Of a DNA stretch of 64,000 bases, positions 1 to 64,000 are shown piece after piece (the first letter of the stretch is position 1; each line of letters opens with the position of its first letter). Source of the DNA: an uncultured Sunxiuqinia sp. GTDB lineage: Bacteria > Bacteroidota > Bacteroidia > Bacteroidales > Prolixibacteraceae. The notes under the pieces were generated by a model. That model ran no database searches and was not told the origin of the DNA. It was given only the letters and a program-made list of their open reading frames with translations. The stretch covers positions 372,001 through 436,000 of the forward strand of contig NZ_OY782772.1 in NCBI RefSeq assembly GCF_963678245.1. Direction: 5' to 3'. The position numbers and the translations under genes were made by a program.

Positions 1-1338
1 AAGTTCCCTGTTTTATGGAAATCCGGGTTTTCCCCAAAGGGTTTTCTGTTCGTTTTCCTCATGTCAATTTTTGTTTTCTCGGCACCGGCTTTTACTGAAT
101 CACAAACCCAACAAAGTAAACAAGATTCAGCAAGCGACAGCGCTGTAAGATTTTCAGTACCAACCCTATCGGATTCCGTTACTGCTAAAGAAGTCCATGA
201 AACTGGCTCAGAAACACAAGTTGATACTACAGGATCAGCTGCAAATCCAGATACTGTTTCGAATGAAACGGCATCAGCTAGGACCAAACCTGCTGAAGAG
301 CACAAATTTGGTCATTACCGAAACGATATTAAGCGTGGCGAACGTTTTTTTAGAGGTCTTTTACCCCAAAATATCAATCATCAGGCTTGTGTTTCTTGCC
401 ATAATTTGAAACCAACGGATACATTAAATTGGAATCCTTCGGCAATCGCTATTGCCGAGAAATATTTAAACAAAGATTTCGCTTCCTTCAAAAGCGTGGT
501 CATGAATCCGGGAGTTGGAATGATGGCTAAAGTGCACCAGGGATTTGAGTTTGAAGATGGAGATGTGAAGGCTATTAAAGTTTATTTGGATGATTTGGCT
601 ATTTCCGGACCTACTCCATTAAAGCCTAGCATAAATCATTTGCTACTTTTTATCTTCTTAGGCCTATTAATTACTTGGGCATTATTAGAACTTATTTTTT
701 TCCGGAAAATAAAATATCGTTTCATACCCGTACTTGTATTGTTAATTGCTTTTGGATTCCAACTGAAGATGTTAGTTGAAGAGGGGATTAAGTTAGGACG
801 ATCAGAAGGGTATGCGCCGGATCAGCCAATTAAATTTTCGCATAAAGTACATGCCGGAGAAAATGGTATCGACTGTAAATATTGTCATCATACCGTTGAA
901 CAAAGTAAGTCTGCCGGTATTCCTGCTATGAATTTATGTATGAATTGTCATGTATTGATTCGAGAAGGAACAAATTCGGGCAAATTCGAAATTTCAAAAA
1001 TTATTAATGCCGTAGAGACGAAGGATCCGGTAGAATGGGTTCGATTACATAATTTACCTGATCACGTATTTTTTAGTCATGCTATTCACGTTGGAGTTGC
1101 TAAGCTCGATTGCCAGAAATGCCACGGACAAGTTGAGGAAATGGATGTGATGGAGCAACATGCTGATCTGTCGATGGGCTGGTGTGTGAATTGTCACCGC
1201 GATACAGAGGTTCAATTTACGGAAAATGGATATTACGAAACTTTTGAAAAAATGCATGAGGAAATGGGCATTGACGATTTAAAAAAGGTGACGGCAGAAG
1301 ATGTTGGAGCGAACGATTGTATGCGTTGTCACTACTAA
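1..1338 (+). CDS. actA: ActA, multiheme cytochrome c subunit of alternative complex III (5' end outside window)
   Basis: This is the periplasmic multiheme subunit of alternative complex III, which passes electrons from menaquinol to soluble or oxidase-bound cytochrome c. Six CXXCH heme sites begin at bases 388, 874, 937, 1111, 1183 and 1318. The first lies in an N-terminal monoheme domain, and the other five form the C-terminal pentaheme domain. Two hydrophobic segments near bases 620-790 separate the domains, so both can be periplasmic. The frame is open to base 1 and bases 40-100 encode a signal-peptide core. The ATG at 61 falls inside that core, so the real start is just upstream of the window. 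actB follows after 30 bases. Family assignment is very secure from the order of the following five genes. Confidence 0.93.
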   Translation, partial: KFPVLWKSGFSPKGFLFVFLMSIFVFSAPAFTESQTQQSKQDSASDSAVRFSVPTLSDSVTAKEVHETGSETQVDTTGSAANPDTVSNETASARTKPAEEHKFGHYRNDIKRGERFFRGLLPQNINHQACVSCHNLKPTDTLNWNPSAIAIAEKYLNKDFASFKSVVMNPGVGMMAKVHQGFEFEDGDVKAIKVYLDDLAISGPTPLKPSINHLLLFIFLGLLITWALLELIFFRKIKYRFIPVLVLLIAFGFQLKMLVEEGIKLGRSEGYAPDQPIKFSHKVHAGENGIDCKYCHHTVEQSKSAGIPAMNLCMNCHVLIREGTNSGKFEISKIINAVETKDPVEWVRLHNLPDHVFFSHAIHVGVAKLDCQKCHGQVEEMDVMEQHADLSMGWCVNCHRDTEVQFTENGYYETFEKMHEEMGIDDLKKVTAEDVGANDCMRCHY

Positions 1339-1368
1339 CTGAATGATTATCCTGAAAAAAAATATTGA

Positions 1369-4314
1369 ATGAAGACATATTGGAGAAGTCTTGAAGAATT
1401 AGAAGACCCGAAAGCACTTCGCATCAGGGAAGCCCGGGAAGAAGCCAAACAGAAAAGTTTACTTTATAAAGAAAGTGAAGGTTTGGATAACAAGTCACGT
1501 CGTGATTTTTTAAAAACACTTGGGTTTAGTTTGGCTGCTACAACGATTGTTGCCAGTTGTAAGAAACCGGTTGAAAAGGCTATTCCGTATTTGGTAAAAC
1601 CTGAAGAAATTACTCCTGGGAAAGCAACTTACTATGCTTCGTCGTATTTTGATGCTGGTGATTATTGCAGTGTAGTGGTAAAGGTCCGCGACGGACGTCC
1701 GATTAAAATTGAAGGGAATGAGTTCAGTTCAATTTCGCAACAGGGAACCAGTGCACGAGTTCAGGCTTCAATCTTAAATTTGTATGACGGTGCGCGTTAT
1801 AAAGAGCCCCGCTTTCAGGGTAACAAAACTACATGGGAAGAGGCTGATCATGCCATAAAAACAGGATTGGACAGTTTAGCCGAAAGCAGCGAGTCAGTTG
1901 TTTTGTTAACTTCTACTATCATTTCTCCTTCTACAAAAAAGATCATTAATCAGTTTTTAGAAGCTTATCCTAATATAAGCTGGATTCAATACGATGCAGT
2001 TTCGGCATCAGGAATGCTAACGGCCAACCAAAAAAGTTTTGCCAAACGAGCCATCCCTGATTATCGTTTCGATCAGTCGAAACTCGTTGTAAGCTTTGGT
2101 GCCGATTTTTTAGGAACTTGGTTGTCGCCAGTTGAATATACAAAGCGGTATATATCGCGTCGAAAATTGGATGAAGGCCAAAAGGATATGTTGCGGCATT
2201 ACCAATTTGAATCGGCTATGTCGTTAACTGGTTCAAATGCGGATGTGCGTTTCCCAATCAAGCCATCAGAGGAAGCCGGGATTGTGTTGGCTTTATATAA
2301 TGCCATTGCAAAAGCAAAGGGCGAAAATTCAATTAGTGGTCCTGAATCTACTGTAGATGTTTCTTCGTTAGCCGAAGAGTTACTCGAAAATGAAGGGCAA
2401 TCGGTTGTTGTTTCAGGTAGTAACGATGAAAATGTACAACTACTTGTTAATGCCACGAATCAATTGCTTGATAATTACGGGAACACAATTTTGTGGGACT
2501 CTCCATTGTTGACCAAACAGGGGATTGACAGTGAAATGAATCAGTTCGTTCGCGATCTTAAAAAAGGAAAAATAAAAGGACTTTTAGCTTGGGGGGTAAA
2601 TCCGGTTTACGATCATCCGCAAGGAAAGGATATTGAAACGGCACTCCGTAACTTGGATTTTTCAGTATCATTTACAGAACGAAAAGATGAAACTGCCAAC
2701 CTGTGTCAGTATATTCTTCCGGAACCTAATTATTTAGAATCATGGAACGATTTGGAGCCTAAGGCAGGCTCATACAGTTTAGCTCAGCCTACCATCGAAC
2801 GCTTGTTTGATTCGCGAAATGTGCAAGAAAGCCTGTTACATTGGAGTGGCTATGATCAAACAACCTATGGTAACTTCATAAAAAAAGAATGGGAAACCAA
2901 TCAATATGCGAAACAGTCTGATTTAGGTGATTTTAGATTGTTCTGGAACACTGCCTTGCAGAAAGGTATTTTTGAAAACCTCACGTCGACAGAAGTTGAA
3001 TACTCAACAAAAGGGTTAAATACAATAAGCTCTAAGTTGCAAGCACCTCAATCGGGTACTGAAATTGTTCTTTATGAAACAATAGCCATTGGAAATGGGA
3101 AATATGCTAATAATCCTTGGCTGCAGGAACTTCCTGATCCGGTTGCTAAAATAAGTTGGGACAATTATGCATCGGTTTCGGTTGCATATGCTGAGGCTAA
3201 TGGTTTAGTGAATGAAAGTGTCATTTCTGTTAATGGATTGGAACTCCCAGTATTTATACAACCCGGGCAAGCTGCTGATACGATTGCCGTTGCTTTAGGC
3301 TACGGAAGAAGTTATGCGGGGAAAGTGGGCGATGAAGTTGGTAAAAACATGTTTCCTTATGTGAACGAAAAAAATGGAGCTCGCAGTTATTTCATTGAAA
3401 AGGCGAAAGTGGAAAACATTGAGGGAAAGACATACCCCCTGGCTTTATCTCAGACCCACCATTCCATGGAAGGTCGTCCAATTGCTCGGGAAACAAATTT
3501 GGATGAGTATTTAAAGAATCCATCTGCCGGAAACGAACTTCATAAAGAAGCGGAGGAGCATTCTGTTTCATTATATGATAAACCTGAATTTAAAGGACAT
3601 CATTGGGGAATGGCTATTGATCTGAATTCGTGTACCGGTTGCGGAAATTGTGCTATTTCTTGTCAAGCTGAAAATAATGTTCAGGTAATTGGGAAAGAAC
3701 AGGTTCGTAATCGTAGAATCATGCACTGGATTCGTGTTGACCGTTACTATTCCGGAGATCCCGCAAATCCAGAAGTATCAAATCAACCTGTAATGTGTCA
3801 GCATTGCGATAATGCGCCATGCGAAAATGTGTGCCCGGTTGCTGCCACTCCGCATAGTACCGAAGGACTTAATCAGATGGCATACAACCGCTGTGTAGGT
3901 ACGAAGTATTGTATCAATAACTGTCCATATCGTGTACGTCGATTCAACTGGTTTCAATACATCAACAATAATAAGTTTGACTATAATGCCAACAACGATC
4001 TTGGCCGAATGGTACTAAACCCCGATGTAACAGTTCGTTCTCGGGGTGTTGTTGAAAAATGCTCGATGTGCGTACAACGCATTCAGGAGAAAAAGCAGAC
4101 TGCGAAACTCGAAGGACGAATGATTGAGGAAGGTGAAATTAAAACAGCTTGTCAACAATCATGCCCAGGTAATGCAATCGTATTTGGCGATTTAAATAAT
4201 CCTGAAAGCAAAATCAGCAAGCTATTCAAGGATGAACGCAACTATCATTTATTGGAAGAATTACATACATTACCTTCGGTTGGATATCTGACAAAGGTGA
4301 GAAACAAAGGCTAA
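1369..4314 (+). CDS. actB: ActB, fused molybdopterin-oxidoreductase-like and iron-sulfur subunit of alternative complex III
   Basis: At 981 residues this is the large ActB form, in which a molybdopterin-oxidoreductase-like domain that carries no cofactor (about residues 70-700) is fused to a ferredoxin-like domain (about 750-960). A twin-arginine motif, SRRDFLK, sits near residue 45 and a possible lipobox Cys near residue 64, which suggests Tat export. Iron-sulfur ligands start near residues 755 (CTGCGNCAISC), 810 (CQHC), 842 and 898. The third set reads CVGTKYCINNC, with Thr where a second Cys would be, as expected for the single [3Fe-4S] cluster beside three [4Fe-4S] clusters. It carries electrons toward ActA and is co-transcribed with actA and actC. 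Confidence 0.95.
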   Translation: MKTYWRSLEELEDPKALRIREAREEAKQKSLLYKESEGLDNKSRRDFLKTLGFSLAATTIVASCKKPVEKAIPYLVKPEEITPGKATYYASSYFDAGDYCSVVVKVRDGRPIKIEGNEFSSISQQGTSARVQASILNLYDGARYKEPRFQGNKTTWEEADHAIKTGLDSLAESSESVVLLTSTIISPSTKKIINQFLEAYPNISWIQYDAVSASGMLTANQKSFAKRAIPDYRFDQSKLVVSFGADFLGTWLSPVEYTKRYISRRKLDEGQKDMLRHYQFESAMSLTGSNADVRFPIKPSEEAGIVLALYNAIAKAKGENSISGPESTVDVSSLAEELLENEGQSVVVSGSNDENVQLLVNATNQLLDNYGNTILWDSPLLTKQGIDSEMNQFVRDLKKGKIKGLLAWGVNPVYDHPQGKDIETALRNLDFSVSFTERKDETANLCQYILPEPNYLESWNDLEPKAGSYSLAQPTIERLFDSRNVQESLLHWSGYDQTTYGNFIKKEWETNQYAKQSDLGDFRLFWNTALQKGIFENLTSTEVEYSTKGLNTISSKLQAPQSGTEIVLYETIAIGNGKYANNPWLQELPDPVAKISWDNYASVSVAYAEANGLVNESVISVNGLELPVFIQPGQAADTIAVALGYGRSYAGKVGDEVGKNMFPYVNEKNGARSYFIEKAKVENIEGKTYPLALSQTHHSMEGRPIARETNLDEYLKNPSAGNELHKEAEEHSVSLYDKPEFKGHHWGMAIDLNSCTGCGNCAISCQAENNVQVIGKEQVRNRRIMHWIRVDRYYSGDPANPEVSNQPVMCQHCDNAPCENVCPVAATPHSTEGLNQMAYNRCVGTKYCINNCPYRVRRFNWFQYINNNKFDYNANNDLGRMVLNPDVTVRSRGVVEKCSMCVQRIQEKKQTAKLEGRMIEEGEIKTACQQSCPGNAIVFGDLNNPESKISKLFKDERNYHLLEELHTLPSVGYLTKVRNKG

Positions 4315-4338
4315 GCGAAGAAATAAAAACTTGTATTT

Positions 4339-5778
4339 ATGTATAATACTGAAGTAAGAGGGAAGCTAATTACCGGGGATAAATCCCTAAAGCAGATTTC
4401 GAAGGAAATTTTAGCTCCGATTGATGCCAAAACACCCACTTGGTGGTACATTGCCTTTATTATAAGTCTTGGGATGTTTGGATGGGGCATCTATTGTAAA
4501 TATGTAACCATTTCGACGGGAATTGGAACATGGGGCGTTAATAACACAGTCGGCTGGGGATGGGCCATCATCAACTTCGTGTGGTGGATTGGTATCGGTC
4601 ATGCCGGAACAGCGTTCTCTATATTTCTGCTTATTTTACGTCAGAAATGGCGTACTGCAATTAATCGGGCTGCAGAGGCGATGACTGTTGTTGCAGTAGG
4701 TTGTGCTGGATTATTTCCGCTGTTACACATGGGAAGACCTTGGTTGTTTTTCTTTATTTTTCCTTATCCAAATACCAGAGGACCGTTATGGGTGAATTTC
4801 AATTCTCCTCTGTTTTGGGACTTCGTGGCAATTTCAGCTTACTTATTAATTTCAGCAAGTTTTTGGTTTTTCGGTATGGTGCCGGATTTTGCGACTATTC
4901 GTGACACAACAACGTCAAAAATAAAGAAAGCTGTCTATGGTTTCTTTGCATTTGGTTGGGTCGGTTCGTCAAAAGAGTGGTTACGTTTCGAAGCCTTAAG
5001 TTTTGTGTTGGGGGGCATCGCTGCTGTTTTGGTAGTTTCAGTTCACTCAATTGTATCAACCGATTTCGCGGTTGCTGTTGAGCCTGGTTGGCACACGACA
5101 ATTTTCCCTCCTTACTTTGTTGTGGGAGCTATTTTCTCTGGTTTTGCGATGGTATTAACCTTGGTAACCCTTATGCGCAAGCTTTATAATATGACCGACT
5201 TTATTACTGATAGTCACGTTGATGCCGTTTGTAGAGTGCTTGTCTTCATTTCGCTAATCATGGGTACTGCTTACATGACAGAAATTTTTCTGGCCTGGTA
5301 TTCCGGGTCAGAATACGAAATGTATACGTTTTTTCATAACCGGATAACAGGGGACTATGCCTTCCAGTTCTGGGCGATGTTTACATTCAACGCGTTGGTT
5401 CCTCAATTATTCTGGTTTAAAGCGGTAAGAAGTCGTTTGTGGGTTGTTTTTATCATCTCTATCATTATCAATATTGGAATGTGGTTTGAACGTTTTAATA
5501 TTGTAATTACTTCATTAACAAAAAATTATTTGCCTGCTAACTGGGCAACCTATACTCCAAGTATTATTGAAATTGGTTTCTTTATTGGAACCCTTGGAAT
5601 GTTCTCTACCGGAGTGCTTTTATTCTTCCGATATATTCCGATGATTGCGGTCTCGGAGGTGAAGAGTGTGGCTAAGTTTGACAAACCGATTCCTGTGAAA
5701 GACCACCATGCGGAATCAGCAAGTTCCGAAAATCATTCGGCAGGAGAAAGACCTTTAACACAGAAAAAAACATTGTAA
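4339..5778 (+). CDS. actC: ActC, NrfD-like quinol-oxidising membrane subunit of alternative complex III
   Basis: This is a 479-residue polytopic membrane protein of the NrfD/PsrC family with about ten hydrophobic helices, followed by a polar, His- and Ser-rich cytoplasmic tail after about residue 445. In alternative complex III this subunit is thought to bind menaquinol and pass electrons to the ActB iron-sulfur chain. It lies 24 bases after actB and 10 bases before actD, inside the canonical actABCDEF order. ActF is the second NrfD-like subunit, so the assignment between ActC and ActF rests on gene order and length. Confidence 0.94.
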   Translation: MYNTEVRGKLITGDKSLKQISKEILAPIDAKTPTWWYIAFIISLGMFGWGIYCKYVTISTGIGTWGVNNTVGWGWAIINFVWWIGIGHAGTAFSIFLLILRQKWRTAINRAAEAMTVVAVGCAGLFPLLHMGRPWLFFFIFPYPNTRGPLWVNFNSPLFWDFVAISAYLLISASFWFFGMVPDFATIRDTTTSKIKKAVYGFFAFGWVGSSKEWLRFEALSFVLGGIAAVLVVSVHSIVSTDFAVAVEPGWHTTIFPPYFVVGAIFSGFAMVLTLVTLMRKLYNMTDFITDSHVDAVCRVLVFISLIMGTAYMTEIFLAWYSGSEYEMYTFFHNRITGDYAFQFWAMFTFNALVPQLFWFKAVRSRLWVVFIISIIINIGMWFERFNIVITSLTKNYLPANWATYTPSIIEIGFFIGTLGMFSTGVLLFFRYIPMIAVSEVKSVAKFDKPIPVKDHHAESASSENHSAGERPLTQKKTL

Positions 5779-5788
5779 TATCAAGGTT

Positions 5789-6277
5789 ATGGTAGGTGTA
5801 TTTGATAACGAATTTGATTTGGTAGAAGCTTTTGAAAAGATAAAAGGCAAAGGCTTGAAAATAGAAGAGGTTTATACCCCTTACCCGGTCCATGAGATAT
5901 TGGAAGGAATGGGGAAGAAAACACGGATAACACATGCAGCATTTTTTTATGGTTTGTTTGGTGCCCTTGCCTTACTTGGAGGGATGTATTATGCCGCAGT
6001 AATAAGCTGGCCTTTACATTTCGGAGGTAAGCCTTTCAATACATTCCCGTCATTTGTTGTGGTAACAATTGTTGGTACCATTCTGATTGTTACTTTGGCA
6101 ACTCTGTTTACTTTTTCCGCACGAGCTAAAGTATTCCCGGGGAAGAAGGCAGAGATTGTTGACAAGAGAGCTACAGATGATAAGTTTGTGATGGTTATTG
6201 ATAACTCATCTGATGGGGTTGACTCGATGGAGTTAACAAAATTATTGAAAGAAAACGGCGCATCTGATGTTTACTAA
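5789..6277 (+). CDS. actD: ActD, DUF3341 membrane subunit of alternative complex III
   Basis: This 162-residue protein begins with an ActD/DUF3341-type segment (VGVFDNEFDLVEAFEKIKG) and has two central transmembrane helices at about residues 50-75 and 90-115. The C-terminal domain faces the cytoplasm. It is a structural subunit without redox cofactors. It sits between actC and actE with short gaps on both sides, which supports a single operon. Confidence 0.92.
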   Translation: MVGVFDNEFDLVEAFEKIKGKGLKIEEVYTPYPVHEILEGMGKKTRITHAAFFYGLFGALALLGGMYYAAVISWPLHFGGKPFNTFPSFVVVTIVGTILIVTLATLFTFSARAKVFPGKKAEIVDKRATDDKFVMVIDNSSDGVDSMELTKLLKENGASDVY

Positions 6278-6305
6278 AAAATAATCTGTATAAAAACAGT
6301 AGATA

Positions 6306-6872
6306 ATGAACCTGAAGAACGGAATAAAATTACTGGTGATTTTGATAGTTGCGATAGCTTTTAGCTCATGTGATCACAATAGAAATAATCCGGGGTGGCA
6401 GTATTTTGACGATATGGTCAAATCACCTGCTTATGAGAGTTATACGCCAAATCCAAATTTCGAAGATGGTAAAACCATGCAAGGAACAATTGAGGGTACA
6501 ATTCCACGTGATATGATCCCATATCCATATGGAAAAACAGATTCAGATCGGGCTGTTGCCGGGCAAACGTTGCAAAACCCGTTGACAGCGATTCCAGAAA
6601 CGATTGCTCGTGGGAAAGAGCTTTATGGTATATATTGTTTGCAATGTCATGGTGAGAATGGAGATGGAAAAGGACCATTGTACACCAGCAAAAAGTATCC
6701 TTATCCTCCGGCTAGTTTAATATCAGAAAAAATGCTAGCCGCTCCTGAAGGAGAAATATACCATGTAATTACTGTCGGTTGGGGAGTTATGGGCGAGCAC
6801 GGTTCCATGTTGTTGCCCAAAGATCGCTGGAAGATTACATCGTACATAGAAAACGAATTACAGAAGAATTAA
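6306..6872 (+). CDS. actE: ActE, monoheme cytochrome c lipoprotein of alternative complex III
   Basis: This 188-residue protein has a type II signal peptide ending in a lipobox, AFSSC, near residue 23, followed by a class I cytochrome c fold. The single heme site CLQCH is encoded near base 6643, and distal Met candidates lie in the VMGEHGSMLLP region. In alternative complex III, ActE works with ActA in the periplasmic heme relay. Gene order (actD before, actF after) matches the family. Confidence 0.93.
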   Translation: MNLKNGIKLLVILIVAIAFSSCDHNRNNPGWQYFDDMVKSPAYESYTPNPNFEDGKTMQGTIEGTIPRDMIPYPYGKTDSDRAVAGQTLQNPLTAIPETIARGKELYGIYCLQCHGENGDGKGPLYTSKKYPYPPASLISEKMLAAPEGEIYHVITVGWGVMGEHGSMLLPKDRWKITSYIENELQKN

Positions 6873-6898
6873 GCGCCTAAAGCATAATAGAACTGGTT

Positions 6899-8059
6899 AT
6901 GGAAGAAAAATTTACTATACCTCAAAAATTGAAATTGTTATCCTTTGGCTTTATTGCCATTGGGGTAATTGCTTTTGTTATTGGTTTAATTACCGATCCA
7001 ACCCGGGCTTGGGCTAACTATCTTTTAAACAACTTTTATTTTGTATCTTTAGCTGTTGGTGCAGCCTTTTTCGTCGCCATACAGTATATTACTCAGTCTG
7101 GTTGGTCGGCTATGTTTAAGCGAGTTCCCGAAGCAATGGCGGCTTATCTTCCTTTTGCAGCAGTTCTTTTCATTCTGCTTATTTTTGGTATGCATCATTT
7201 GTATGAGTGGTCTCATGAAGAAACATTAGCCACTGATGAACTAATTCAACACAAATCGCCTTATTTAAATGTTCCTTTCTTTTTTATCAGAGTCATTGTG
7301 TTTTTTGCACTTTGGATTATTTTAACAAAGGCGATGCGTCGCGTCTCATTAAGGGAAGATGAAGTAGGTGGTTTGGAGCTATTCGCTAAACAAGAGTTGT
7401 TATCTAAAATATTCATTTTTGTTATTGCCATTACGTTTTCAGCTTTTTCTATTGATATGTTGATGTCGCTTGAGGTACATTGGTTCAGTACTATTTTTGC
7501 CGCAAAAGCTTTTATCGCAGCATTTTTACATGGAGCTTCTATTATAACTTTAATCATCATTATTATGCACCGAAATGGTTATTATAATATGATGAATCGG
7601 TCGCATTTACACGACTTTACGCGCTACATATTTATGCTGTGTATTCTCTGGGGATATTTTAACTTTTCACAGTTTATGCTGATATGGTACGGTAACATCC
7701 CTGAAGAAACTCACTTTTACGTTCATCGCATGCATGGTGTGTATAAAGTATTATTCTTTGGAAATATTATTTTGAATTGGTTTGTGCCATTCTTATTCTT
7801 AATGCCACGCTTTAGCTCACGTAGTCGAGTTGTAATGGTTCCCGTTATTATCCTGTTGATGATAGGTCAGTATACCGAACTATACTTTGAGATTTGGCCG
7901 GCGACTGTTCATGAAGCAAAATTTGGCTTGGTTGAGATTGGAATGTTTTTAGGTTTTACAGGCTTATTCAGTTTTGTAGTAATGACCTACTTGACAAAAG
8001 CGAATTTAATACCAAAAAATCACCCTTATCTCGAAGAAAGCATTCACCATCACTTCTAG
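6899..8059 (+). CDS. actF: ActF, second NrfD-like membrane subunit of alternative complex III
   Basis: This 386-residue protein has about ten transmembrane helices and resembles the ActF branch of the NrfD family, shorter than ActC and lacking its polar tail. It completes the actABCDEF operon. In many Bacteroidota act operons the oxidase genes follow on the same strand. Here the operon ends after ActF, and the caa3 oxidase genes face it from the other strand about 1.9 kb away. Whether ActF moves protons is not settled. Confidence 0.93.
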   Translation: MEEKFTIPQKLKLLSFGFIAIGVIAFVIGLITDPTRAWANYLLNNFYFVSLAVGAAFFVAIQYITQSGWSAMFKRVPEAMAAYLPFAAVLFILLIFGMHHLYEWSHEETLATDELIQHKSPYLNVPFFFIRVIVFFALWIILTKAMRRVSLREDEVGGLELFAKQELLSKIFIFVIAITFSAFSIDMLMSLEVHWFSTIFAAKAFIAAFLHGASIITLIIIIMHRNGYYNMMNRSHLHDFTRYIFMLCILWGYFNFSQFMLIWYGNIPEETHFYVHRMHGVYKVLFFGNIILNWFVPFLFLMPRFSSRSRVVMVPVIILLMIGQYTELYFEIWPATVHEAKFGLVEIGMFLGFTGLFSFVVMTYLTKANLIPKNHPYLEESIHHHF

Positions 8060-8118
8060 TGAATTGAAGATATATAGAGACAATTACGCAGCTGAGTAAG
8101 ATTATTTTTCAGCAGCTA

Positions 8119-8145
8119 TTTTCTAACGATATGGTAGTTAGAAAA
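8119..8145. terminator. short inverted repeat between convergent genes
   Basis: TTTTCTAAC at 8119-8127 pairs with GTTAGAAAA at 8137-8145, giving a 9-bp stem with a 9-base loop followed by CTACTTTTT on the plus strand. It lies between the convergent act operon and the gene ending at 8146, so it may end act transcription. The stem is AT-rich and the T run is short, so this is a modest candidate. Confidence 0.4.
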
Positions 8146-8514
8146 CTACTTTTTCGAGAAAATCAGTTTGAGACCGTTTTCTTTCTTTGTCTTTTCTGCA
8201 AGGGAAATTACTATGATCTCAGTTGACTGGTCCAATGTTTCAAGGTCAATTGTATCACTTTTGTAACCATTCATACTAATCAGAAGATCTGCTGTGTCGC
8301 AAGGGATGTTCCACAAACGAAACTCGCCCTGACTATTTGTAATGGTGCCAATACTTTTAGTCTGATTCTTCAGACTGATGTTGACTCCATATAAAGGCTC
8401 TCGCGTTTCTTTGTTTACCACTTTTCCGTGAATGTCGATAGTTTGGTTGTTTCCGGCTGTTGCTGCCAAAAATGATACTAAAAATAGACTTGCAATTAGA
8501 GTTGATGTTTTCAT
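8146..8514 (-). CDS. secreted protein with carboxypeptidase-regulatory-like (CarboxypepD_reg) domain
   Basis: This 122-residue protein has a signal peptide (about residues 1-20) and a single beta-sandwich of the carboxypeptidase regulatory-like type (IDIHGKVVNKETREPLYGV), the fold found at the N terminus of many TonB-dependent receptors. Here the domain stands alone with a short basic tail and no receptor follows. It faces actF convergently. Its upstream side, 8515-8750, shows nothing convincing. Function is unknown; it could be a cell-surface accessory protein. Confidence 0.75.
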   Translation of the reverse strand: MKTSTLIASLFLVSFLAATAGNNQTIDIHGKVVNKETREPLYGVNISLKNQTKSIGTITNSQGEFRLWNIPCDTADLLISMNGYKSDTIDLETLDQSTEIIVISLAEKTKKENGLKLIFSKK

Positions 8515-8750
8515 ACGTTTAAATATTAAGTGGTACGTATGGAACTCACTTTAATCCTTCTGTTTCGTTTTTGTTTTCTGAGAATTGTTCGAATGAAATC
8601 TTAAAGTTTGTTTCATGGCTGCTTCCTATTTTAAATGACAAAGAAACTAGCCAAAAGGTTGCTTTAAAATTCTTAAAAAGTGTAAAAAAAAGGTTTCTAA
8701 TATTGAAAAACTCTTTCATCCATAGTTCTATAGAAACTAAAGTTTACCTT

Positions 8751-9454
8751 TTATAAATCTCTCAATCCCAGATTGAGGTGTACCCAATATTTCCCACGTT
8801 TTTTCAGCCACAAATTGTTCGTTGAGATTAACATAGTATCATTATCAATGAGCTCTCGTTTAGCTTTTAGATTTGGGTGTTTTATATTGATGAAACGTTC
8901 ACCGGCTTTAGCAAAAAGTCAAGGCCTCTTTCCCCTGAACAGAAAACTCCTTATTAAACGACGGCTCATTATTCATCGTATTGTTAGTGCTGTATGTCCA
9001 GTAAAGCGGAAATTCATCTTTACGATAGACGTTAAAATTACCGTCATTTACAAACCAAGTCGGAGGCAATATGCTGTAATTTGATCCCGGATTTCTTAAT
9101 TAATAGATGACTTTTTATCCTTATTTCATTTGGTTCAAATTTTTCACCTCGCAAATTAAACTCGGAATGAAGGGCACCAATTGCTGAAATCTTAATGATC
9201 TGGTGTTCCTGAGGCTGCTTGCAATAAGTTTTTGCAACTTCAATCTCAGCATGAAAGCCATCTGAAGACTGATGTGTGGATAAACTCAGATAAAGTGTTT
9301 CAGTTCTCTGCAAAGCACTGTTTAATAAATTAATATCTTATAAGTCTGCAACATGTAATTCGACAACCGGAGGGAGACCTTTTTGCGCTTTTTCAATGTC
9401 GCGAACAATTGCCAGTTTTCCCATAGCCATAACTACGCTGATCTTTTTTTGCAT
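8751..9454 (-). pseudogene. degraded gene of unknown family, directly downstream of the HMA lipoprotein gene
   Basis: A coding trace runs on the minus strand from an ATG at 9454, only 6 bases after the HMA lipoprotein gene. It opens with MQKKISVVMAMGKLAIV and meets an in-frame TAA at 9338-9340. The same frame continues (DINLLNSALQRTETLYLSL) to about 9100. A frameshift there leads to a segment containing NYSILPPTWFVNDGNFNVYR. A second frameshift at an A5 run (8913-8917) restores the ending FAKAGERFINIKHPNL through to a stop at 8751. Three lesions in about 230 codons, with protein-like sequence in every piece, argue for a pseudogene. I do not recognise the family. Confidence 0.6.
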
Positions 9455-9460
9455 AATTGT

Positions 9461-9775
9461 TTATTCGACTACGTGATAACCTCTTTTTTCAATTGCTGCA
9501 ATAATTTCATTGGCATTAGTTTGTGCTGGGTCGTATACAACGTGTGCCGTCGAATCTTCGTGATTGGCTTCAATCAGAGTGATTCCTGCTAGCTCGTTTA
9601 CCCCTTTTTGAATCGACTGTTCGCAATGGTCGCATGTCATTCCTTCAACGTGATAAACAAACTCAACTTCTGCAACTTTTTGTTCTGTTTCTCCAGGAGT
9701 TGTTTTAACATTTTTTTGATTACATCCTACTGTAAATAGAGCGATAAAAAAAGAGAATAAGACTAACTGTTTCAT
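9461..9775 (-). CDS. lipoprotein with heavy-metal-associated (HMA) copper-binding domain
   Basis: This 104-residue protein has a lipoprotein signal (lipobox FTVGC, Cys 18) followed by one HMA fold with the metal motif GMTCDHC (Cys 48 and Cys 51). Most single-domain HMA proteins, such as CopZ, are cytoplasmic copper carriers. The lipobox places this one outside the cytoplasmic membrane. It follows the caa3 genes and cyoE on the same strand after 132 bases. A role in extracytoplasmic copper handling for the oxidase is a reasonable inference, but mercury or zinc binding cannot be excluded. Confidence 0.85.
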   Translation of the reverse strand: MKQLVLFSFFIALFTVGCNQKNVKTTPGETEQKVAEVEFVYHVEGMTCDHCEQSIQKGVNELAGITLIEANHEDSTAHVVYDPAQTNANEIIAAIEKRGYHVVE

Positions 9776-9906
9776 GGTTGGTTGTTGTTTATGTTTTACT
9801 ATTTAAACAATTGAAGACAAATTTGTTCATCGCTTGTTGCCTTCAACAATATTTTTTTCTCCGTATTGTTTAGAAAATAGAAGATACAATAATTTGTAGT
9901 TACCTT

Positions 9907-10782
9907 TTAGCGATGAAATAAACTGTCAACGATTAAAGCAATCATCATAAACAAGTATAAAAAGTTAAGCTTGAAAAAGGTTGAGCGAACTGGCAGATTC
10001 TTTTTAACAAGCAATTGTGTTGTTGTCGAAAATAGCAGATAGAAAATATAAAACAGTAAAATAAAAATAACAGTTCGGCCAATCATTACCTTTAGTGCAA
10101 TTGTTAAAGCAATTGCAATAGTAGATAAAATCCAGGTGTAGCTTAATCGCTTGATTTGGTTCTCAGTAAAAATATCATTTAGGCTTGGGTAGCCAACAAG
10201 TTTATATTCTTTTCCAAACATGAGTAATAGCAACCAAAAATGTGGAATCTGCCCTATAAAGAAAAATACAGCTACTAAAAAGATGGTTTGGTTTGTTAAT
10301 CCACCACCAGCTGCTAACCATCCAATGTATGGCGGCAGTGCACCAACTAAGGACCCGGGGACAACGGCAAATGCTGTTTGCTTTTTTAATGGTGTGTAGA
10401 ACAAATTATAGGAAGCTAATGTAACAATACTGGCACCCAGGGCAATAATCGGAAAATGAATAAGAAGCACAACCGCTCCTGAAATGAAATAGGTTGTTGC
10501 GATTAGTAATGCGAACAAAGGCGAAATCTTTCCGGAAGGAATTGGTCTGTTTTGAGTGCGTGGCATTTTTGCGTCAATTCCGTGTTCTTGCCAGTGATTG
10601 AGTGCACTGGAACTAGAAGACATCAGAAATACACCGATTGATAAATACAAACCTTCGATCCCAATTATACCGGTGTTTAAAGCATAACCGGTTAGTGCAG
10701 ATAAAGCAATGGGCAAAGAAATACGTGCTTTGCCCAATTGAAGTATTATTTTTATGTAGTCGCGAAAACTTAATTTTCTCAT
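9907..10782 (-). CDS. cyoE: heme O synthase (protoheme IX farnesyltransferase)
   Basis: This 291-residue UbiA-superfamily membrane prenyltransferase would farnesylate heme b to heme O, the precursor of heme A for the caa3 oxidase. About eight or nine transmembrane helices are visible. The first prenyl-diphosphate site reads NHWQEHGIDAKM, followed by RTQNRP. One of the Asp residues common in proteobacterial CyoE is Glu here. Its start overlaps the coxB stop by four bases (ATGA), implying translational coupling. No ctaA (heme A synthase) is in this window. Confidence 0.92.
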   Translation of the reverse strand: MRKLSFRDYIKIILQLGKARISLPIALSALTGYALNTGIIGIEGLYLSIGVFLMSSSSSALNHWQEHGIDAKMPRTQNRPIPSGKISPLFALLIATTYFISGAVVLLIHFPIIALGASIVTLASYNLFYTPLKKQTAFAVVPGSLVGALPPYIGWLAAGGGLTNQTIFLVAVFFFIGQIPHFWLLLLMFGKEYKLVGYPSLNDIFTENQIKRLSYTWILSTIAIALTIALKVMIGRTVIFILLFYIFYLLFSTTTQLLVKKNLPVRSTFFKLNFLYLFMMIALIVDSLFHR

Positions 10783-11723
10783 TTCAAGGTTTTGAGATAC
10801 TCAATAATTTGTTCAACTTCAGTATCTGTTAACTGTCCTTGGTACGAAACCATTAATCCTTTGTTAAAGCCTTCTACCACATCGGCATTTGGTTCATAGA
10901 TTGAACGTTTGATGTATTCATCGTCAACCATAACCGTTCGGGTTTCCCCTCCAGTTTTTACCGTTACTTCATGTCCGTATATTCCTTTAAATGAGGGGCC
11001 AACAAGTTTTGACCCGTCCTGTGAGTGGCAAGCAAAACAACCAATGTTGGTCATAATCCGCTTTCCTGCTTCGGTGGGAGAATCAATATTTTCCGATGCA
11101 GCCTGTTGCGTGGTGTCTGTATACCAGGTGTTAAATTCCTCCTGAGGCATAACCTTTACAAGGTTTATCATGTATGAATGTTGTAACCCACAATATTCGG
11201 CGCAGAACAAATCATAAATACCTTCGTTGGTTGGGGTAAACCATAGAAATTTTTCTCTCCCAGGCACTACATCTTCTTTTACTCGAAATGCAGGAATGTA
11301 CAATGAGTGAACAACATCCAGCGACTTGAGGTTTAACTTTACAGGTTTATCTTGTGGAACAAACAGCGTATCTGTACGTTTCCCGTTCTCATACTGAAAT
11401 GTAAAATTCCACATCCGTGCAACAACATCTATTTCAAAGCTGTCTTTTGGAGCGGTTTTCATTGGAATCCAGCCAGCCCAGCCGTAGTAAAATAGCACAA
11501 GTACCAGTATTGTCGGGATAACTGTCCATACAATCTCCAGCGTCGTACTTCCTTCAATCTGTGTTGCTTTAGGGTTTCGTTTTTTGTTGTAACGGAAGAT
11601 GAAATAAATCATCGCAGCAGTTAATCCAATTAAGAAGAAAAAACACACTGCAAAAATAATGATAAATGCCTTATCGACACCCTCAACAAAATTAGAGGCT
11701 TGTGGTGATGCTAATATATACAT
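10779..11723 (-). CDS. coxB: caa3-type cytochrome c oxidase subunit II with fused cytochrome c domain
   Basis: This 314-residue protein has two N-terminal transmembrane helices, a CuA cupredoxin domain with ligands in CAEYCGLQH (Cys 174, Cys 178, His 182) plus a nearby Met, and a C-terminal class I cytochrome c domain with CFACH near residue 229. The fused cytochrome makes this a caa3 oxidase that can take electrons directly from alternative complex III. It is the fifth gene of the sco-coxA-coxC-coxD-coxB-cyoE run, only 6 bases after coxD. Confidence 0.95.
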   Translation of the reverse strand: MYILASPQASNFVEGVDKAFIIIFAVCFFFLIGLTAAMIYFIFRYNKKRNPKATQIEGSTTLEIVWTVIPTILVLVLFYYGWAGWIPMKTAPKDSFEIDVVARMWNFTFQYENGKRTDTLFVPQDKPVKLNLKSLDVVHSLYIPAFRVKEDVVPGREKFLWFTPTNEGIYDLFCAEYCGLQHSYMINLVKVMPQEEFNTWYTDTTQQAASENIDSPTEAGKRIMTNIGCFACHSQDGSKLVGPSFKGIYGHEVTVKTGGETRTVMVDDEYIKRSIYEPNADVVEGFNKGLMVSYQGQLTDTEVEQIIEYLKTLK

Positions 11724-11729
11724 AGTTTC

Positions 11730-12014
11730 TTATCTGTAATAATAGTCTAAAAATGTAACGACAATAACAGCGATGAAAATAAGCAAAACGAACCCAACCA
11801 TAATTTTAATGTAGGGTTTGTCAAACTTGAGATGCATAAAATATGTTAGCACTAGACTGGACTTTATTGAGGCTAAAATTAATGCTCCGGCAACCGTATA
11901 GCTTCCAAGTTCAATATGCGTAATTTCAATGGATATAAATGTTAACAAAAGCAAAAGCAATAATATAACAATATAGGTGCTGTAGGGGACAATATGATGT
12001 TTTTCGTTTTCCAT
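11730..12014 (-). CDS. coxD: cytochrome c oxidase subunit IV
   Basis: This 94-residue hydrophobic protein has three transmembrane helices typical of prokaryotic cytochrome c oxidase subunit IV (COX4_pro family). It carries no cofactor and likely stabilises the core oxidase. It lies 10 bases after coxC and 6 bases before coxB. Identity rests on size, hydropathy and position, which all fit. Confidence 0.85.
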   Translation of the reverse strand: MENEKHHIVPYSTYIVILLLLLLLTFISIEITHIELGSYTVAGALILASIKSSLVLTYFMHLKFDKPYIKIMVGFVLLIFIAVIVVTFLDYYYR

Positions 12015-12024
12015 AATTCAGGTC

Positions 12025-12642
12025 TTAGGTGATTAAGTAAAATAATGGGAATAGGAAAATCCAGATTAAGTCAACCAAGTGCCAGTAGAGTCCAGCATTT
12101 TCCAATAAGGAAGGACGGTCAGCGGTTACGGTGCCGTTCTGTAATCGTGCTAATGCAAAACCCATAATTACCATTCCGGCTACAATGTGTAAAGCATGTA
12201 AGCCAGTCATCACAAAATATAGTCCGAAAAATAAAATCTCTCCCTGGCTCATTTCTTCTTTCATATACTCTGATCCGGGGAAAATGCCGTGGTCAAATTT
12301 GACTCCCCACTCGAAGTATTTATTAACTAGAAAAATGATTGCCAACATAAATGTTACTTCAATCAATACGATTGCAGTGGCTTTGTGTTTCTTCTGTAGG
12401 GCTGTTGTCGACATTGCGATCGTCATACTACTAACTAATAAGATAGCTGTATTGATTGCTCCAATTGTCGTGTTCAGTTCCTCTGCTGCCAAATGAAAGG
12501 CATCTGAGTTCATGAAGCGATAAACCGAATAAACGATAAAAAGTCCTCCAAAAAGAAGTAATTCAGTAAAAATGAAAAGCCACATCCCGATCTTCGATCC
12601 CTCGGGGTCATAGTGCTCATCATGGTGAATAACTTGTGACAT
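12025..12642 (-). CDS. coxC: cytochrome c oxidase subunit III
   Basis: This is a heme-copper oxidase subunit III with about five helices, 205 residues from the chosen ATG at 12642 (MSQVIHHDEHYD). The frame is open 21 codons further upstream, but that would overlap the end of coxA by 50 bases and the extra residues do not look like the family. It follows coxA by 13 bases. The five-helix form, rather than seven, is common where subunit IV is separate, as here. Confidence 0.92.
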   Translation of the reverse strand: MSQVIHHDEHYDPEGSKIGMWLFIFTELLLFGGLFIVYSVYRFMNSDAFHLAAEELNTTIGAINTAILLVSSMTIAMSTTALQKKHKATAIVLIEVTFMLAIIFLVNKYFEWGVKFDHGIFPGSEYMKEEMSQGEILFFGLYFVMTGLHALHIVAGMVIMGFALARLQNGTVTADRPSLLENAGLYWHLVDLIWIFLFPLFYLIT

Positions 12643-12655
12643 AGGTATCTCGTTT

Positions 12656-14269
12656 TTAGTATTGATATGGTCCGTCGTTTTTATGATAGACAGGAATTTC
12701 ATCAAAGTTTTCTACAGGTGGTGGCGACGGTACAGTCCATTCAAGTGTTTTCCCATTCCATGGATTCAGTGGTGCTGGCGCACCATTCCTTGCTGCCCTA
12801 AATAGGTTAATGACGATGATTACTAATCCAAATGTCATGACCCAAGAGCCTAGAGTCGAAAGTATATTTGCTGAATGAAATTCTTCAAGATAATCGTAGT
12901 AACGACGTGGCATTCCCATCATTCCCAAGTAGAACATAGGGGAATATAAAGCGAGAAATCCGACAAAGAAAACTACCCATCCGGTGTTAGCCCATTTGGC
13001 ATCGTACATCCGACCATAAATCTTGGGAAACCAATAATGGATTGCTCCAAAGAAGGCAAATCCAGTTCCTCCAAAAACAATAAAGTGGAAGTGAGCTACA
13101 ACGAAAGCAGTATCATGCACATAGATATCTGTTGCCAATGCTCCTAAAACCAAGCCTGAAAGCCCTCCAATCATGAATACAAAAATGAAAGAGACTGCCC
13201 AATAAAATGGCGTTTGTAGATTGATTGATCCCTTGTACATCGTTCCTAACCAATTAAATACCTTGATGGCACTCGGAATCGCAACTAAAAACGTAAGTAG
13301 CGAAAAAGCATATTGAGATGTTCCACTCATTCCGGAAGTAAACATGTGATGTCCCCACACAAAGTACCCCACAAAAGCAATAGCTAAGGTTGATATAATT
13401 AATGCTTTGTAACCAAAGACGTGCTTTTGCGAAAAGGTAGGAATGATTTCAGAAATTGCACCCATAGCAGGTAAAATCATAACGTAAACCGCTGGGTGAG
13501 AATAAATCCAGAATAAATGCTGGTAAAGGATTGGATCGCCACCCAATGCAGGATCAAAAACACCAATTCCGAAAATGCGCTCTAAAGCTACCAATACTAA
13601 CGTTATCCCAACAACAGGCGTTGCTAAAAGCTGAATCCATGCAGTTCCGTATAAGGTCCATGGGAATAAAGGCATTTTCATCCAGTCCATTCCAGGAGCT
13701 CGCATCCGGTGTATGGTGACAATGAAGTTTAATCCGGTAAGAATAGAGGAAAATCCTAGCACAAAAGCTCCAAATATTGCCGGAAGCATATTGGCTCCGG
13801 ATTTAAAGCTATATGGTGCGTAGAAGGTCCAACCGGTATCTGGTGTGCCATCTCCAAAAACGACTGAAATAATAACGAGAAAGGCACCAGCAATGTACAC
13901 GTACCACGAAAGCAAATTGAGCTTAGGGAAAGCTACATCTTTCGCTCCAATCATGATCGGAAGCATAAAATTGCCAAAGACAGCCGGTAGCCCCGGAATT
14001 ACAATCATGAAAATCATAATAACACCATGTACTGTAAATACGGCATTGTAGTCTGCCGCATCCATAATGGTTTTCCCTGGTGCGATCAGTTCCAATTTCA
14101 TTGCTAATCCTAACATTACTCCAATAAAAAACAACCCCATCATGGAGTACATGTAAAGGAGTGCGATGCGTTTATGGTCAGTTGATGTAATCCAGGCTAG
14201 CAGACCTTTATGCTTACCTTCGTACTCCAGATAACTAATATCTGTAGGGATTTTAGAACTTGCTTGCAT
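12656..14269 (-). CDS. coxA: caa3-type cytochrome c oxidase subunit I
   Basis: This 537-residue heme-copper oxidase catalytic subunit has about twelve helices and carries heme a and the heme a3-CuB centre. The helix-VI motif reads YSHPAVY, meaning the Glu of the A1 proton channel is absent and the Tyr-Ser pair of A2-type oxidases is present, as in the Rhodothermus caa3 enzyme. The CuB His pair is visible in the WGHHMFTSG segment. It lies 15 bases after sco and starts with ATG at 14269. Confidence 0.96.
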   Translation of the reverse strand: MQASSKIPTDISYLEYEGKHKGLLAWITSTDHKRIALLYMYSMMGLFFIGVMLGLAMKLELIAPGKTIMDAADYNAVFTVHGVIMIFMIVIPGLPAVFGNFMLPIMIGAKDVAFPKLNLLSWYVYIAGAFLVIISVVFGDGTPDTGWTFYAPYSFKSGANMLPAIFGAFVLGFSSILTGLNFIVTIHRMRAPGMDWMKMPLFPWTLYGTAWIQLLATPVVGITLVLVALERIFGIGVFDPALGGDPILYQHLFWIYSHPAVYVMILPAMGAISEIIPTFSQKHVFGYKALIISTLAIAFVGYFVWGHHMFTSGMSGTSQYAFSLLTFLVAIPSAIKVFNWLGTMYKGSINLQTPFYWAVSFIFVFMIGGLSGLVLGALATDIYVHDTAFVVAHFHFIVFGGTGFAFFGAIHYWFPKIYGRMYDAKWANTGWVVFFVGFLALYSPMFYLGMMGMPRRYYDYLEEFHSANILSTLGSWVMTFGLVIIVINLFRAARNGAPAPLNPWNGKTLEWTVPSPPPVENFDEIPVYHKNDGPYQY

Positions 14270-14284
14270 ATAAATGTTCGTTTA

Positions 14285-15082
14285 TTAGACTTTTTTTCGT
14301 TTAGGTGTTAGCACAAGAAACAAGAATATTAAAGCTGCGATGAACAGTATGATTGATCCTGCAACTTTTGTGACATTTAGCACGTAGGTTTGTCCTTCAG
14401 GATCATATGAATAGCAAAACTGTAATATCTTATTAATTGTAGGACCTGATTGTCCTTTATTTGCTTCAATAACGGCCATTTTAAATTCAAAAGGAAGAAA
14501 ATAGATGCCATTTAAATAGCGGGTAATTTTTCCATTGGGACTAATTACCATGACTGATGCCGCATGCGTAAAGTCGTTGCCAACTCTTTTATATTTAAAA
14601 CCAACCGCATCAGTTGCTTTAGCAATACTTGCACTGTCTGATATATAAAAATGCCAGCCCTTGGTAATAGCTTTCTTTTTGTTAACCAAGTTGAGGTAAT
14701 TCGTTTTTTTACGTTGTGCTAAATCAAGCGTTTCTGTAGGATCAAAGCTTATGGTAAGAACCTGATAGTCTTCGTTTGGTTTCAAATCCGATCTATCCAT
14801 TACTTCAGCTAAGCCTTCCATTAATGGGCTACAGATTCCCGGGCAGCGGTAATAAACGAAATTGAGTATGGTTGGCTTATCGATTAAGCTAGATAGTAAA
14901 ACACGTTGAGAATCAATCCCGGTTATATAAATGCCATCTGGCAAGTATTCGTCCAAATGCTCAACAACGCCAATCTCAAGATCTTTTGACGATTCGTCAT
15001 TAAAAATTGTTTTTTGTCCATATGAACTTAGCTGGAGCAGTGAGATCAATAGAAATACTAATAGTTTGGGTGTTAGTCTCAT
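14285..15082 (-). CDS. Sco1/SenC-family copper chaperone
   Basis: This 265-residue protein has a signal peptide (about residues 1-22), a thioredoxin-like Sco domain with copper ligands CPGIC (Cys 80, Cys 84) and His 173 in FTHAASVMV, and a C-terminal transmembrane anchor (about residues 238-260). Sco proteins mature the CuA centre of subunit II. It is the first gene of the caa3 operon, which fits CuA assembly in CoxB. The C-terminal anchor, instead of an N-terminal one, is an alternative topology for a membrane-bound Sco. Confidence 0.92.
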   Translation of the reverse strand: MRLTPKLLVFLLISLLQLSSYGQKTIFNDESSKDLEIGVVEHLDEYLPDGIYITGIDSQRVLLSSLIDKPTILNFVYYRCPGICSPLMEGLAEVMDRSDLKPNEDYQVLTISFDPTETLDLAQRKKTNYLNLVNKKKAITKGWHFYISDSASIAKATDAVGFKYKRVGNDFTHAASVMVISPNGKITRYLNGIYFLPFEFKMAVIEANKGQSGPTINKILQFCYSYDPEGQTYVLNVTKVAGSIILFIAALIFLFLVLTPKRKKV

Positions 15083-15306
15083 ATGTTTTGAACTTATGAT
15101 TCTTTAATTCTTTTTTCGAACAAGATATAGATTCACTTTTTCACCATAAGAAACCCAGAACCACCATTGAATGTTTATAAAAAATAGCATAAAAGCGATA
15201 TTTTTTTTTTGTCACTAATGCAGCTGTGCTTCATTGAGCTGAATATCGTGTATTTATTGGGCCTTTGTTTGATCTTAGTTTCGATAACAAACTTCTTTTA
15301 TCTGAT

Positions 15307-16026
15307 TTAGTGACAACAGCTTTCTTCAATGGTCCGTTCAGCAGGGATCAATTTTTCTGCTTTTGGACTGATGTATGGGATGCCTAAGGATAAACCCCTC
15401 AGAATGAATAAAATTCCTAGCAAAACAATGAAGTATGGAACAACTTTTCGCATTCCTGAACGAATATTGGAGCTAATCATATTTCCGGTTAGCGAAACCA
15501 GCAGCATCATTGGAATAGTACCAATACCAAATAATACCATAAATGCGGCTCCGGTAAGTATCTGGTTGGTGTTAATTGCTCCGGCAATAGCCACGTATAC
15601 TAATCCACAAGGTAGTAGGCCGTTAAGTAACCCGATTCCAAGCAGTGATTTATAAGATCGGTTATTGAAAAGTTTTCTTAAATTTGAGATTAACCGACCT
15701 GCGTAACCAGAAACGAGCGTGTTGAAATTAATACGTTGTTTGAAAAAGTAAGGGAACAGAACACTTAAAATCATGACTACACCCAAAAGAATTGAAGTCC
15801 ATTGCTGAAGTCCCGTTAATTGAATCCCACGCCCCAGAAGCCCAAACAACAACCCCAGTATGCCGTATGTTACTGTACGCCCAAAGTTATAAAGAAATGC
15901 ACCTGCGATTTTTGCTGTTACATGATGTTTTTTCAATGGCAGCGCAACTGCGATTGGTCCGCACATACCAATACAATGAAAGCTGCCAACTAGTCCGATT
16001 GTTAATGGCGTAATTAGGTCAAACAT
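15307..16026 (-). CDS. TauE/SafE-type membrane protein linked to cbb3 oxidase assembly
   Basis: This 239-residue protein has about six transmembrane helices and belongs to the COG2836 branch of the sulfite exporter TauE/SafE family. The N-terminal motif SFHCIGMCGP supplies Cys, His and Met candidates for metal binding. In many genomes such a gene sits beside ccoG, ccoH and ccoI. Here it directly follows fixH with no gap. A copper role in cbb3 assembly is inferred from that linkage, and sulfite export is less likely. It is the last gene of the cco run. Confidence 0.82.
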   Translation of the reverse strand: MFDLITPLTIGLVGSFHCIGMCGPIAVALPLKKHHVTAKIAGAFLYNFGRTVTYGILGLLFGLLGRGIQLTGLQQWTSILLGVVMILSVLFPYFFKQRINFNTLVSGYAGRLISNLRKLFNNRSYKSLLGIGLLNGLLPCGLVYVAIAGAINTNQILTGAAFMVLFGIGTIPMMLLVSLTGNMISSNIRSGMRKVVPYFIVLLGILFILRGLSLGIPYISPKAEKLIPAERTIEESCCH

Positions 16027-16476
16027 TTATTCCAATATTATTTCCAGTTCCTGAAAAAATGATTTTTGATCTACAGTCCAGTCCAGTTTTACCTTGTATC
16101 GTCCTTTGGGGATTTTCTGAACTGTAATTAATTGTTCTAATTTAGAATCTAATTTTAGTGGAATATTCAAATCGTTTTTTTCGCTCATGGGGCTATAGAG
16201 TTGAATAGTTCCCTGTATGAGTTTATCTTGAAATTCATTAGGAAATTTAAGTCGAAGTCCATTGGTGGATTGGGTCAGACTTACTTTTTCTTTTAAGCTG
16301 TTGGCGTTTGTAATTTTATCAATCTTGCTTTGATAGCTTATTGATTTCTGATAGTAATCTTTTTCAACAAGAGAGTAGTCTTGCCGCACAGCAATTGACA
16401 CTAAGAATGTCATGCCGGATATCATGATTACAAGAGCGATTACAATGCCGGTTCCCCAATTTATTTTAATTTTCAT
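16027..16476 (-). CDS. ccoH: FixH/CcoH family cbb3 oxidase assembly protein
   Basis: This 149-residue protein has one N-terminal transmembrane helix (about residues 7-29) and a periplasmic beta-rich domain typical of FixH, including the early motif RQDYSLVEKDYYQKSISYQ. CcoH is required for stable assembly of the cbb3 oxidase in studied proteobacteria. It follows ccoG by 8 bases and abuts the TauE/SafE gene. Confidence 0.88.
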   Translation of the reverse strand: MKIKINWGTGIVIALVIMISGMTFLVSIAVRQDYSLVEKDYYQKSISYQSKIDKITNANSLKEKVSLTQSTNGLRLKFPNEFQDKLIQGTIQLYSPMSEKNDLNIPLKLDSKLEQLITVQKIPKGRYKVKLDWTVDQKSFFQELEIILE

Positions 16477-16484
16477 AATTTGTT

Positions 16485-17894
16485 TTATTTATCAAGTGAA
16501 TTGGGCCCAACAAATGTTGTGCTGATCTTTTCGATCATTTCTCCGTTTTCATAGATTCCAAGTGACAGATGTGTATTGGAGCTTGCTAATTCGTTCTTGG
16601 GTAGAATAATGAGCAAGTTACGTTTGGCTACTTTCCCAACTTCGATATTTAGCTCATCGCCTAAAATCTTAATCTCGCCTGAAGGAGATAAGAGCTTCAG
16701 TTCCATCGAGACTGCCTCGTTGGTTTTATTGACCATTTGCATATTGTAAAGGTTGGAGTATGCATTAGCGCCATATTCTTGAAACATGCTGCCTTGTGAA
16801 CGAATGATGGTTGTTTCAATATCACCACGTGTAAAGAATGAAAAGCTCAGCACCCCCAGAAGAATAACCAAAACTGCAGAGTAGGCAATTGCACGAGCAT
16901 TGATCGCGTTTTTTTTGCCTTCCGAGATCGACCGCTCTGAAGCATATCTGATTAATCCTTTAGGCTTGTTTACAGCATACATGACGGAATTGCAGGCATC
17001 AATGCATGCCGTGCAATTCACACATTCCAGTTGTGTCCCGTTTCTGATATCGATCCCGGTTGGGCAAACATCAACACAGCGTTTACAATCGATACAATCT
17101 CCCTTTTCTTCATTTTCTCCACGCCCGCGAGGTTCTCCACGAATGTAATCGTAGGCTACTACAATGGAATTATTGTCGAGCATAACACCTTGCAGTCTGC
17201 CATATGGACAAACCAGCGAACAAACTTGCTCGCGAAACCAGGCAAATACAAAGTAATGAGCTCCGGTAAATGCTAACACAATTAAAAATGACGAAAAATT
17301 AGTGAATGGCCATTCGCTAAGATAGCTTAAAACCTGACTGAAGCCAATCAGATAAGACCAAAAAGTAAGGATGGTCCAAAACGAAACTACCAAAAATATA
17401 ACGTGTTTCGTAATCCGTTTGATGAATTTTTCCAGGTTCATTTCCTGCTGTGCCAACACTTGTTGTTTGCGGCGATCCCCATCAATCAGATATTCAATTG
17501 GGCGGTACAAGAACTCCATAAAAACCGTCTGGGGACAGGTCCATCCACAAAAAATACGCCCATAAACAACGGTGAAAAGAATGATGAATACCAAAAATGT
17601 GATAAATGATAAAACTAATAAATGAAAATCCTGAGGGTAAAAGGTGTTGCCAAAGAAAACAAATTTTCGACCCACGAAATTTAAAAATATAAGTGGTTCC
17701 CCATTTATTTTGAGGTGGGGTGCCAAATAAAAAAACAAAAGCAACGAATAAGAAACAAACCGACGATAGTTGTAGAATTTACCTTTAGGCATTTTCGGAA
17801 AAACCCAAACGCGCTTTCCTTCGTTGTCTACCGTAGCCATTCGGTCTCTAAAGGTTACTTCCTGATAGTCGGTTGTTTTTTCTTCGGATGCCAT
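16485..17894 (-). CDS. ccoG: CcoG/FixG, polyferredoxin-like cbb3 oxidase assembly factor
   Basis: This 469-residue protein has about four N-terminal transmembrane helices, a CGWTCPQTV motif, two [4Fe-4S] ferredoxin motifs (CIDCKRCVDVCP and CVNCTACIDACN), a fifth helix and a C-terminal Ig-like periplasmic domain. CcoG is reported to reduce Cu(II) to Cu(I) for cbb3 assembly. It sits between ccoP and ccoH, the usual place. Confidence 0.95.
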   Translation of the reverse strand: MASEEKTTDYQEVTFRDRMATVDNEGKRVWVFPKMPKGKFYNYRRFVSYSLLLFFYLAPHLKINGEPLIFLNFVGRKFVFFGNTFYPQDFHLLVLSFITFLVFIILFTVVYGRIFCGWTCPQTVFMEFLYRPIEYLIDGDRRKQQVLAQQEMNLEKFIKRITKHVIFLVVSFWTILTFWSYLIGFSQVLSYLSEWPFTNFSSFLIVLAFTGAHYFVFAWFREQVCSLVCPYGRLQGVMLDNNSIVVAYDYIRGEPRGRGENEEKGDCIDCKRCVDVCPTGIDIRNGTQLECVNCTACIDACNSVMYAVNKPKGLIRYASERSISEGKKNAINARAIAYSAVLVILLGVLSFSFFTRGDIETTIIRSQGSMFQEYGANAYSNLYNMQMVNKTNEAVSMELKLLSPSGEIKILGDELNIEVGKVAKRNLLIILPKNELASSNTHLSLGIYENGEMIEKISTTFVGPNSLDK

Positions 17895-17932
17895 TTTTAA
17901 GGTGCTTTATAAAATAAATAGCTCTTTGGTTG

Positions 17933-18568
17933 TTATTCAGATTCCGGAACATATTTCTCTCCCTGAGGAGCTTTCTGATTCGGAGGATTGGTGCCTTCAA
18001 GACTTTGAATGTACGTAATCACATCCTGAATTTGAGTTTCAGTCAGCTGGTTTTTATACGAAATCATTCCTTTTTCAATCACTCCGTTGACGATCACTTT
18101 GTGCATGTCTTCACGAGATCCTCCGTGAATCCAGTATTCGTCAGTGAAATTTGGTCCAACCAATCCTTCTCCAAACTTACCATGGCAAACGGAGCAGACC
18201 TTGTTAAATGTTTCTTTTCCGCTTGCTAGTTTTTCTTCCTGAGTTCTCTCAACCGGAGCAATTGTCGTTTCACCCGAAGATTCAGGTTCTTCCTGTTGGT
18301 GCATGGCGGTGGCCATCTCGTTTTGATATTCTTTTTCTTGAATAATGCTGTCGTCTTCGAAAACGAAAACCAACATCAGGTATGAAGCAGAAAACACGAT
18401 AGATGCATAGAACAAATACTTCAACCATGGAGGTAATCTGTTATCTAGTTCTCGAATTCCATCAAAATCATGCCCCCCAAGCATTTTAACATTGGTTACC
18501 GGATCAATAATTGGTTGTGGCTTTTGCTTGGTCGGATTTTTGGGTGTTTTATCCTCTTGTGTACTCAT
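17933..18568 (-). CDS. ccoP: CcoP, monoheme subunit III of cbb3-type cytochrome c oxidase
   Basis: This 211-residue subunit has the CcoP N-terminal segment (GIRELDNRLPPWLKYLF) leading into one transmembrane helix, then a linker rich in Glu and Gln, and one cytochrome c domain with CSVCH near residue 125. Proteobacterial CcoP normally has two heme domains, so this is a short monoheme form. It would relay electrons to the CcoO part of the fused CcoNO. It follows ccoQ after 17 bases. Confidence 0.93.
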   Translation of the reverse strand: MSTQEDKTPKNPTKQKPQPIIDPVTNVKMLGGHDFDGIRELDNRLPPWLKYLFYASIVFSASYLMLVFVFEDDSIIQEKEYQNEMATAMHQQEEPESSGETTIAPVERTQEEKLASGKETFNKVCSVCHGKFGEGLVGPNFTDEYWIHGGSREDMHKVIVNGVIEKGMISYKNQLTETQIQDVITYIQSLEGTNPPNQKAPQGEKYVPESE

Positions 18569-18585
18569 AAGGTCAATTTTAAAGG

Positions 18586-18765
18586 CTATTGCCGATTCGC
18601 ATTAAATTCATCTTCCAATGGGATCTCACTTAGTCGTTTCACTCGTGTTTTATCCATTTTTATAGTGTGAATGGTAATAAGAACGAAAAAAATGAAAAAA
18701 ATGAGAAAGCCAATAATGGCATATAATTCGACTCCATTTATGCTTTGTAAATGTTCTTTGTACAT
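18586..18765 (-). CDS. ccoQ: CcoQ-like small subunit of cbb3 oxidase
   Basis: A 59-codon gene starts with ATG at 18765, 7 bases after the ccoNO stop, and ends with TAG at 18586-18588. It encodes MYKEHLQSINGVELYAIIGF, then a very hydrophobic helix (about residues 14-34), then a basic stretch and an acidic tail. One transmembrane helix, small size and position between ccoNO and ccoP all match CcoQ/FixQ, which stabilises the cbb3 complex. It is short enough to be missed by length-filtered gene calls. Confidence 0.85.
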   Translation of the reverse strand: MYKEHLQSINGVELYAIIGFLIFFIFFVLITIHTIKMDKTRVKRLSEIPLEDEFNANRQ

Positions 18766-18772
18766 TTTCTTG

Positions 18773-20929
18773 TTATTCTTTTTCGTTTTTCTCTTCCTCT
18801 TGTGGTTTCATAATATCAGTACCAAGTCGTTGCATATATGCAATCAGCGCAATGATTTCTTTAGTCGGTTCAGTCTCGATTCCTGCTTCACGTAGGTTTT
18901 GAGTAATCTCTTCAGCTTGCTTCATCAAGTCGTCATTGGCAACTTGCTCATAGTTGTCAGGGTAGGGGACTCCTAGTTTTTTCATCGCTCTGATTTTTGG
19001 TGCCGTTGAGTTTAGGTCAATTTCTTTTTTTGCCAACCATGGGTATTTGGGCATAATCGATTCTTCATTCATCTTTTGTGGATCGATGAAGTGATTGTAG
19101 TGCCATGCATTGGGTTTATATATTCTTCCTGTTTTCACTCCTTCGCGCGCTAAATCTGGTCCTGTTCGTTTTGATCCGAATTGAAACGGATGATCATAGA
19201 TAAATTCTCCTGATTTTGAGTATTCTCCGTAACGCTCTGTCTCTGATCGGAATGGACGAATCATTTGTGAATGGCAGTTGTAGCATCCCTCTTTTATGTA
19301 GATGTCTCGTCCCTGTAATTCCAAAGGTGTGTAGGGTTTTACGCTTGAAATGATTGGAACGTTTGAGTTGACCAGATATGTTGGGATGATCTCAAAAATA
19401 CCACCAATTAAAATCGCAATGGTTGCAAAAATTAAAAAGCGAATAGGTTTACGTTCTAAGAATCCATGCCATGTTTCCGATTTTGTTTTTGTTTCAGGAA
19501 TTGCATGCAAGGCAGGTGCTTCGGCGGCTTCTTCTTTTACAAAGCTTCCTTGTTGTGCCGTTTTTGTGAGGTTGAGAACGGCAAGCAACATACCCACAAC
19601 ATACAAACCACCGCCAAATGCACGAATGGCATACATGGGAATGAGCTGGGTAACGGTTTCTAAAAAGTTTGGATAAGCTAAAAAGCCTTCCGGTGTAAAC
19701 TCTTTCCACATCAACGCTTGGGTGATGCCACCAATATAAAGCGGAACTGCGTAAAAGATGATCGCCAATGTAGCAATCCAGAAATGAGCATTGGCAAGCT
19801 TCACCGAATATAATTTTGTATTATATAATCGCGGGAATAGCCAGTACAACATACCAAAAGTAAGCATTCCATTCCACCCTAAAGCTCCAATATGCACATG
19901 TCCGATAGTCCAGTCTGTATAATGACTAATAGCGTTCACTGTTTTTAACGAAAGCATTGGCCCCTCGAAGGTAGACATACCGTATGCGGTAATTCCAACG
20001 ACAAACATCTTCAGGATCGGATCTTTTCGAACTTTGTCCCATGCACCACGGAGTGTAAGCAGTCCGTTAATCATACCTCCCCAGCTTGGAGCAATCAGCA
20101 TGATCGAAAATGTAGTTCCCAGTGCCTGTAACCAGTCGGGTAACGAAGTGTAAAGCAAATGGTGAGGACCTGCCCAAATGTATATAAATATTAACGACCA
20201 AAAGTGAACGATTGATAACTTGTAAGAGTAAATTGGGCGATTCGCTGCTTTGGGTACAAAATAGTACATCAAGCCCAGAAATGGCGTTGTGAGGAAAAAT
20301 GCAACGGCATTGTGTCCGTACCACCATTGTACTAGGGCGTCCTGAATACCGGCGTAAACCGGATAACTTTTTAATGCACTATATGGAAGTTCGATTGAAT
20401 TGACAACATGAAGTACTGCAACGGTTACCCAAGTAGCAATGTAGAACCAAATCGCTACGTAGATGTGGCTCACCCGACGTTGCAAAATGGTGCCAAACAT
20501 GTTGATTCCAAAAACAATCCAAACTAAGGTGATGGCAATATCAATTGGCCATTCCAGTTCAGCGTATTCTTTCCCTGATGTATATCCGGCCAACAAGGTT
20601 ACTGCAGCTGCAACAATGATTAGCTGCCAGCCCCAAAAGTGAATCTTACCCAGCAAATCACTGTACATACGGGTTTTCAACAATCGCTGTATGGAGTAAT
20701 ATACAGCTGTAAAAATGGCATTGCCTACAAAGGCAAAAATTACGGCATTAGTGTGTAAAGGCCGTGTTCTACCAAAGGTGGTAAACTCTAAGCTGAAATT
20801 CATTTCAGGGATAAAAATTTGCAGGGCTACCAATAAGCCAACTAACAGACCTACAACTCCCCAAACAAGTGTTGCTACAGCAAAATTCCGGGTAATCTTG
20901 TTGTCATAGGTAAACTTCTGTACTTCCAT
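18773..20929 (-). CDS. ccoNO: fused CcoN-CcoO, catalytic and cytochrome subunits of cbb3 oxidase
   Basis: This 718-residue protein joins the twelve-helix CcoN catalytic subunit (about residues 1-465) to a membrane-anchored CcoO monoheme cytochrome (about 490-718). CcoN signatures include WWYGHNAVAFFLTTP and TDWTIGHVHIGALGWNG. The CcoO heme site CYNCHSQMIRP is near residue 549. The single-chain fusion is characteristic of Bacteroidota. The enzyme reduces oxygen with high affinity. It lies 12 bases after ccoS. Confidence 0.96.
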   Translation of the reverse strand: MEVQKFTYDNKITRNFAVATLVWGVVGLLVGLLVALQIFIPEMNFSLEFTTFGRTRPLHTNAVIFAFVGNAIFTAVYYSIQRLLKTRMYSDLLGKIHFWGWQLIIVAAAVTLLAGYTSGKEYAELEWPIDIAITLVWIVFGINMFGTILQRRVSHIYVAIWFYIATWVTVAVLHVVNSIELPYSALKSYPVYAGIQDALVQWWYGHNAVAFFLTTPFLGLMYYFVPKAANRPIYSYKLSIVHFWSLIFIYIWAGPHHLLYTSLPDWLQALGTTFSIMLIAPSWGGMINGLLTLRGAWDKVRKDPILKMFVVGITAYGMSTFEGPMLSLKTVNAISHYTDWTIGHVHIGALGWNGMLTFGMLYWLFPRLYNTKLYSVKLANAHFWIATLAIIFYAVPLYIGGITQALMWKEFTPEGFLAYPNFLETVTQLIPMYAIRAFGGGLYVVGMLLAVLNLTKTAQQGSFVKEEAAEAPALHAIPETKTKSETWHGFLERKPIRFLIFATIAILIGGIFEIIPTYLVNSNVPIISSVKPYTPLELQGRDIYIKEGCYNCHSQMIRPFRSETERYGEYSKSGEFIYDHPFQFGSKRTGPDLAREGVKTGRIYKPNAWHYNHFIDPQKMNEESIMPKYPWLAKKEIDLNSTAPKIRAMKKLGVPYPDNYEQVANDDLMKQAEEITQNLREAGIETEPTKEIIALIAYMQRLGTDIMKPQEEEKNEKE

Positions 20930-20941
20930 ATAGCTATGATT

Positions 20942-21145
20942 TTATTGTTTTTTTTCCTCAGGAATACGATCTTTTTCTAGCGTTTCCTCTTTTTCTTCTG
21001 ATGGAATTGGATCGTCAAATAATATGCGGACAGATGGGGTGTATGAATCTTCGAATTGGCCATTTTTTACAGCCCAGATAAAAGCAATCAGAAAAATGGA
21101 TGCCACCAATATTCCAATAATAACCAAGACAAATACAACGGACAT
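20942..21145 (-). CDS. ccoS: CcoS, cbb3 oxidase assembly protein
   Basis: This 67-residue protein has one N-terminal transmembrane helix followed by the CcoS signature WAVKNGQFEDSYTPSVRILF and a charged Glu/Lys tail. CcoS is needed to insert redox cofactors into cbb3. It is the first gene of the ccoS-ccoNO-ccoQ-ccoP-ccoG-ccoH run and is separated from ccoI by 157 bases that probably hold a promoter. Confidence 0.92.
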   Translation of the reverse strand: MSVVFVLVIIGILVASIFLIAFIWAVKNGQFEDSYTPSVRILFDDPIPSEEKEETLEKDRIPEEKKQ

Positions 21146-21219
21146 ATTTTTCTGTTTTAGTTTCAGATTCAGTTTTTTGCTTCAACTTGCTTGTATATTG
21201 CGGGTCACAACATTTATTC

Positions 21220-21248
21220 ACAAATCAACTTCAATCAACAAGATTTGT
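21220..21248. promoter_or_regulatory. inverted repeat upstream of the cbb3 operon
   Basis: ACAAATC at 21220-21226 and GATTTGT at 21242-21248 form a perfect 7-bp inverted repeat with a 15-base centre, 75 bases upstream of the ccoS start. This is a plausible operator for a dimeric regulator. It does not match the classic FNR box well, and no experimental support is visible. Confidence 0.3.
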
Positions 21249-21302
21249 TATACTTTGTTGTCGAAATTAAGCAATTTTTTTGAAGAGTTTTAAACGAAAA
21301 AC

Positions 21303-23798
21303 TCAACGTAGTTTATTTTTTGAACTTAGGTTTACCGAAAAGCTTGCAAATGCAACTACAGTAACAGAGCTTAATGGCATCAGGATTGCAGCGATAATCG
21401 GAGATAAGCTTCCCTGTACTGCAAATGAAATTCCCACCAAATTGTACAAAAATGAAATTAAAAATGAATACCAAACAATTTTCATACTGGTTTTCGAAAA
21501 TTGAATAAAACGCTGTAGCGATGCAAATTTATCGGCTTTCAAAATCGCATCGCAAGCAGGCGTGAAATTGTAAATATTGTCGGCAATAACAACTCCAACT
21601 TTGCTTTCGCTTAATGCTCCGGCATCATTTAGTCCGTCACCAATCATCAGAACATTTTCTCCATTTTTTTGAAGGTTTCTGACGTATTCCAGCTTTTCGG
21701 TGGGCGATTGATTAAAGTTGAGCTTGGCATGATCGTGAAACAGTGGGAGCAGGTTTGCTTGTTCTGATTCATTGTCGCCACTAATCAAATGGAGTTCGAA
21801 TCGTGTTTTTAGTTGAGAGATCGTTTCAGCCAATCCTTCGCGGTAATTATTCTCAAACTGATAGTGCCCCACCGTTTTTTTGTTGATCGAAATCCACACT
21901 TGGGTTTTCAATTCTTTGGTTCCCGATTGGTTGCCGGTTACAAAATATTTCGATCCGATGTTGACTTGCTGGTTGTTGACCATTCCTGTTATCCCAAGTG
22001 AGGGAATCTCTTTGAAGTTAACAACTTCAAAGAGATTCCCTGTTTTTATGTAGTTGCTAATTGTTTTGCTCAGTGGGTGTGTTGAATGAAAAACCAAAGA
22101 CTTGATCAGATGTAACTGTTCGTCACTCAGTTTTTTGCCTTTAAATTCAACCTTTGTTGATTGCGAGTGTGTAATTGTTCCTGTTTTATCAAACACAACC
22201 GTTTTTATTCTATAAAGTCGTTCAATAACGTCCGAATTTTTAAGATAAAAACCCTTGCGCCCAAACTGTCGCATGGTGCTGCCAAAAGTAAACGGAATGG
22301 TTAGTGCCAGCGCACATGGGCAAGCAATAATCAAAACAGAGGTGAATGCAAAAAGCGCTTTGCTTGAATCCGCATAATTCCAGTAAATGGCGGCTCCCAG
22401 TGCTATGGAAATGATTACAATTGTGAAATACTGGCTAACCTTATTGATAACACTCGACATTGATTTTGACTCATGATCCATTTTCTGATCCTGGTTCCAC
22501 AGTTGGGTTAAATAGCTTTGCTCCACTTCTTTCTGAATCAACAGCTCAATGGCACTTCCCATTTGTCGGCCTCCAGCAAAAACAAAATCCCCCGTGTTTT
22601 TATTTACAGGGATTGATTCTCCGGTTACAAAACTATAGTCGATACTGGCGTTTCCTTTGGCGATGGTCGCATCAGCAGGGATGAGCTCCTGATTGCGCAC
22701 CAAAATGCGATCGCCGATTTTCAGTTCATCCAAGGGGATTGTTGTGTTTTTGTTATCCGTGATTTTGGTGACTGCAACCGGGAAATACGATTTGTAAGTG
22801 CGTTCAAAAGTCAGTGCTTCGTAGGTGATGCTTTGGTACCATTTGCCAACTAACAAGAAAAAGACCAGGCCGGTTAGCGAATCAAAATAGCCAATTTCCT
22901 GATCGCTGATCAATTCGAAAGAACTCTGAACAAACAGTGTAATAAGCCCCAGCGCGATGGGTAAATCAATGCTGATAATTTTCTTTTTCAAGCTTTTGTA
23001 TGCTGACAAAAAGTAGTCGTTGGCACAATAAAATAAAACAGGCAAGCTTAAAACAAAACTTAGCCAACCAAATATTAACCTGAATCCTGTTTCAAGGTTT
23101 TCACTTCCCGGCAGGTATTGTGGGAAATGATACAGCATGGCATTCAAAAAACTAAAACCGGCTATCCCTATTTTGATTAATAAGCTGTTGCTTGCCTTTC
23201 GGTTGGGATTTTTGTCCAGGTTTTGTCCGCTTATTTCAGGCACATAATGAATGGATGCAAGCAATTCTACAAGTTGTCGAAGACTGATTTTTTCTTCATG
23301 AAAAGTAATGCTGACTTCTTTTTTGGGAAAATTAACTGAAGATTGGATGACTCCATTGTGAAGAGTGTGAAGGTTTTCTAAAAGCCAAATGCATGAAGCA
23401 CAATGGATTGAAGGGATAAAAAAGCGAATCTTTGAGATCCCCGAATCGGAGAAATCCAGCAGCTTGTTTTTGATCTCCTCCAGATCCAAATAAGCAAATT
23501 TTTCTTCGCTCTGGATGTGCTCGTTTTCAAGTTTTATGCCCGGCGAAGATTGGATGGAATAATATTGCGTGAGTTTTTTCTCATTGAGTAACTCGTACAC
23601 TGTTTGGCAACCATTACAGCAAAATGGCTGATCATTCCAAATGATGGGTGCCGGGCCGCAATCTTCGCCACAATGAATGCATATTTGATGTTCGTTTTTC
23701 AAGTCTGTTGTGTTGGTTGATTTGTTTTTGTGTTTAAAACATCGTGCGACTTCAAAGATTGTAAAAATGTTTTTAATGATTAGCTTAACAGGTCTCAA
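21303..23798 (-). CDS. ccoI: CcoI-type copper-exporting P1B-ATPase
   Basis: This copper P-type ATPase has up to 831 residues. In order it shows an N-terminal Cys-rich zinc-ribbon-like segment (CIHCGEDC and CCNGC), an HMA-like domain with HCASC, membrane helices, the TGES loop, the intramembrane CPCAL copper site, the DKTGT phosphorylation motif and GDGLND. In cbb3 clusters this pump supplies copper to the oxidase. There is no in-frame ATG before the conserved region. The frame opens at TTG 23798, and a TTG at 23702 (leading to LKNEHQICIHC) is an equally likely or better start. Confidence 0.93.
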   Translation of the reverse strand: MRPVKLIIKNIFTIFEVARCFKHKNKSTNTTDLKNEHQICIHCGEDCGPAPIIWNDQPFCCNGCQTVYELLNEKKLTQYYSIQSSPGIKLENEHIQSEEKFAYLDLEEIKNKLLDFSDSGISKIRFFIPSIHCASCIWLLENLHTLHNGVIQSSVNFPKKEVSITFHEEKISLRQLVELLASIHYVPEISGQNLDKNPNRKASNSLLIKIGIAGFSFLNAMLYHFPQYLPGSENLETGFRLIFGWLSFVLSLPVLFYCANDYFLSAYKSLKKKIISIDLPIALGLITLFVQSSFELISDQEIGYFDSLTGLVFFLLVGKWYQSITYEALTFERTYKSYFPVAVTKITDNKNTTIPLDELKIGDRILVRNQELIPADATIAKGNASIDYSFVTGESIPVNKNTGDFVFAGGRQMGSAIELLIQKEVEQSYLTQLWNQDQKMDHESKSMSSVINKVSQYFTIVIISIALGAAIYWNYADSSKALFAFTSVLIIACPCALALTIPFTFGSTMRQFGRKGFYLKNSDVIERLYRIKTVVFDKTGTITHSQSTKVEFKGKKLSDEQLHLIKSLVFHSTHPLSKTISNYIKTGNLFEVVNFKEIPSLGITGMVNNQQVNIGSKYFVTGNQSGTKELKTQVWISINKKTVGHYQFENNYREGLAETISQLKTRFELHLISGDNESEQANLLPLFHDHAKLNFNQSPTEKLEYVRNLQKNGENVLMIGDGLNDAGALSESKVGVVIADNIYNFTPACDAILKADKFASLQRFIQFSKTSMKIVWYSFLISFLYNLVGISFAVQGSLSPIIAAILMPLSSVTVVAFASFSVNLSSKNKLR

Positions 23799-24044
23799 AT
23801 TCTAAATACGAACTTCATATTTCGGATTACGGGAGTATGGCTTTTATTTTTTTATCATGTATTTTAGTTAAACGAGTAGTCTAAATCTTTTGATTATAAT
23901 GTAATTGCATTGTTAACGATAAAAGCATCTTTTAATATTCTTGCATCATTTGTAAGATGTGTTTAACAATTTGATTAGGAACTTGTTTGGTGTTTGATTA
24001 ATTTTCCATTCGTTTTTTCTGATAAACAAAAAAATAAATCAAAA

Positions 24045-24269
24045 ATGAAAAGTGAATTCCTTTCCAGAGCATGGCATCTTTATTACGATGGTTTTCGGTC
24101 GATGGGTACCTGGGGAAAGCAGGTCTGGATCGTTATTTTGGTTAAGTTGTTCATCATGTTTTTTGTTTTGAAGCTCTTTTTCTTTCCAAATTTTTTAAAG
24201 ACAAATTTTGATACCGATGAAGAGCGAGGTAATCATGTGCTTGAAAATTTAGTAGAACCCGTAAAATAA
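24045..24269 (+). CDS. DUF4492 small membrane protein beside cytochrome bd genes
   Basis: This 74-residue protein contains the DUF4492 signature YDGFRSMGTWGKQVWIVIL, then one strong transmembrane helix and a polar tail. The ATG at 24045 (MKSEFLSRAW) is preferred over a TTG 17 codons earlier. DUF4492 genes commonly sit just before cydA in Bacteroidota, as here, 7 bases upstream. A role as a bd-oxidase accessory or subunit is inferred from that linkage; I know of no biochemical assignment. Confidence 0.85.
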   Translation: MKSEFLSRAWHLYYDGFRSMGTWGKQVWIVILVKLFIMFFVLKLFFFPNFLKTNFDTDEERGNHVLENLVEPVK

Positions 24270-24276
24270 AAAATCA

Positions 24277-25848
24277 ATGTTAGAAGCTATCGACTTATCT
24301 CTGGTCAATTGGTCACGGGCGCAGTTTGCGCTCACTGCCATGTACCATTGGCTTTTCGTTCCACTCACGCTGGGATTAACCATGATTATTGCAATTATGG
24401 AAACCTTGTACGTGAAAACAGGCAATGTGGAATGGAAAAGAATCACGAAATTCTGGATGGTTCTGTTTGGTATTAACTTTGCTATTGGAGTGGCCACCGG
24501 AATTATTTTGGAGTTTGAGTTTGGAACCAACTGGTCTAATTACTCCTGGTTTGTGGGCGACATTTTTGGAGCACCACTGGCTATTGAAGGTATTTTTGCC
24601 TTTTTTATGGAGTCGACTTTTATTGCAGTCATGTTTTTTGGCTGGAATAAAGTGAGTAAGAAAGTTCACCTGTTATCAACCTGGTTGACGGCTGTTGGAG
24701 CAAATCTTTCGGCCTTGTGGATTTTGGTTGCCAATGCCTGGATGCAAAATCCGGTTGGCATGCAGTTTAATCCCGAAACAGCCCGCAATGAAATGGTTAG
24801 TTTTTGGGAGGTGTTGTTCTCGCCAACTGCTATTTATAAGTTTTTGCACACGACTTCTTCCGGCTTCGTGTTAGCATCAATTTTTGTTATCGGTATTTCA
24901 TCCTGGTTTATACTGAAGAAGCGCAATCTTGTTTTTGCTCGAAAAAGTATTCTTGTTGCTGCTATTTTTGGGCTCGTATCTTCCGTTTATGTGGCATTTA
25001 CCGGAGACAGCTCGGCACGTGATATTGCGAAGCAGCAGCCGATGAAATTTGCTGCTTTTGAAGGTTTGTACAATGGAAGTGAAGGAGCCGGATTGATTGC
25101 ACTCGGTGTTTTTTCAACGTCGGATTCTGATTCCACCAACCAGAATTTACTGGACTTCAATATGAAGCTTGAAATTCCCAACGTACTTTCGTATATGGCT
25201 TATATGGACTGGAATGCTTTTGTGCCCGGAATTAATGATTTGATTAATGGGAATGAAAAGTATGGTTACTTATCAGCCGATGAGAAAATTGAGCGCGGAA
25301 AAGCAGCAATCATCAAACTGAAGGAGTATCAAGACGCCAAAAATAGCGGTGATGGTCAGTTGGCAGATCAATTGAAAACTGAATTTATGGATCCTGATTT
25401 TCAGGAAAATTATTTCAAGTATTTTGGCTATGGATACATTACCGACAAAAACCTGCTGATACCAAGTGTACCTCTTTCGTTTTACAGCTTCCACATTATG
25501 GTGGGGCTGGGTTTTTATTTTATCGTATTTTTCGTCCTAGCCTTTTTATATACAATTCGCGGTAAGCTGGAGAAAAAGAAAGGCTTTCTTCGATTGGCTG
25601 TATGGACAATCCCATTGGCTTATATTGCTTCGCAGGCAGGTTGGATTGTGGCTGAGGTTGGGCGCCAACCCTGGGTAATTCAGGATTTGATGCCGACTGT
25701 TGCGGCGGTTACAAAAATTAGTACAAGTGCTGTTCAGGTAACCTTCTGGTTATTTGCAGCTATTTTTACAGCATTGCTGATTGCTGAAATTAAAATCATG
25801 CTTCGACAAATTAAAATAGGACCTAAAATGGATGGAGGACAGCACTAA
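24277..25848 (+). CDS. cydA: cytochrome bd quinol oxidase subunit I
   Basis: This 523-residue protein has about nine helices. It begins with LVNWSRAQFALTAMYHWLF, which carries an axial heme His. A long Q-loop lies at about residues 240-395, and the GRQPW motif follows near residue 460. The long Q-loop places it in the L subfamily, like the E. coli enzyme. It oxidises menaquinol and reduces oxygen with high affinity without pumping protons. Its stop codon overlaps the cydB start by one base. Confidence 0.96.
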   Translation: MLEAIDLSLVNWSRAQFALTAMYHWLFVPLTLGLTMIIAIMETLYVKTGNVEWKRITKFWMVLFGINFAIGVATGIILEFEFGTNWSNYSWFVGDIFGAPLAIEGIFAFFMESTFIAVMFFGWNKVSKKVHLLSTWLTAVGANLSALWILVANAWMQNPVGMQFNPETARNEMVSFWEVLFSPTAIYKFLHTTSSGFVLASIFVIGISSWFILKKRNLVFARKSILVAAIFGLVSSVYVAFTGDSSARDIAKQQPMKFAAFEGLYNGSEGAGLIALGVFSTSDSDSTNQNLLDFNMKLEIPNVLSYMAYMDWNAFVPGINDLINGNEKYGYLSADEKIERGKAAIIKLKEYQDAKNSGDGQLADQLKTEFMDPDFQENYFKYFGYGYITDKNLLIPSVPLSFYSFHIMVGLGFYFIVFFVLAFLYTIRGKLEKKKGFLRLAVWTIPLAYIASQAGWIVAEVGRQPWVIQDLMPTVAAVTKISTSAVQVTFWLFAAIFTALLIAEIKIMLRQIKIGPKMDGGQH

Positions 25849-26975
25849 TGTTTGAAACGTTATCACATCTGGCTTTGCAACAATATTGGTGGGTAATTAT
25901 ATCGCTATTGGGTGCATTATTTGTTTTCCTGACTTTTGTTCAGGGAGGTCAAACTTTAATCTATACGATTGGAAAAACGGAATCTGAGCGGACGATGTTG
26001 GTTAATACACTTGGCCGAAAATGGGAGTTTACCTTTACAACTCTGGTAACCTTTGGAGGAGCATTTTTTGCATCTTTTCCTTTGTTTTACGCTACCTCGT
26101 TTGGTGGGGCTTATTGGGTTTGGATAGCCATTTTGTTTTCATTCGTTATACAGGCGGTTTCATACGAATACAGAACTAAACCAGCCAACTTTTTAGGAAC
26201 TAAAACCTTTGAGGTTTTCTTATTCCTGAACGGAGCATTGGGAACAATCCTGATAGGAACCGCGGTAGGTACATTTTTCAATGGAGCAATGTTTAGTCTG
26301 AATGGTATGAACAACGTGAGTTGGGAAACACCTTTCAGAGGACTTGAAGCCGTGCTGACTTTTCACAATGTCGCTCTCGGTTTGTCTGTTTTCTTTCTGG
26401 CACGTATTCTCGGTGCTTTGTATTTTATTAACTCGGTGGAAAGTGAAGCGATCTTTACACGTTCTAAAAAGCAAGTTCTGTACAATACCATTCCGTTTCT
26501 GGTTTTCTTTTTATATTTCGTCATTTGGCTAGTGCTGAAAGATGGATATGCGTACAATGAAACAGAAGTATTTATGGAGAAATTCAAATACCTGCATAAT
26601 TTAATTCAGATGCCTTTAGTAGCAGTTATTCTTTTGTTGGGTGTAGTTGGAGTGCTTTGGGGAATTGGAGTTACTATTATGAAGAATAGTTCCACAGGAA
26701 TTTGGTTTGCAGGAGCCGGTACGGTGTTGGCAGTATTAGCCTTGTTTTTAATTGCCGGGTTGAATGGAACAGCCTTTTATCCGTCGAACTTTGCTTTACA
26801 AGATTCGCTGACAATTGAAACAGCTTCGTCGAGTCACTTCACGTTGACAGCGATGAGTTATGTCTCGTTAGGTGTGCCGTTTGTATTGGCCTATATTTGG
26901 TGGGTTTGGAAAGCCATGAACTCTAAAAAAATCGACGAGGCTGAAATGCAGGAGGAAGACTCGCACGCCTATTAA
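25848..26975 (+). CDS. cydB: cytochrome bd quinol oxidase subunit II
   Basis: This 375-residue subunit has about nine helices and an N-terminal FETLSHLALQQYWWVIISLL segment typical of CydB. It packs against CydA and carries no heme in most structures. The start overlaps the cydA stop (TAATG), giving coupled translation. A 39-residue membrane peptide gene follows 44 bases downstream, before the operon terminator. Confidence 0.95.
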   Translation: MFETLSHLALQQYWWVIISLLGALFVFLTFVQGGQTLIYTIGKTESERTMLVNTLGRKWEFTFTTLVTFGGAFFASFPLFYATSFGGAYWVWIAILFSFVIQAVSYEYRTKPANFLGTKTFEVFLFLNGALGTILIGTAVGTFFNGAMFSLNGMNNVSWETPFRGLEAVLTFHNVALGLSVFFLARILGALYFINSVESEAIFTRSKKQVLYNTIPFLVFFLYFVIWLVLKDGYAYNETEVFMEKFKYLHNLIQMPLVAVILLLGVVGVLWGIGVTIMKNSSTGIWFAGAGTVLAVLALFLIAGLNGTAFYPSNFALQDSLTIETASSSHFTLTAMSYVSLGVPFVLAYIWWVWKAMNSKKIDEAEMQEEDSHAY

Positions 26976-27019
26976 TCGAATTTGTAGTTAGTTGTATTTA
27001 CAATTTAAAGCTTGAAATT

Positions 27020-27139
27020 ATGTATTTGAAACTGATTTTATATTTCCTGACCTGGCCGGCACTAATTGCTTTGTCGTATCATTTGGTCAAGTATTTTGTG
27101 AAAAAATATAGCGATGTCCTGGGAAATATGGAAGAGTAA
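27020..27139 (+). CDS. 39-residue CydX-like single-helix membrane peptide
   Basis: A 40-codon frame runs from ATG 27020 to TAA 27137-27139. It encodes MYLKLILYFLTWPALIALSY, continues as one hydrophobic helix to about residue 23, then a basic stretch (VKYFVKKY) and an acidic end. Length, single helix, N-terminal membrane segment, position directly after cydB and a terminator 24 bases later all match the layout of CydX in cydABX operons. Sequence identity to E. coli CydX is not obvious by eye, so this is a positional and structural analogy. Confidence 0.65.
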   Translation: MYLKLILYFLTWPALIALSYHLVKYFVKKYSDVLGNMEE

Positions 27140-27162
27140 ATTTCGTTTACAGGAGATAAATC

Positions 27163-27198
27163 AAGGTCATGCCAAAGTCGGTATGACCTTATTTTTTT
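27163..27198. terminator. bidirectional terminator between cyd operon and pssA
   Basis: AAGGTCATGCC at 27163-27173 pairs with GGTATGACCTT at 27180-27190, an 11-bp stem with one G-U pair and a six-base loop, followed by seven T on the plus strand. It ends the cyd operon. Its right arm overlaps the pssA stop codon, so the convergent pssA coding end forms part of the hairpin. Confidence 0.8.
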
Positions 27199-27938
27199 GT
27201 CACCCTTAAGAGAACTGAGATCAAAATGTAAGCGATTATAATTAATGGGATAGCATAATATTGGAGCAGGATCGCAAGTACCACAGAAAATGCAATAAAT
27301 AAAAAGCGAACCTCATTCCCAGTCCATTTCAGATGTTTGAACTTCATCGAAAACATAGGAAGTTCCGAAATCATTAGTGCGGAGAGAAGTGCAATTGCAG
27401 TGAGCAGATTAAACCGATTGAGAATGATCTTTCCAATGACGGGGCTTGTTCCTAGCTCCAAAATTAGACCGAGTGATGCATAAAAAATAGCGTTAGCCGG
27501 TATAGGTAGTCCCAGAAAGCTCTCGCTTTGCCGGGTGTCCAGGTTGAATTTCGCCAACCGAAATGCTCCTGAAATAGGGACAAGCAATACTGAAAATAAA
27601 AATATCCACTGTAATGGAGTTGCGTTAATTTCAAAAATGGGCTGATTTTTTTGAAACAAGGCTAGTTCGAGCATGGTAAATAGCATGGCAGCTGGAGCCA
27701 GTCCAAATGATATCAAGTCAGCCAGTGAGTCCAATTGTTTGCCAATTTCAGAATATGCGCCTAATAAACGTGCAGCCATCCCATCCAAAAAATCAAATAT
27801 AGCGGCAGTAAAAATAAATACGGCAGCCCAACCTAACTGTCCTTCTATTCCAAAGAAAACCGCCAAGCTTCCCGCGGCAAGATTCATTGAGGTAATGAAA
27901 TTAGGAACCCAAAAAAATAATTCACTGACTCGTCTCAT
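27189..27938 (-). CDS. pssA: CDP-diacylglycerol-serine O-phosphatidyltransferase
   Basis: This 249-residue membrane enzyme makes phosphatidylserine from CDP-diacylglycerol and serine. The CDP-alcohol phosphotransferase motif DG-x2-AR-x8-G-x3-D-x3-D is complete (DGMAARLLGAYSEIGKQLDS, then LAD). It overlaps psd by one base, so the two consecutive steps to phosphatidylethanolamine are encoded together. Confidence 0.93.
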   Translation of the reverse strand: MRRVSELFFWVPNFITSMNLAAGSLAVFFGIEGQLGWAAVFIFTAAIFDFLDGMAARLLGAYSEIGKQLDSLADLISFGLAPAAMLFTMLELALFQKNQPIFEINATPLQWIFLFSVLLVPISGAFRLAKFNLDTRQSESFLGLPIPANAIFYASLGLILELGTSPVIGKIILNRFNLLTAIALLSALMISELPMFSMKFKHLKWTGNEVRFLFIAFSVVLAILLQYYAIPLIIIAYILISVLLRVTKK

Positions 27939-28594
27939 TAGCTTAATTCTCCAATTATGGTTTGTGACCCCGTGACTTTATCGCCAAGTTTTACTTTAAT
28001 TTCGGTATCGAGCGGTAAATATAAATCAACGCGACTTCCAAATCGAATAAAGCCCATTTCCATATTCTGGGTAACCAGTTGCCCAATATGCAGGAAGTTT
28101 AGAATGCGCCGCGCCATTGCTCCGGCAACCTGATTGGCCATGATCTCACGTCCGTCTTTTAGTTTGATGGCAACGCAGGTTCGTTCGTTCTCCTCGGCCG
28201 ATTTATCTTTGAACGCGGCGTAAAATTCACCTTTTTTGTGTTTTGTAAAGGTGACGGTTCCTGGAGCTGGAATCCAATTGATATGTACATTTAAAGGAGA
28301 CATGAAAATAGAGACTTTCTTGCATTTCTGATGGAGGTACTCCTTTTCTTCGGTTTCCTCAATAGTACAAATTTTGCCGTCAGCTGGAGCTAATATTTGG
28401 TTACTGTTGAGAGTAACTTTGCGATCAGGATATCTGAAAAACTGAAGCACAAGGACTAGTAGAATTAATGTGCCAAAGGAAATGATTGATCCCACAATAG
28501 CGCATGATGTCAATAGCCAGGTCAGAAGGTTTATTATAAGAACGATTATTATTGTATTTCGAATAATTGATTTTCCCGCCGGATGAAATTTCAT
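27938..28594 (-). CDS. psd: phosphatidylserine decarboxylase (archaeal-type/short family)
   Basis: This 218-residue proenzyme has an N-terminal membrane segment and the cleavage motif FGSRVD near the C terminus. The Ser there would become the pyruvoyl prosthetic group upon self-cleavage. It converts phosphatidylserine to phosphatidylethanolamine. It is the short form of the family and sits immediately upstream of pssA in a two-gene operon. Confidence 0.93.
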   Translation of the reverse strand: MKFHPAGKSIIRNTIIIVLIINLLTWLLTSCAIVGSIISFGTLILLVLVLQFFRYPDRKVTLNSNQILAPADGKICTIEETEEKEYLHQKCKKVSIFMSPLNVHINWIPAPGTVTFTKHKKGEFYAAFKDKSAEENERTCVAIKLKDGREIMANQVAGAMARRILNFLHIGQLVTQNMEMGFIRFGSRVDLYLPLDTEIKVKLGDKVTGSQTIIGELS

Positions 28595-28766
28595 AATGTC
28601 AATGTATATAATGTCAATAGTTGTCCGAATGTTGATCTATTAGAATAGCCATTCGTTTTTGTCAGTACAAAAATAAGGAAATAAATCGATGCCTTGTTTA
28701 TGGAGTCGTTTTTAACAAACGAATTATTAGAATTTGTATTTAATAGTGATATAATTCTGACTGATT

Positions 28767-29582
28767 TCAGGTGAAGATTTTGAGATAAAGGACTATTATG
28801 GGGACGGCAAAAAAGATGCTATCGAACCGATCTAAAATGCCTCCATGGCCGGGCAGAAAGTTGCCGCTGTCCTTCAAACTGAATTGTCGCTTGAAAAGTG
28901 ACTCTGTTAGATCGCCAAAAGTTGAAAACACAACAGTGAGCATAGCGATTACGATCCAATGGTGAATTGCAATTTCAGGAATAAATTTGCTTGAAATAAG
29001 AATCGCAATGCCAACCGCCGATAATGCTCCACCGATAGCTCCCTCCCATGATTTTTTTGGTGAAATTCGCTCGAATAATCGATGTTTTCCTATGCTTACA
29101 CCAAACAAGTATGCACCCGAGTCATAGGTCCAAATAATTGCAAATAGTGCCAGTAATAGCGACGGATTGTAAATGTTGGCTGAAGGAAAAACCAATAGAC
29201 AGATCATGCTTATTGGAAGGGCAATGTATATGAGTCCGAGGACGCCGGCGGCCATATTTTCAAACGGAAAATCTTTTCCTCTATATAGTTCAGCAATAAA
29301 AACTAAAAGAAAAATAGGAATGAGACAGTAGTAGGCTATTTGCGGTAGAATACCTTTTCCAACCAGAAAAAAGGAAACGAAGAATAAAATACCAATGATG
29401 ACGACCACAATCTGGTTTGGAGAAATAGGGGCTTTCTTAAAAAAACTAAAAAACTCACGAAGTCCGCTGATTATAACAACTAAAAAAAGCACGCCAAAGG
29501 CATACTCACTTAGCAATAGGCTCCCAATAACAACCGCGGAGAAAGCAATTCCAGTAAGTGTTCTGACAAAAAGGTTTTTCAA
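28767..29582 (-). CDS. cdsA: phosphatidate cytidylyltransferase (CDP-diacylglycerol synthase)
   Basis: This 271-residue membrane enzyme has about seven or eight helices and the CdsA signature near the C terminus (SLFKRQFSLKDSGNFLPGHG, then GILDRFD). It makes CDP-diacylglycerol, the substrate of the nearby pssA. The start is TTG at 29582, overlapping the TGA stop of the DUF2007 gene as TTGA, an arrangement equivalent to ATGA coupling. Confidence 0.94.
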   Translation of the reverse strand: MKNLFVRTLTGIAFSAVVIGSLLLSEYAFGVLFLVVIISGLREFFSFFKKAPISPNQIVVVIIGILFFVSFFLVGKGILPQIAYYCLIPIFLLVFIAELYRGKDFPFENMAAGVLGLIYIALPISMICLLVFPSANIYNPSLLLALFAIIWTYDSGAYLFGVSIGKHRLFERISPKKSWEGAIGGALSAVGIAILISSKFIPEIAIHHWIVIAMLTVVFSTFGDLTESLFKRQFSLKDSGNFLPGHGGILDRFDSIFFAVPIIVLYLKIFT

Positions 29583-29785
29583 CGTTTGAGCTTTTTGAGG
29601 ATTTTCTCTGCGTTTTCCTGATCTTTTTGGTTCACATAAAGTTCGACAAGACCGATGCTGGGGATGACAGAATCATGCTGATTTAGTGTGAAGGATTCAA
29701 TACCATGTTCATCCAATAATTCCTGAGCAATCTTTACCTGATATTCCTGACCGGAGGAATAAATAATTACTAAATCTTTTTCCAT
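29579..29785 (-). CDS. DUF2007 family small protein
   Basis: This 68-residue protein fits the DUF2007 (putative signal-transducing) family, with a ferredoxin-like alpha/beta pattern: IYSSGQEYQVKIAQELLDEH, then a hydrophobic strand and a Lys-rich end. It lies between the LUD protein gene and cdsA with a four-base overlap to the latter. The molecular role is not established. Confidence 0.8.
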   Translation of the reverse strand: MEKDLVIIYSSGQEYQVKIAQELLDEHGIESFTLNQHDSVIPSIGLVELYVNQKDQENAEKILKKLKR

Positions 29786-29795
29786 AGCTTGGTTC

Positions 29796-30431
29796 TTAAA
29801 ATAGTTCGTCAGCTAAAAGTACGAATAATTTTTTGGGACCATGCATTCCCATGACCAATGTTTTTTCAATATCTGCAGTACGGCTAGGACCGGTGATGTT
29901 GGTAATCATACTAGGAAGTCGGTCTGGATATTTCTCTTCTATTTTGGTTAATGCATCGTCAAGGAAACTAACCAACTGATCTTTACTTGCTAGTACAATG
30001 TGGCATTCAGGAAAAACAGTTAATCGACGACCGGACCTCGATGCTGAGCTGACTAAAATAGATCCAAGGTGTGCAACTAAGTATTCACAGGTTGTTATCC
30101 CCACGCCAACATGCTTAAAATCGTCCAGCGAATTTTTATACGCAATATCTCCTTTTAAGGCATCCTGTATTTCAGGCTCCAAACACACCAGGTGTTCAAG
30201 CTTTTCTGACTTAATCAGTTTTTTTAATTCAGGAATTGCGGCATTAAGGCTTTCAATACGGAGAACCTTCCCACCAATCAGTTCAAGATTCGCTTGGAAA
30301 CAATCGACTAGTTTTTTTCCAAGTGAAGGGTAAATTGGAGATTTAAAATCGGGGCGGGCTAAATGCTGCCCGCCCCTTTTATTTTGAGTTTCCTTTAACC
30401 GATGTAGTATTTTCGCTCTTGATGAGTTCAT
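29796..30431 (-). CDS. LUD domain protein (LutC/YkgG-like)
   Basis: This 211-residue protein has the LUD/LutC fold, with the conserved segments GVGITTCEYLVAHLGSILV, and NITGPSRTADIEKTLVMGMH near the C terminus. In lactate-utilisation operons the family works with LutA and LutB, but neither is present here. It lies 12 bases after ftsH and 10 bases before the DUF2007 gene. The stand-alone copy near ftsH recurs in Bacteroidota. The reaction is unknown. Confidence 0.85.
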   Translation of the reverse strand: MNSSRAKILHRLKETQNKRGGQHLARPDFKSPIYPSLGKKLVDCFQANLELIGGKVLRIESLNAAIPELKKLIKSEKLEHLVCLEPEIQDALKGDIAYKNSLDDFKHVGVGITTCEYLVAHLGSILVSSASRSGRRLTVFPECHIVLASKDQLVSFLDDALTKIEEKYPDRLPSMITNITGPSRTADIEKTLVMGMHGPKKLFVLLADELF

Positions 30432-30443
30432 TTGTAACTGAAA

Positions 30444-32471
30444 TTACACTGAAGTTGCTTCGTTGGGCTCTTCTTTCGGCGGTATTGATTTAATGACTTC
30501 TTGTTTTTCTGCCGTTAATTCTTCTCTTACCCAAGGTCTTTTCCCAAATATTTCTTCCAGATCTTCACCAAAAATAACTTCTTTTTCCAGCAGGCGATCT
30601 CCTAGTTTTTTATGACCTTCAGCATTCTCTTTCAAGACTTGCAATGCCCGGTTGTATTGCGAATCAATCAGTTTTTTTGCTTCAGCATCAATCAGTTCGG
30701 CTGTTTTTTCGCTGTATGGTTTGGTAAAACCATAATCGCTTTGTCCGGTTGAATCATAGAAACTAACATTTCCAACTTTTTCGCTCATTCCAAAGATGCT
30801 AATCATCGCATAAGCCTGCTTGGTAATTTTCTCCAGGTCGTTTTGAGCTCCTGACGAAATTGTTCCAAAAATAATCTCTTCGGCGGCTCTTCCTCCCAAG
30901 GCTGAGCACATCTCGTCAAGTAGTTGTTCTTTTGTCGTAATCGATCGCTCTTCAGGTAAATACCAAGCAGCTCCCAGTGCTTTCCCGCGAGGAACAATGG
31001 TCACTTTAACCAATGGGTGTGCATGCTCAAGCAACCAGCTAATTGTAGCGTGACCTGCTTCGTGGTAGGCAATTCGTTCTTTTTCCTCCTTCGAAATAAT
31101 TTTATTCTTCTTTTCTAAGCCACCGATAATACGGTCAACGGCATCCAGAAAATCTTGCCGACCAACATTGTCACGTTCTTTTCGAGCTGCAATCAGAGCT
31201 GCTTCATTACACACGTTGGCAATATCGGCACCTGAGAATCCGGGTGTTTGCTTGGCCAGGAATTGGGCATCCACCTCGTCTGATAATTTGATGGGACGCA
31301 AATGAACTTTGAAAATTTCAGCACGCTCATTCAGATCGGGCAACTCTACATGTATTTGACGGTCGAAACGTCCGGCACGCATTAAGGCGCGGTCAAGCAT
31401 GTCTGCCCGGTTTGTTGCAGCCAGTATAATTACTCCTGAATTGGTGTCGAAACCATCCATTTCGGTAAGTAGTTGGTTCAATGTGTTTTCTCTTTCGTCG
31501 TTTGAACCCATATTGGGGTTTCTTCCTCGGGCACGACCGATGGCATCAATCTCATCGATAAAGACAATACATGGTGCTTTTTCTTTAGCTTGTTTAAATA
31601 AATCCCGAACACGCGATGCCCCAACACCTACGAACATTTCCACAAAGTCGGAACCCGACATGGAGAAAAACGGTACGTTGGCTTCGCCAGCAACTGCCTT
31701 TGCCAACAATGTTTTACCAGTTCCCGGAGGTCCAACCAAAAGTGCACCTTTAGGAATTTTTCCTCCCAGCTTCGTATATTTTGCAGGGCTTTTTAAGAAG
31801 GAAACAACTTCTTCAACTTCCTGTTTCGCTTCAGCTAATCCGGCAACCTCTTTAAACGTAGTGCTAACGCGTGAGTCTTTGTCAAAAACCTTAGCTTGTG
31901 ATTTTCCTACACTGAATATATTTCCAGCACCACCAGCACCTCCAGTACCCTTACTCATACGACGGAAAATCCACCACCAAATAGCAATGATGAGCAGAAA
32001 AGGAAGTATCCAGCTTAATATTTCGCTAAAATAATTGTGAACCGTTTGATACTCGACGGGAACTTTATCCGAATCGTTAAAACTAGCTTGCGCTTTTTGC
32101 AGGTTGCTTTCAAAAGTTTCAACTGATCCGATGGTAAATACGAAATGAGGACCAAATTTTGAGGGGGCACCAAAACCGGTGTTTAATTTGTCAGAATAGT
32201 CATCATAGCTTGACTCTTTCAAGTATATCTGAGCTTCCTCTCGGTTAACCACAACAATTCGTTCAATGTCATGCTTTGTCAGCATGTTGGTTTTAACTTC
32301 GTTCCAGGTCGTTTTTACCGGTCCGCCGCCAAAGCTGAAATACTGGATTGCAAGAAAAACGACAATTACGATTCCATAAATCCAATAAGGATTAAATTTT
32401 GGTGGCTTTCCCCCGGGTTTAAAATTCCCCAAATTAGGACGCTGTTTATTCTTTTTATTGTTATCTGCCAT
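30444..32471 (-). CDS. ftsH: ATP-dependent zinc metalloprotease FtsH
   Basis: This 675-residue membrane AAA+ protease has two transmembrane helices flanking a periplasmic domain (about residues 30-165), then the AAA module with Walker A GPPGTGKT and Walker B VFIDEID, the second region of homology, and the zinc-protease motif HEAGH with the downstream Asp/Glu ligand region. It degrades membrane and regulatory proteins. It follows rsfS by 5 bases. Confidence 0.97.
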
Positions 32472-32476
32472 TTCGT

Positions 32477-32854
32477 CTAATTTTCAGTTTGTATTTTTTC
32501 TGTGGCTGCATCAGCCCAAAGGTTTTCTAAATTATAATGTTTTCGAGTTTCATGTTGAAATACGTGTACCATGACATCAGCATAGTCTAACAAAACCCAA
32601 ACTGAGTTTTGGTAACCATCCTTGTGCCAGGCTTTTTCTCCTACCATCTCTTCAACCGTTCGTTCTACTGAATGTGCAATAGCGTCAACTTGGGTGGTTG
32701 AGTTCCCATGACATATGATGAAGTAATTACATTCGGAATGATTTATTTTTGTCAAGTCTATTTTCACAATGTCTTTTCCCTTGATCTTCTGAATCCCTTC
32801 CAGAATAGCGTTTAACAGCTGTTGACTATCTTTTCCAATTGGCTTTTTCTGCAT
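32477..32854 (-). CDS. rsfS: ribosomal silencing factor RsfS
   Basis: This 125-residue protein matches RsfS/Iojap: KGKDIVKIDLTKINHSECNY followed by FIICHGNSTTQVDAIA and a conserved WVLLDYADVMVHVF segment. It binds ribosomal protein uL14 and blocks subunit joining during starvation. It is the first gene of the rsfS-ftsH-LUD-DUF2007-cdsA run and divergent from birA. Confidence 0.94.
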   Translation of the reverse strand: MQKKPIGKDSQQLLNAILEGIQKIKGKDIVKIDLTKINHSECNYFIICHGNSTTQVDAIAHSVERTVEEMVGEKAWHKDGYQNSVWVLLDYADVMVHVFQHETRKHYNLENLWADAATEKIQTEN

Positions 32855-33070
32855 AGATTTATTTTAGAACTACAAAGATAAATTTTTTCACTTATTTTGA
32901 CGATTTTAAATGCATTAGGTAACAACCTGAAATAAGCATCAATACAGTAACGATTTTCAATTCCGATTGTTCTTAATTCAGATTCAGGTGTTACTTTTTA
33001 TTTAAAAATCGGGAACGCTTGAAAAGTTATAGAATAACTTATTTAAAAATGTGAATTAATTTTTTGAACT

Positions 33071-33814
33071 ATGTGTCAGCATATCGGTAAAACCATCGTT
33101 AAAGTAGATCGGACCGAGAGTACCAATAACTATGCCATCGGTCAAGTGTATGAAAATGAAGTGGAAGAGGGGACTGTCTTTTTGGCACATGACCAAACTT
33201 TCGGACGTGGACACTTTGCTAATAGGTGGGAAAGTGAAGCCGGAAAAAACCTGACCTTCTCAGTTTTTATTCGGCCGGCATTTTTGCCAGTTCACCAAAC
33301 ATTTATGCTTTCAAAGGTTGTTTGCCTTGGAATTGAAAACTGTTTGAGTAAGTTTATTAACGACGTAAAAGTAAAGTGGCCAAATGATATCTATGTAAAT
33401 GATCGAAAAGTGTGTGGCATTTTAATTGAAAATGGAATTATGAACAGCCAAATTCGGCAGAGTGTTATTGGTATTGGACTAAATGTCAATCAAGCGCGCT
33501 TCCACTCTGATGCCCCTAACCCCGTGTCGTTAAAACTTATTTCGGGAGAGGCCTACGATTTAGATTCGCTTCTGAAGGATGTTCTTGAGTCGATCGATTA
33601 TTATTATGCGCAGTTGGTTGCGGGAAAGTTTGAATACCTTGATAGGGCGTTTCATGACCGACTGTATCGATTTGATGAATGGCATGCTTTCAAGGATGAA
33701 AATCACCATTACACAGGAAAAATTACAGGCGTTAATGAGATTGGGCAACTCAGAATCCAAGAGAAAGAGGGACCAATGCACGAGTATCATTTTAAAGAGG
33801 TAGTGTATCTATAG
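33071..33814 (+). CDS. birA: biotin-[acetyl-CoA-carboxylase] ligase
   Basis: This 247-residue protein has the biotin-protein ligase catalytic core, with DQTFGRGHFANRWESEAGKN (the biotinyl-AMP loop), KWPNDIYVNDRKVCGIL and GIGLNVNQ. There is no N-terminal DNA-binding domain, so it is a monofunctional ligase without the E. coli-type repressor role. It is divergent from rsfS, and the 216-base gap between them presumably holds both promoters. Confidence 0.94.
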   Translation: MCQHIGKTIVKVDRTESTNNYAIGQVYENEVEEGTVFLAHDQTFGRGHFANRWESEAGKNLTFSVFIRPAFLPVHQTFMLSKVVCLGIENCLSKFINDVKVKWPNDIYVNDRKVCGILIENGIMNSQIRQSVIGIGLNVNQARFHSDAPNPVSLKLISGEAYDLDSLLKDVLESIDYYYAQLVAGKFEYLDRAFHDRLYRFDEWHAFKDENHHYTGKITGVNEIGQLRIQEKEGPMHEYHFKEVVYL

Positions 33815-34000
33815 CTTGGTTTTACTAGTACTTAGTTGAACTTATTTATTAATTGATGTCGAATGTGGGTAAATCTACTGAAGAACGAATAGCAGACTCC
33901 GTTATTTTTTGTAATTTCATCTCACCGGAAGAACTTGACCTGCTCTCTTTTTGGGGCCAGTTTTAAGATGAAAATTGAAAAACAATATAATTGAACACAT

Positions 34001-34813
34001 ATGTACTCTTGGTTTGTTGAATTGAGTCCGATCATGCAAGCTTTGCTTGCAACATTATTTACATGGTTAGTAACAGCTCTTGGAGCTGCAATGGTTTTTT
34101 TCTTCAAAAAAATCAATCGGAAAGTATTGGATGGAATGCTTGGATTTGCAGCAGGAGTGATGATTGCTGCCAGCTTTTGGTCCTTACTTGCCCCTGCTAT
34201 TGAGTTGGCAGAAGAAACCACAAATTCACCATGGATCCCAGCAGTAATTGGCTTTTTGTCCGGCGGAGCTTTTTTATGGCTAGCCGATCAGTATCTCCCA
34301 CACCTACACCTTGGCTTTCCGAAAGAAGAAGCTGAAGGGATACCAACATCGTGGCGTCGGAGTGTGCTGCTGGTTATGGCAATTACCTTGCACAATATTC
34401 CAGAAGGATTGGCAGTTGGTGTGGCTTTTGGTGCTGTTGCTGCCGGTATTCCTGCCGCTTCGTTGGCTGGGGCAATTGCATTAGCCATTGGTATCGGCAT
34501 TCAAAATTTCCCCGAGGGTGCAGCTGTGTCCGTTCCTTTGCGTCGGGAGGGAATGTCGAGAACAAAAAGTTTTATGTACGGACAAGCATCCGGTCTTGTT
34601 GAGCCAATTGCCGGCGTGATTGGAGCTGCTGCTGTTTTACTGATGCGCCCAATATTGCCTTATGCATTATCTTTTGCTGCCGGAGCAATGATTTATGTGG
34701 TGGTTGAAGAATTAATTCCCGAATCACAGTTGGAGAAAAACACTGATATTGCCACAATCGGCGCAATGCTTGGTTTTGCTGTTATGATGACTTTGGATGT
34801 CGCTTTGGGCTAA
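34001..34813 (+). CDS. ZIP family metal transporter
   Basis: This 270-residue protein has about eight helices and ZIP metal-site motifs: [10 protein letters not shown] in helix IV and [12 protein letters not shown] in helix V. In the latter a His found in many ZIPs is replaced by Asn, as in bacterial GufA-like members. It would import zinc or other divalent metals. It stands alone, with about 190 bases before it and a lipocalin-like gene after. Confidence 0.92.
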
Positions 34814-34922
34814 TTTTCAATCAAACCTCCGTTAATAGTAAGCTTTTAAACATGTGCCCTTTCGTGAACAATTCGAATCATTGAGTGTAACACTATTCAA
34901 TTTTAATTTAAATCAAGAAAGC

Positions 34923-35336
34923 ATGGATAGTGTAATTGTCGGTACTTGGAAGCTTTTATCTTTTGAGCTTCAGAGAGAAAATGGAGAATTGGAATATCCG
35001 TTTGGGAAAGACGCGATTGGGTACGTGAATTACACCGCATCGGGTCATTTTTCGGTTCAGTATATGCCAAAAGAACAAGATGAGGAGAACTTAAAAGGAA
35101 TCTCTTATTTTGGCAGCTATGACTACAACCGGGAAAAGGATTACATCATCCATCATGTTGAGGGATCGTTGTTTCCCAATGATGAAGGTCTGGACAAAAT
35201 ACGCAAGGCTCGGTTTAGAGGTAGAAGCCTCAAAATAACTTGGTCTACAGTGAGTTGGGGAGCGGATGAGGATTTGATAGCCACAATCAGTTTTGAAAAA
35301 CAAGAGGAATTACCTCCGGTTCGAGTAACTTTTTAA
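34923..35336 (+). CDS. lipocalin-like domain protein
   Basis: From the ATG at 34923 the product is 137 residues and starts MDSVIVGTWKLLSFELQREN, which is the opening of the lipocalin-like (PF13924-type) barrel. A GTG 23 codons earlier would add residues that look unrelated. No signal peptide is visible. It ends convergently over the small membrane protein gene, with a four-base overlap at 35333-35336. The ligand and function are unknown. Confidence 0.78.
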   Translation: MDSVIVGTWKLLSFELQRENGELEYPFGKDAIGYVNYTASGHFSVQYMPKEQDEENLKGISYFGSYDYNREKDYIIHHVEGSLFPNDEGLDKIRKARFRGRSLKITWSTVSWGADEDLIATISFEKQEELPPVRVTF

Positions 35337-35674
35337 TCTTTTTTCTGGAAGGTCAAATTCAGAAGCCAATCAAACTGGAAAAGAAGTACGAGAGCAATGC
35401 CGATTTGAAGAAGGTAGGCCAACTTTTTCAGCGGAATACCGGCAAATTGGTAATCCAGTGTTGAGGTTAAACTTGTAATTAGCAAGCCAAAAAACAAGCC
35501 CAGGAAAAAGAAGAGCCAGGCAATACGAGTACTTTTTTGCACAGAATATCTTTGTTGCTTTTCCTCGTAAATTTTGTCCATCATTCGATCTTCAAAATCC
35601 TCAAAAGGCATTTTTAAAGCAGAATGTTTCATCAGGTCTTTTACGAGCTTGTCATCTTCTTTAAACTGCTCCAT
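35333..35674 (-). CDS. small membrane protein downstream of ECF sigma factor, possible anti-sigma
   Basis: This roughly 113-residue protein has a charged cytoplasmic N terminus (about 1-50, including MPFEDFEDRMMDKIYEEKQQ) and two transmembrane helices. It immediately follows the sigma factor. ATG 35674 is chosen over a TTG that overlaps the sigma stop. Position and topology suggest an anti-sigma or modulator, but there is no recognisable zinc anti-sigma motif, so the role is inference. Confidence 0.7.
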   Translation of the reverse strand: MEQFKEDDKLVKDLMKHSALKMPFEDFEDRMMDKIYEEKQQRYSVQKSTRIAWLFFFLGLFFGLLITSLTSTLDYQFAGIPLKKLAYLLQIGIALVLLFQFDWLLNLTFQKKD

Positions 35675-35676
35675 AA

Positions 35677-36225
35677 TCAAGTAGCTTTAAATTCGTTTTG
35701 CGTGAGTTGTTGAACAATGGCCAACATATTTTTTCGCCCACGGTGGAGGATTACCCGAATATTGGACTCCGACCATCCTGTTTCTTCTGAAACTGTCTTG
35801 GTATCTTGTTCTTCCAGATAAAACAATCGAAGAACCAAACTTTCTTTTGGTGAGAGTCGGTTTAGTGATTCCTGCACCAGAACAATCTGCTCTTCGGCAC
35901 TCAATCCAACGAAGTTTTCTTCTGTCGGTTCTTGTTCAAAGAAATCATCGGTGTAAAAATGTTCTTTCTTTTCGTTCCTGACTCGTTGAAATGCCTCGTT
36001 GATGACAATGCGATAAAACCAAGTTTTAAAACTCGAACGTCCTTTAAATGACTTCAGATTTCTGAATGCTTTAATAAACGACTCCTGGACAATTTCTTCA
36101 GCCCAAAACTCATCTTTTACGATTGAGATGGCTACAGTAAAAGCCAGATCCTTATAGTTTGTTATAAAATACCTGAATCCTTCCGTATCACCGTTCAATA
36201 CCTTTTTGACGTAAAGGTCGTCCAT
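35677..36225 (-). CDS. ECF-type RNA polymerase sigma factor
   Basis: This 182-residue protein has a sigma-70 region 2 (AEEIVQESFIKAFRNLKSFK and FKTWFYRIVINEAFQRVR), an acidic linker and a region 4 helix-turn-helix (LSPKESLVLRLFYLEEQDTK, then SNIRVILHRGRKNM). It is flanked by two small membrane protein genes on the same strand, a three-gene unit that suggests control by membrane-located partners. The inducing signal is not evident. Confidence 0.9.
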   Translation of the reverse strand: MDDLYVKKVLNGDTEGFRYFITNYKDLAFTVAISIVKDEFWAEEIVQESFIKAFRNLKSFKGRSSFKTWFYRIVINEAFQRVRNEKKEHFYTDDFFEQEPTEENFVGLSAEEQIVLVQESLNRLSPKESLVLRLFYLEEQDTKTVSEETGWSESNIRVILHRGRKNMLAIVQQLTQNEFKAT

Positions 36226-36234
36226 TCGAGACTT

Positions 36235-36594
36235 CTAGTTTTTGCTTGGTTTGTCGATATAGTGCGCAATGACCATCGATATACCTCCAAATAGAATTAT
36301 TGATGCTGCTTTAACCATGCCGTCTGTTCGCTTTAGGAATTGTTCCAGCATCGGGTTCATCATCATTAGTACTATCAATGTAAAACCAAAACCAACTCCG
36401 GTGATTAGCATCCCCAGTTTTAACCAAGGGAACCGAAATCGAAATTCACGTTTTGCATAAATTTCAGAAACATCTTTGTCCCGTTCAATCAGACCCATTC
36501 GTTCTTTATTTCGAGCCTGCAGGAAGTAATACCATCCAAAGAAAATACTAGCAAAAAAACCAAGCCAAATAAGTGCTAACATCAAGTCTTCCAT
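36235..36594 (-). CDS. DUF6249-like membrane protein upstream of sigma factor
   Basis: This 119-residue protein has three hydrophobic helices and the pattern of DUF6249 proteins (ARNKERMGLIERDKDVSEIY between the first two helices). It ends 9 bases before the ECF sigma gene and is likely the first gene of that operon. Function is unknown; proteins of this type often accompany sigma factors in Bacteroidota. Confidence 0.75.
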   Translation of the reverse strand: MEDLMLALIWLGFFASIFFGWYYFLQARNKERMGLIERDKDVSEIYAKREFRFRFPWLKLGMLITGVGFGFTLIVLMMMNPMLEQFLKRTDGMVKAASIILFGGISMVIAHYIDKPSKN

Positions 36595-36816
36595 AATCTT
36601 TTATGTTTTTGTTTTGCCCCTTTGATGCAAGCTAATAAGAAATGTTACAAGAAAAGGCGAGTAGTTGCAAAAAAAAACTTTTGGTCTTTGGGGGGTGCGT
36701 GATATAAAACGGAAAAGAAGAACAATCATTTTTGATTCTAAAACAGATAAACAAATCTTTTTATTAAGAATCGTAAAATAAATGCCGTTTAAATTTTCAG
36801 TTTAAAATTAAATTGT

Positions 36817-36824
36817 CATATTTG
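36817..36824 (+). promoter_or_regulatory. possible -7 element of the leucine operon promoter
   Basis: CATATTTG at 36817-36824 is one base away from the Bacteroidota -7 consensus TAnnTTTG and lies 19 bases before the leader peptide start, which would give a short 5' leader. A clear -33 element is not obvious. The remaining upstream DNA, 36595-36816, shows nothing else. The call is tentative. Confidence 0.35.
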
Positions 36825-36842
36825 CAGGAAATCATTGAACAA

Positions 36843-36908
36843 ATGACACTCATTAGCTCTATTTCTATTCTCGGTATTCTACTCGGTATTCTACTATGGA
36901 TGCGGTAA
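36843..36908 (+). CDS. Leu/Ile-rich attenuator leader peptide of the leucine operon
   Basis: A 21-codon frame from ATG 36843 to TAA 36906-36908 encodes a peptide with six Leu and five Ile, including the tandem LGILLGILL. All Leu codons are CTC or CTA, which are sparse in neighbouring genes, and all Ile codons are ATT. The LGIL repeat comes from a perfect 12-base tandem duplication (36870-36881 and 36882-36893). It lies 116 bases before leuA, directly before a terminator/antiterminator pair. Such codon content at this position is the hallmark of ribosome-mediated attenuation, so stalling for leucyl- or isoleucyl-tRNA should be the signal. Confidence 0.88.
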   Translation: MTLISSISILGILLGILLWMR

Positions 36909-36980
36909 TGAGAATGGTATGGAGTAACTAATAATAAAAAATAGACATAAAGCCATTCTCAAAAGAGAGTGGCTTTTTTT
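36909..36980 (+). promoter_or_regulatory. transcription attenuator (antiterminator and intrinsic terminator) of the leucine operon
   Basis: Segment 3, AAGCCATTCTC (36950-36960), pairs with segment 4, GAGAGTGGCTT (36965-36975): 11 bp with one G-U pair, loop AAAA and seven T, an intrinsic terminator. Segment 2, TGAGAATGG (36909-36917), is a perfect 9-bp complement of CCATTCTCA (36953-36961), forming the antiterminator. Segment 2 also pairs with CTATTCTC (36865-36872) inside the leader reading frame. Pairings 1:2, 2:3 and 3:4 are therefore mutually exclusive. A ribosome stalled on Leu/Ile codons would mask segment 1 and free 2:3. A ribosome reaching the stop codon would cover segment 2 and allow 3:4. 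Confidence 0.9.
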
Positions 36981-37024
36981 GTGGCGTAAACAATAGTAAC
37001 AGATTATAAATAAATCATTTCATC

Positions 37025-38527
37025 ATGAGCGACAGATTGTACATTTTTGACACTACTTTGAGAGACGGGGAACAAGTTCCCGGGTGTCAGTTAAACACGG
37101 TTGAGAAGATTGAAGTGGCCAAAGCTTTGGAAGAATTGGGTGTCGATGTAATCGAGGCTGGATTTCCAATTTCAAGTCCTGGCGACTTTGAATCAGTAGT
37201 CGAAATTTCAAAAGCGGTAACCTGGCCAACGATTTGTGCCCTTACCCGCGCAGTAGAAAAAGACATTGACGTTGCCGCTGAATCCCTCAAATATGCAAAA
37301 AAAGGACGGATTCATACCGGAATTGGAACATCACCTTACCATATCTACCATAAACTCAATTCAACACCTGAAAAAATTCTTGAACGTGCTGTTGCTGCAG
37401 TCAAATACGCTAAAAAGTATGTTGAGGACGTGGAGTTTTATGCTGAGGATGCCGGTCGTTCGGATAACGAATATTTGGCTAAAGTAGTTGAAGCAGTTAT
37501 TAAAGCTGGTGCGACGGTTGTTAATATTCCTGATACAACAGGTTATACCATGCCCTATGAATTTGGAGAAAAAATCAAATACCTGATCGACAATGTTCGT
37601 GGTGTTGAGAATGCAATTCTATCAACTCACTGTCATAACGATTTGGGAATGGCAACCGCCAATACAATAGCCGGAGTTATAAATGGAGCCCGTCAGGCTG
37701 AGGTAACGATTAATGGAATTGGGGAGCGTGCCGGAAATACATCGTTGGAAGAGGTGGTGATGACCTTAAAGAGCCGTTATCAGGTGTTGGGTCTTGATAC
37801 AAATATCAATACCAAAAATATCTATAAAACCAGCCGATTGGTTTCAAACCTGATGAACATGCCGGTGCAGCCAAACAAGGCGATTGTGGGGCGTAATGCA
37901 TTTGCGCACTCGTCGGGTATTCATCAGGATGGCGTATTGAAGAATCGTGAGAATTATGAAATAATTGATCCCAAAGATGTCGGTATTAATGAATCATCGA
38001 TTGTGCTGACTGCCCGAAGTGGACGTGCTGCATTGAAGCACCGTTTGGAAGTGATGGGCTATGAGTTGACCAAAGAGAAGTTGGAAGACGTTTATGAGAA
38101 ATTTCTTGAGTTGGCCGATAAGAAAAAAGACATCCGGGATGATGATGTTGCTTTATTGGTAGGAGATGCCGAGCAAAAGGAACGTCGCGTAAAACTGGAG
38201 TTCTTGCAAGTGGTAACCGGGAAGTCATTGTTACCAATGGCCTCCGTTCGAATAAACGTTGCCGGAGAAATGTTTGATGCAACGGCTTCGGGTAACGGCC
38301 CTGTTGATGCAGCGATCAATGCAGTGAAGCAGATTATTCGTCGTCAGGTAAGCTTGGAAGAGTTTTTAATTCAGGCCATTACTCGTGGAAGTGACGACGT
38401 TGGTAAGGTGCATATGGAATTGGACTTTGATGGCGTGAAATTCTTCGGATTCGGAGCTCATACGGATATTATCACAGCATCGGTTGAGGCCTTTATTGAT
38501 GCCGTAAATAAGATTCCGGTTAAGTAA
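37025..38527 (+). CDS. leuA: 2-isopropylmalate synthase
   Basis: This 500-residue enzyme condenses acetyl-CoA and 2-oxoisovalerate, the first committed step of leucine synthesis. The catalytic TIM barrel shows [12 protein letters not shown], the metal-binding HCHNDLGMA and [15 protein letters not shown]. The C-terminal LeuA regulatory domain (about 385-500) normally gives leucine feedback inhibition. It is the first structural gene after the attenuator, and leuC follows after 31 bases. Confidence 0.95.
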
Positions 38528-38558
38528 TTAAGAATAATTTAATAAAAACGATAATAAA

Positions 38559-39959
38559 TTGGAAGCAAAAACTTTATTCGACAAAATTTGGGATGCTCAC
38601 GTAGTGAAGCAAGTAGAAGGTGGCCCAAATGTATTGTATATTGATCGTCATTTTATTCATGAAGTGACCAGCCCGGTTGCATTTTTGGGCTTGAAAAATA
38701 GAGGGTTGAAAGTGTTTCGTCCAGACCAAACTACAGCAACACCAGATCATAATGTACCAACAATTGATCAGGAGTTGAGTATCAAGGACGAACTTTCGCG
38801 TAACCAGGTAGACATGCTGAAAAGTAACTGCGAAAAGCATGGTATAACTCATCATGGTCTAGGAAGCGAAGGACACGGTGTGGTGCACATCATCGGGCCT
38901 GAAATGGGCTTAACACAACCTGGAATGACCATTGTTTGTGGAGATAGCCATACGTCTACTCACGGAGCGTTTGGAGCTATCGCTTTTGGAATAGGTACCA
39001 GTGAGGTAGAAATGGTGTTGGCCAGTCAGTGTATTATGCAGCCAAAGCCAAAGAAAATGCGTATTACTGTTGATGGTGAACTGAGTAAAGGTGTGACGTC
39101 AAAAGATATCGCACTTTACATTATCTCGCAAATTTCTACTAGTGGAGGAACAGGCCATTTTATTGAATATGCAGGGTCAGCAATTACCAGCCTGAGTATG
39201 GAAGCGCGGATGACTCTTTGTAATTTGAGTATTGAATGTGGTGCTCGTGGAGGAATGATTGCTCCGGACGAAACGACATTCGAATATGTAAGAGGACGTG
39301 AGTTCGCTCCAAAGGGAGAAGAATGGGATAAAACGCTTGCCTATTGGAAAGCGTTGAAGTCTGATGAGGGAGCAAAATTTGATACTGAGTATCATTTTGA
39401 TGCGGCAGACATTGAGCCTATGATAACTTATGGAACAAATCCGGGAATGGGAATCGGAATTACTCAGTCAATTCCTACTGGTAGCAAGATGGAAGGAACA
39501 GATAAAACAACTTTCCTGAAGTCGTTGAGGTACATGGATTACCAACCGGGAGATGCGATGACAGGCAAGAAGGTTGACTATGTATTCCTTGGGAGTTGTA
39601 CCAATGGTCGTATTGAAGATTTTAGAGCTTTTGCTGAATTCGTAAAAGGGAAGAGAAAAGCCGATGATGTAAATGTTTGGTTGGTTCCGGGATCAAAAGC
39701 AGTTGAAAAACAAATTCTTTCAGAGGGGTTGGATAAGATTTTTGAGGATGCTGGGATGGCACTTCGTCAGCCTGGATGTTCTGCATGTTTGGCAATGAAT
39801 GATGATAAAATTCCGGAAGGAAAATACGCGGTATCTACGTCAAACCGAAATTTTGAAGGCCGTCAGGGGCCGGGTGCCCGAACAATGTTGGCCAGTCCAT
39901 TGACTGCTGCTGCCGTTGCAGTAACCGGAGTAATAACAGACCCACGCGAATTGATGTAA
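38559..39959 (+). CDS. leuC: 3-isopropylmalate dehydratase large subunit
   Basis: This 466-residue aconitase-family protein binds a [4Fe-4S] cluster through Cys in GSCTNGR and in the later GCSACLAMN segment. With LeuD it isomerises 2- to 3-isopropylmalate, and can hydrate/dehydrate citramalate-derived intermediates. Translation starts at TTG 38559 ([13 protein letters not shown] follows); no nearby ATG gives a better N terminus. Confidence 0.95.
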
Positions 39960-40001
39960 TCGAAAGTGGACTTTCATTAATTTTAAAATTCAGAAAATAA
40001 A

Positions 40002-40589
40002 ATGGCATACGATAAATTTGTAACATTAACTTCTACGGCAGTTCCATTGCCTGTGGAGAATGTGGACACCGACCAAATAATACCAGCGCGATTTTTGAAA
40101 GCTGTGGAGCGTAAAGGATTTGGTGATAATCTTTTTCGCGATTGGCGATACGACAAGTCAAATCAGCCGATAACTGACTTTCCGTTGAACGATAGTAAGT
40201 ACACCGGAAAAATATTAGTTGGAGGTAAAAACTTCGGAAGCGGATCGAGCCGTGAGCATGCTGCGTGGGCAATTTATGATTTTGGTTTTCGGGTAGTTGT
40301 TTCCAGCTTTTTTGCTGATATTTTTAAGGGGAATGCTCTGAATAACGGGCTGTTGCCGGTTGTTGTTACTCCGGCTTTTCTGGCGAAAATATTTAAAGCA
40401 ATTGAAAGTGACCCATCTACCGAATTTGAAGTGGATTTGGAAAAGCAAAAATTTACCCTGCTGGCTACCGGGGAGGCTGAAGAATTTGAAATAAATCCAT
40501 ATAAAAAACATTGTTTGCAAAATGGATTGGATGATATAGATTTTCTTGTTGACTCGAAAGAAGATATCGAAGCATTTGAAAATAAATAA
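40002..40589 (+). CDS. leuD: 3-isopropylmalate dehydratase small subunit
   Basis: This 195-residue swivelling-domain subunit carries [14 protein letters not shown] at the N terminus and the substrate-recognition region [14 protein letters not shown]. It forms the dehydratase with LeuC, whose gene ends 42 bases before. cimA starts 7 bases after its stop. Confidence 0.95.
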
Positions 40590-40596
40590 ACGCGTA

Positions 40597-42141
40597 ATGA
40601 CGGGAAAAATGGTTGAAGTAAAAGACCAGGAACTTAGTATAATGGACACAACCTTGAGGGATGGAGAACAGACCTCGGGGGTGTCGTTCACGGATACTGA
40701 AAAGTTAAGTGTCGCCAAAGTGCTGTTGGAAAGTGTAAAAGTTGATCGTATTGAAATTGCGTCAGCTCGTGTTTCTGAAGGCGAATTTGAAGCAGCCCGT
40801 CGAGTTATGGTTTGGGCAAGTCAACTCGGCTATCTTAATCGCGTTGAGATTTTGGGTTTTGTAGATGGGAAAATCTCACTGGACTGGATTGACAGGGCAG
40901 GGGGAAAGGTGATTAATCTACTGTGTAAAGGATCATACAAACATGTCAGCCAACAGCTGAGAAAGACACCGGAAGAACATATTGCAGATATTCAAAAATC
41001 GGTAGATTACGCTGACGAATTGGGTATTGCAGTAAATGTTTATTTGGAGGACTGGTCAAATGGAATGAGAAACTCCAAAGATTATGTGCACTTCATGCTT
41101 GGGCAGTTGAAAGAAATGAAAATTCAGCGCATTATGTTGCCGGATACCCTTGGGATTTTAGATCCGGATGAAACATACGTGTATTGTAAGGAAATGATTG
41201 AATCGTTCCCCGATGTTGACTTTGATTTTCATGCACACAACGATTATGACTTGGCAATTGCCAATGTTTTTCATGCGATTAAAGCTGGTATTCGCTGTGT
41301 ACACACAACCGTAAACGGGCTGGGAGAGCGAGCAGGAAATGCACCTCTTTCAAGTGTGATTGCAACAATCAAAGATCATCTGAAGATGGAAACGAAGGTG
41401 AACGAGAGCATGTTAAATCGGGTTTCAAAACTGGTAGAAACTTTTTCAGGAATCAGAATCCCAACCAATAAACCCCTAATCGGGGAGTTTGTATTTACCC
41501 AGTGTAGTGGAGTGCATGCCGACGGTGATAACAAGAATAATTTATACTTCAATGATTTGTTGCCGGAACGATTCGGACGTACCCGATCATACGCTCTTGG
41601 GAAAACTTCAGGAAAAGCTAACATTAAAGCAAACCTAGAAGACATGGGCATTGAATTGTCGACTGAGGCCTTAAAAATGGTCACGAACCGGATTATTGAC
41701 CTTGGCGATAAAAAGGAAACCGTAACTGCCGAAGATTTACCGTATATTGTTGCTGACGTTCTTCAAGAGAGTTTAGAACAAAAGATTCTCATCAATAATT
41801 ATTCGCTGTCGCACGCCATGGGTTTAAAGCCCTCAGCAACGCTCAGCATACAGATTGATGGAAAAACATACGAATCAACTGCGTCGGGAGATGGTCAGTA
41901 CGATGCTTTTATGAATGCATTGAAAAACATCTATCGTCGGTTGAAAAAGCCGTTCCCAAAATTATTGGATTACAGTGTTACAATTCCTCCGGGAGGAAAA
42001 ACTGACGCATTAGTAGAATCGGTAATTATCTGGCAGCTTGATCGGGAGTTTAAAACCCGGGGGCTGGATTCTGATCAAACGGCAGCAGCTATTAAAGCTA
42101 CAACTCGTATGCTGAATTTATTGGAACATACGAACACTTAA
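40597..42141 (+). CDS. cimA: (R)-citramalate synthase, LeuA paralogue
   Basis: From ATG 40597 the product is 514 residues. The TIM barrel shows [45 protein letters not shown] and FHAHNDYDLA, followed by a LeuA-type C-terminal regulatory domain with IPPGGKTDALVE. These segments resemble Leptospira CimA, as I remember it, more than LeuA; for example ASARVS and YLEDWSNG are shared. Citramalate synthase joins pyruvate and acetyl-CoA, and LeuCD and LeuB, also in this operon, convert the product to 2-oxobutyrate for isoleucine. Many databases would only call it 2-isopropylmalate synthase-like. An upstream frame extension overlapping leuD is unlikely. Confidence 0.8.
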   Translation: MTGKMVEVKDQELSIMDTTLRDGEQTSGVSFTDTEKLSVAKVLLESVKVDRIEIASARVSEGEFEAARRVMVWASQLGYLNRVEILGFVDGKISLDWIDRAGGKVINLLCKGSYKHVSQQLRKTPEEHIADIQKSVDYADELGIAVNVYLEDWSNGMRNSKDYVHFMLGQLKEMKIQRIMLPDTLGILDPDETYVYCKEMIESFPDVDFDFHAHNDYDLAIANVFHAIKAGIRCVHTTVNGLGERAGNAPLSSVIATIKDHLKMETKVNESMLNRVSKLVETFSGIRIPTNKPLIGEFVFTQCSGVHADGDNKNNLYFNDLLPERFGRTRSYALGKTSGKANIKANLEDMGIELSTEALKMVTNRIIDLGDKKETVTAEDLPYIVADVLQESLEQKILINNYSLSHAMGLKPSATLSIQIDGKTYESTASGDGQYDAFMNALKNIYRRLKKPFPKLLDYSVTIPPGGKTDALVESVIIWQLDREFKTRGLDSDQTAAAIKATTRMLNLLEHTNT

Positions 42142-42153
42142 AAGATAAGCCCC

Positions 42154-42651
42154 ATGACCAGATTCACCAAGCAAGGGAAGATCCATTTTCCCAAAAACAA
42201 ATTCTTTCGTCCACGAAGACAATCAGCTAACATTAAAGAAACTGTTATTATTGAAAAATGCTACTGTCCGAATGGACATTCGCTCCTTGATGAAAACAGT
42301 AAATTTAGTGACCACCCTGGAATTAAAATTAAGGTGATAAGAAATGGGGGAGATGAAGGCTTTTTAGTTTTAAGCCCTAAATTTGGAGATTACTCCAAAA
42401 TGAGTATTGATATCACATTCAAAAATGGTGATCTGCTTGAAATGTTTTGCCCGGAATGCAATGCGAAAATTCCAATTTATTCAAGCTGTTACATATGCCA
42501 CAATCATATGTTGACACTTTTTACGACCAAAGATAACTCCTATCAGCATTGTGTTGGAGTATGTCAAAAAGTAGGATGTCATAACTCAAAAATGGTTGAA
42601 AATGAACGAATGATATCAGTTATCAGATCTGGTATAAATAGGAATAATTAA
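42154..42651 (+). CDS. uncharacterised Cys-rich zinc-ribbon-like protein inside the leucine operon
   Basis: This 165-residue soluble protein has a basic N terminus and nine Cys. Clusters lie at CYCPNGH (36-42), CPEC (99-102), CYICHNH (112-118) and CVGVCQKVGCH (133-143), enough for two or more zinc sites. Between them is a beta-rich segment with GDEGFLVLSPKFGDY. It resembles a widespread family of unnamed proteins with CPNGH and CPxC motifs, from memory only. It starts 12 bases after cimA and ends 14 bases before leuB, so it is co-expressed with leucine biosynthesis. Function is unknown. Confidence 0.8.
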   Translation: MTRFTKQGKIHFPKNKFFRPRRQSANIKETVIIEKCYCPNGHSLLDENSKFSDHPGIKIKVIRNGGDEGFLVLSPKFGDYSKMSIDITFKNGDLLEMFCPECNAKIPIYSSCYICHNHMLTLFTTKDNSYQHCVGVCQKVGCHNSKMVENERMISVIRSGINRNN

Positions 42652-42665
42652 CAGAATAAACAAAA

Positions 42666-43730
42666 ATGAAATTAAATCTTGCGGTTCTCCCTGGAGACGG
42701 AATCGGTCCTGAAATAACAGAGCAGGCCATGAAAGCGGTGAAAGCCGTTGCAGTAAAATTTAATCACGAATTAGAATACAAATACGCTTTAACAGGAGCA
42801 ACGGCCATTGATAAAGTCGGTGAGCCTTATCCTGATGACACACACGAATTGTGTATGAAATCTGACGCTGTGCTGTTCGGAGCGATTGGTGATCCAAAGT
42901 ATGATAATAACCCAAAAGCGACGGTACGTCCGGAGCAAGGCTTGTTATTGATGCGTAAAAAACTGGGTTTGTATGCCAATATTCGGCCGGTTGAAACTTT
43001 CGAGTCGCTATTGCACAAATCGCCGCTTCGTCGCGAGTTGGTTGAAGGAGCCGATTTTGTGGCTATTCGCGAGTTGACCGGAGGTATTTATTTTGGTGAC
43101 AAGGGCCGTAAAGATGATGGAAACACAGCTTTTGATACCTGTACTTATACTCGTGCTGAAATTGAACGGATTTTGAAATTAGGCTATGAGTTTGCTTTGA
43201 AACGCAACAAAAAGTTGACTGTTGTAGATAAAGCCAATGTACTGGAAAGCTCACGTTTGTGGCGCGAGGTTGCCCAGGAAATGTCACCCAACTATCCGGA
43301 TGTAAAAACCGAATACATGTTTGTTGACAATGCTGCCATGCAGATCATTCAATGGCCTAAAAACTTTGATGTGATGGTTACTGAAAACATGTTCGGTGAT
43401 ATTTTGACAGACGAAGCCAGCGTAATTACCGGCTCTCTTGGTTTGCTCCCATCTGCATCTATAGGAATCTATACTTCAGTATTTGAACCTATTCATGGTT
43501 CGTACCCACAAGCGGCCGGGAAAGACATTGCAAATCCCATTGCAACCATCCTTTCTGCGGCGATGATGTTTGAATATGCTTTCAACCTTATGGATGAAGG
43601 AAAATTGATTCGCGATGCAGTTAACGCCTCGTTGGCTGAAAAAGTTGTTACCGAGGATATTGCTGAAGGTAAAGCTTTCAAAACCTCGGAAGTTGGCGAT
43701 TGGATTGCGAACTATATTTGCAAAGCATAA
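42666..43730 (+). CDS. leuB: 3-isopropylmalate dehydrogenase
   Basis: This 354-residue NAD-dependent beta-decarboxylating dehydrogenase starts with [20 protein letters not shown] and has [30 protein letters not shown] and the [12 protein letters not shown] region. It converts 3-isopropylmalate to the leucine precursor, and the methylmalate branch to 2-oxobutyrate. It is the last gene of the operon and is followed by a strong hairpin. Confidence 0.96.
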
Positions 43731-43751
43731 ATTATAAAATACACGAAATGG

Positions 43752-43790
43752 CAAGAGAGGCTTTCCAAATTGGAAAGCCTCTCTTGTTTA
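43752..43790 (+). terminator. terminator hairpin after leuB
   Basis: CAAGAGAGGCTTTCCA at 43752-43767 and TGGAAAGCCTCTCTTG at 43771-43786 form a perfect 16-bp stem with a three-base loop, 21 bases after the leuB stop. The T run after it is short (GTTTA). The stem is strong enough to end or protect the leu transcript. Confidence 0.75.
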
Positions 43791-43860
43791 AAACAATTTT
43801 AGTTTCTGAGGGTTTTTTGTATAGTCTTGCAGCTTTAATACACTAAAAATTCAGCCATTA

Positions 43861-44427
43861 AATCTTGATGGCTGAATCCCCAGAAATGGTCAGGCAACCT
43901 GTACTGTTGAAGACGGTATGATCGTTGGAACAACAGCTAAAGATAGTCCCAATTCATTTCTATGTACGTAAAAGGACTATGGCAATTTTGAATTGGAATT
44001 CGATGTGAAATTATTGGATAATGAATTGAATTCCGGCGTTCAAATCCGTTCAACGACAAAAGAACCCCAAGGAGACGAGAAGTTTGGTCGGTTTAATGGT
44101 CCGCAGGTTGAAATTGAAGCCAGTGGCGAAAAAGGAGCAGAGGCCGGCTATATTTATGGTGAAGCTTGTGGTGGTTGGATGACTCCCAAAAAAGAACTAA
44201 TCCCTCATAAAACGTTTAGAGACGGAGCATGGAATACCTATCGGATTGTTGCAAATGGAGCAAGAATTCAAATATGGATTAATGGAGAACAAATTTCAGA
44301 CTTGGTTGACAAAGAGAAATTTGAATCTCATCCGGAAGGATTTATCGGGTTGCAGGTCCATGATGTAGGGCAGCGCGGCCCATTTTAGGTAGCTTGGAAA
44401 AATATCAAGCTGAAGGAACTGGAATAA
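43861..44427 (+). pseudogene. degraded DUF1080 (3-keto-disaccharide hydrolase-like) gene
   Basis: One reading frame from about 43861 to the TAA at 44425-44427 encodes about 185 residues of a DUF1080 domain: NGQATCTVEDGMIVGTTAKD, DYGNFELEFDVKL, NGPQVEIEASG, AGYIYGE, and finally VAWKNIKLKELE. It is interrupted by TGA (43873, at a Trp expected in LDGW), TAA (43969) and TAG (44386). No frameshift is needed. The signal peptide and start are missing. The family acts on 3-keto-glycosides in the periplasm. Three separate stops argue for a decayed gene. A TTG at 43993 leaves a 131-codon open segment that could be miscalled as a gene. Confidence 0.85.
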
Positions 44428-44440
44428 GTAATTCTATCCA

Positions 44441-44482
44441 ATAGAAAAAGGCTTTCTAAAAAAAAAGAAAGCCTTTTTCTAT
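44441..44482. terminator. bidirectional terminator between the DUF1080 remnant and cold-shock gene
   Basis: ATAGAAAAAGGCTTTCT at 44441-44457 pairs perfectly with AGAAAGCCTTTTTCTAT at 44466-44482 around an A-rich loop. T runs within the arms would serve both directions. It lies 47 bases beyond the stop of the minus-strand cold-shock gene. Confidence 0.8.
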
Positions 44483-44529
44483 ATATTTTCAGGAGTTGCT
44501 CTTTCCCAATAAAATAGAGCAGAATCTCT

Positions 44530-44982
44530 TTATTTTATTTGTTTAACTTTTACAGCTGTCGGTCCTTTTTGACCCATTTCGACTTCAAAGCTAACAAGGT
44601 TTCCTTCTTTAATTTCGCCCTCTACATTGTTGATGTGTACAAACACACTTTCCTTGGTTTCAGAATCACGAATGAAACCATACCCTTTGGAGTCGTTAAA
44701 AAATGAAACAGTTCCTTTTCTTACCGGATCTTCTTTTGCATTCGGATCAGCTTTAGGAACACTAACTTCGATGTCTTCGATGTTGATTTCTTCTTTTTGT
44801 GTCGGATCGGGTGGAGTATCGGTAATATTGCCATTCGCATCAACGTAGGCGATCATGTCGTCTAGACTGTTCGACTTATCGCCGTCCTTTCTAGCTAAGC
44901 GTTTTTTCTCTTTTTCTTTTCTCTTCTTTTCTTTTTTATTCCGTACTTCTTTTTTGTTAAATGTTTCTTGAGATCTACCCAT
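44530..44982 (-). CDS. cold-shock domain protein with charged N-terminal extension
   Basis: This 150-residue protein has a Lys/Glu/Arg-rich N terminus (about 1-35, likely disordered or helical), an acidic linker and a C-terminal cold-shock domain (about 86-150). The RNA-binding motifs are KGYGFI (RNP1) and VFVHI (RNP2). It would bind RNA or single-stranded DNA. Classic Csp proteins are about 65-70 residues, so the extension more than doubles the length. A structured 5' region is noted separately. Confidence 0.9.
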   Translation of the reverse strand: MGRSQETFNKKEVRNKKEKKRKEKEKKRLARKDGDKSNSLDDMIAYVDANGNITDTPPDPTQKEEINIEDIEVSVPKADPNAKEDPVRKGTVSFFNDSKGYGFIRDSETKESVFVHINNVEGEIKEGNLVSFEVEMGQKGPTAVKVKQIK

Positions 44983-45052
44983 AAATTAAAATTCTCCAAT
45001 TATAAATGTTACTATTTTTTAAGTTTTACTTTAGCAAAACCTCGTTCACCTT

Positions 45053-45089
45053 TTACTGTGTTATTTTCCTTTTGTTACAGTAATAACAC
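45053..45089 (-). promoter_or_regulatory. interleaved inverted repeats upstream of the cold-shock gene
   Basis: Read on the minus strand, GTGTTAT then TTACTGT (overlapping by one base) are followed 12 bases later by ATAACAC then ACAGTAA. Each is the reverse complement of the matching upstream element, in the order A-B-A'-B'. This allows two alternative hairpins or an H-type pseudoknot about 70 bases before the cold-shock start. Whether it is transcribed is not shown by the sequence. Confidence 0.4.
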
Positions 45090-45260
45090 GGATTATTTCA
45101 GAAGTTCTAAAAATTAGGATCATCCAAAGGGCTTCGGTCTAAAAGCGAAGCAACTTGAAATAGTCTTTCGAACCTCAATTTTTCATCTGAAATTGCGGTT
45201 AAAGTTACAATTTTATTTGTTTGATTTATAATTTCAGGTTAAAGTTCCTTAGCGTGTTAT

Positions 45261-46028
45261 CTAGTTGTGACTTTTCGAACCGCTATCCGGCGTTTCACCT
45301 TTATGGGTTTTAGACGAATCTGCGACCAGTCGATTGATTTCTTTTAACTCGTTGTTTGTTAAATAGCGCCATTTTCCAACGGGTGTATCCAACTTAATAT
45401 TCATAATCCGAATTCGCTGAAGTTCGGTGACATTAAATCCCAGGTATTCGCACATCCGGCGAATTTGCCGATTTAGTCCCTGAGTGAGAATAATGCGGAA
45501 CGAAAACTTACCCGTTTTTTCCACAAAACATTTGCGGGTTATTGTGTCAAGAATAGGAACCCCGTTGCTCATCTGTTTAATAAAATCTTTGGTAACTGGT
45601 TTGTCAACAACTACCAGATATTCCTTTTCATGATGATTACGCGCTCGTAAAATTTTATTGACGATATCACCATCATTAGTCAATAAGATTAGACCTTGGC
45701 TAGGCTTGTCTAATCGTCCGATCGGGAAAATGCGTTTGGGGTAGTTGATGTAGTCAATAATGTTATTTTTTTCTACCCTGGTATCGGTTGTACAAACAAT
45801 ACCCACCGGCTTATTAAGGGCGATGTAAACTGGAGAATCAGTTGACTCCGAAATCAATTTGCCATTAACGCGTACTTCATCTGTGACAGAAACTTTTGTT
45901 CCCATTTCCGGGACTTTCCCATTAATTGTAATCCGACCCTCTTCAATCAGCTTGTCAGCTGCCCGGCGGGAGCAGTATCCAACTTCGCTTAAGTATTTGT
46001 TGATTCGGGTTAAAGATATTTCAGTCAT
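45261..46028 (-). CDS. rluF: RluF-like 23S rRNA pseudouridine synthase
   Basis: This 255-residue protein has an N-terminal S4 RNA-binding domain ([20 protein letters not shown]) and the RsuA/RluB-type catalytic domain with [10 protein letters not shown], whose Asp is catalytic, and [15 protein letters not shown]. The combination of SxGV-type loop and C-terminal region fits the RluF branch (U2604 of 23S rRNA). RluB or RsuA cannot be fully excluded by eye. It is monocistronic. Confidence 0.85.
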
Positions 46029-46122
46029 GCAATATCTTTGAAATAATTAATATGCATTTTGATTAGCTATTTGAATAGCTGCACATGTTTTCGCTATAAT
46101 CAAGTCGTGTTTGCAGTGGATG

Positions 46123-47124
46123 TTATTTGTCAATTTTCAAGATTGTTCTTCCTTTCAATTTTCCTTCGAGCATCAACTTGATTTTCTCCTGCAGATCGTC
46201 AAGCGTTATTTCAGTACTTGTGTCAGCTAATTGTGCTGGTATCCAGTCTTGTGCAAGCTTTTTCCAGACAATCTCTCTGTATTCCATTGGGTAATTCTGC
46301 GAATCGATGCCTACGAGGGTGACGCCTCGCAGAATAAAAGGGAAAACGGTCAATTCTAATTTGGGTGAGGCCACGTTGCCACAACAGGTTACTGCTCCCA
46401 TCGGTTTTGTCAACTTAATGATGTTTTCCAATATCACTCCGCCTACGGTATCAATTCCCCCGGCATATATGGGTTTCAATAACGGTTTCCGATCTAAGTT
46501 CTCAAACTCCTGTCGCAGGATTACTTCTTTTGCTCCTAATTTGTGTAAATAGTCTCGTTCATTCTCCTTTCCGGTAATGGCGACCACCTCATAATCTAAT
46601 TTACTCAAAATCGATACACTTAATGCTCCGACACCTCCGGTAGCACCCGAAACAATAATCTTTCCATCTTCAGGTTTAACTAATTCAGTAAGACGATGTA
46701 CTGACATGCCAGCTGTTAAACCGGCTGTTCCATATATCATTGCCTCTTTCATCGATAGGTTCTGGGGTAGCTTTACTGCCCAATCCGAGGGAACTTGAAT
46801 ATACTCACCAAATCCACCATCAGTATTCATGCCCAAGTCATAACTGGTAACAATTACTTGATCACCTGCTTTGAAAGAAGCGTTGTCCGAATCAGAAATT
46901 GTTCCAACAGCATCAATTCCAGGGGTATGGGGGTAATTTCTGGTTACTCCTTTATTCCCGGATGCTGAAAGTGCATCTTTATAATTCAGCGAGCTGTATT
47001 GTACCTTTACGCGTATTTCATCCTTATTTAAAGGTTCAAAAGGCATTTCCTGAATTGAACCCATGTAGTTTCCATTTTCTTCTTCGATCCGAAACGCTTT
47101 GAATTTTAATTTGTCATTCATCAT
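46123..47124 (-). CDS. YhdH/AcuI-type medium-chain quinone/acrylyl-CoA reductase
   Basis: This roughly 333-residue zinc-independent medium-chain dehydrogenase/reductase has SSLNYKDALSASGNKG, the Rossmann motif GATGGVGALSVSIL and GGIDTVGG. These are typical of the YhdH/YhfP/AcuI branch, which reduces acrylyl-CoA or quinones with NADPH. A clear AAGGAG lies just upstream of ATG 47124 and ATG 47121. A longer frame beginning with hydrophobic residues is unlikely. The substrate is not determinable here. Confidence 0.87.
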   Translation of the reverse strand: MMNDKLKFKAFRIEEENGNYMGSIQEMPFEPLNKDEIRVKVQYSSLNYKDALSASGNKGVTRNYPHTPGIDAVGTISDSDNASFKAGDQVIVTSYDLGMNTDGGFGEYIQVPSDWAVKLPQNLSMKEAMIYGTAGLTAGMSVHRLTELVKPEDGKIIVSGATGGVGALSVSILSKLDYEVVAITGKENERDYLHKLGAKEVILRQEFENLDRKPLLKPIYAGGIDTVGGVILENIIKLTKPMGAVTCCGNVASPKLELTVFPFILRGVTLVGIDSQNYPMEYREIVWKKLAQDWIPAQLADTSTEITLDDLQEKIKLMLEGKLKGRTILKIDK

Positions 47125-47322
47125 TTTCTCCTTTATTATTCTTTTGCAAAGATCAAAACAAATAAAACTTAAACCAAAACCCAACAATATTCTATTTTTT
47201 TATTCAAAAAATTACATGGTTTTAATTTTGGATAAAAGTGTTTTTGAGAGGAATTAACAATGTAATTTTTTTTGATTTTGAACCTTTGCCAGTTGGCGTG
47301 TATCAGTAGGAAAACAGACAGC

Positions 47323-50292
47323 ATGAATTATCAAAAATCGAAGACGCTCTTCGGATGGATTATTTTCCTTTTTTCACTTCTTGTTTACGGTTTGACCATT
47401 GAACCCACCTTGAGTTTGTGGGACTGTGGCGAATTTTTGGTCTCGGCCTATAAGCTTGAGATTTGCCATGCGCCGGGAGCACCTTTATTTTTGCTTTTGG
47501 GGCGGGTGTTTTCGCTGTTCAGTTTTGGAGATGTGGAGCGAGTAGCCTTGCTGATTAATTGGGTTTCTGCCTTATCAAGTGCTGGAACAGTGATGCTGTT
47601 ATTTTGGATTTCAGCTTGGCTGATGGAGAAGTTTACTCCAGAAAATCGCGCGGCAGTTTTATTGGCTTCGGCAGTTGGTGCCTTAATATTTGCTTTTACC
47701 GATTCCTTTTGGTTTTCGGCGGTTGAAGCCGAAGTTTATGCTTTGTCATCCTTATTTGTAGCTTTAGTTTTATGGGCTGTCACACGCTGGGAACGCGAAG
47801 CCGACCAGCCAAATGCGAATCGTTGGATTTTGCTGATTTTCTTTTTCACAGGCTTGTCCATTGGCGTACACTTGCTCAATTTGCTGGTGTTACCAACAGT
47901 GGCATTAACCATCTATTTTAAAAAGTATCGTTCCTCGCTAAAAGGGATATTCTTAGTTTTGGCAGGCTCTGGTTTGTTCATCATCATTCTCATGAAGGTT
48001 TTTATTCCTGGCATTTTTTCATTGGCTGGTCCGGTCGAGCTTTTTGCAGTAAACCAACTTGGTTTTCAGGTGAATAGTGGTTTTTATGTTTATGTAATTC
48101 TGCTGGCTGCAGCCTTGTCTGCTGGCCTTTTTTATACACATCAAAAACAAAGGGTCAGGCGCAATCTGGGCTTACTGTGCCTGGTGTTTTTAATGGTTGG
48201 CTATACCTCGTATTTTGTTCCTTTTATTCGTTCTGCCGCCAATCTACCAGTTGATCAGGGAAATCCTGAAACTACGTTTGAACTAATTAATTACCTGAAT
48301 CGTGAAAATTATGGTAGCCGCCCCATTCTATATGGCGCAACATACGGCTCAGTTATCCGGTCGTATACTGACCGAACCAGCTATGAATACGATGGAGAAC
48401 AGTATTATCCGATTAAGTTAAATCCGGATATTGAGTACGAAGCAGGAACAACGAGTTTTTTTCCACGGATGAATAGTAGAGAAGAGCAGCATTTAAAGCA
48501 GTATGCCAAATGGGTTGATTTAAAAGGAAAGAAAGTACATATTCGAACCAAGTCGGGTGAGGCAAAGCAAACGACAATACCAACATTTATGGAGAATTGG
48601 CAGTATTTTTGGCGCTACCAATTTGGACATATGTATTGGCGCTACCTGATGTGGAACTTTGTTGGTCGGCAAAACGATATTCAGGGTTTTGGCGGTGTCG
48701 TGAATGGCAACTGGCAATCCGGTATATCCTGGATTGATCAGGCTCGATTGGGAGATTTATCAACTTATCCGAAAGAGCTTCAGCAAAACAAAGCACACAA
48801 CAGCTACTTCTTTCTGCCTTTGTTGTTGGGCTTGGTGGGGCTGTTTTTTCATTATCGAAAAGATAAACAGACCTTTCTGGAAATGATCTTACTCTTTGGT
48901 ATCATGAGCATTGGCTTGGTTGTTTACCTCAATGAAATTCCGATCACACCGCGTGAGCGTGACTACGTCTATGTGGGGTCTTTTTTCGTATTCAGCATGT
49001 GGGCAGGAGTAGGCGCATTCGCCTTTTTCGTTTTTTTGAAAGGAAGATTTCGAACTAATTCTGCTTTGGTTATAGTTGGTGTGATTACAATGGCTGCCGG
49101 CCCGGGAATTTTGTTGCAACAAAACTACGATGATCACGATCGTTCGGGTAGGTACACAGCTCGCGATTTGGCTCGGAATTACCTGGAGTGTTGCGAGCCC
49201 AATGCCATTTTGTTTACACATGCCGACAATGACACCTATCCGTTGTGGTATTGTCAGGAAGTGGAAGGGATTCGGCAGGATGTTCGCATAGTGGTCATGC
49301 CCTATTTAAATGCCGGTTGGTACATGAAACAAATTCATCACAAAATTTACGATAATGAAGGTGTGAAGTTGACTATCCCTTTGGGAAAGTATAGCAAAGG
49401 TGAAGTTGATTATTTGCCAATTGTTCCGCGAATCAGCAAAGAGCAGGCTATTAGTAAGGTGCTGGATTTTGTGGCAAACGACAGTGCTCAAACCAAGGTT
49501 AGTTTACAGTCGGGCGAGCGGGTTAATTTCATTCCCGTTTCAGAAATGTATTTGCCTGTGGGCAATAACAAGATTTCAGTTAAAACCGACAAGAAATACC
49601 TCATGCGAAATGAGCTGGCCTTCTGGGATATTTTGAGTTCGAATGCTGCTGAGCGTCCCATTTGTTTTACTTCGATTTCCGATGCTGTGGAATACGGATT
49701 GCAGGATCACCTGAGTTATGAGGGATTGGTGTACCGATTGGTGCCTGACTACCAGAAAAGTAATTCAGTAATTGATACCGGAAGTGTAGATACTGATCGC
49801 TTGTATGCCAACTTGATGAAGAAATGTAATTGGCAAAACATGGAAGACGCTGACGTGTATTTCGACTGGCACCACCGACGATTGTTTTCCTCGGCACAGA
49901 TTAGACTTTCTTTTTATCGACTGGCTCAAGCTTTGGTTAACGAGAATAGAAATGAGGAAGCATTTGAAGTAATCAATAAAGCTCGGGAGATTGTTCCGTT
50001 TCGAAATTGGACGTTGGATTATTACTCCGTTTTAATGAACGAACTATACTTTAGAATCGGGGAGAAGCAAGCTGGTGAGTCAGACCTAAAAAAGCAGGCT
50101 ACAAACCTGGAAGAATGGATCAATTATTATCTAAATATGGAGGCCCCGAAGTGTGTCGGTTTATCGCGCGACCTGCAATTGAAACTTTATTTATATCAGA
50201 CTTTAGTAGGTAGAGCTGAGGTAAATCAATTAGCATCATCGCACGATATGAAGGACAAATTGGCGGGGTACTTGGCTTTGTTGGAAAATTAG
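47323..50292 (+). CDS. DUF2723 membrane glycosyltransferase-like protein
   Basis: From ATG 47323 (MNYQKSKTLFGW) the product is 989 residues. The N-terminal half has about ten or more helices and the DUF2723 signature TIEPTLSLWDCGEFLVSAYK and HAPGAPLFLLLGR. A soluble C-terminal half has Trp/Tyr-rich and TPR-like helices. The family is the bacterial counterpart of TMEM260, an O-mannosyltransferase, and uses a GT-C fold. In Bacteroidota a lipid-linked-sugar transferase role in protein or surface glycosylation is likely but unproven. Acceptor and sugar are unknown. Confidence 0.88.
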   Translation: MNYQKSKTLFGWIIFLFSLLVYGLTIEPTLSLWDCGEFLVSAYKLEICHAPGAPLFLLLGRVFSLFSFGDVERVALLINWVSALSSAGTVMLLFWISAWLMEKFTPENRAAVLLASAVGALIFAFTDSFWFSAVEAEVYALSSLFVALVLWAVTRWEREADQPNANRWILLIFFFTGLSIGVHLLNLLVLPTVALTIYFKKYRSSLKGIFLVLAGSGLFIIILMKVFIPGIFSLAGPVELFAVNQLGFQVNSGFYVYVILLAAALSAGLFYTHQKQRVRRNLGLLCLVFLMVGYTSYFVPFIRSAANLPVDQGNPETTFELINYLNRENYGSRPILYGATYGSVIRSYTDRTSYEYDGEQYYPIKLNPDIEYEAGTTSFFPRMNSREEQHLKQYAKWVDLKGKKVHIRTKSGEAKQTTIPTFMENWQYFWRYQFGHMYWRYLMWNFVGRQNDIQGFGGVVNGNWQSGISWIDQARLGDLSTYPKELQQNKAHNSYFFLPLLLGLVGLFFHYRKDKQTFLEMILLFGIMSIGLVVYLNEIPITPRERDYVYVGSFFVFSMWAGVGAFAFFVFLKGRFRTNSALVIVGVITMAAGPGILLQQNYDDHDRSGRYTARDLARNYLECCEPNAILFTHADNDTYPLWYCQEVEGIRQDVRIVVMPYLNAGWYMKQIHHKIYDNEGVKLTIPLGKYSKGEVDYLPIVPRISKEQAISKVLDFVANDSAQTKVSLQSGERVNFIPVSEMYLPVGNNKISVKTDKKYLMRNELAFWDILSSNAAERPICFTSISDAVEYGLQDHLSYEGLVYRLVPDYQKSNSVIDTGSVDTDRLYANLMKKCNWQNMEDADVYFDWHHRRLFSSAQIRLSFYRLAQALVNENRNEEAFEVINKAREIVPFRNWTLDYYSVLMNELYFRIGEKQAGESDLKKQATNLEEWINYYLNMEAPKCVGLSRDLQLKLYLYQTLVGRAEVNQLASSHDMKDKLAGYLALLEN

Positions 50293-50321
50293 TAAGAGTT
50301 AAAATAACATGTCCCTGAAAA

Positions 50322-50359
50322 ACAAAAAGCTCGCCTTATTGAAAAGGTGAGCTTTTTGT
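50322..50359. terminator. bidirectional terminator after the DUF2723 gene
   Basis: ACAAAAAGCTCGCCTT at 50322-50337 pairs with AAGGTGAGCTTTTTGT at 50344-50359, a 16-bp stem with one G-U pair and a six-base loop containing poly-T and poly-A flanks. It separates the plus-strand DUF2723 gene from the convergent sigma operon. Confidence 0.8.
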
Positions 50360-50381
50360 AATATGTAAGCTTTATTTGTGA

Positions 50382-50729
50382 TTAAAGGACGCGATCGGTT
50401 GCTGATTTGGAATCAGTATGAAATAAGGTAGAATCCAAAATTAAATTTTGTTGAACTTGTGTGGAGTCAATTAGTGGAGAAGTTCCATTGGTTGATTTAA
50501 GCTCTGGTTTGATCATTACGAAGGCAAAAAGTACAGAGGCTACGACAGCTTTGGCTCTAAGTCCTTGCAAGGAAAATACCCATCCGAAGAAACCGCCGAA
50601 TGAATTTTGTCTGACTTTACTTCGGATTGATTCCAACATGAAAATATAATTAATGCGATGCCTTACTTTGGGTGAAGGTTCACCAATATGATCTCGCCGA
50701 ATCAGTTCTTCTATGTGTTTTTCACTCAT
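50382..50729 (-). CDS. small membrane protein downstream of ECF sigma factor, possible anti-sigma
   Basis: This 115-residue protein has a charged N terminus (MSEKHIEELIRRDHIGEPSP), one central transmembrane helix (about residues 58-75) and a Ser/Thr-rich C-terminal region outside the membrane. It follows the sigma factor gene by 11 bases. Topology and position fit an anti-sigma factor, though no known anti-sigma domain is recognisable. Confidence 0.7.
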   Translation of the reverse strand: MSEKHIEELIRRDHIGEPSPKVRHRINYIFMLESIRSKVRQNSFGGFFGWVFSLQGLRAKAVVASVLFAFVMIKPELKSTNGTSPLIDSTQVQQNLILDSTLFHTDSKSATDRVL

Positions 50730-50740
50730 TGCTTTTGGAT

Positions 50741-51304
50741 TTAAAATTCAATTTCACCTTTTAAGTGCTGAAACTTTTCAGCTAAATACTTTCGCGTGTA
50801 AAAAAGCCTCGACTTAACAGTTCCAGGTGCTGTTTCAAGCATGCCTGCGATTTCTTTTATCGGAAATCCCTCGCGGTAGTGCATAATAAATACCGATCGA
50901 TGCTCTGGGCTTAGCGAATCCAGACTTTTGAAAATTGAGTTGACTAATTCTTCTTCCGTAATTGACTCTGGTAAAACTGGGTTTACATGACTGTCACCGT
51001 GATAAATTTCCTTACGAACTTCCCTACGGCGGTATTCATTTTTACAAAGGTTATATGCCACCGAAAATACCCAGGTTTTAAATGGGTAAGCAGGATTAAA
51101 ACGTCCCGGTTTTTCAATAATTTTCAAAAACAGATCTTGTAAAAAATCGTTCGCTTGCGACTCGGAATTCAACATGCGAAAGAAATAATAGTAAAGGCGG
51201 TCTTTGTAGCGCTCATAGAGTTCGTTGAACGCTTCCTGGTCGCCGTGTCGGATGCGCTGCATCAACTTTTCGTTGCTTTTTATTTTCTTTTCTCTTCCGA
51301 ACAT
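50741..51304 (-). CDS. ECF-type RNA polymerase sigma factor
   Basis: This 187-residue protein has sigma-70 region 2 (GDQEAFNELYERYKDRLYYY, then FKTWVFSVAYNLCKNEYRRR) and region 4 (LSPEHRSVFIMHYREGFPIK, then APGTVKSRLFYTRKYL). The ATG at 51304 overlaps the DUF3098 gene by 25 bases; an internal ATG at 51262 would avoid that. It is probably co-transcribed with the following membrane protein. The regulon is unknown. Confidence 0.9.
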   Translation of the reverse strand: MFGREKKIKSNEKLMQRIRHGDQEAFNELYERYKDRLYYYFFRMLNSESQANDFLQDLFLKIIEKPGRFNPAYPFKTWVFSVAYNLCKNEYRRREVRKEIYHGDSHVNPVLPESITEEELVNSIFKSLDSLSPEHRSVFIMHYREGFPIKEIAGMLETAPGTVKSRLFYTRKYLAEKFQHLKGEIEF

Positions 51305-51516
51305 CTTTTTTTCGGTTGTTTTAAAATCAGAAGAATTAAACTCAAGTACGTTCCAATAATAATTAACGGGGCCAGAGTGATTCTTCGAAAACTGAAAATG
51401 TGTTCATCAAATTTATCGGGTTGATGACTATCCGGTCCGCTCATGAGAACGTAAGCTAAAGTTAGTAAAAGGAGGGCAAAAGTTAGCCACAAATATTTCT
51501 TCCTGTCGAATAACAT
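51280..51516 (-). CDS. DUF3098 membrane protein
   Basis: This 78-residue protein has two transmembrane helices separated by a loop with the DUF3098 hallmark IFSFRRITLAPLIIIGTYL. In other Bacteroidota DUF3098 genes often neighbour ftsX; here it precedes an ECF sigma gene instead, with overlapping ends. Function is unknown. Confidence 0.8.
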   Translation of the reverse strand: MLFDRKKYLWLTFALLLLTLAYVLMSGPDSHQPDKFDEHIFSFRRITLAPLIIIGTYLSLILLILKQPKKRCSEEKRK

Positions 51517-51709
51517 ATTGCTTGTAATTAGTGTGTTTTTCTACAGTACACGCGAAAATAAGAAGGTTCAATTCAGAAGAAGGTAAAATGAAAACAGAAT
51601 TGAATTAACTGATTGTTAGTCTGCAGGCAGACGGGTTAAAGCCGATACTGAAACGATTACGTTCTAAATAGTTGTGCTGTTTCAGTTAATAAAAAAAGGA
51701 ATCTTCAGA

Positions 51710-52321
51710 TTAGACAATTTTCTTCCCGTGAAATTCATTCGTATGAATCAACTGGTTCAACGAAAACAGGTTGTCTTTAGTGATTTTCCCGGCCGCAACG
51801 ATGGTGATTCTTCCATTTGCCTTTTCAATCAGTTGATTTAAGATGGGGGCACCTTCTATGGCCGTTGATTTGGTACCTGAAGTCAGAATCCGGTCTACTC
51901 CAAGTTGTATTAAGCTTTCAATACCTTTTAACGGATCGCGTACGTCATCAAATGCCTTGTGAAAAGTAACCTGCATGGGGCGGGCACGCTCAATAAGCAT
52001 TTTTGTATTCAACTCATCAATTTCACCCTCTTTTGTGAGCAGACCAAACACGACAGCCGGAACATTGAGTTGCTTGCAAATGTCAATATCAGTTTTCATA
52101 ATTTCAAGCTCTGCTTGCGTGTATCTGAAGTCACCACCTCGCGGACGAATCATTACAAAGGTTGGAATGGTCAGCTGTTCCACACAGGTTTTGATCGCTC
52201 CGAATGATGGTGTCGTTCCTCCCATCGCTAGGTTTTCGCATAATTCAATACGATCAGCTCCTGCTTTTTGAGCGAATAGGGCTTCGGCATAGCTTCTGAT
52301 ACAGGCTTCTTTTAGTAGCAT
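51710..52321 (-). CDS. cutC: CutC family protein
   Basis: This 203-residue protein is slightly short for CutC and has the TIM-barrel signatures AGADRIELCENLAMGGTTPS, MIRPRGGDF, FHKAFD and the later VDRILTSG region. CutC was named for copper homeostasis, but its enzymatic activity is not settled, and this copy lies far from the copper genes of this window. It is 8 bases downstream of the flavoprotein gene. Confidence 0.9.
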   Translation of the reverse strand: MLLKEACIRSYAEALFAQKAGADRIELCENLAMGGTTPSFGAIKTCVEQLTIPTFVMIRPRGGDFRYTQAELEIMKTDIDICKQLNVPAVVFGLLTKEGEIDELNTKMLIERARPMQVTFHKAFDDVRDPLKGIESLIQLGVDRILTSGTKSTAIEGAPILNQLIEKANGRITIVAAGKITKDNLFSLNQLIHTNEFHGKKIV

Positions 52322-52329
52322 GATAATGA

Positions 52330-53625
52330 TTAATTTTGAGCATGTTCTAATTGAGCTAATTTTACGAAAGAACTGGCTGCTAGCCAGGCCGTAGAATAGG
52401 CAATTTGTAAATTATAGCCACCGGTATTGGCATCCAGATCCATCACCTCGCCAGCAAAAAATAAGTTTTTGATGAGTTTCGACTGCATCGTCTTGCCATC
52501 AATTTCGGATGTGCGAACTCCTCCTGCTGTAATAATTGCCTCATTGTATCCTCGGTAGTCAACTACTTCAAAAGGCAGGTTTTTCATCAAAAGCATTATT
52601 TTTCGTCGTTCTTTCGAATTCATCTGATGCCCTTGTTTTTTACCATCGAGTTTTAGGTAATTGAGAAAGACCGGGATCATTTTAGAGGGAAGCCACTCTT
52701 TAAAAATATTTTCGATTTGTTTTTTTCCATTTGAAGCCAAATCACGAATTAATCGGGCATCGAGCTTGTTTTCGTCCATTGCAGGTTTTAGGTCGATTGT
52801 AATTCGAACGTTGTTTTTTTTATCTATCTCATCAACAACCAAGCGGCTCAGCGTTAAAATAATTGGTCCTGTCAAGCCGTAATGCGTAAAGAGCATTTCA
52901 CCAAATTCATCCTTCACTTTTTTATTGTTGACCCAAACACTGGCGTTTACATTTTTCAGGCTTAAGCCTTGTAAATTCGCAGCTAAACTTCCTGAGGTAA
53001 CTAGCGGAACCAAAGCCGGGCGTGTAGGTTGAATAGAATGTCTAAGCTGGCGGGCCAGTTCGTAACCATCTCCTGTTGAGCCTGTTGCTGGATAGGATTT
53101 GCCTCCGGTACAAATGATGACAGCCGTCCCATAAATGATTTCGACTTCTCCTTTTCTGATAATAGATACTCCCGTAATTGCGTCCTTTTCAGTCGTTATT
53201 TTTTCTACTTTCGATGAATAGATTATTTCGACCTGACGTTTTTTCACCCAATTCATTAAAGCATTAAGCACTTCCAAAGCACTGTTGCTGGTCGGAAAGA
53301 TGCGACCTCCCCGCTCAACTGTGGTTTCTACGCCTTCGCTGTTTAGTAGATTAATAATTTCTTTGGAAAAAAAAGCGCCAAATGCTGATTTGAGATATTT
53401 GCCGTTTGGAAAAATATTCTTGAAATAGCTTGATTGATAGGCATCGTTACTAATGTTACATCGCCCTTTACCTGTAATCAGAAGCTTACGCCCTGCCGAT
53501 TTCATTTTCTCGATGACAAGCACTTTGGCTCCTAATTCGGCTGCTCGTCCTGCTGCAATGAGTCCTGCCGGACCTGCTCCTATTACAATTAAGTCATAAG
53601 TTGTATTGTGTGTTTTTATTGTCAT
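52330..53625 (-). CDS. BaiN/HI0933-family NAD(P)/FAD-dependent oxidoreductase
   Basis: This roughly 431-residue flavoprotein starts at ATG 53625 with the dinucleotide-binding motif VIGAGPAGLIAAGRAAELG, followed by KLLITGKGRCNIS, the family's second signature, and a C-terminal FAD motif with FFAGEVMDLDANTGGYNLQ. The family (HI0933, BaiN) is of uncertain physiological role, and BaiN relates to bile acid dehydroxylation only in gut species. It is co-oriented with cutC. Confidence 0.9.
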   Translation of the reverse strand: MTIKTHNTTYDLIVIGAGPAGLIAAGRAAELGAKVLVIEKMKSAGRKLLITGKGRCNISNDAYQSSYFKNIFPNGKYLKSAFGAFFSKEIINLLNSEGVETTVERGGRIFPTSNSALEVLNALMNWVKKRQVEIIYSSKVEKITTEKDAITGVSIIRKGEVEIIYGTAVIICTGGKSYPATGSTGDGYELARQLRHSIQPTRPALVPLVTSGSLAANLQGLSLKNVNASVWVNNKKVKDEFGEMLFTHYGLTGPIILTLSRLVVDEIDKKNNVRITIDLKPAMDENKLDARLIRDLASNGKKQIENIFKEWLPSKMIPVFLNYLKLDGKKQGHQMNSKERRKIMLLMKNLPFEVVDYRGYNEAIITAGGVRTSEIDGKTMQSKLIKNLFFAGEVMDLDANTGGYNLQIAYSTAWLAASSFVKLAQLEHAQN

Positions 53626-53723
53626 CAATTCAAATTATAAGCCCGTAAAATTAAGCCTTTTCGGTTAACTATAGCAGAAGGACTTTAACTAATGTGAACA
53701 GATAACCATTGTATAAGCAAAAA

Positions 53724-53745
53724 AAAGCAACCAAGAGGCTGCTTT
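53724..53745 (-). terminator. terminator after the thioredoxin gene
   Basis: On the minus strand AAAGCAGCC and GGTTGCTTT form a 9-bp stem with one G-U pair and a four-base loop, followed by TTTTT. It begins 24 bases beyond the thioredoxin stop, and is a convincing intrinsic terminator. Confidence 0.75.
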
Positions 53746-53768
53746 CATTAATATGTAGGTGTTGAGTA

Positions 53769-54275
53769 TTATTCCTCAGAAAGAAGATATTTATTAATGT
53801 TATCAACAAACATTTTTTTCGTGTCTTCTTTTGTTCTTCCAATCCCTGCCATCATGACCGGTTTACCTTTTACCGGAATGTATAAAAAAGCGGGGATGCT
53901 TTTAATTCCAAATACTCCTGCCAGTTCCCGTTCCTTTTGAGTATCAATTTTATATACTTTTACTTCTCCGGCATATTCATTCGAAATCTCTTCCAAAATT
54001 GGTGATGCAATTTTACATGGACCGCACCAATCCGCGTAAAAATCAATAATCACGGGTTTGTCTCCAAGGAATTTCCATTCCTCGGGTGATTCTTCGTAGT
54101 TCCATACTTTCTTGACAAATTGGTCTTTTCCAATTAAACTTGTTTCACCATCATCATTTTGCGATAGGCTCGAAGCTTTCTCAATTCCTGTTCCTTTGTT
54201 TTTGTCGCGGGGTTCTGCCGCACAGCCTACCGTTGTAATTGCGGCTAATGCGATTACAACTACCAGCTTTTTCAT
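53769..54275 (-). CDS. periplasmic thioredoxin-like lipoprotein
   Basis: This 168-residue protein (from ATG 54275; seven more residues if ATG 54296 is used) has a signal peptide ending in TVGC, probably a lipoprotein signal, then a linker and a complete thioredoxin fold with active site WCGPCK and the cis-Pro loop KSIPAFL. The full thioredoxin fold suggests a general disulfide reductase role outside the cytoplasm. It is monocistronic. Confidence 0.88.
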   Translation of the reverse strand: MKKLVVVIALAAITTVGCAAEPRDKNKGTGIEKASSLSQNDDGETSLIGKDQFVKKVWNYEESPEEWKFLGDKPVIIDFYADWCGPCKIASPILEEISNEYAGEVKVYKIDTQKERELAGVFGIKSIPAFLYIPVKGKPVMMAGIGRTKEDTKKMFVDNINKYLLSEE

Positions 54276-54533
54276 TTTGTTTCTATTTCTATTCATCTGT
54301 TTTCTATTTTTTTATTAGACGTATTATTGTTGTAGTTCCTTACAATTTTTGAGTTTCTTATTTAAATCTACAATTAATTTAAATATATAGATATGTGAAT
54401 GTCAATAATCGTGCCATTCTAAATTATATAAGTTTTATCAGATTCAAGTATTTTTTTTACATCTAACGCAACCAAAAGGTTCAAGTATTTATCTAGTAAT
54501 CGAACAATTAAATTTTGAAAAAGGAGAGGAAAA

Positions 54534-55214
54534 ATGAAAAAGCTTTTAAATTTTAGCTTAGTTGCCATTTTGGCACTTTTGGTGTTTAGTTGCGACATGA
54601 ATGATGATGAGGGGTATTCCCTGGGAAATTATTGGGTTGGATTTGGAATTATTGATGTTGATGGATCCGGCTATACAATTAAAATGGATGATGGTGAAGA
54701 ACTTTTCCCTTTGGATGGTTACTATCATTGGGATGAAGACGAGGACAGTACGCGTGTCTTGGTTAATTTTACGGTTCTCGATGATAAGTTGGTTGACGAT
54801 GAGCATAAGGAGTATTATGTGCGGGTTAATTCAGTGCAAAAAATTCTATTCAAGGGTATTCTTGATATTACTGAGGAAACTGAAGATAGCATTGGAAATG
54901 ATCCGGTACACGTAGAAAATGTTTGGGCTGCTAACAATATGCTAACCTTTGAGTTGGAATATTATGGAAGTGGTTTAGCACATTACGTGAATCTGGTTAA
55001 GGAGCCCGGCGAATTTACCTCTGCTGACGAGCCAATTCAAGTTGAATTGAGACACAATGACAATGATGATGAACCTGGTTATCGGATGTCGGCTTTTGTA
55101 ACCTTCGATTTAAGTGCATTACAGTTAGCTGGTCAGGATTCAGTAACCTACAAAGTTACCGGTAAAGACTATGAAGGAGAAATCTACGAATACGAAGGAA
55201 CTTATCGATATTGA
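54534..55214 (+). CDS. NigD-like lipoprotein
   Basis: This 226-residue protein has a lipobox signal (LLVFSC, Cys 20), an acidic start, an OB-like N-terminal domain (about 35-105) and a C-terminal beta-sandwich (about 105-226), the architecture of NigD-like proteins of Bacteroidota. An unusually clear AAGGAGAGGA lies 4 bases before the ATG. The family is named after a Bacteroides bacteriocin-region gene, but its general function is unknown. It is a single-gene unit with its own terminator. Confidence 0.82.
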   Translation: MKKLLNFSLVAILALLVFSCDMNDDEGYSLGNYWVGFGIIDVDGSGYTIKMDDGEELFPLDGYYHWDEDEDSTRVLVNFTVLDDKLVDDEHKEYYVRVNSVQKILFKGILDITEETEDSIGNDPVHVENVWAANNMLTFELEYYGSGLAHYVNLVKEPGEFTSADEPIQVELRHNDNDDEPGYRMSAFVTFDLSALQLAGQDSVTYKVTGKDYEGEIYEYEGTYRY

Positions 55215-55245
55215 TGGGTGATTACGTCAATTGATTAAGATGATT

Positions 55246-55281
55246 GCATCCGTTTCTTTATGAAGCGGGTGCTTTTTTTTT
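55246..55281 (+). terminator. terminator after the NigD-like gene
   Basis: GCATCCGTTT at 55246-55255 pairs with AAGCGGGTGC at 55263-55272 (10 bp, two G-U pairs), followed by nine T. It is a standard intrinsic terminator 31 bases after the stop codon. Confidence 0.8.
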
Positions 55282-55365
55282 GAAAAATGACATTTGCATT
55301 AAGGAATCATTTTATTATTCTTTTCAAAAGTGTATTTTTCCAGCCACTGAAAAATTTACATATCC

Positions 55366-57456
55366 ATGAAGAAAATTGTTATTTTGCCTGTTCTTACAGT
55401 ATTATTTTATCTTGGAATAAATCGAAATTCGATGGCAGAAGAAAAGAAAACATATGTGCCGGAAACACCGGAGTTGAAATCAGATGTGATGACACCGGAG
55501 GTTTTGTGGTCGTTTGGTCGTGTTGGCAACCCGAAGTTGTCGCCAGATGGGCAGACTGTTTTATTAGATATTACTTATTACCAGATTGAGGAAAATAAGT
55601 CGTACCGTGAGCTGTATACGATTCCTGTTGCAGGTGGCGAACTAAAGCAACTCACTAATACTGCTTTAAAGGAATCAGGAGCTCAGTGGAGACCTGATGG
55701 TAAAAAAATAGGTTATCTATATGCTGAGAATGGTAAAACTCAACTTTGGGAAATGAACCCTGATGGTTCCGATCCAACGCAAATTAGCACTATTGACGGA
55801 GGAATCAACGGGTTTAAATATGCACCGGATCAAAAACATATTTTTTACGCCAAAGCTGTAAAGTTGGACGAAGATATTCATGACATGTTTCCGGATCTCC
55901 CGAAAGCTGATGCCCGCATGGAGGACGATTTGATGTACAGACATTGGGACCAATGGCACGATTATACATACAATCATATATTTTTAGCGAAGTATGGGGT
56001 GGGTGAAATAACCAAAGGAACTGATATTCTGGAAGGTGAAAAATTTGATACTCCCGATAAGCCATTTGATGGTTTAGACCAAGTGGTTTGGAGCCCTGAT
56101 GGTAGAAAGATCGTTTATTCGTGCAAAAAGCTAACGGGCAAAGCTTATTCTCTTTCAACCAATACCGATTTGTACCAATACGATTTGGAAACAGGTGAGA
56201 CCAGGAATTTAACCGAGGAGAATAAAGGATACGACAAAAGCCCGGTTTTTTCGCCTGATGGAACAAAATTAGCATGGACCAGCATGGAACGCGATGGTTA
56301 TGAGTCGGATAAAACTCGTTTGTTTGTGATGGACCTAGCGACTGGAAAAAAGATCAATTATTCAAAAGGATGGGAACAAAATGCCGGTCATTTGAGTTGG
56401 GCAGATGATGGGGAAACGATTTTTTTCATCAGCGATATTCATGCCACCGATGAGATTTATCAATTAACATTAACGGATGGAAAAATCACTCGACTAACGG
56501 ATGGGGTGCACAATTACCAGTCGGTTGTTGAAACTCCAACTGGTCGGTTACTGGCTGCAAAAGTATCCATGTCGCAGCCAGCCGAATTGTATCTGGTTGA
56601 CCCGATTAATGGGGAAGATGAGCCGTTAACATCAGTCAACGAAGGCTTGCTGAATCAACTGGAAATGGGCAAAGTGGAAGAACGTTGGATAAAAACGGTT
56701 GATAATAAAGATATGCAGGTTTGGGTGATCTACCCGCCTCATTTCGATCCGAATACAAAGTACCCGGCCATTCTGTATTGTCAGGGAGGCCCGCAGGGAA
56801 CTGTTAGCCAGTTTTGGTCGTATCGATGGAATTTTCAGATGATGGCTGCCAACGGATATATTGTTGTTGCTCCAAACCGTCGTGGCTTACCCGGGTTTGG
56901 GATGGAATGGTTGGAGCAAATCAGTAAAGACTATGGCGGCTTGAATATTCAGGATTATTTTTCCGCTATTGACCATGTTGCTAAGGAGCCTTTTGTTGAT
57001 GAAGATCGTTTAGGGGCTGTTGGAGCAAGCTATGGCGGTTTTTCCGTTAATTATCTGGCTGGTCATCATGAAGGACGATTTAAGGCCTTTATTTCACATT
57101 GTGGTATTTTTAATTTCGATCAGATGTATGTGACCACCGAAGAAATGTGGTTTGAAAACTGGGACATTGGGGGACCATACTGGGATAAAGAGAATAAAGC
57201 GGCGCAAAGATCCTATTCATTTTCACCGCACTTATTTATCGAAAAGTGGGATACACCAATTTTGGTTATTCACGGAGCTAAAGACTATCGTATTCCTTAC
57301 ACGCAAGGTATGGGAGCTTTTAATGCTGCCGTATTAAGAGATATTCCCGCTCAGTTCCTTTATTTCCCGGACGAAAGTCATTGGGTGAGTAGTGCTCAAA
57401 ATGGTATTCTATGGCAACGCGTGTTTAAGCAATGGTTAGATAAATGGTTGAAGTAA
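55366..57456 (+). CDS. secreted S9 family (prolyl oligopeptidase-type) peptidase
   Basis: This 696-residue protein has a signal peptide (about 1-24), an N-terminal PD40/WD40-like beta-propeller (about 45-420) with repeated SPDG and RPDG turns, and an alpha/beta-hydrolase domain. The catalytic triad is visible: Ser 555 in GASYGGF, Asp 640 in GAKDYRIP and His 672 in DESHWV. This fits dipeptidyl or acylaminoacyl peptidases acting in the periplasm or at the surface. The substrate is not defined. It is monocistronic, with a strong terminator. Confidence 0.93.
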   Translation: MKKIVILPVLTVLFYLGINRNSMAEEKKTYVPETPELKSDVMTPEVLWSFGRVGNPKLSPDGQTVLLDITYYQIEENKSYRELYTIPVAGGELKQLTNTALKESGAQWRPDGKKIGYLYAENGKTQLWEMNPDGSDPTQISTIDGGINGFKYAPDQKHIFYAKAVKLDEDIHDMFPDLPKADARMEDDLMYRHWDQWHDYTYNHIFLAKYGVGEITKGTDILEGEKFDTPDKPFDGLDQVVWSPDGRKIVYSCKKLTGKAYSLSTNTDLYQYDLETGETRNLTEENKGYDKSPVFSPDGTKLAWTSMERDGYESDKTRLFVMDLATGKKINYSKGWEQNAGHLSWADDGETIFFISDIHATDEIYQLTLTDGKITRLTDGVHNYQSVVETPTGRLLAAKVSMSQPAELYLVDPINGEDEPLTSVNEGLLNQLEMGKVEERWIKTVDNKDMQVWVIYPPHFDPNTKYPAILYCQGGPQGTVSQFWSYRWNFQMMAANGYIVVAPNRRGLPGFGMEWLEQISKDYGGLNIQDYFSAIDHVAKEPFVDEDRLGAVGASYGGFSVNYLAGHHEGRFKAFISHCGIFNFDQMYVTTEEMWFENWDIGGPYWDKENKAAQRSYSFSPHLFIEKWDTPILVIHGAKDYRIPYTQGMGAFNAAVLRDIPAQFLYFPDESHWVSSAQNGILWQRVFKQWLDKWLK

Positions 57457-57472
57457 AAGCTAAGTCAGCAGC

Positions 57473-57513
57473 ATAATAACAAGAGTCGCGAATTGCGCGG
57501 CTCTTGTTATTAT
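57473..57513. terminator. terminator after the S9 peptidase gene
   Basis: An 18-bp stem: the left arm at 57473-57490 ends in AACAAGAGTCGCG and the right arm at 57496-57513 begins CGCGGCTCTTGTT, with one G-U pair and loop AATTG. It lies 17 bases beyond the peptidase stop and faces the cupredoxin remnant on the other strand. Confidence 0.8.
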
Positions 57514-57517
57514 ATCT

Positions 57518-58086
57518 CTATTTTTTGATGAATTTTCGAATTAGTATTGCTGATTCTGTTTCAACCTTAAACAGGTAAAGTCCGAGTTTAAGATGTTGAA
57601 CATGATAGCCAATTCGGTTCGACTGCATACCAACCAAAGATGCTTGGATTTGGATAGACAACTAAATCGCTATCCTCATGTCTTAAATCATATGTAGATG
57701 TGGCAATTGAGATGTCGGAGTGTCATGTACGATAATTTTTCCAGTCATCGCTAAAGCCAGATGGGGGGCACAATGATAGTCGTAATTTCAGGCAATTGTA
57801 AACACATGCGAATAGGTACGTCCGGTTCCTACATCATTTTCAATAAATTCAGGATTTGATGAATAGCTGGATTGTTTCCCATTTACATTGTGCGAGCCTT
57901 GAGTACTTGTCCAGACAACAGTGTCCCCAGCCTCAATTGTTAAGCTAGAGGGAATAAATATGTTGCTTGTTACTTCGATATCGTATCGGGTTTGAGGATG
58001 TATGCCAACCGTAATAAGGAGAAAAAAAAGAGTTCGTGCATTTCCAAGATACTCTTCAAAAGTAAATAATGTTTTTTTATAAGCAT
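57518..58086 (-). pseudogene. degraded secreted cupredoxin (plastocyanin-like) gene with type IX sorting domain
   Basis: On the minus strand a signal-like start near 58086 shifts frame at a T8 run into a cupredoxin domain: SNIFIPSSLTIEAGDTVVW, GSHNVNGK, then a TGA (57788-57790) where Gly is expected, then NYDYHCAPHLALAMTGKIIV. The type 1 copper ligands His, Cys, His and Met are still readable. After further frame loss, DLVVYPNPS and LKLGLYLFKVE...IRKFIKK mark a type IX secretion C-terminal domain ending at 57518. At least one stop and two shifts make it non-functional. The intact gene would have encoded an exported blue-copper-like protein. Confidence 0.82.
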
Positions 58087-58359
58087 AAATTTTAAATTCG
58101 TGTAATGATCTCTACATACTTATTAATACGAAGCAAAAGTTACATGCGCTGACTCATAGGATAAAATAAATATATTTTATCCTTTTAATGCGTGATCTTG
58201 ATACTTTTTCAGAGAATCCGGGGTCTGCCATATTTCTTTTAAGATTAGTATATTAGGTGAGTTCAATAAAATTTTATTATTGAAGAGGATTTCTAGCAGA
58301 TTTAAGATATTTGTTGGGAAAGAAATAAAAATAAATGAGTCTGAAAAATACAAAGGTTC

Positions 58360-60081
58360 TTATTGGCGGCTTAGTTCGTTCGCTGTTTCTGCTTTTACTA
58401 AAGAAATAACTTCTACCGGGATGCTAAGAGTAAACGTACTTCCTTTTCCTTGGATCGATTGAACTGATAATTCGCCATCCATGATATTCGTAATCCTTTT
58501 GGATATTGCTAGTCCAACACCAATTCCGCTGTAAGCGCGCGTTGAGTTGTCGTCTCCTTGTCTGAAAAAATCGAAAATTAATCTTTGTTGGTGATAAGGA
58601 ATTCCGATTCCGGTATCCTTTATTTTCAAAAGCAATGTGTTATTACTGATATCAGCATGATATTCGATTTGTCCTGAACGCGTAAATTTGACCGCATTTT
58701 TGATCAGGTTGACAATGACTTGGTTGATTTTATTATTGTCGGCTATAAATTTTTTATTGACAAGATTTGGGGCCGGTTTGTAGATAAGTTCTATTTGATT
58801 TTCCTTATTCGACGATCGAACCAGTTCTTCTAAAAGAGTTTTGTGCTGAAGGAACATTTCCATTCCTTTGAAGCTCTCTTTTCTGACCTTCACAAAAGAA
58901 CTGTCGGCTAATGCTAGGTTCAATATATCTTCAATGATCTGTAAAAGGTGGTTTCCACTCCTGTGAATTTTATCAGCAAAATTACTAATCTCATTTGTCG
59001 GAATTTTGTTCATTCGCATTAACTCACTAAAACCAAGAATATGATGAAGAGGTGTACGAAGTTCGTGGTTGATTGTGGCTAGAAACGCCGACTTTATTTT
59101 ATTGCTCTCTTCAGCTTTCTCTTTTGCTTCAATAAGAACCTTTTGACTAGCGTTTGCATTTAATCCATTTGCAATTGTATGCGCAATCGTTTTCAATAAA
59201 TGAATATCAGCATTGGGCCATTCTCTGCTTTCTGAAATAGAGTCAAAGCCGATAAATCCCAGAAGGTTTTCTCTATAGTGAATGGGAACAACCAGTAATG
59301 AGACTATTGATTGGCTTAATAAAATATCTTTTTCGGCCGCAGCATATTTTGGTAATTTTTTAACTTGTTTAATGTTGATATGCTTCAGCTTATTTAATTT
59401 TTTCATCCACCAGGGAAATGCCGAAGTTGGCAAGTTCTGTAAGTTTCCAGTTTCAGAAGGAATGCCTTTTTTACACCACTCGTGCGTGTTACTCATAATG
59501 GAGTTATGATTATCAAATTGAAAAACATAACAACGGTCAACATCCAGGAATTCACCAATCTTTTTTATTGTTTTATTGATGTGTTTATCTAGATCTTTTT
59601 GCTGAAATCCAATAAAGTCAGCTGAAATAGTTGAGACTATCTTTTCAATTTGCAATCTATAATCCAAGGTGTTTTTCGATTGGTATAGTTCTGAGATGTC
59701 AGTCAACGTACCACTGAGTTCTGTTGGGCTATTATCAGAGTTGTACTCGGAGATACCTCCATTGACTTGTGCCCAAATCCAAGATCCATTTTTGTGCTTT
59801 AGTCTTGCCCGAAATGCAAAATGTTTTTTAGATGTTTGGGGAAGTCCATTGAGATCAGCAATTAAAGTCTCTTGATCTTCAGGGTGACAAATGCTTTTCC
59901 ATAAATCGCCGTTGTATGGGGCCAGTTCGCTACAAGTGTATCCAATTATTTTGGCATAAGCTTCATTTATAATAAGTTCGTTGGAATCAATGCACCAATG
60001 CCAAATACCAATCTGGGCAGCATCAAAAGCATTTTTGATTATGCTAGTTTGTGAGATTTGTATTTTCTGTTTTTGTTCCAA
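58360..60081 (-). CDS. PAS-GAF sensor histidine kinase
   Basis: This 573-residue soluble kinase has a PAS domain (about 12-130, with a PAC-like segment SWIWAQVNGG), a GAF domain (about 150-310), HisKA with His 339 in NHELRTPLHH, and HATPase_c (about 440-560) with N box NLIKNAVKF, DTGIGI and GVGLAIS. It has no transmembrane helix or receiver domain, and no response regulator is adjacent, so it is an orphan cytoplasmic sensor. The start is TTG 60081; no nearby in-frame ATG precedes the PAS domain. Confidence 0.9.
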   Translation of the reverse strand: MEQKQKIQISQTSIIKNAFDAAQIGIWHWCIDSNELIINEAYAKIIGYTCSELAPYNGDLWKSICHPEDQETLIADLNGLPQTSKKHFAFRARLKHKNGSWIWAQVNGGISEYNSDNSPTELSGTLTDISELYQSKNTLDYRLQIEKIVSTISADFIGFQQKDLDKHINKTIKKIGEFLDVDRCYVFQFDNHNSIMSNTHEWCKKGIPSETGNLQNLPTSAFPWWMKKLNKLKHINIKQVKKLPKYAAAEKDILLSQSIVSLLVVPIHYRENLLGFIGFDSISESREWPNADIHLLKTIAHTIANGLNANASQKVLIEAKEKAEESNKIKSAFLATINHELRTPLHHILGFSELMRMNKIPTNEISNFADKIHRSGNHLLQIIEDILNLALADSSFVKVRKESFKGMEMFLQHKTLLEELVRSSNKENQIELIYKPAPNLVNKKFIADNNKINQVIVNLIKNAVKFTRSGQIEYHADISNNTLLLKIKDTGIGIPYHQQRLIFDFFRQGDDNSTRAYSGIGVGLAISKRITNIMDGELSVQSIQGKGSTFTLSIPVEVISLVKAETANELSRQ

Positions 60082-60274
60082 ATACTTAAGATTGACAGCT
60101 AGCTTTAATAATCAAATGCTTGAATTTATTCTTTATGCTACTAAAATTACGATTTATTGTTGCTTTTGACGGGCAGGAGCCCAAAATCTTATTCACAATG
60201 ATATTAACAATCAGAATGTTGACTAATTTTCAATCTAAGGAAATATCTCATAAATAGACGTGGTTGTCTGACTT

Positions 60275-60726
60275 TTAGGGCTTTATCTGTGTTTCGTCTT
60301 TTGGGAGTGTTGATTGATGGAGATGGCGATTTTGCTTTCTGAATTGATGATTGTCAATTTTGTGAGCTTCAAATAGGTATGTTTCTACGATGTCCAATTC
60401 AATCTCGTCAACCGAGAAAAATTTTTTCGCACGCACTTTTTCCGATTATTGCTTTCAAGGTAGTTCAGTTTATCATTTAGTAAACTACCTTTTGAAAAAC
60501 CGAGCCTTTTCAATATTGCTCCATGTTATTGACGATGACCAGATAACGCAAATATTGAAATGACACGAATAAAACGGCATATAATAGGTCAACTTTTCTT
60601 TGCAATTCGGAATGCAATCGAATATGGTTTGTTGTAAAGCTTCAACCATTTCTAACTCATCATGCTTAGGCAAAAAGTCAAGAAGCTCGCCAATCGACTT
60701 AAATTTAAATGGCTGAATTTATTCAT
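60275..60726 (-). pseudogene. degraded DUF1801 (YdhG-like) gene
   Basis: The minus strand contains FKSIGELLDFLPKHDELEMV and QQTIFDCIPNCKEKLTYYMP, followed by ICVIWSSSITWSN, all typical of small DUF1801 proteins. The frame then breaks. NDKLNYLESNNRKK continues in a second frame and RAKKFFSVDEIELDIVETYL in a third, ending near 60275. An ATG at 60726 is out of frame with the first segment. At least two, probably three, frameshifts are needed, so the gene is inactive. An open 62-codon piece (60485-60673) could be mistaken for a gene. Confidence 0.8.
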
Positions 60727-60753
60727 TACAAAAGCATTTCGAATATTAAATCA

Positions 60754-61479
60754 CTAGATTTCTGAGGCAGCCAGATTGTCAAGGAAAAAGATTATTTCTC
60801 CTTGTTTTGGTTCGATGTGGAAAGTTGGCAATTTGGTTGCGCTTTTTAAGTTGTTCATAATCGCCGAAAGAGGTTTTGCTTTTGCTTTCCCAGAAATTAA
60901 AAAATAAATGCGGTTCGCATTATTAATGACATTTCCGGTAAGGCTCACTCGTTTCTGTCCGCTCTCGGGATGTGTGGCCACTTCACAAATTTTGTCCGAT
61001 GTGAGTAATTCCATCTCATGCGGAAAAATAGACGCTGTGTGTCCGTCATCACCCATGCCAAGTATAATCAGATCAAAAATTGGCCAATCCTCCCGTTCGT
61101 TGAGGTTTGATTGAATTTGAAGGATGTAATCAGCTGCTGCTTCCTCCGGAGGTAATTCTCCCTTCACCCGATGGATGTTGTCCGCATCAATATTGATTTT
61201 TGAAAGCAAAAATTCTTGAGTCATCCCAAAATTACTGTCTTTGTGGGTGGGAGAAACGCATCGCTCATCACCCCACCAAAAGTGAATTCTTTCCCACGGT
61301 ATTTTGTCAGCATATTGATTGGCCAAAACTTTAAAGAGTAATTTCGGTGTGCTACCTCCCGAAAGAGCAATGTCAAGTCGTTGTTTGCTACTTTTAGTCA
61401 TTTGAAAAAGCTCAAATGCGAAAGCTTCTGCAAGATCCTGTGCGTTCGGGAAAATCTTTACTTCTTTGTTTTTGTTCAT
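60754..61479 (-). CDS. pgl: 6-phosphogluconolactonase
   Basis: This 241-residue protein is of the DevB/SOL type, with ALSGGSTPKLLF near the N terminus, WWGDERCV, and GMGDDGHTASIFP near residue 150. It hydrolyses 6-phosphogluconolactone in the oxidative pentose phosphate pathway. It lies 33 bases downstream of zwf in a two-gene unit. The usual third gene, gnd, is not adjacent in this window. Confidence 0.94.
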   Translation of the reverse strand: MNKNKEVKIFPNAQDLAEAFAFELFQMTKSSKQRLDIALSGGSTPKLLFKVLANQYADKIPWERIHFWWGDERCVSPTHKDSNFGMTQEFLLSKINIDADNIHRVKGELPPEEAAADYILQIQSNLNEREDWPIFDLIILGMGDDGHTASIFPHEMELLTSDKICEVATHPESGQKRVSLTGNVINNANRIYFLISGKAKAKPLSAIMNNLKSATKLPTFHIEPKQGEIIFFLDNLAASEI

Positions 61480-61512
61480 GGTCTAGAGAATTAGGCGTTA
61501 TTTTTTTGAAAA

Positions 61513-63021
61513 CTACAATTCGCAATAGGTGCCGTCGTTCGAAAGGTTTTTGCACGGATATCGCCATTGTGACCCCTTCACCAATTGGTCGGCAACATCT
61601 GGGCCCCATGTACCTGCCGGATATCCGTAAACCGGAATGTCTTTGTTATTTTTCCAGGCATCCATTATGGGTTGAACGTATTCCCATGCTTTTTCAACGG
61701 CATCGCCGCGTGAGTATAGTGTGGCATCGCCTTGCATACAATCGAGTAACAGCCGTTCGTAAGCCGAAGGCAATCGCACGTCGGCCAAATCATCATAATG
61801 GAAATCCATATTGACGGTTTGAACCCGAAAACCTGCTCCAGGAACCTTCATGCCAAATTTCAGCAAGATACCTTCGTCAGGTTGAATGCGGATAACCAGC
61901 TGGTTTGCTTGTTGTTCTGATTCGTGTTCGCTGCCAAATAAATGGTGCGGTGTTTTTTTGAAATGAATGACGACTTCCGTTACACGAGTTGGGAGTTTTT
62001 TCCCGGTACGGATGTAAAATGGAACGCCAGCCCAACGCCAATTATCAATGAAAAACTTCATGGCCATAAAGGTTTCAGTTCGGCTTTCAGGTGCTACTCC
62101 TTTTTCCTGCCGATAACCTTTAACTAGTTTTCCTTTGACGTGCGATTCAATATATTGTCCGCGAATCACGTGTTTCTCAACTTCGTTTTTTTTAATTGGT
62201 CGCAGGGATTGAAAGACTTTCAGAACCTCGTTTCGAATGGCATCTGCTTCAACAACTACGGGAGGCTCCATGGCGACCATTCCTACCAACTGAAGTAAGT
62301 GGTTTTGCACCATGTCACGCATTGCGCCGGAGTGGTCGTAATAACCTCCACGGTTCTCCACTCCCAGGCTTTCAGCCGAGGTTATTTCGACATGATGAAT
62401 GAAGTTGTGATTCCAGATTGGTTCAAAAATACCGTTTGAAAAACGTGTTACCAGTAAGTTTTGAACAGATTCTTTCCCGAGGTAGTGATCAATACGATAG
62501 ATTTGATCCTCAGCAAAATAGTTTAACAGATTTTTATTTAGCTCTTTTGCCGATTCCAGGTCTGTTCCAAACGGCTTCTCCACAATCAGGCGACGAAATC
62601 CGTCGGCAGAACTATTTAGCTCCACGCTTGCCAGGTTTTGTGGTATAATTTCGTAAAGCGATGGTGGTGTGGACAGGTAAAAAATAAAATTTTCGGGGAT
62701 ACCCTTTTCTTTGGCGATGGTAAAAAGCCGATCTCTTAGAACCGGGTAATCGTATGATTCGCCTGTTGATATTGCCTGATAGTGAAGCCGATTTAGGAAC
62801 TTTTTCGAAAGTTTTTCATCGTCTTTTTTAGATAAAAACTCCATCATTCGTTCCCGGAAATCGTCATCAGATAATTCAGTTCGACTGACGCCAAGCACGG
62901 CGAAATCGTCCGGAAGTAGATCTTGTTTTTCCAGTTCCAATAAAGCTGGGATTAACTTACGCTTAGTTAAATCTCCCGAAGCTCCAAAAATAACGAGTAT
63001 ATGTGATTCTGCTTGTTTCAT
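61513..63021 (-). CDS. zwf: glucose-6-phosphate 1-dehydrogenase
   Basis: From ATG 63021 (MKQAESHILVIFGASGDLTK) the product is 502 residues. The Rossmann motif GASGDL, the active-site segment RIDHYLGKESVQN and the EKPFGTDLESA motif identify G6PD. It makes 6-phosphogluconolactone and NADPH. A longer frame adds ten residues before this ATG and is less likely. It is the first gene of the zwf-pgl pair. Confidence 0.96.
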   Translation of the reverse strand: MKQAESHILVIFGASGDLTKRKLIPALLELEKQDLLPDDFAVLGVSRTELSDDDFRERMMEFLSKKDDEKLSKKFLNRLHYQAISTGESYDYPVLRDRLFTIAKEKGIPENFIFYLSTPPSLYEIIPQNLASVELNSSADGFRRLIVEKPFGTDLESAKELNKNLLNYFAEDQIYRIDHYLGKESVQNLLVTRFSNGIFEPIWNHNFIHHVEITSAESLGVENRGGYYDHSGAMRDMVQNHLLQLVGMVAMEPPVVVEADAIRNEVLKVFQSLRPIKKNEVEKHVIRGQYIESHVKGKLVKGYRQEKGVAPESRTETFMAMKFFIDNWRWAGVPFYIRTGKKLPTRVTEVVIHFKKTPHHLFGSEHESEQQANQLVIRIQPDEGILLKFGMKVPGAGFRVQTVNMDFHYDDLADVRLPSAYERLLLDCMQGDATLYSRGDAVEKAWEYVQPIMDAWKNNKDIPVYGYPAGTWGPDVADQLVKGSQWRYPCKNLSNDGTYCEL

Positions 63022-63098
63022 TACATTATATGTTTTTGTCAGGCATAACAAGTTTGAGCCCTTGAAGTTCTATTGTCAATCGATATTTTCAACTTTTA

Positions 63099-63716
63099 TT
63101 AATTGGCAAGCAAATAAACAACGAGTTGATTTTTGTATTCGAAATAGCTGATTTTGTAAGTTTTTGTCAGCTCAGGTGTCAGTAGTTTTGCCGTTAGTTT
63201 GTTATGCTGGTTTAATTTGAGTAAAATTTGGGTTGAAAAACTGATGCCCGGGATTCCTGCAGTTTTATAGACTGCCTCTTTGGCGCACCAAAACAAGGCA
63301 TAGTTTTCATCTGTTTTTTGAGCCACTTCAATTTCTTCGATTGAAAGGTATTTGTGCGCAATACTTTTGAAGTTTCGGTCAAGGCTTTCAAGGTCAAGTC
63401 CTACTTCTTGGTTGGGATGGATAAGAATACCGGCAAGTTGGCTGGAGTGACTAATGCTGATTTTTTTAAACCTTGGGTGATGTAATTGAGGCTGTCCGGC
63501 TTCATTGTAGAAATGATTTAAGTTCGTGCATCTAAGGTGTTTTAGCATCATTTTCACTGCGAGCCATTCTTTCTGCCGCTTTTCGTTTCTTAGTTGTTTA
63601 AAGGTCTCGTCATCGACTAAATGTGAAAATTGATTTTTAAACCACTCTAAGTCTTCGGTCAACTCCCAAAGTAGCAGTAGGCCTTCGTCGATATGTTTTT
63701 CCAGAATTAAGGGCAT
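63099..63716 (-). CDS. 4'-phosphopantetheinyl transferase superfamily protein
   Basis: This 205-residue protein resembles the Sfp-type family, with the magnesium-binding GLDLES and the WCAKEAVYK motif, and an upstream ISHSSQLAGI segment containing the conserved His-Ser. It would attach phosphopantetheine to carrier proteins. It starts 3 bases after the gldD stop, an arrangement often seen in Bacteroidota. Confidence 0.88.
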   Translation of the reverse strand: MPLILEKHIDEGLLLLWELTEDLEWFKNQFSHLVDDETFKQLRNEKRQKEWLAVKMMLKHLRCTNLNHFYNEAGQPQLHHPRFKKISISHSSQLAGILIHPNQEVGLDLESLDRNFKSIAHKYLSIEEIEVAQKTDENYALFWCAKEAVYKTAGIPGISFSTQILLKLNQHNKLTAKLLTPELTKTYKISYFEYKNQLVVYLLAN

Positions 63717-63719
63717 CGG

Positions 63720-64000
63720 CTATTTCCATTTTGTTGTTTCAATCAATCGGATAATATCAGGACGAAAAAAATCAATAACCGGACGAAGAGAGTCTATGTT
63801 AGGTACTTCTCTAAAGTAGAGTGCACCACGCAAGAAGTGTTTTGTGCTGTCAGTTAAAAAAAACTGAATTGGAGAGGCGGCGTTACCTTCAATGTTATAG
63901 ATTGTTCCGTATACATTCTCCTTCGGATTTATGTAAACACGTTCACTAATCGCGTCTGCTTTTATTGAGTGATCGTAAGCAAGTTTACGACTTTCCTCAA
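63720..64000 (-). CDS. gldD: gliding motility lipoprotein GldD, C-terminal part (5' end outside window)
   Basis: The minus strand is open from the window edge to TAG at 63720-63722 and encodes about 93 residues ending with TIYNIEGNAASPIQFFLTDS, FLRGALYFREVPNIDSLRPV and LIETTKWK. This matches the C terminus of GldD, a lipoprotein needed for type IX secretion and gliding in Flavobacterium. The adjacent phosphopantetheinyl transferase gene supports it, as this pair is commonly linked. It does not prove that the organism glides. Confidence 0.85.
   Translation of the reverse strand, partial: EESRKLAYDHSIKADAISERVYINPKENVYGTIYNIEGNAASPIQFFLTDSTKHFLRGALYFREVPNIDSLRPVIDFFRPDIIRLIETTKWK

Follow-up and report, generated by a model that had tools for sequence, protein, structure and literature searches.

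A probable ribosome-mediated attenuator with leucine and isoleucine codons before the leu operon of a Sunxiuqinia genome, and its counterparts among Bacteroidales

The region 36843-36980 of the DNA analyzed here is very probably (probability of about 0.92, judged from the sequence) a ribosome-mediated transcription attenuator that would control a leuACD-cimA-leuB operon. The window, by which we mean the whole stretch of 64,000 nucleotides, is part of a 4.87-Mb genome (G000, contig C6). Ahead of leuA it holds a leader ORF, a terminator, mutually exclusive pairings of segments 2 and 3 (2:3) and of segments 3 and 4 (3:4), and a 1:2 pairing that overlaps the control codons (Table 1). A complete four-segment attenuator ahead of the leucine operon had been proposed in a sequence-only reading of this DNA, and its leader ORF, three pairings and T-run were found as described there.

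Table 1. Positions of the predicted attenuator elements and of the operon genes in the window.
Feature	Position	Strand	Basis or remark
Promoter-like -7 element CATATTTG	36817..36824	+	Motif statistics; 5/6 to TAnnTTTG
Leader peptide ORF MTLISSISILGILLGILLWMR*, 21 codons	36843..36908	+	Sequence; kept before leuA in relatives
Segment 1, within leader ORF (outer helix 36856-36862, inner helix 36865-36873)	36856..36873	+	Fold, paired changes
Segment 2, immediately 3' of the stop codon; partner is segment 1 or 3	36909..36925	+	
Segment 3; partner is segment 2 (antiterminator) or 4 (terminator)	36949..36961	+	
Segment 4, 3' arm of the intrinsic terminator	36965..36976	+	
T-run of the terminator, 7 T	36974..36980	+	Sequence
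leuA, 2-isopropylmalate synthase	37025..38527	+	NCBIfam NF002086, 754.7 bits (cut-off 532)
leuC, 3-isopropylmalate dehydratase large subunit	38559..39959	+	TTG start in ORF list
leuD, 3-isopropylmalate dehydratase small subunit	40002..40589	+	
cimA-like, probable (R)-citramalate synthase (isoleucine route)	40609..42141	+	NF042433 best match; start codon chosen by the analyst
Cys-rich 165-aa protein, between the cimA-like gene and leuB	42154..42651	+	
leuB, 3-isopropylmalate dehydrogenase	42666..43730	+	

The pairings differed somewhat in extent from those proposed. The 1:2 pairing, given as 8 bp, is present but longer, an inner helix (36865-36873 with 36909-36917) being joined by an outer one (36856-36862 with 36919-36925). 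The 2:3 pairing has 10 bp including one G-U rather than 9 (36909-36918 with 36952-36961), and the 3:4 stem has 12 bp rather than 11 (36949-36960 with 36965-36976; -17.5 kcal/mol). The seven T said to follow that stem exist, but two or three of them lie inside it. Folding of the 200-nt leader gave a z score of -4.2, and none of 200 shuffles folded as well. A terminator pattern scan by itself was non-significant, with 1 terminator found (the 3:4 stem) versus 0.7 expected.

We also folded the leader piecewise, with ribosome footprints assumed from general knowledge. With the ribosome absent, 1:2 formed together with 3:4. When the leader was covered to about 36885 and segment 4 was still unmade, 2:3 formed, and when segments 1 and 2 were left out (coverage to about 36921), 3:4 formed alone. 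At equilibrium the terminator is the more stable structure (-17.5 versus -11.9 kcal/mol for 2:3), and in the complete transcript it still prevails over 2:3 with segment 1 covered; antitermination must therefore be kinetic. Kinetic antitermination is usual for ribosome-mediated attenuators.

We propose that transcription starts a short distance before the leader ORF. In the presence of ample Leu and Ile, the ribosome would reach the stop codon and hide segment 2; 3:4 would form, and transcription would stop near 36980. If charged tRNA-Leu or tRNA-Ile were scarce, the ribosome would stall at about codons 7-14, hiding segment 1 and leaving segment 2 exposed. Segment 2 would then pair with segment 3 once the latter was made, preventing 3:4, and the operon would be transcribed. 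If the leader were not translated, 1:2 would form and the terminator would prevail.

The position of the -7-like element would place the transcription start near 36830. The motif TAnnTTTG, which we take to be the Bacteroidota -7 consensus, is matched at five of six positions in the window, a match that is weak alone because about 34% of shuffles reach five or six. A perfect motif was found no more than 45 nt upstream of the leader ATG in 34 of 75 relatives versus 1.9% of shuffles, and at least five matching positions in the same span in 71 of 75; in 59 of these 71 the motif lies 24-34 nt before the leader. These motif counts argue, without proof, against transcripts that would start downstream of the terminator.

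The gene order downstream of the attenuator is leuA-leuC-leuD-cimA-like-unknown-leuB. Among the best 80 of more matches, LeuA showed up to 90% identity to the proteins of two MAGs, one of Sunxiuqinia and one of Prolixibacteraceae, and the nearest named contigs were mostly Prolixibacteraceae (Draconibacterium, Mariniphaga and Maribellus). The cimA-like gene had its best NCBIfam match in NF042433 CimA at 672.8 bits; because this score is under the model cut-off of 950, its product is a probable, unproven citramalate synthase. The Cys-rich protein had no NCBIfam match, and an unmatched 147-aa ORF stands at the equivalent position in locus L111. Upstream of the attenuator are two divergent genes, one without a known family and the other encoding an ECF sigma factor.

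The mixture of Leu and Ile codons in the leader fits the presence of the citramalate-synthase-like gene in the operon, a point that the sequence-only reading had missed, as it had the breadth of the system. This gene, sharing LeuCD and LeuB, would provide an Ile precursor, and the leader would sense Leu and Ile without Val because the operon yields Leu plus that precursor. Where the downstream genes of leader-bearing, leuA-first loci were in view, cimA was present in 11 of 12. The operon of locus L160 lacks cimA and its leader retains Ile codons; a LeuA-paralog match lies elsewhere in the same genome.

Re-reading of 36843-36908 gave the counts reported earlier, namely 21 codons with six Leu (positions 3, 10, 13, 14, 17 and 18; three CTC and three CTA) and five Ile (positions 4, 7, 9, 12 and 16, all ATT). 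All six Leu codons of the leader are CTC or CTA, the two rarest in the genes of the window: in 46 ORFs, CTC makes up 6.4% and CTA 9.2% of all codons for Leu. If the codons were independent, the chance of six out of six would be about 1.4e-5 (0.156 to the sixth power). The leaders of the family showed a similar preference compared with leuA genes, with shares of 30% versus 3% for CTA, 26% versus 10% for CTC and 30% versus 15% for CTT. An ORF with at least 8 Leu or Ile in 10 residues occurred in 63 of 83 real upstream regions, which are a selected set, versus 1 of 1660 dinucleotide shuffles. Among 46 long ORFs of the window, one, leuA, had such an ORF within 400 nt upstream.

A comparison of leuA upstream regions among relatives, named as a check in that reading, revealed that leader codons, terminator and antiterminator are all conserved. 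Of the 36 genomes of the same family with leuA, 26 have a Leu/Ile leader immediately ahead of it (including G016, whose leader has no ATG start). In the other ten, leuA stands behind ilv-size genes (ilvC-size; ilvN-size in L154). Nine of these have a confirmed ilvD upstream on the same contig, preceded by a Leu/Ile/Val leader; in the tenth (G026), the contig stops short of the ilvD position. In other families of the order, the leader precedes leuA in 11 of 17 genomes (G050, with leuA in two pieces, was excluded), and four of the six without it have an ilvD leader (G044, G046, G054 and G058). Contigs that bear the labels Bacteroides and Phocaeicola carry leu leaders as well. When the leu element was cast as a covariance model, 64 of 148 genomes of the order had matches at E <= 0.01; the E-values are rough, and the matches extend to leaders of ilv and other genes and probably to some hits due to chance.

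Beyond the order, a leader before leuA was absent from all 29 genomes of other orders of the class; a hit in G178 lay inside the upstream gene and was excluded from the count. The draw from the class gave LeuA-like matches in 42 of 158 genomes, some weak paralogs included. In 22 loci of other orders (L123-L144), LeuA is short, at about 380-410 aa, and lacks the C-terminal part (the match stops around residue 380 of 500); no Leu leader precedes leuA in any of them. A credible Leu leader is also absent from the seven loci of other orders with full-length LeuA (L116-L122).

Codon and structure counts were made on leaders with ATG starts. The 170 loci, in which some genomes occur twice, comprised 79 without an ATG-started leader before leuA and gave 83 non-identical leaders; only exact duplicates were removed, and near-identical relatives were retained. 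L094/L170 (G016) and L016 counted as leaderless by this rule, and a leader with another start codon was seen at these loci in separate upstream scans (two scans for G016, one for L016). Exclusion of L118 (ORF within the upstream gene) and L102 (best ORF not adjoining the terminator) left 81 leaders.

By folding, 76 of these 81 leaders have a terminator, counting stems at or below -6 kcal/mol that come with a T-run. In the five that fail the T-run rule (L008, L040, L067, L076 and L101), a stem is visible on inspection in every case, and the T-run there is weak or interrupted. A stricter hairpin search that barred longer loops found terminators in only 56 of 83. For L043 the hairpin taken as the terminator lies further downstream and is probably not the right one; it was kept and counts against the attenuator reading. 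The mean 2:3 energy was -15.8 kcal/mol with the leader's own segment 3 versus -11.2 kcal/mol with segment 3 from dissimilar lineages. In 69 of 76 leaders the own partner paired more stably than swapped ones did on average; it outdid 95% of swaps in 41 leaders and all 50 shuffles in 49. The 2:3 arms differ by lineage, for example TGAGAATGG/CCATTCTCA in the relatives of the window and GGAAGTGAG/CTCACTTCC in Bacteroides contigs; the antiterminator partners change together between lineages.

We aligned 39 of the sequences (alignment A1), in which 99.2% of cells of 2:3 were paired. This helix is nearly invariant, and no paired changes were found in it inside A1. For 3:4, 97.6% of cells were paired and two pairs were altered on both sides. 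The 1:2 pairing was kept in 81.1% of cells versus 76.6 +/- 0.8% in shuffles and 37-49% when slid; both-side changes were found in 31 cells versus 15.0 +/- 2.7 in shuffles, and at four of the six pairs of the outer helix. The rows are related, and shuffles and Fisher's test therefore overstate significance. The swap test was weak for the 1:2 duplex, the own partner exceeding the swap mean in 42 of 76 leaders, and in the window and its close kin the duplex was no stronger than with swapped partners (-10.1 versus -11.2). Compared with shuffles of synonymous codons, the own 1:2 duplex was stronger than average in 57 of 76 leaders.

The codons of such leaders follow the product of the operon behind them. 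Mean numbers per leader in the 81 leuA leaders are 5.2 for Leu, 5.0 for Ile and 0.43 for Val. At least two Val were found in 6 of these 81 versus 30 of 30 ilvD leaders (p = 1.7e-21, overstated because of relatedness), and Val per 10 core residues was 0.06 for leuA leaders versus 3.59 and 2.25 for ilvD leaders. The ilvD leaders come from the 30 best-scoring among matches in 49 genomes: 22 occur with leuA elsewhere or under its own leader, and in 8 ilvD and leuA are joined, with no separate leuA leader. Leaders were chosen by their richness in Leu, Ile and Val together (at least 7 and at least 8 of 10 in the respective sets), which favored Val in neither. Genome G025 has a leuA-type and an ilvD-type leader on one contig (L167). 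With a threshold of at least three in 10 residues, a His-rich leader was found before hisG in 16 of 19 regions and a Trp-rich leader before trpE in 14 of 16, the window's own genome being included in both. In that genome the His leader upstream of hisG (L216, G000:C4 near 335460) reads MYNKLGHYGHHHNNLFIGRP and is followed by a terminator.

Other explanations of the region were considered. The leader peptide is hydrophobic, and its pattern is kept beyond composition in near relatives, as might be expected of a small membrane peptide with a function of its own next to an incidental terminator. We regard this as very unlikely. Val, an easy substitute in a membrane helix, is nearly absent before leuA but common before ilvD, and the residues turn to His before hisG and to Trp before trpE; moreover, the leader favors rare Leu codons, and RNA arms take up some of the ORF and the nucleotides flanking its stop. 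It is even less probable that the ORF and terminator are a vestige and that a protein controls the operon at its promoter. In its favor are the two divergent upstream genes, one of them the ECF sigma factor gene; against it, codons, terminator and antiterminator are kept over family and order, which would be unexpected for a vestige; of the explanations weighed here, we give this one the least credit.

A terminator and an antiterminator alone do not give away the sensor of the signal, and a T-box, a riboswitch or an RNA-binding protein might govern them without regard to codons. The match between leader codons and operon product speaks against such control, which we hold to be very improbable, if a little less so than a vestigial leader. 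Scanning the window against Rfam gave no family at gathering score, T-box RF00230 and the amino-acid leader families included. A lenient scan of 36700-37040 gave as cis-regulatory matches only Phe_leader (24.6 bits) and Thr_leader (21.6 bits; gathering 55), along with chance-level sRNA and snoRNA matches, and up to E = 5 no T-box, riboswitch or Leu leader (RF00512) was listed. T-box, riboswitch and the known Rfam leaders (RF00512 Leu, RF00506 Thr, RF01859 Phe and others) were rejected as candidates, being below their gathering scores.

Ribosome-mediated attenuation is a classic type of switch, but the switch recurs here across a bacterial group for which few descriptions of it exist. The predicted attenuator shares with the leu attenuator of Escherichia coli and Salmonella a short leader, rare Leu codons before leuA and alternative terminator and antiterminator; unlike it, the leader mixes Leu and Ile codons and the operon has a citramalate-synthase-like gene. 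In multivalent attenuators of the ilvGMEDA type, one leader senses several branched-chain amino acids, and the leader of the window would likewise read more than one. Unlike in that type, there is almost no Val before leuA, and relatives gain Val where ilv genes have joined. An abstract by Vitreschak and colleagues from 2004 reportedly lists Bacteroidetes/Chlorobi among groups with some candidate attenuators, and priority of prediction for Bacteroidota may lie with them.

The articles cited here and below are referred to for the parts available to us. The leu operon is the paradigm of rare control codons, with three CUA codons in the Salmonella leu attenuator (PMC1183508). A 2010 paper placed leader-peptide systems in Proteobacteria and Actinobacteria only, and then one in Firmicutes (PMC2965389), and a 2013 survey limited to Rfam families indicated that amino-acid attenuators may stem from gammaproteobacteria, with very few transfers (PMC3766115). 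In Bacteroides thetaiotaomicron, short ORFs in long 5' UTRs are reminiscent of attenuation leaders (PMC7366714); the available part of that article describes neither a mechanism nor any leader for leu, ilv, his or trp. A search of titles and the beginnings of abstracts, with most subscription journals outside its reach, found no paper on leader attenuators of leu, ilv, his or trp genes in Bacteroidota, and the earlier statement that the mechanism is much less documented there agrees with the literature so covered. A conserved set of codon-matched attenuators in Bacteroidales would amount to a transcription-translation-coupled amino-acid sensor and would open transcription-translation coupling in Bacteroidota to direct testing, and leader codons may serve as a guide in gene naming.

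We lean, with clear reservation, toward ribosome-mediated attenuation being a general control of amino-acid synthesis in Bacteroidales. It would act on leu, ilv, his and trp genes and on a gene for a predicted Ala/Val aminotransferase, its leader codons would track the products of operons that merge or come apart, and it would often use two serial attenuators responding to the same amino acids. Such tandem attenuators are more unusual than the single leu switch. Our literature search gave one paper with tandem attenuators in its title, on the Salmonella mgtCBR leader, which has two short ORFs with serial attenuators for different signals, in its authors' words a "singular example" (PMC3641672, available part); in the ilv, trp and aminotransferase pairs, by contrast, the codons of both leaders specify the same amino acids. 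Two gates in series, if real, would multiply repression and widen the response range.

Tandem leaders precede ilvD in 10 of 30 regions, each leader with its own terminator and with a 2:3 pairing better than the shuffle mean. The pair in the window's own genome (L185, G000:C4 near 187070-187415, minus strand) consists of MKIRAIVLNVIILLVVVISQAK and MRHFTTIHLVLLVVILGIR, each followed by a terminator and T-run. Besides the two ilvD elements, the leu covariance model picked up a new site ahead of an aminotransferase-like gene. At that genome's locus L259/L263 (G000:C4:55832-57338, minus strand), two Ala/Val-rich leaders with terminators lie before a PLP-fold gene. In seven homologous regions, such leaders are paired in three (own genome, G004 and G008) and single in G009, and one region (L265) could not be scored, its gene start being miscalled near a contig end. 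The leaders suggest that the PLP-fold gene encodes an alanine/valine aminotransferase; its best NCBIfam match, the MocR-like regulator PdxR (235.5 bits, cut-off 320), counts against this, and valine-pyruvate transaminase was a weaker match (110 bits, cut-off 402).

Tandem Trp leaders were found before trpE in 6 of 16 regions (L220, L222, L223, L225, L230 and L231), with both terminators in five. By the measure used here, the second trp antiterminator was no better than shuffles in four of the six and barely better in two. In the trpE region of the window's own genome (L229), an upstream Trp leader without ATG was seen by eye and looks decayed.
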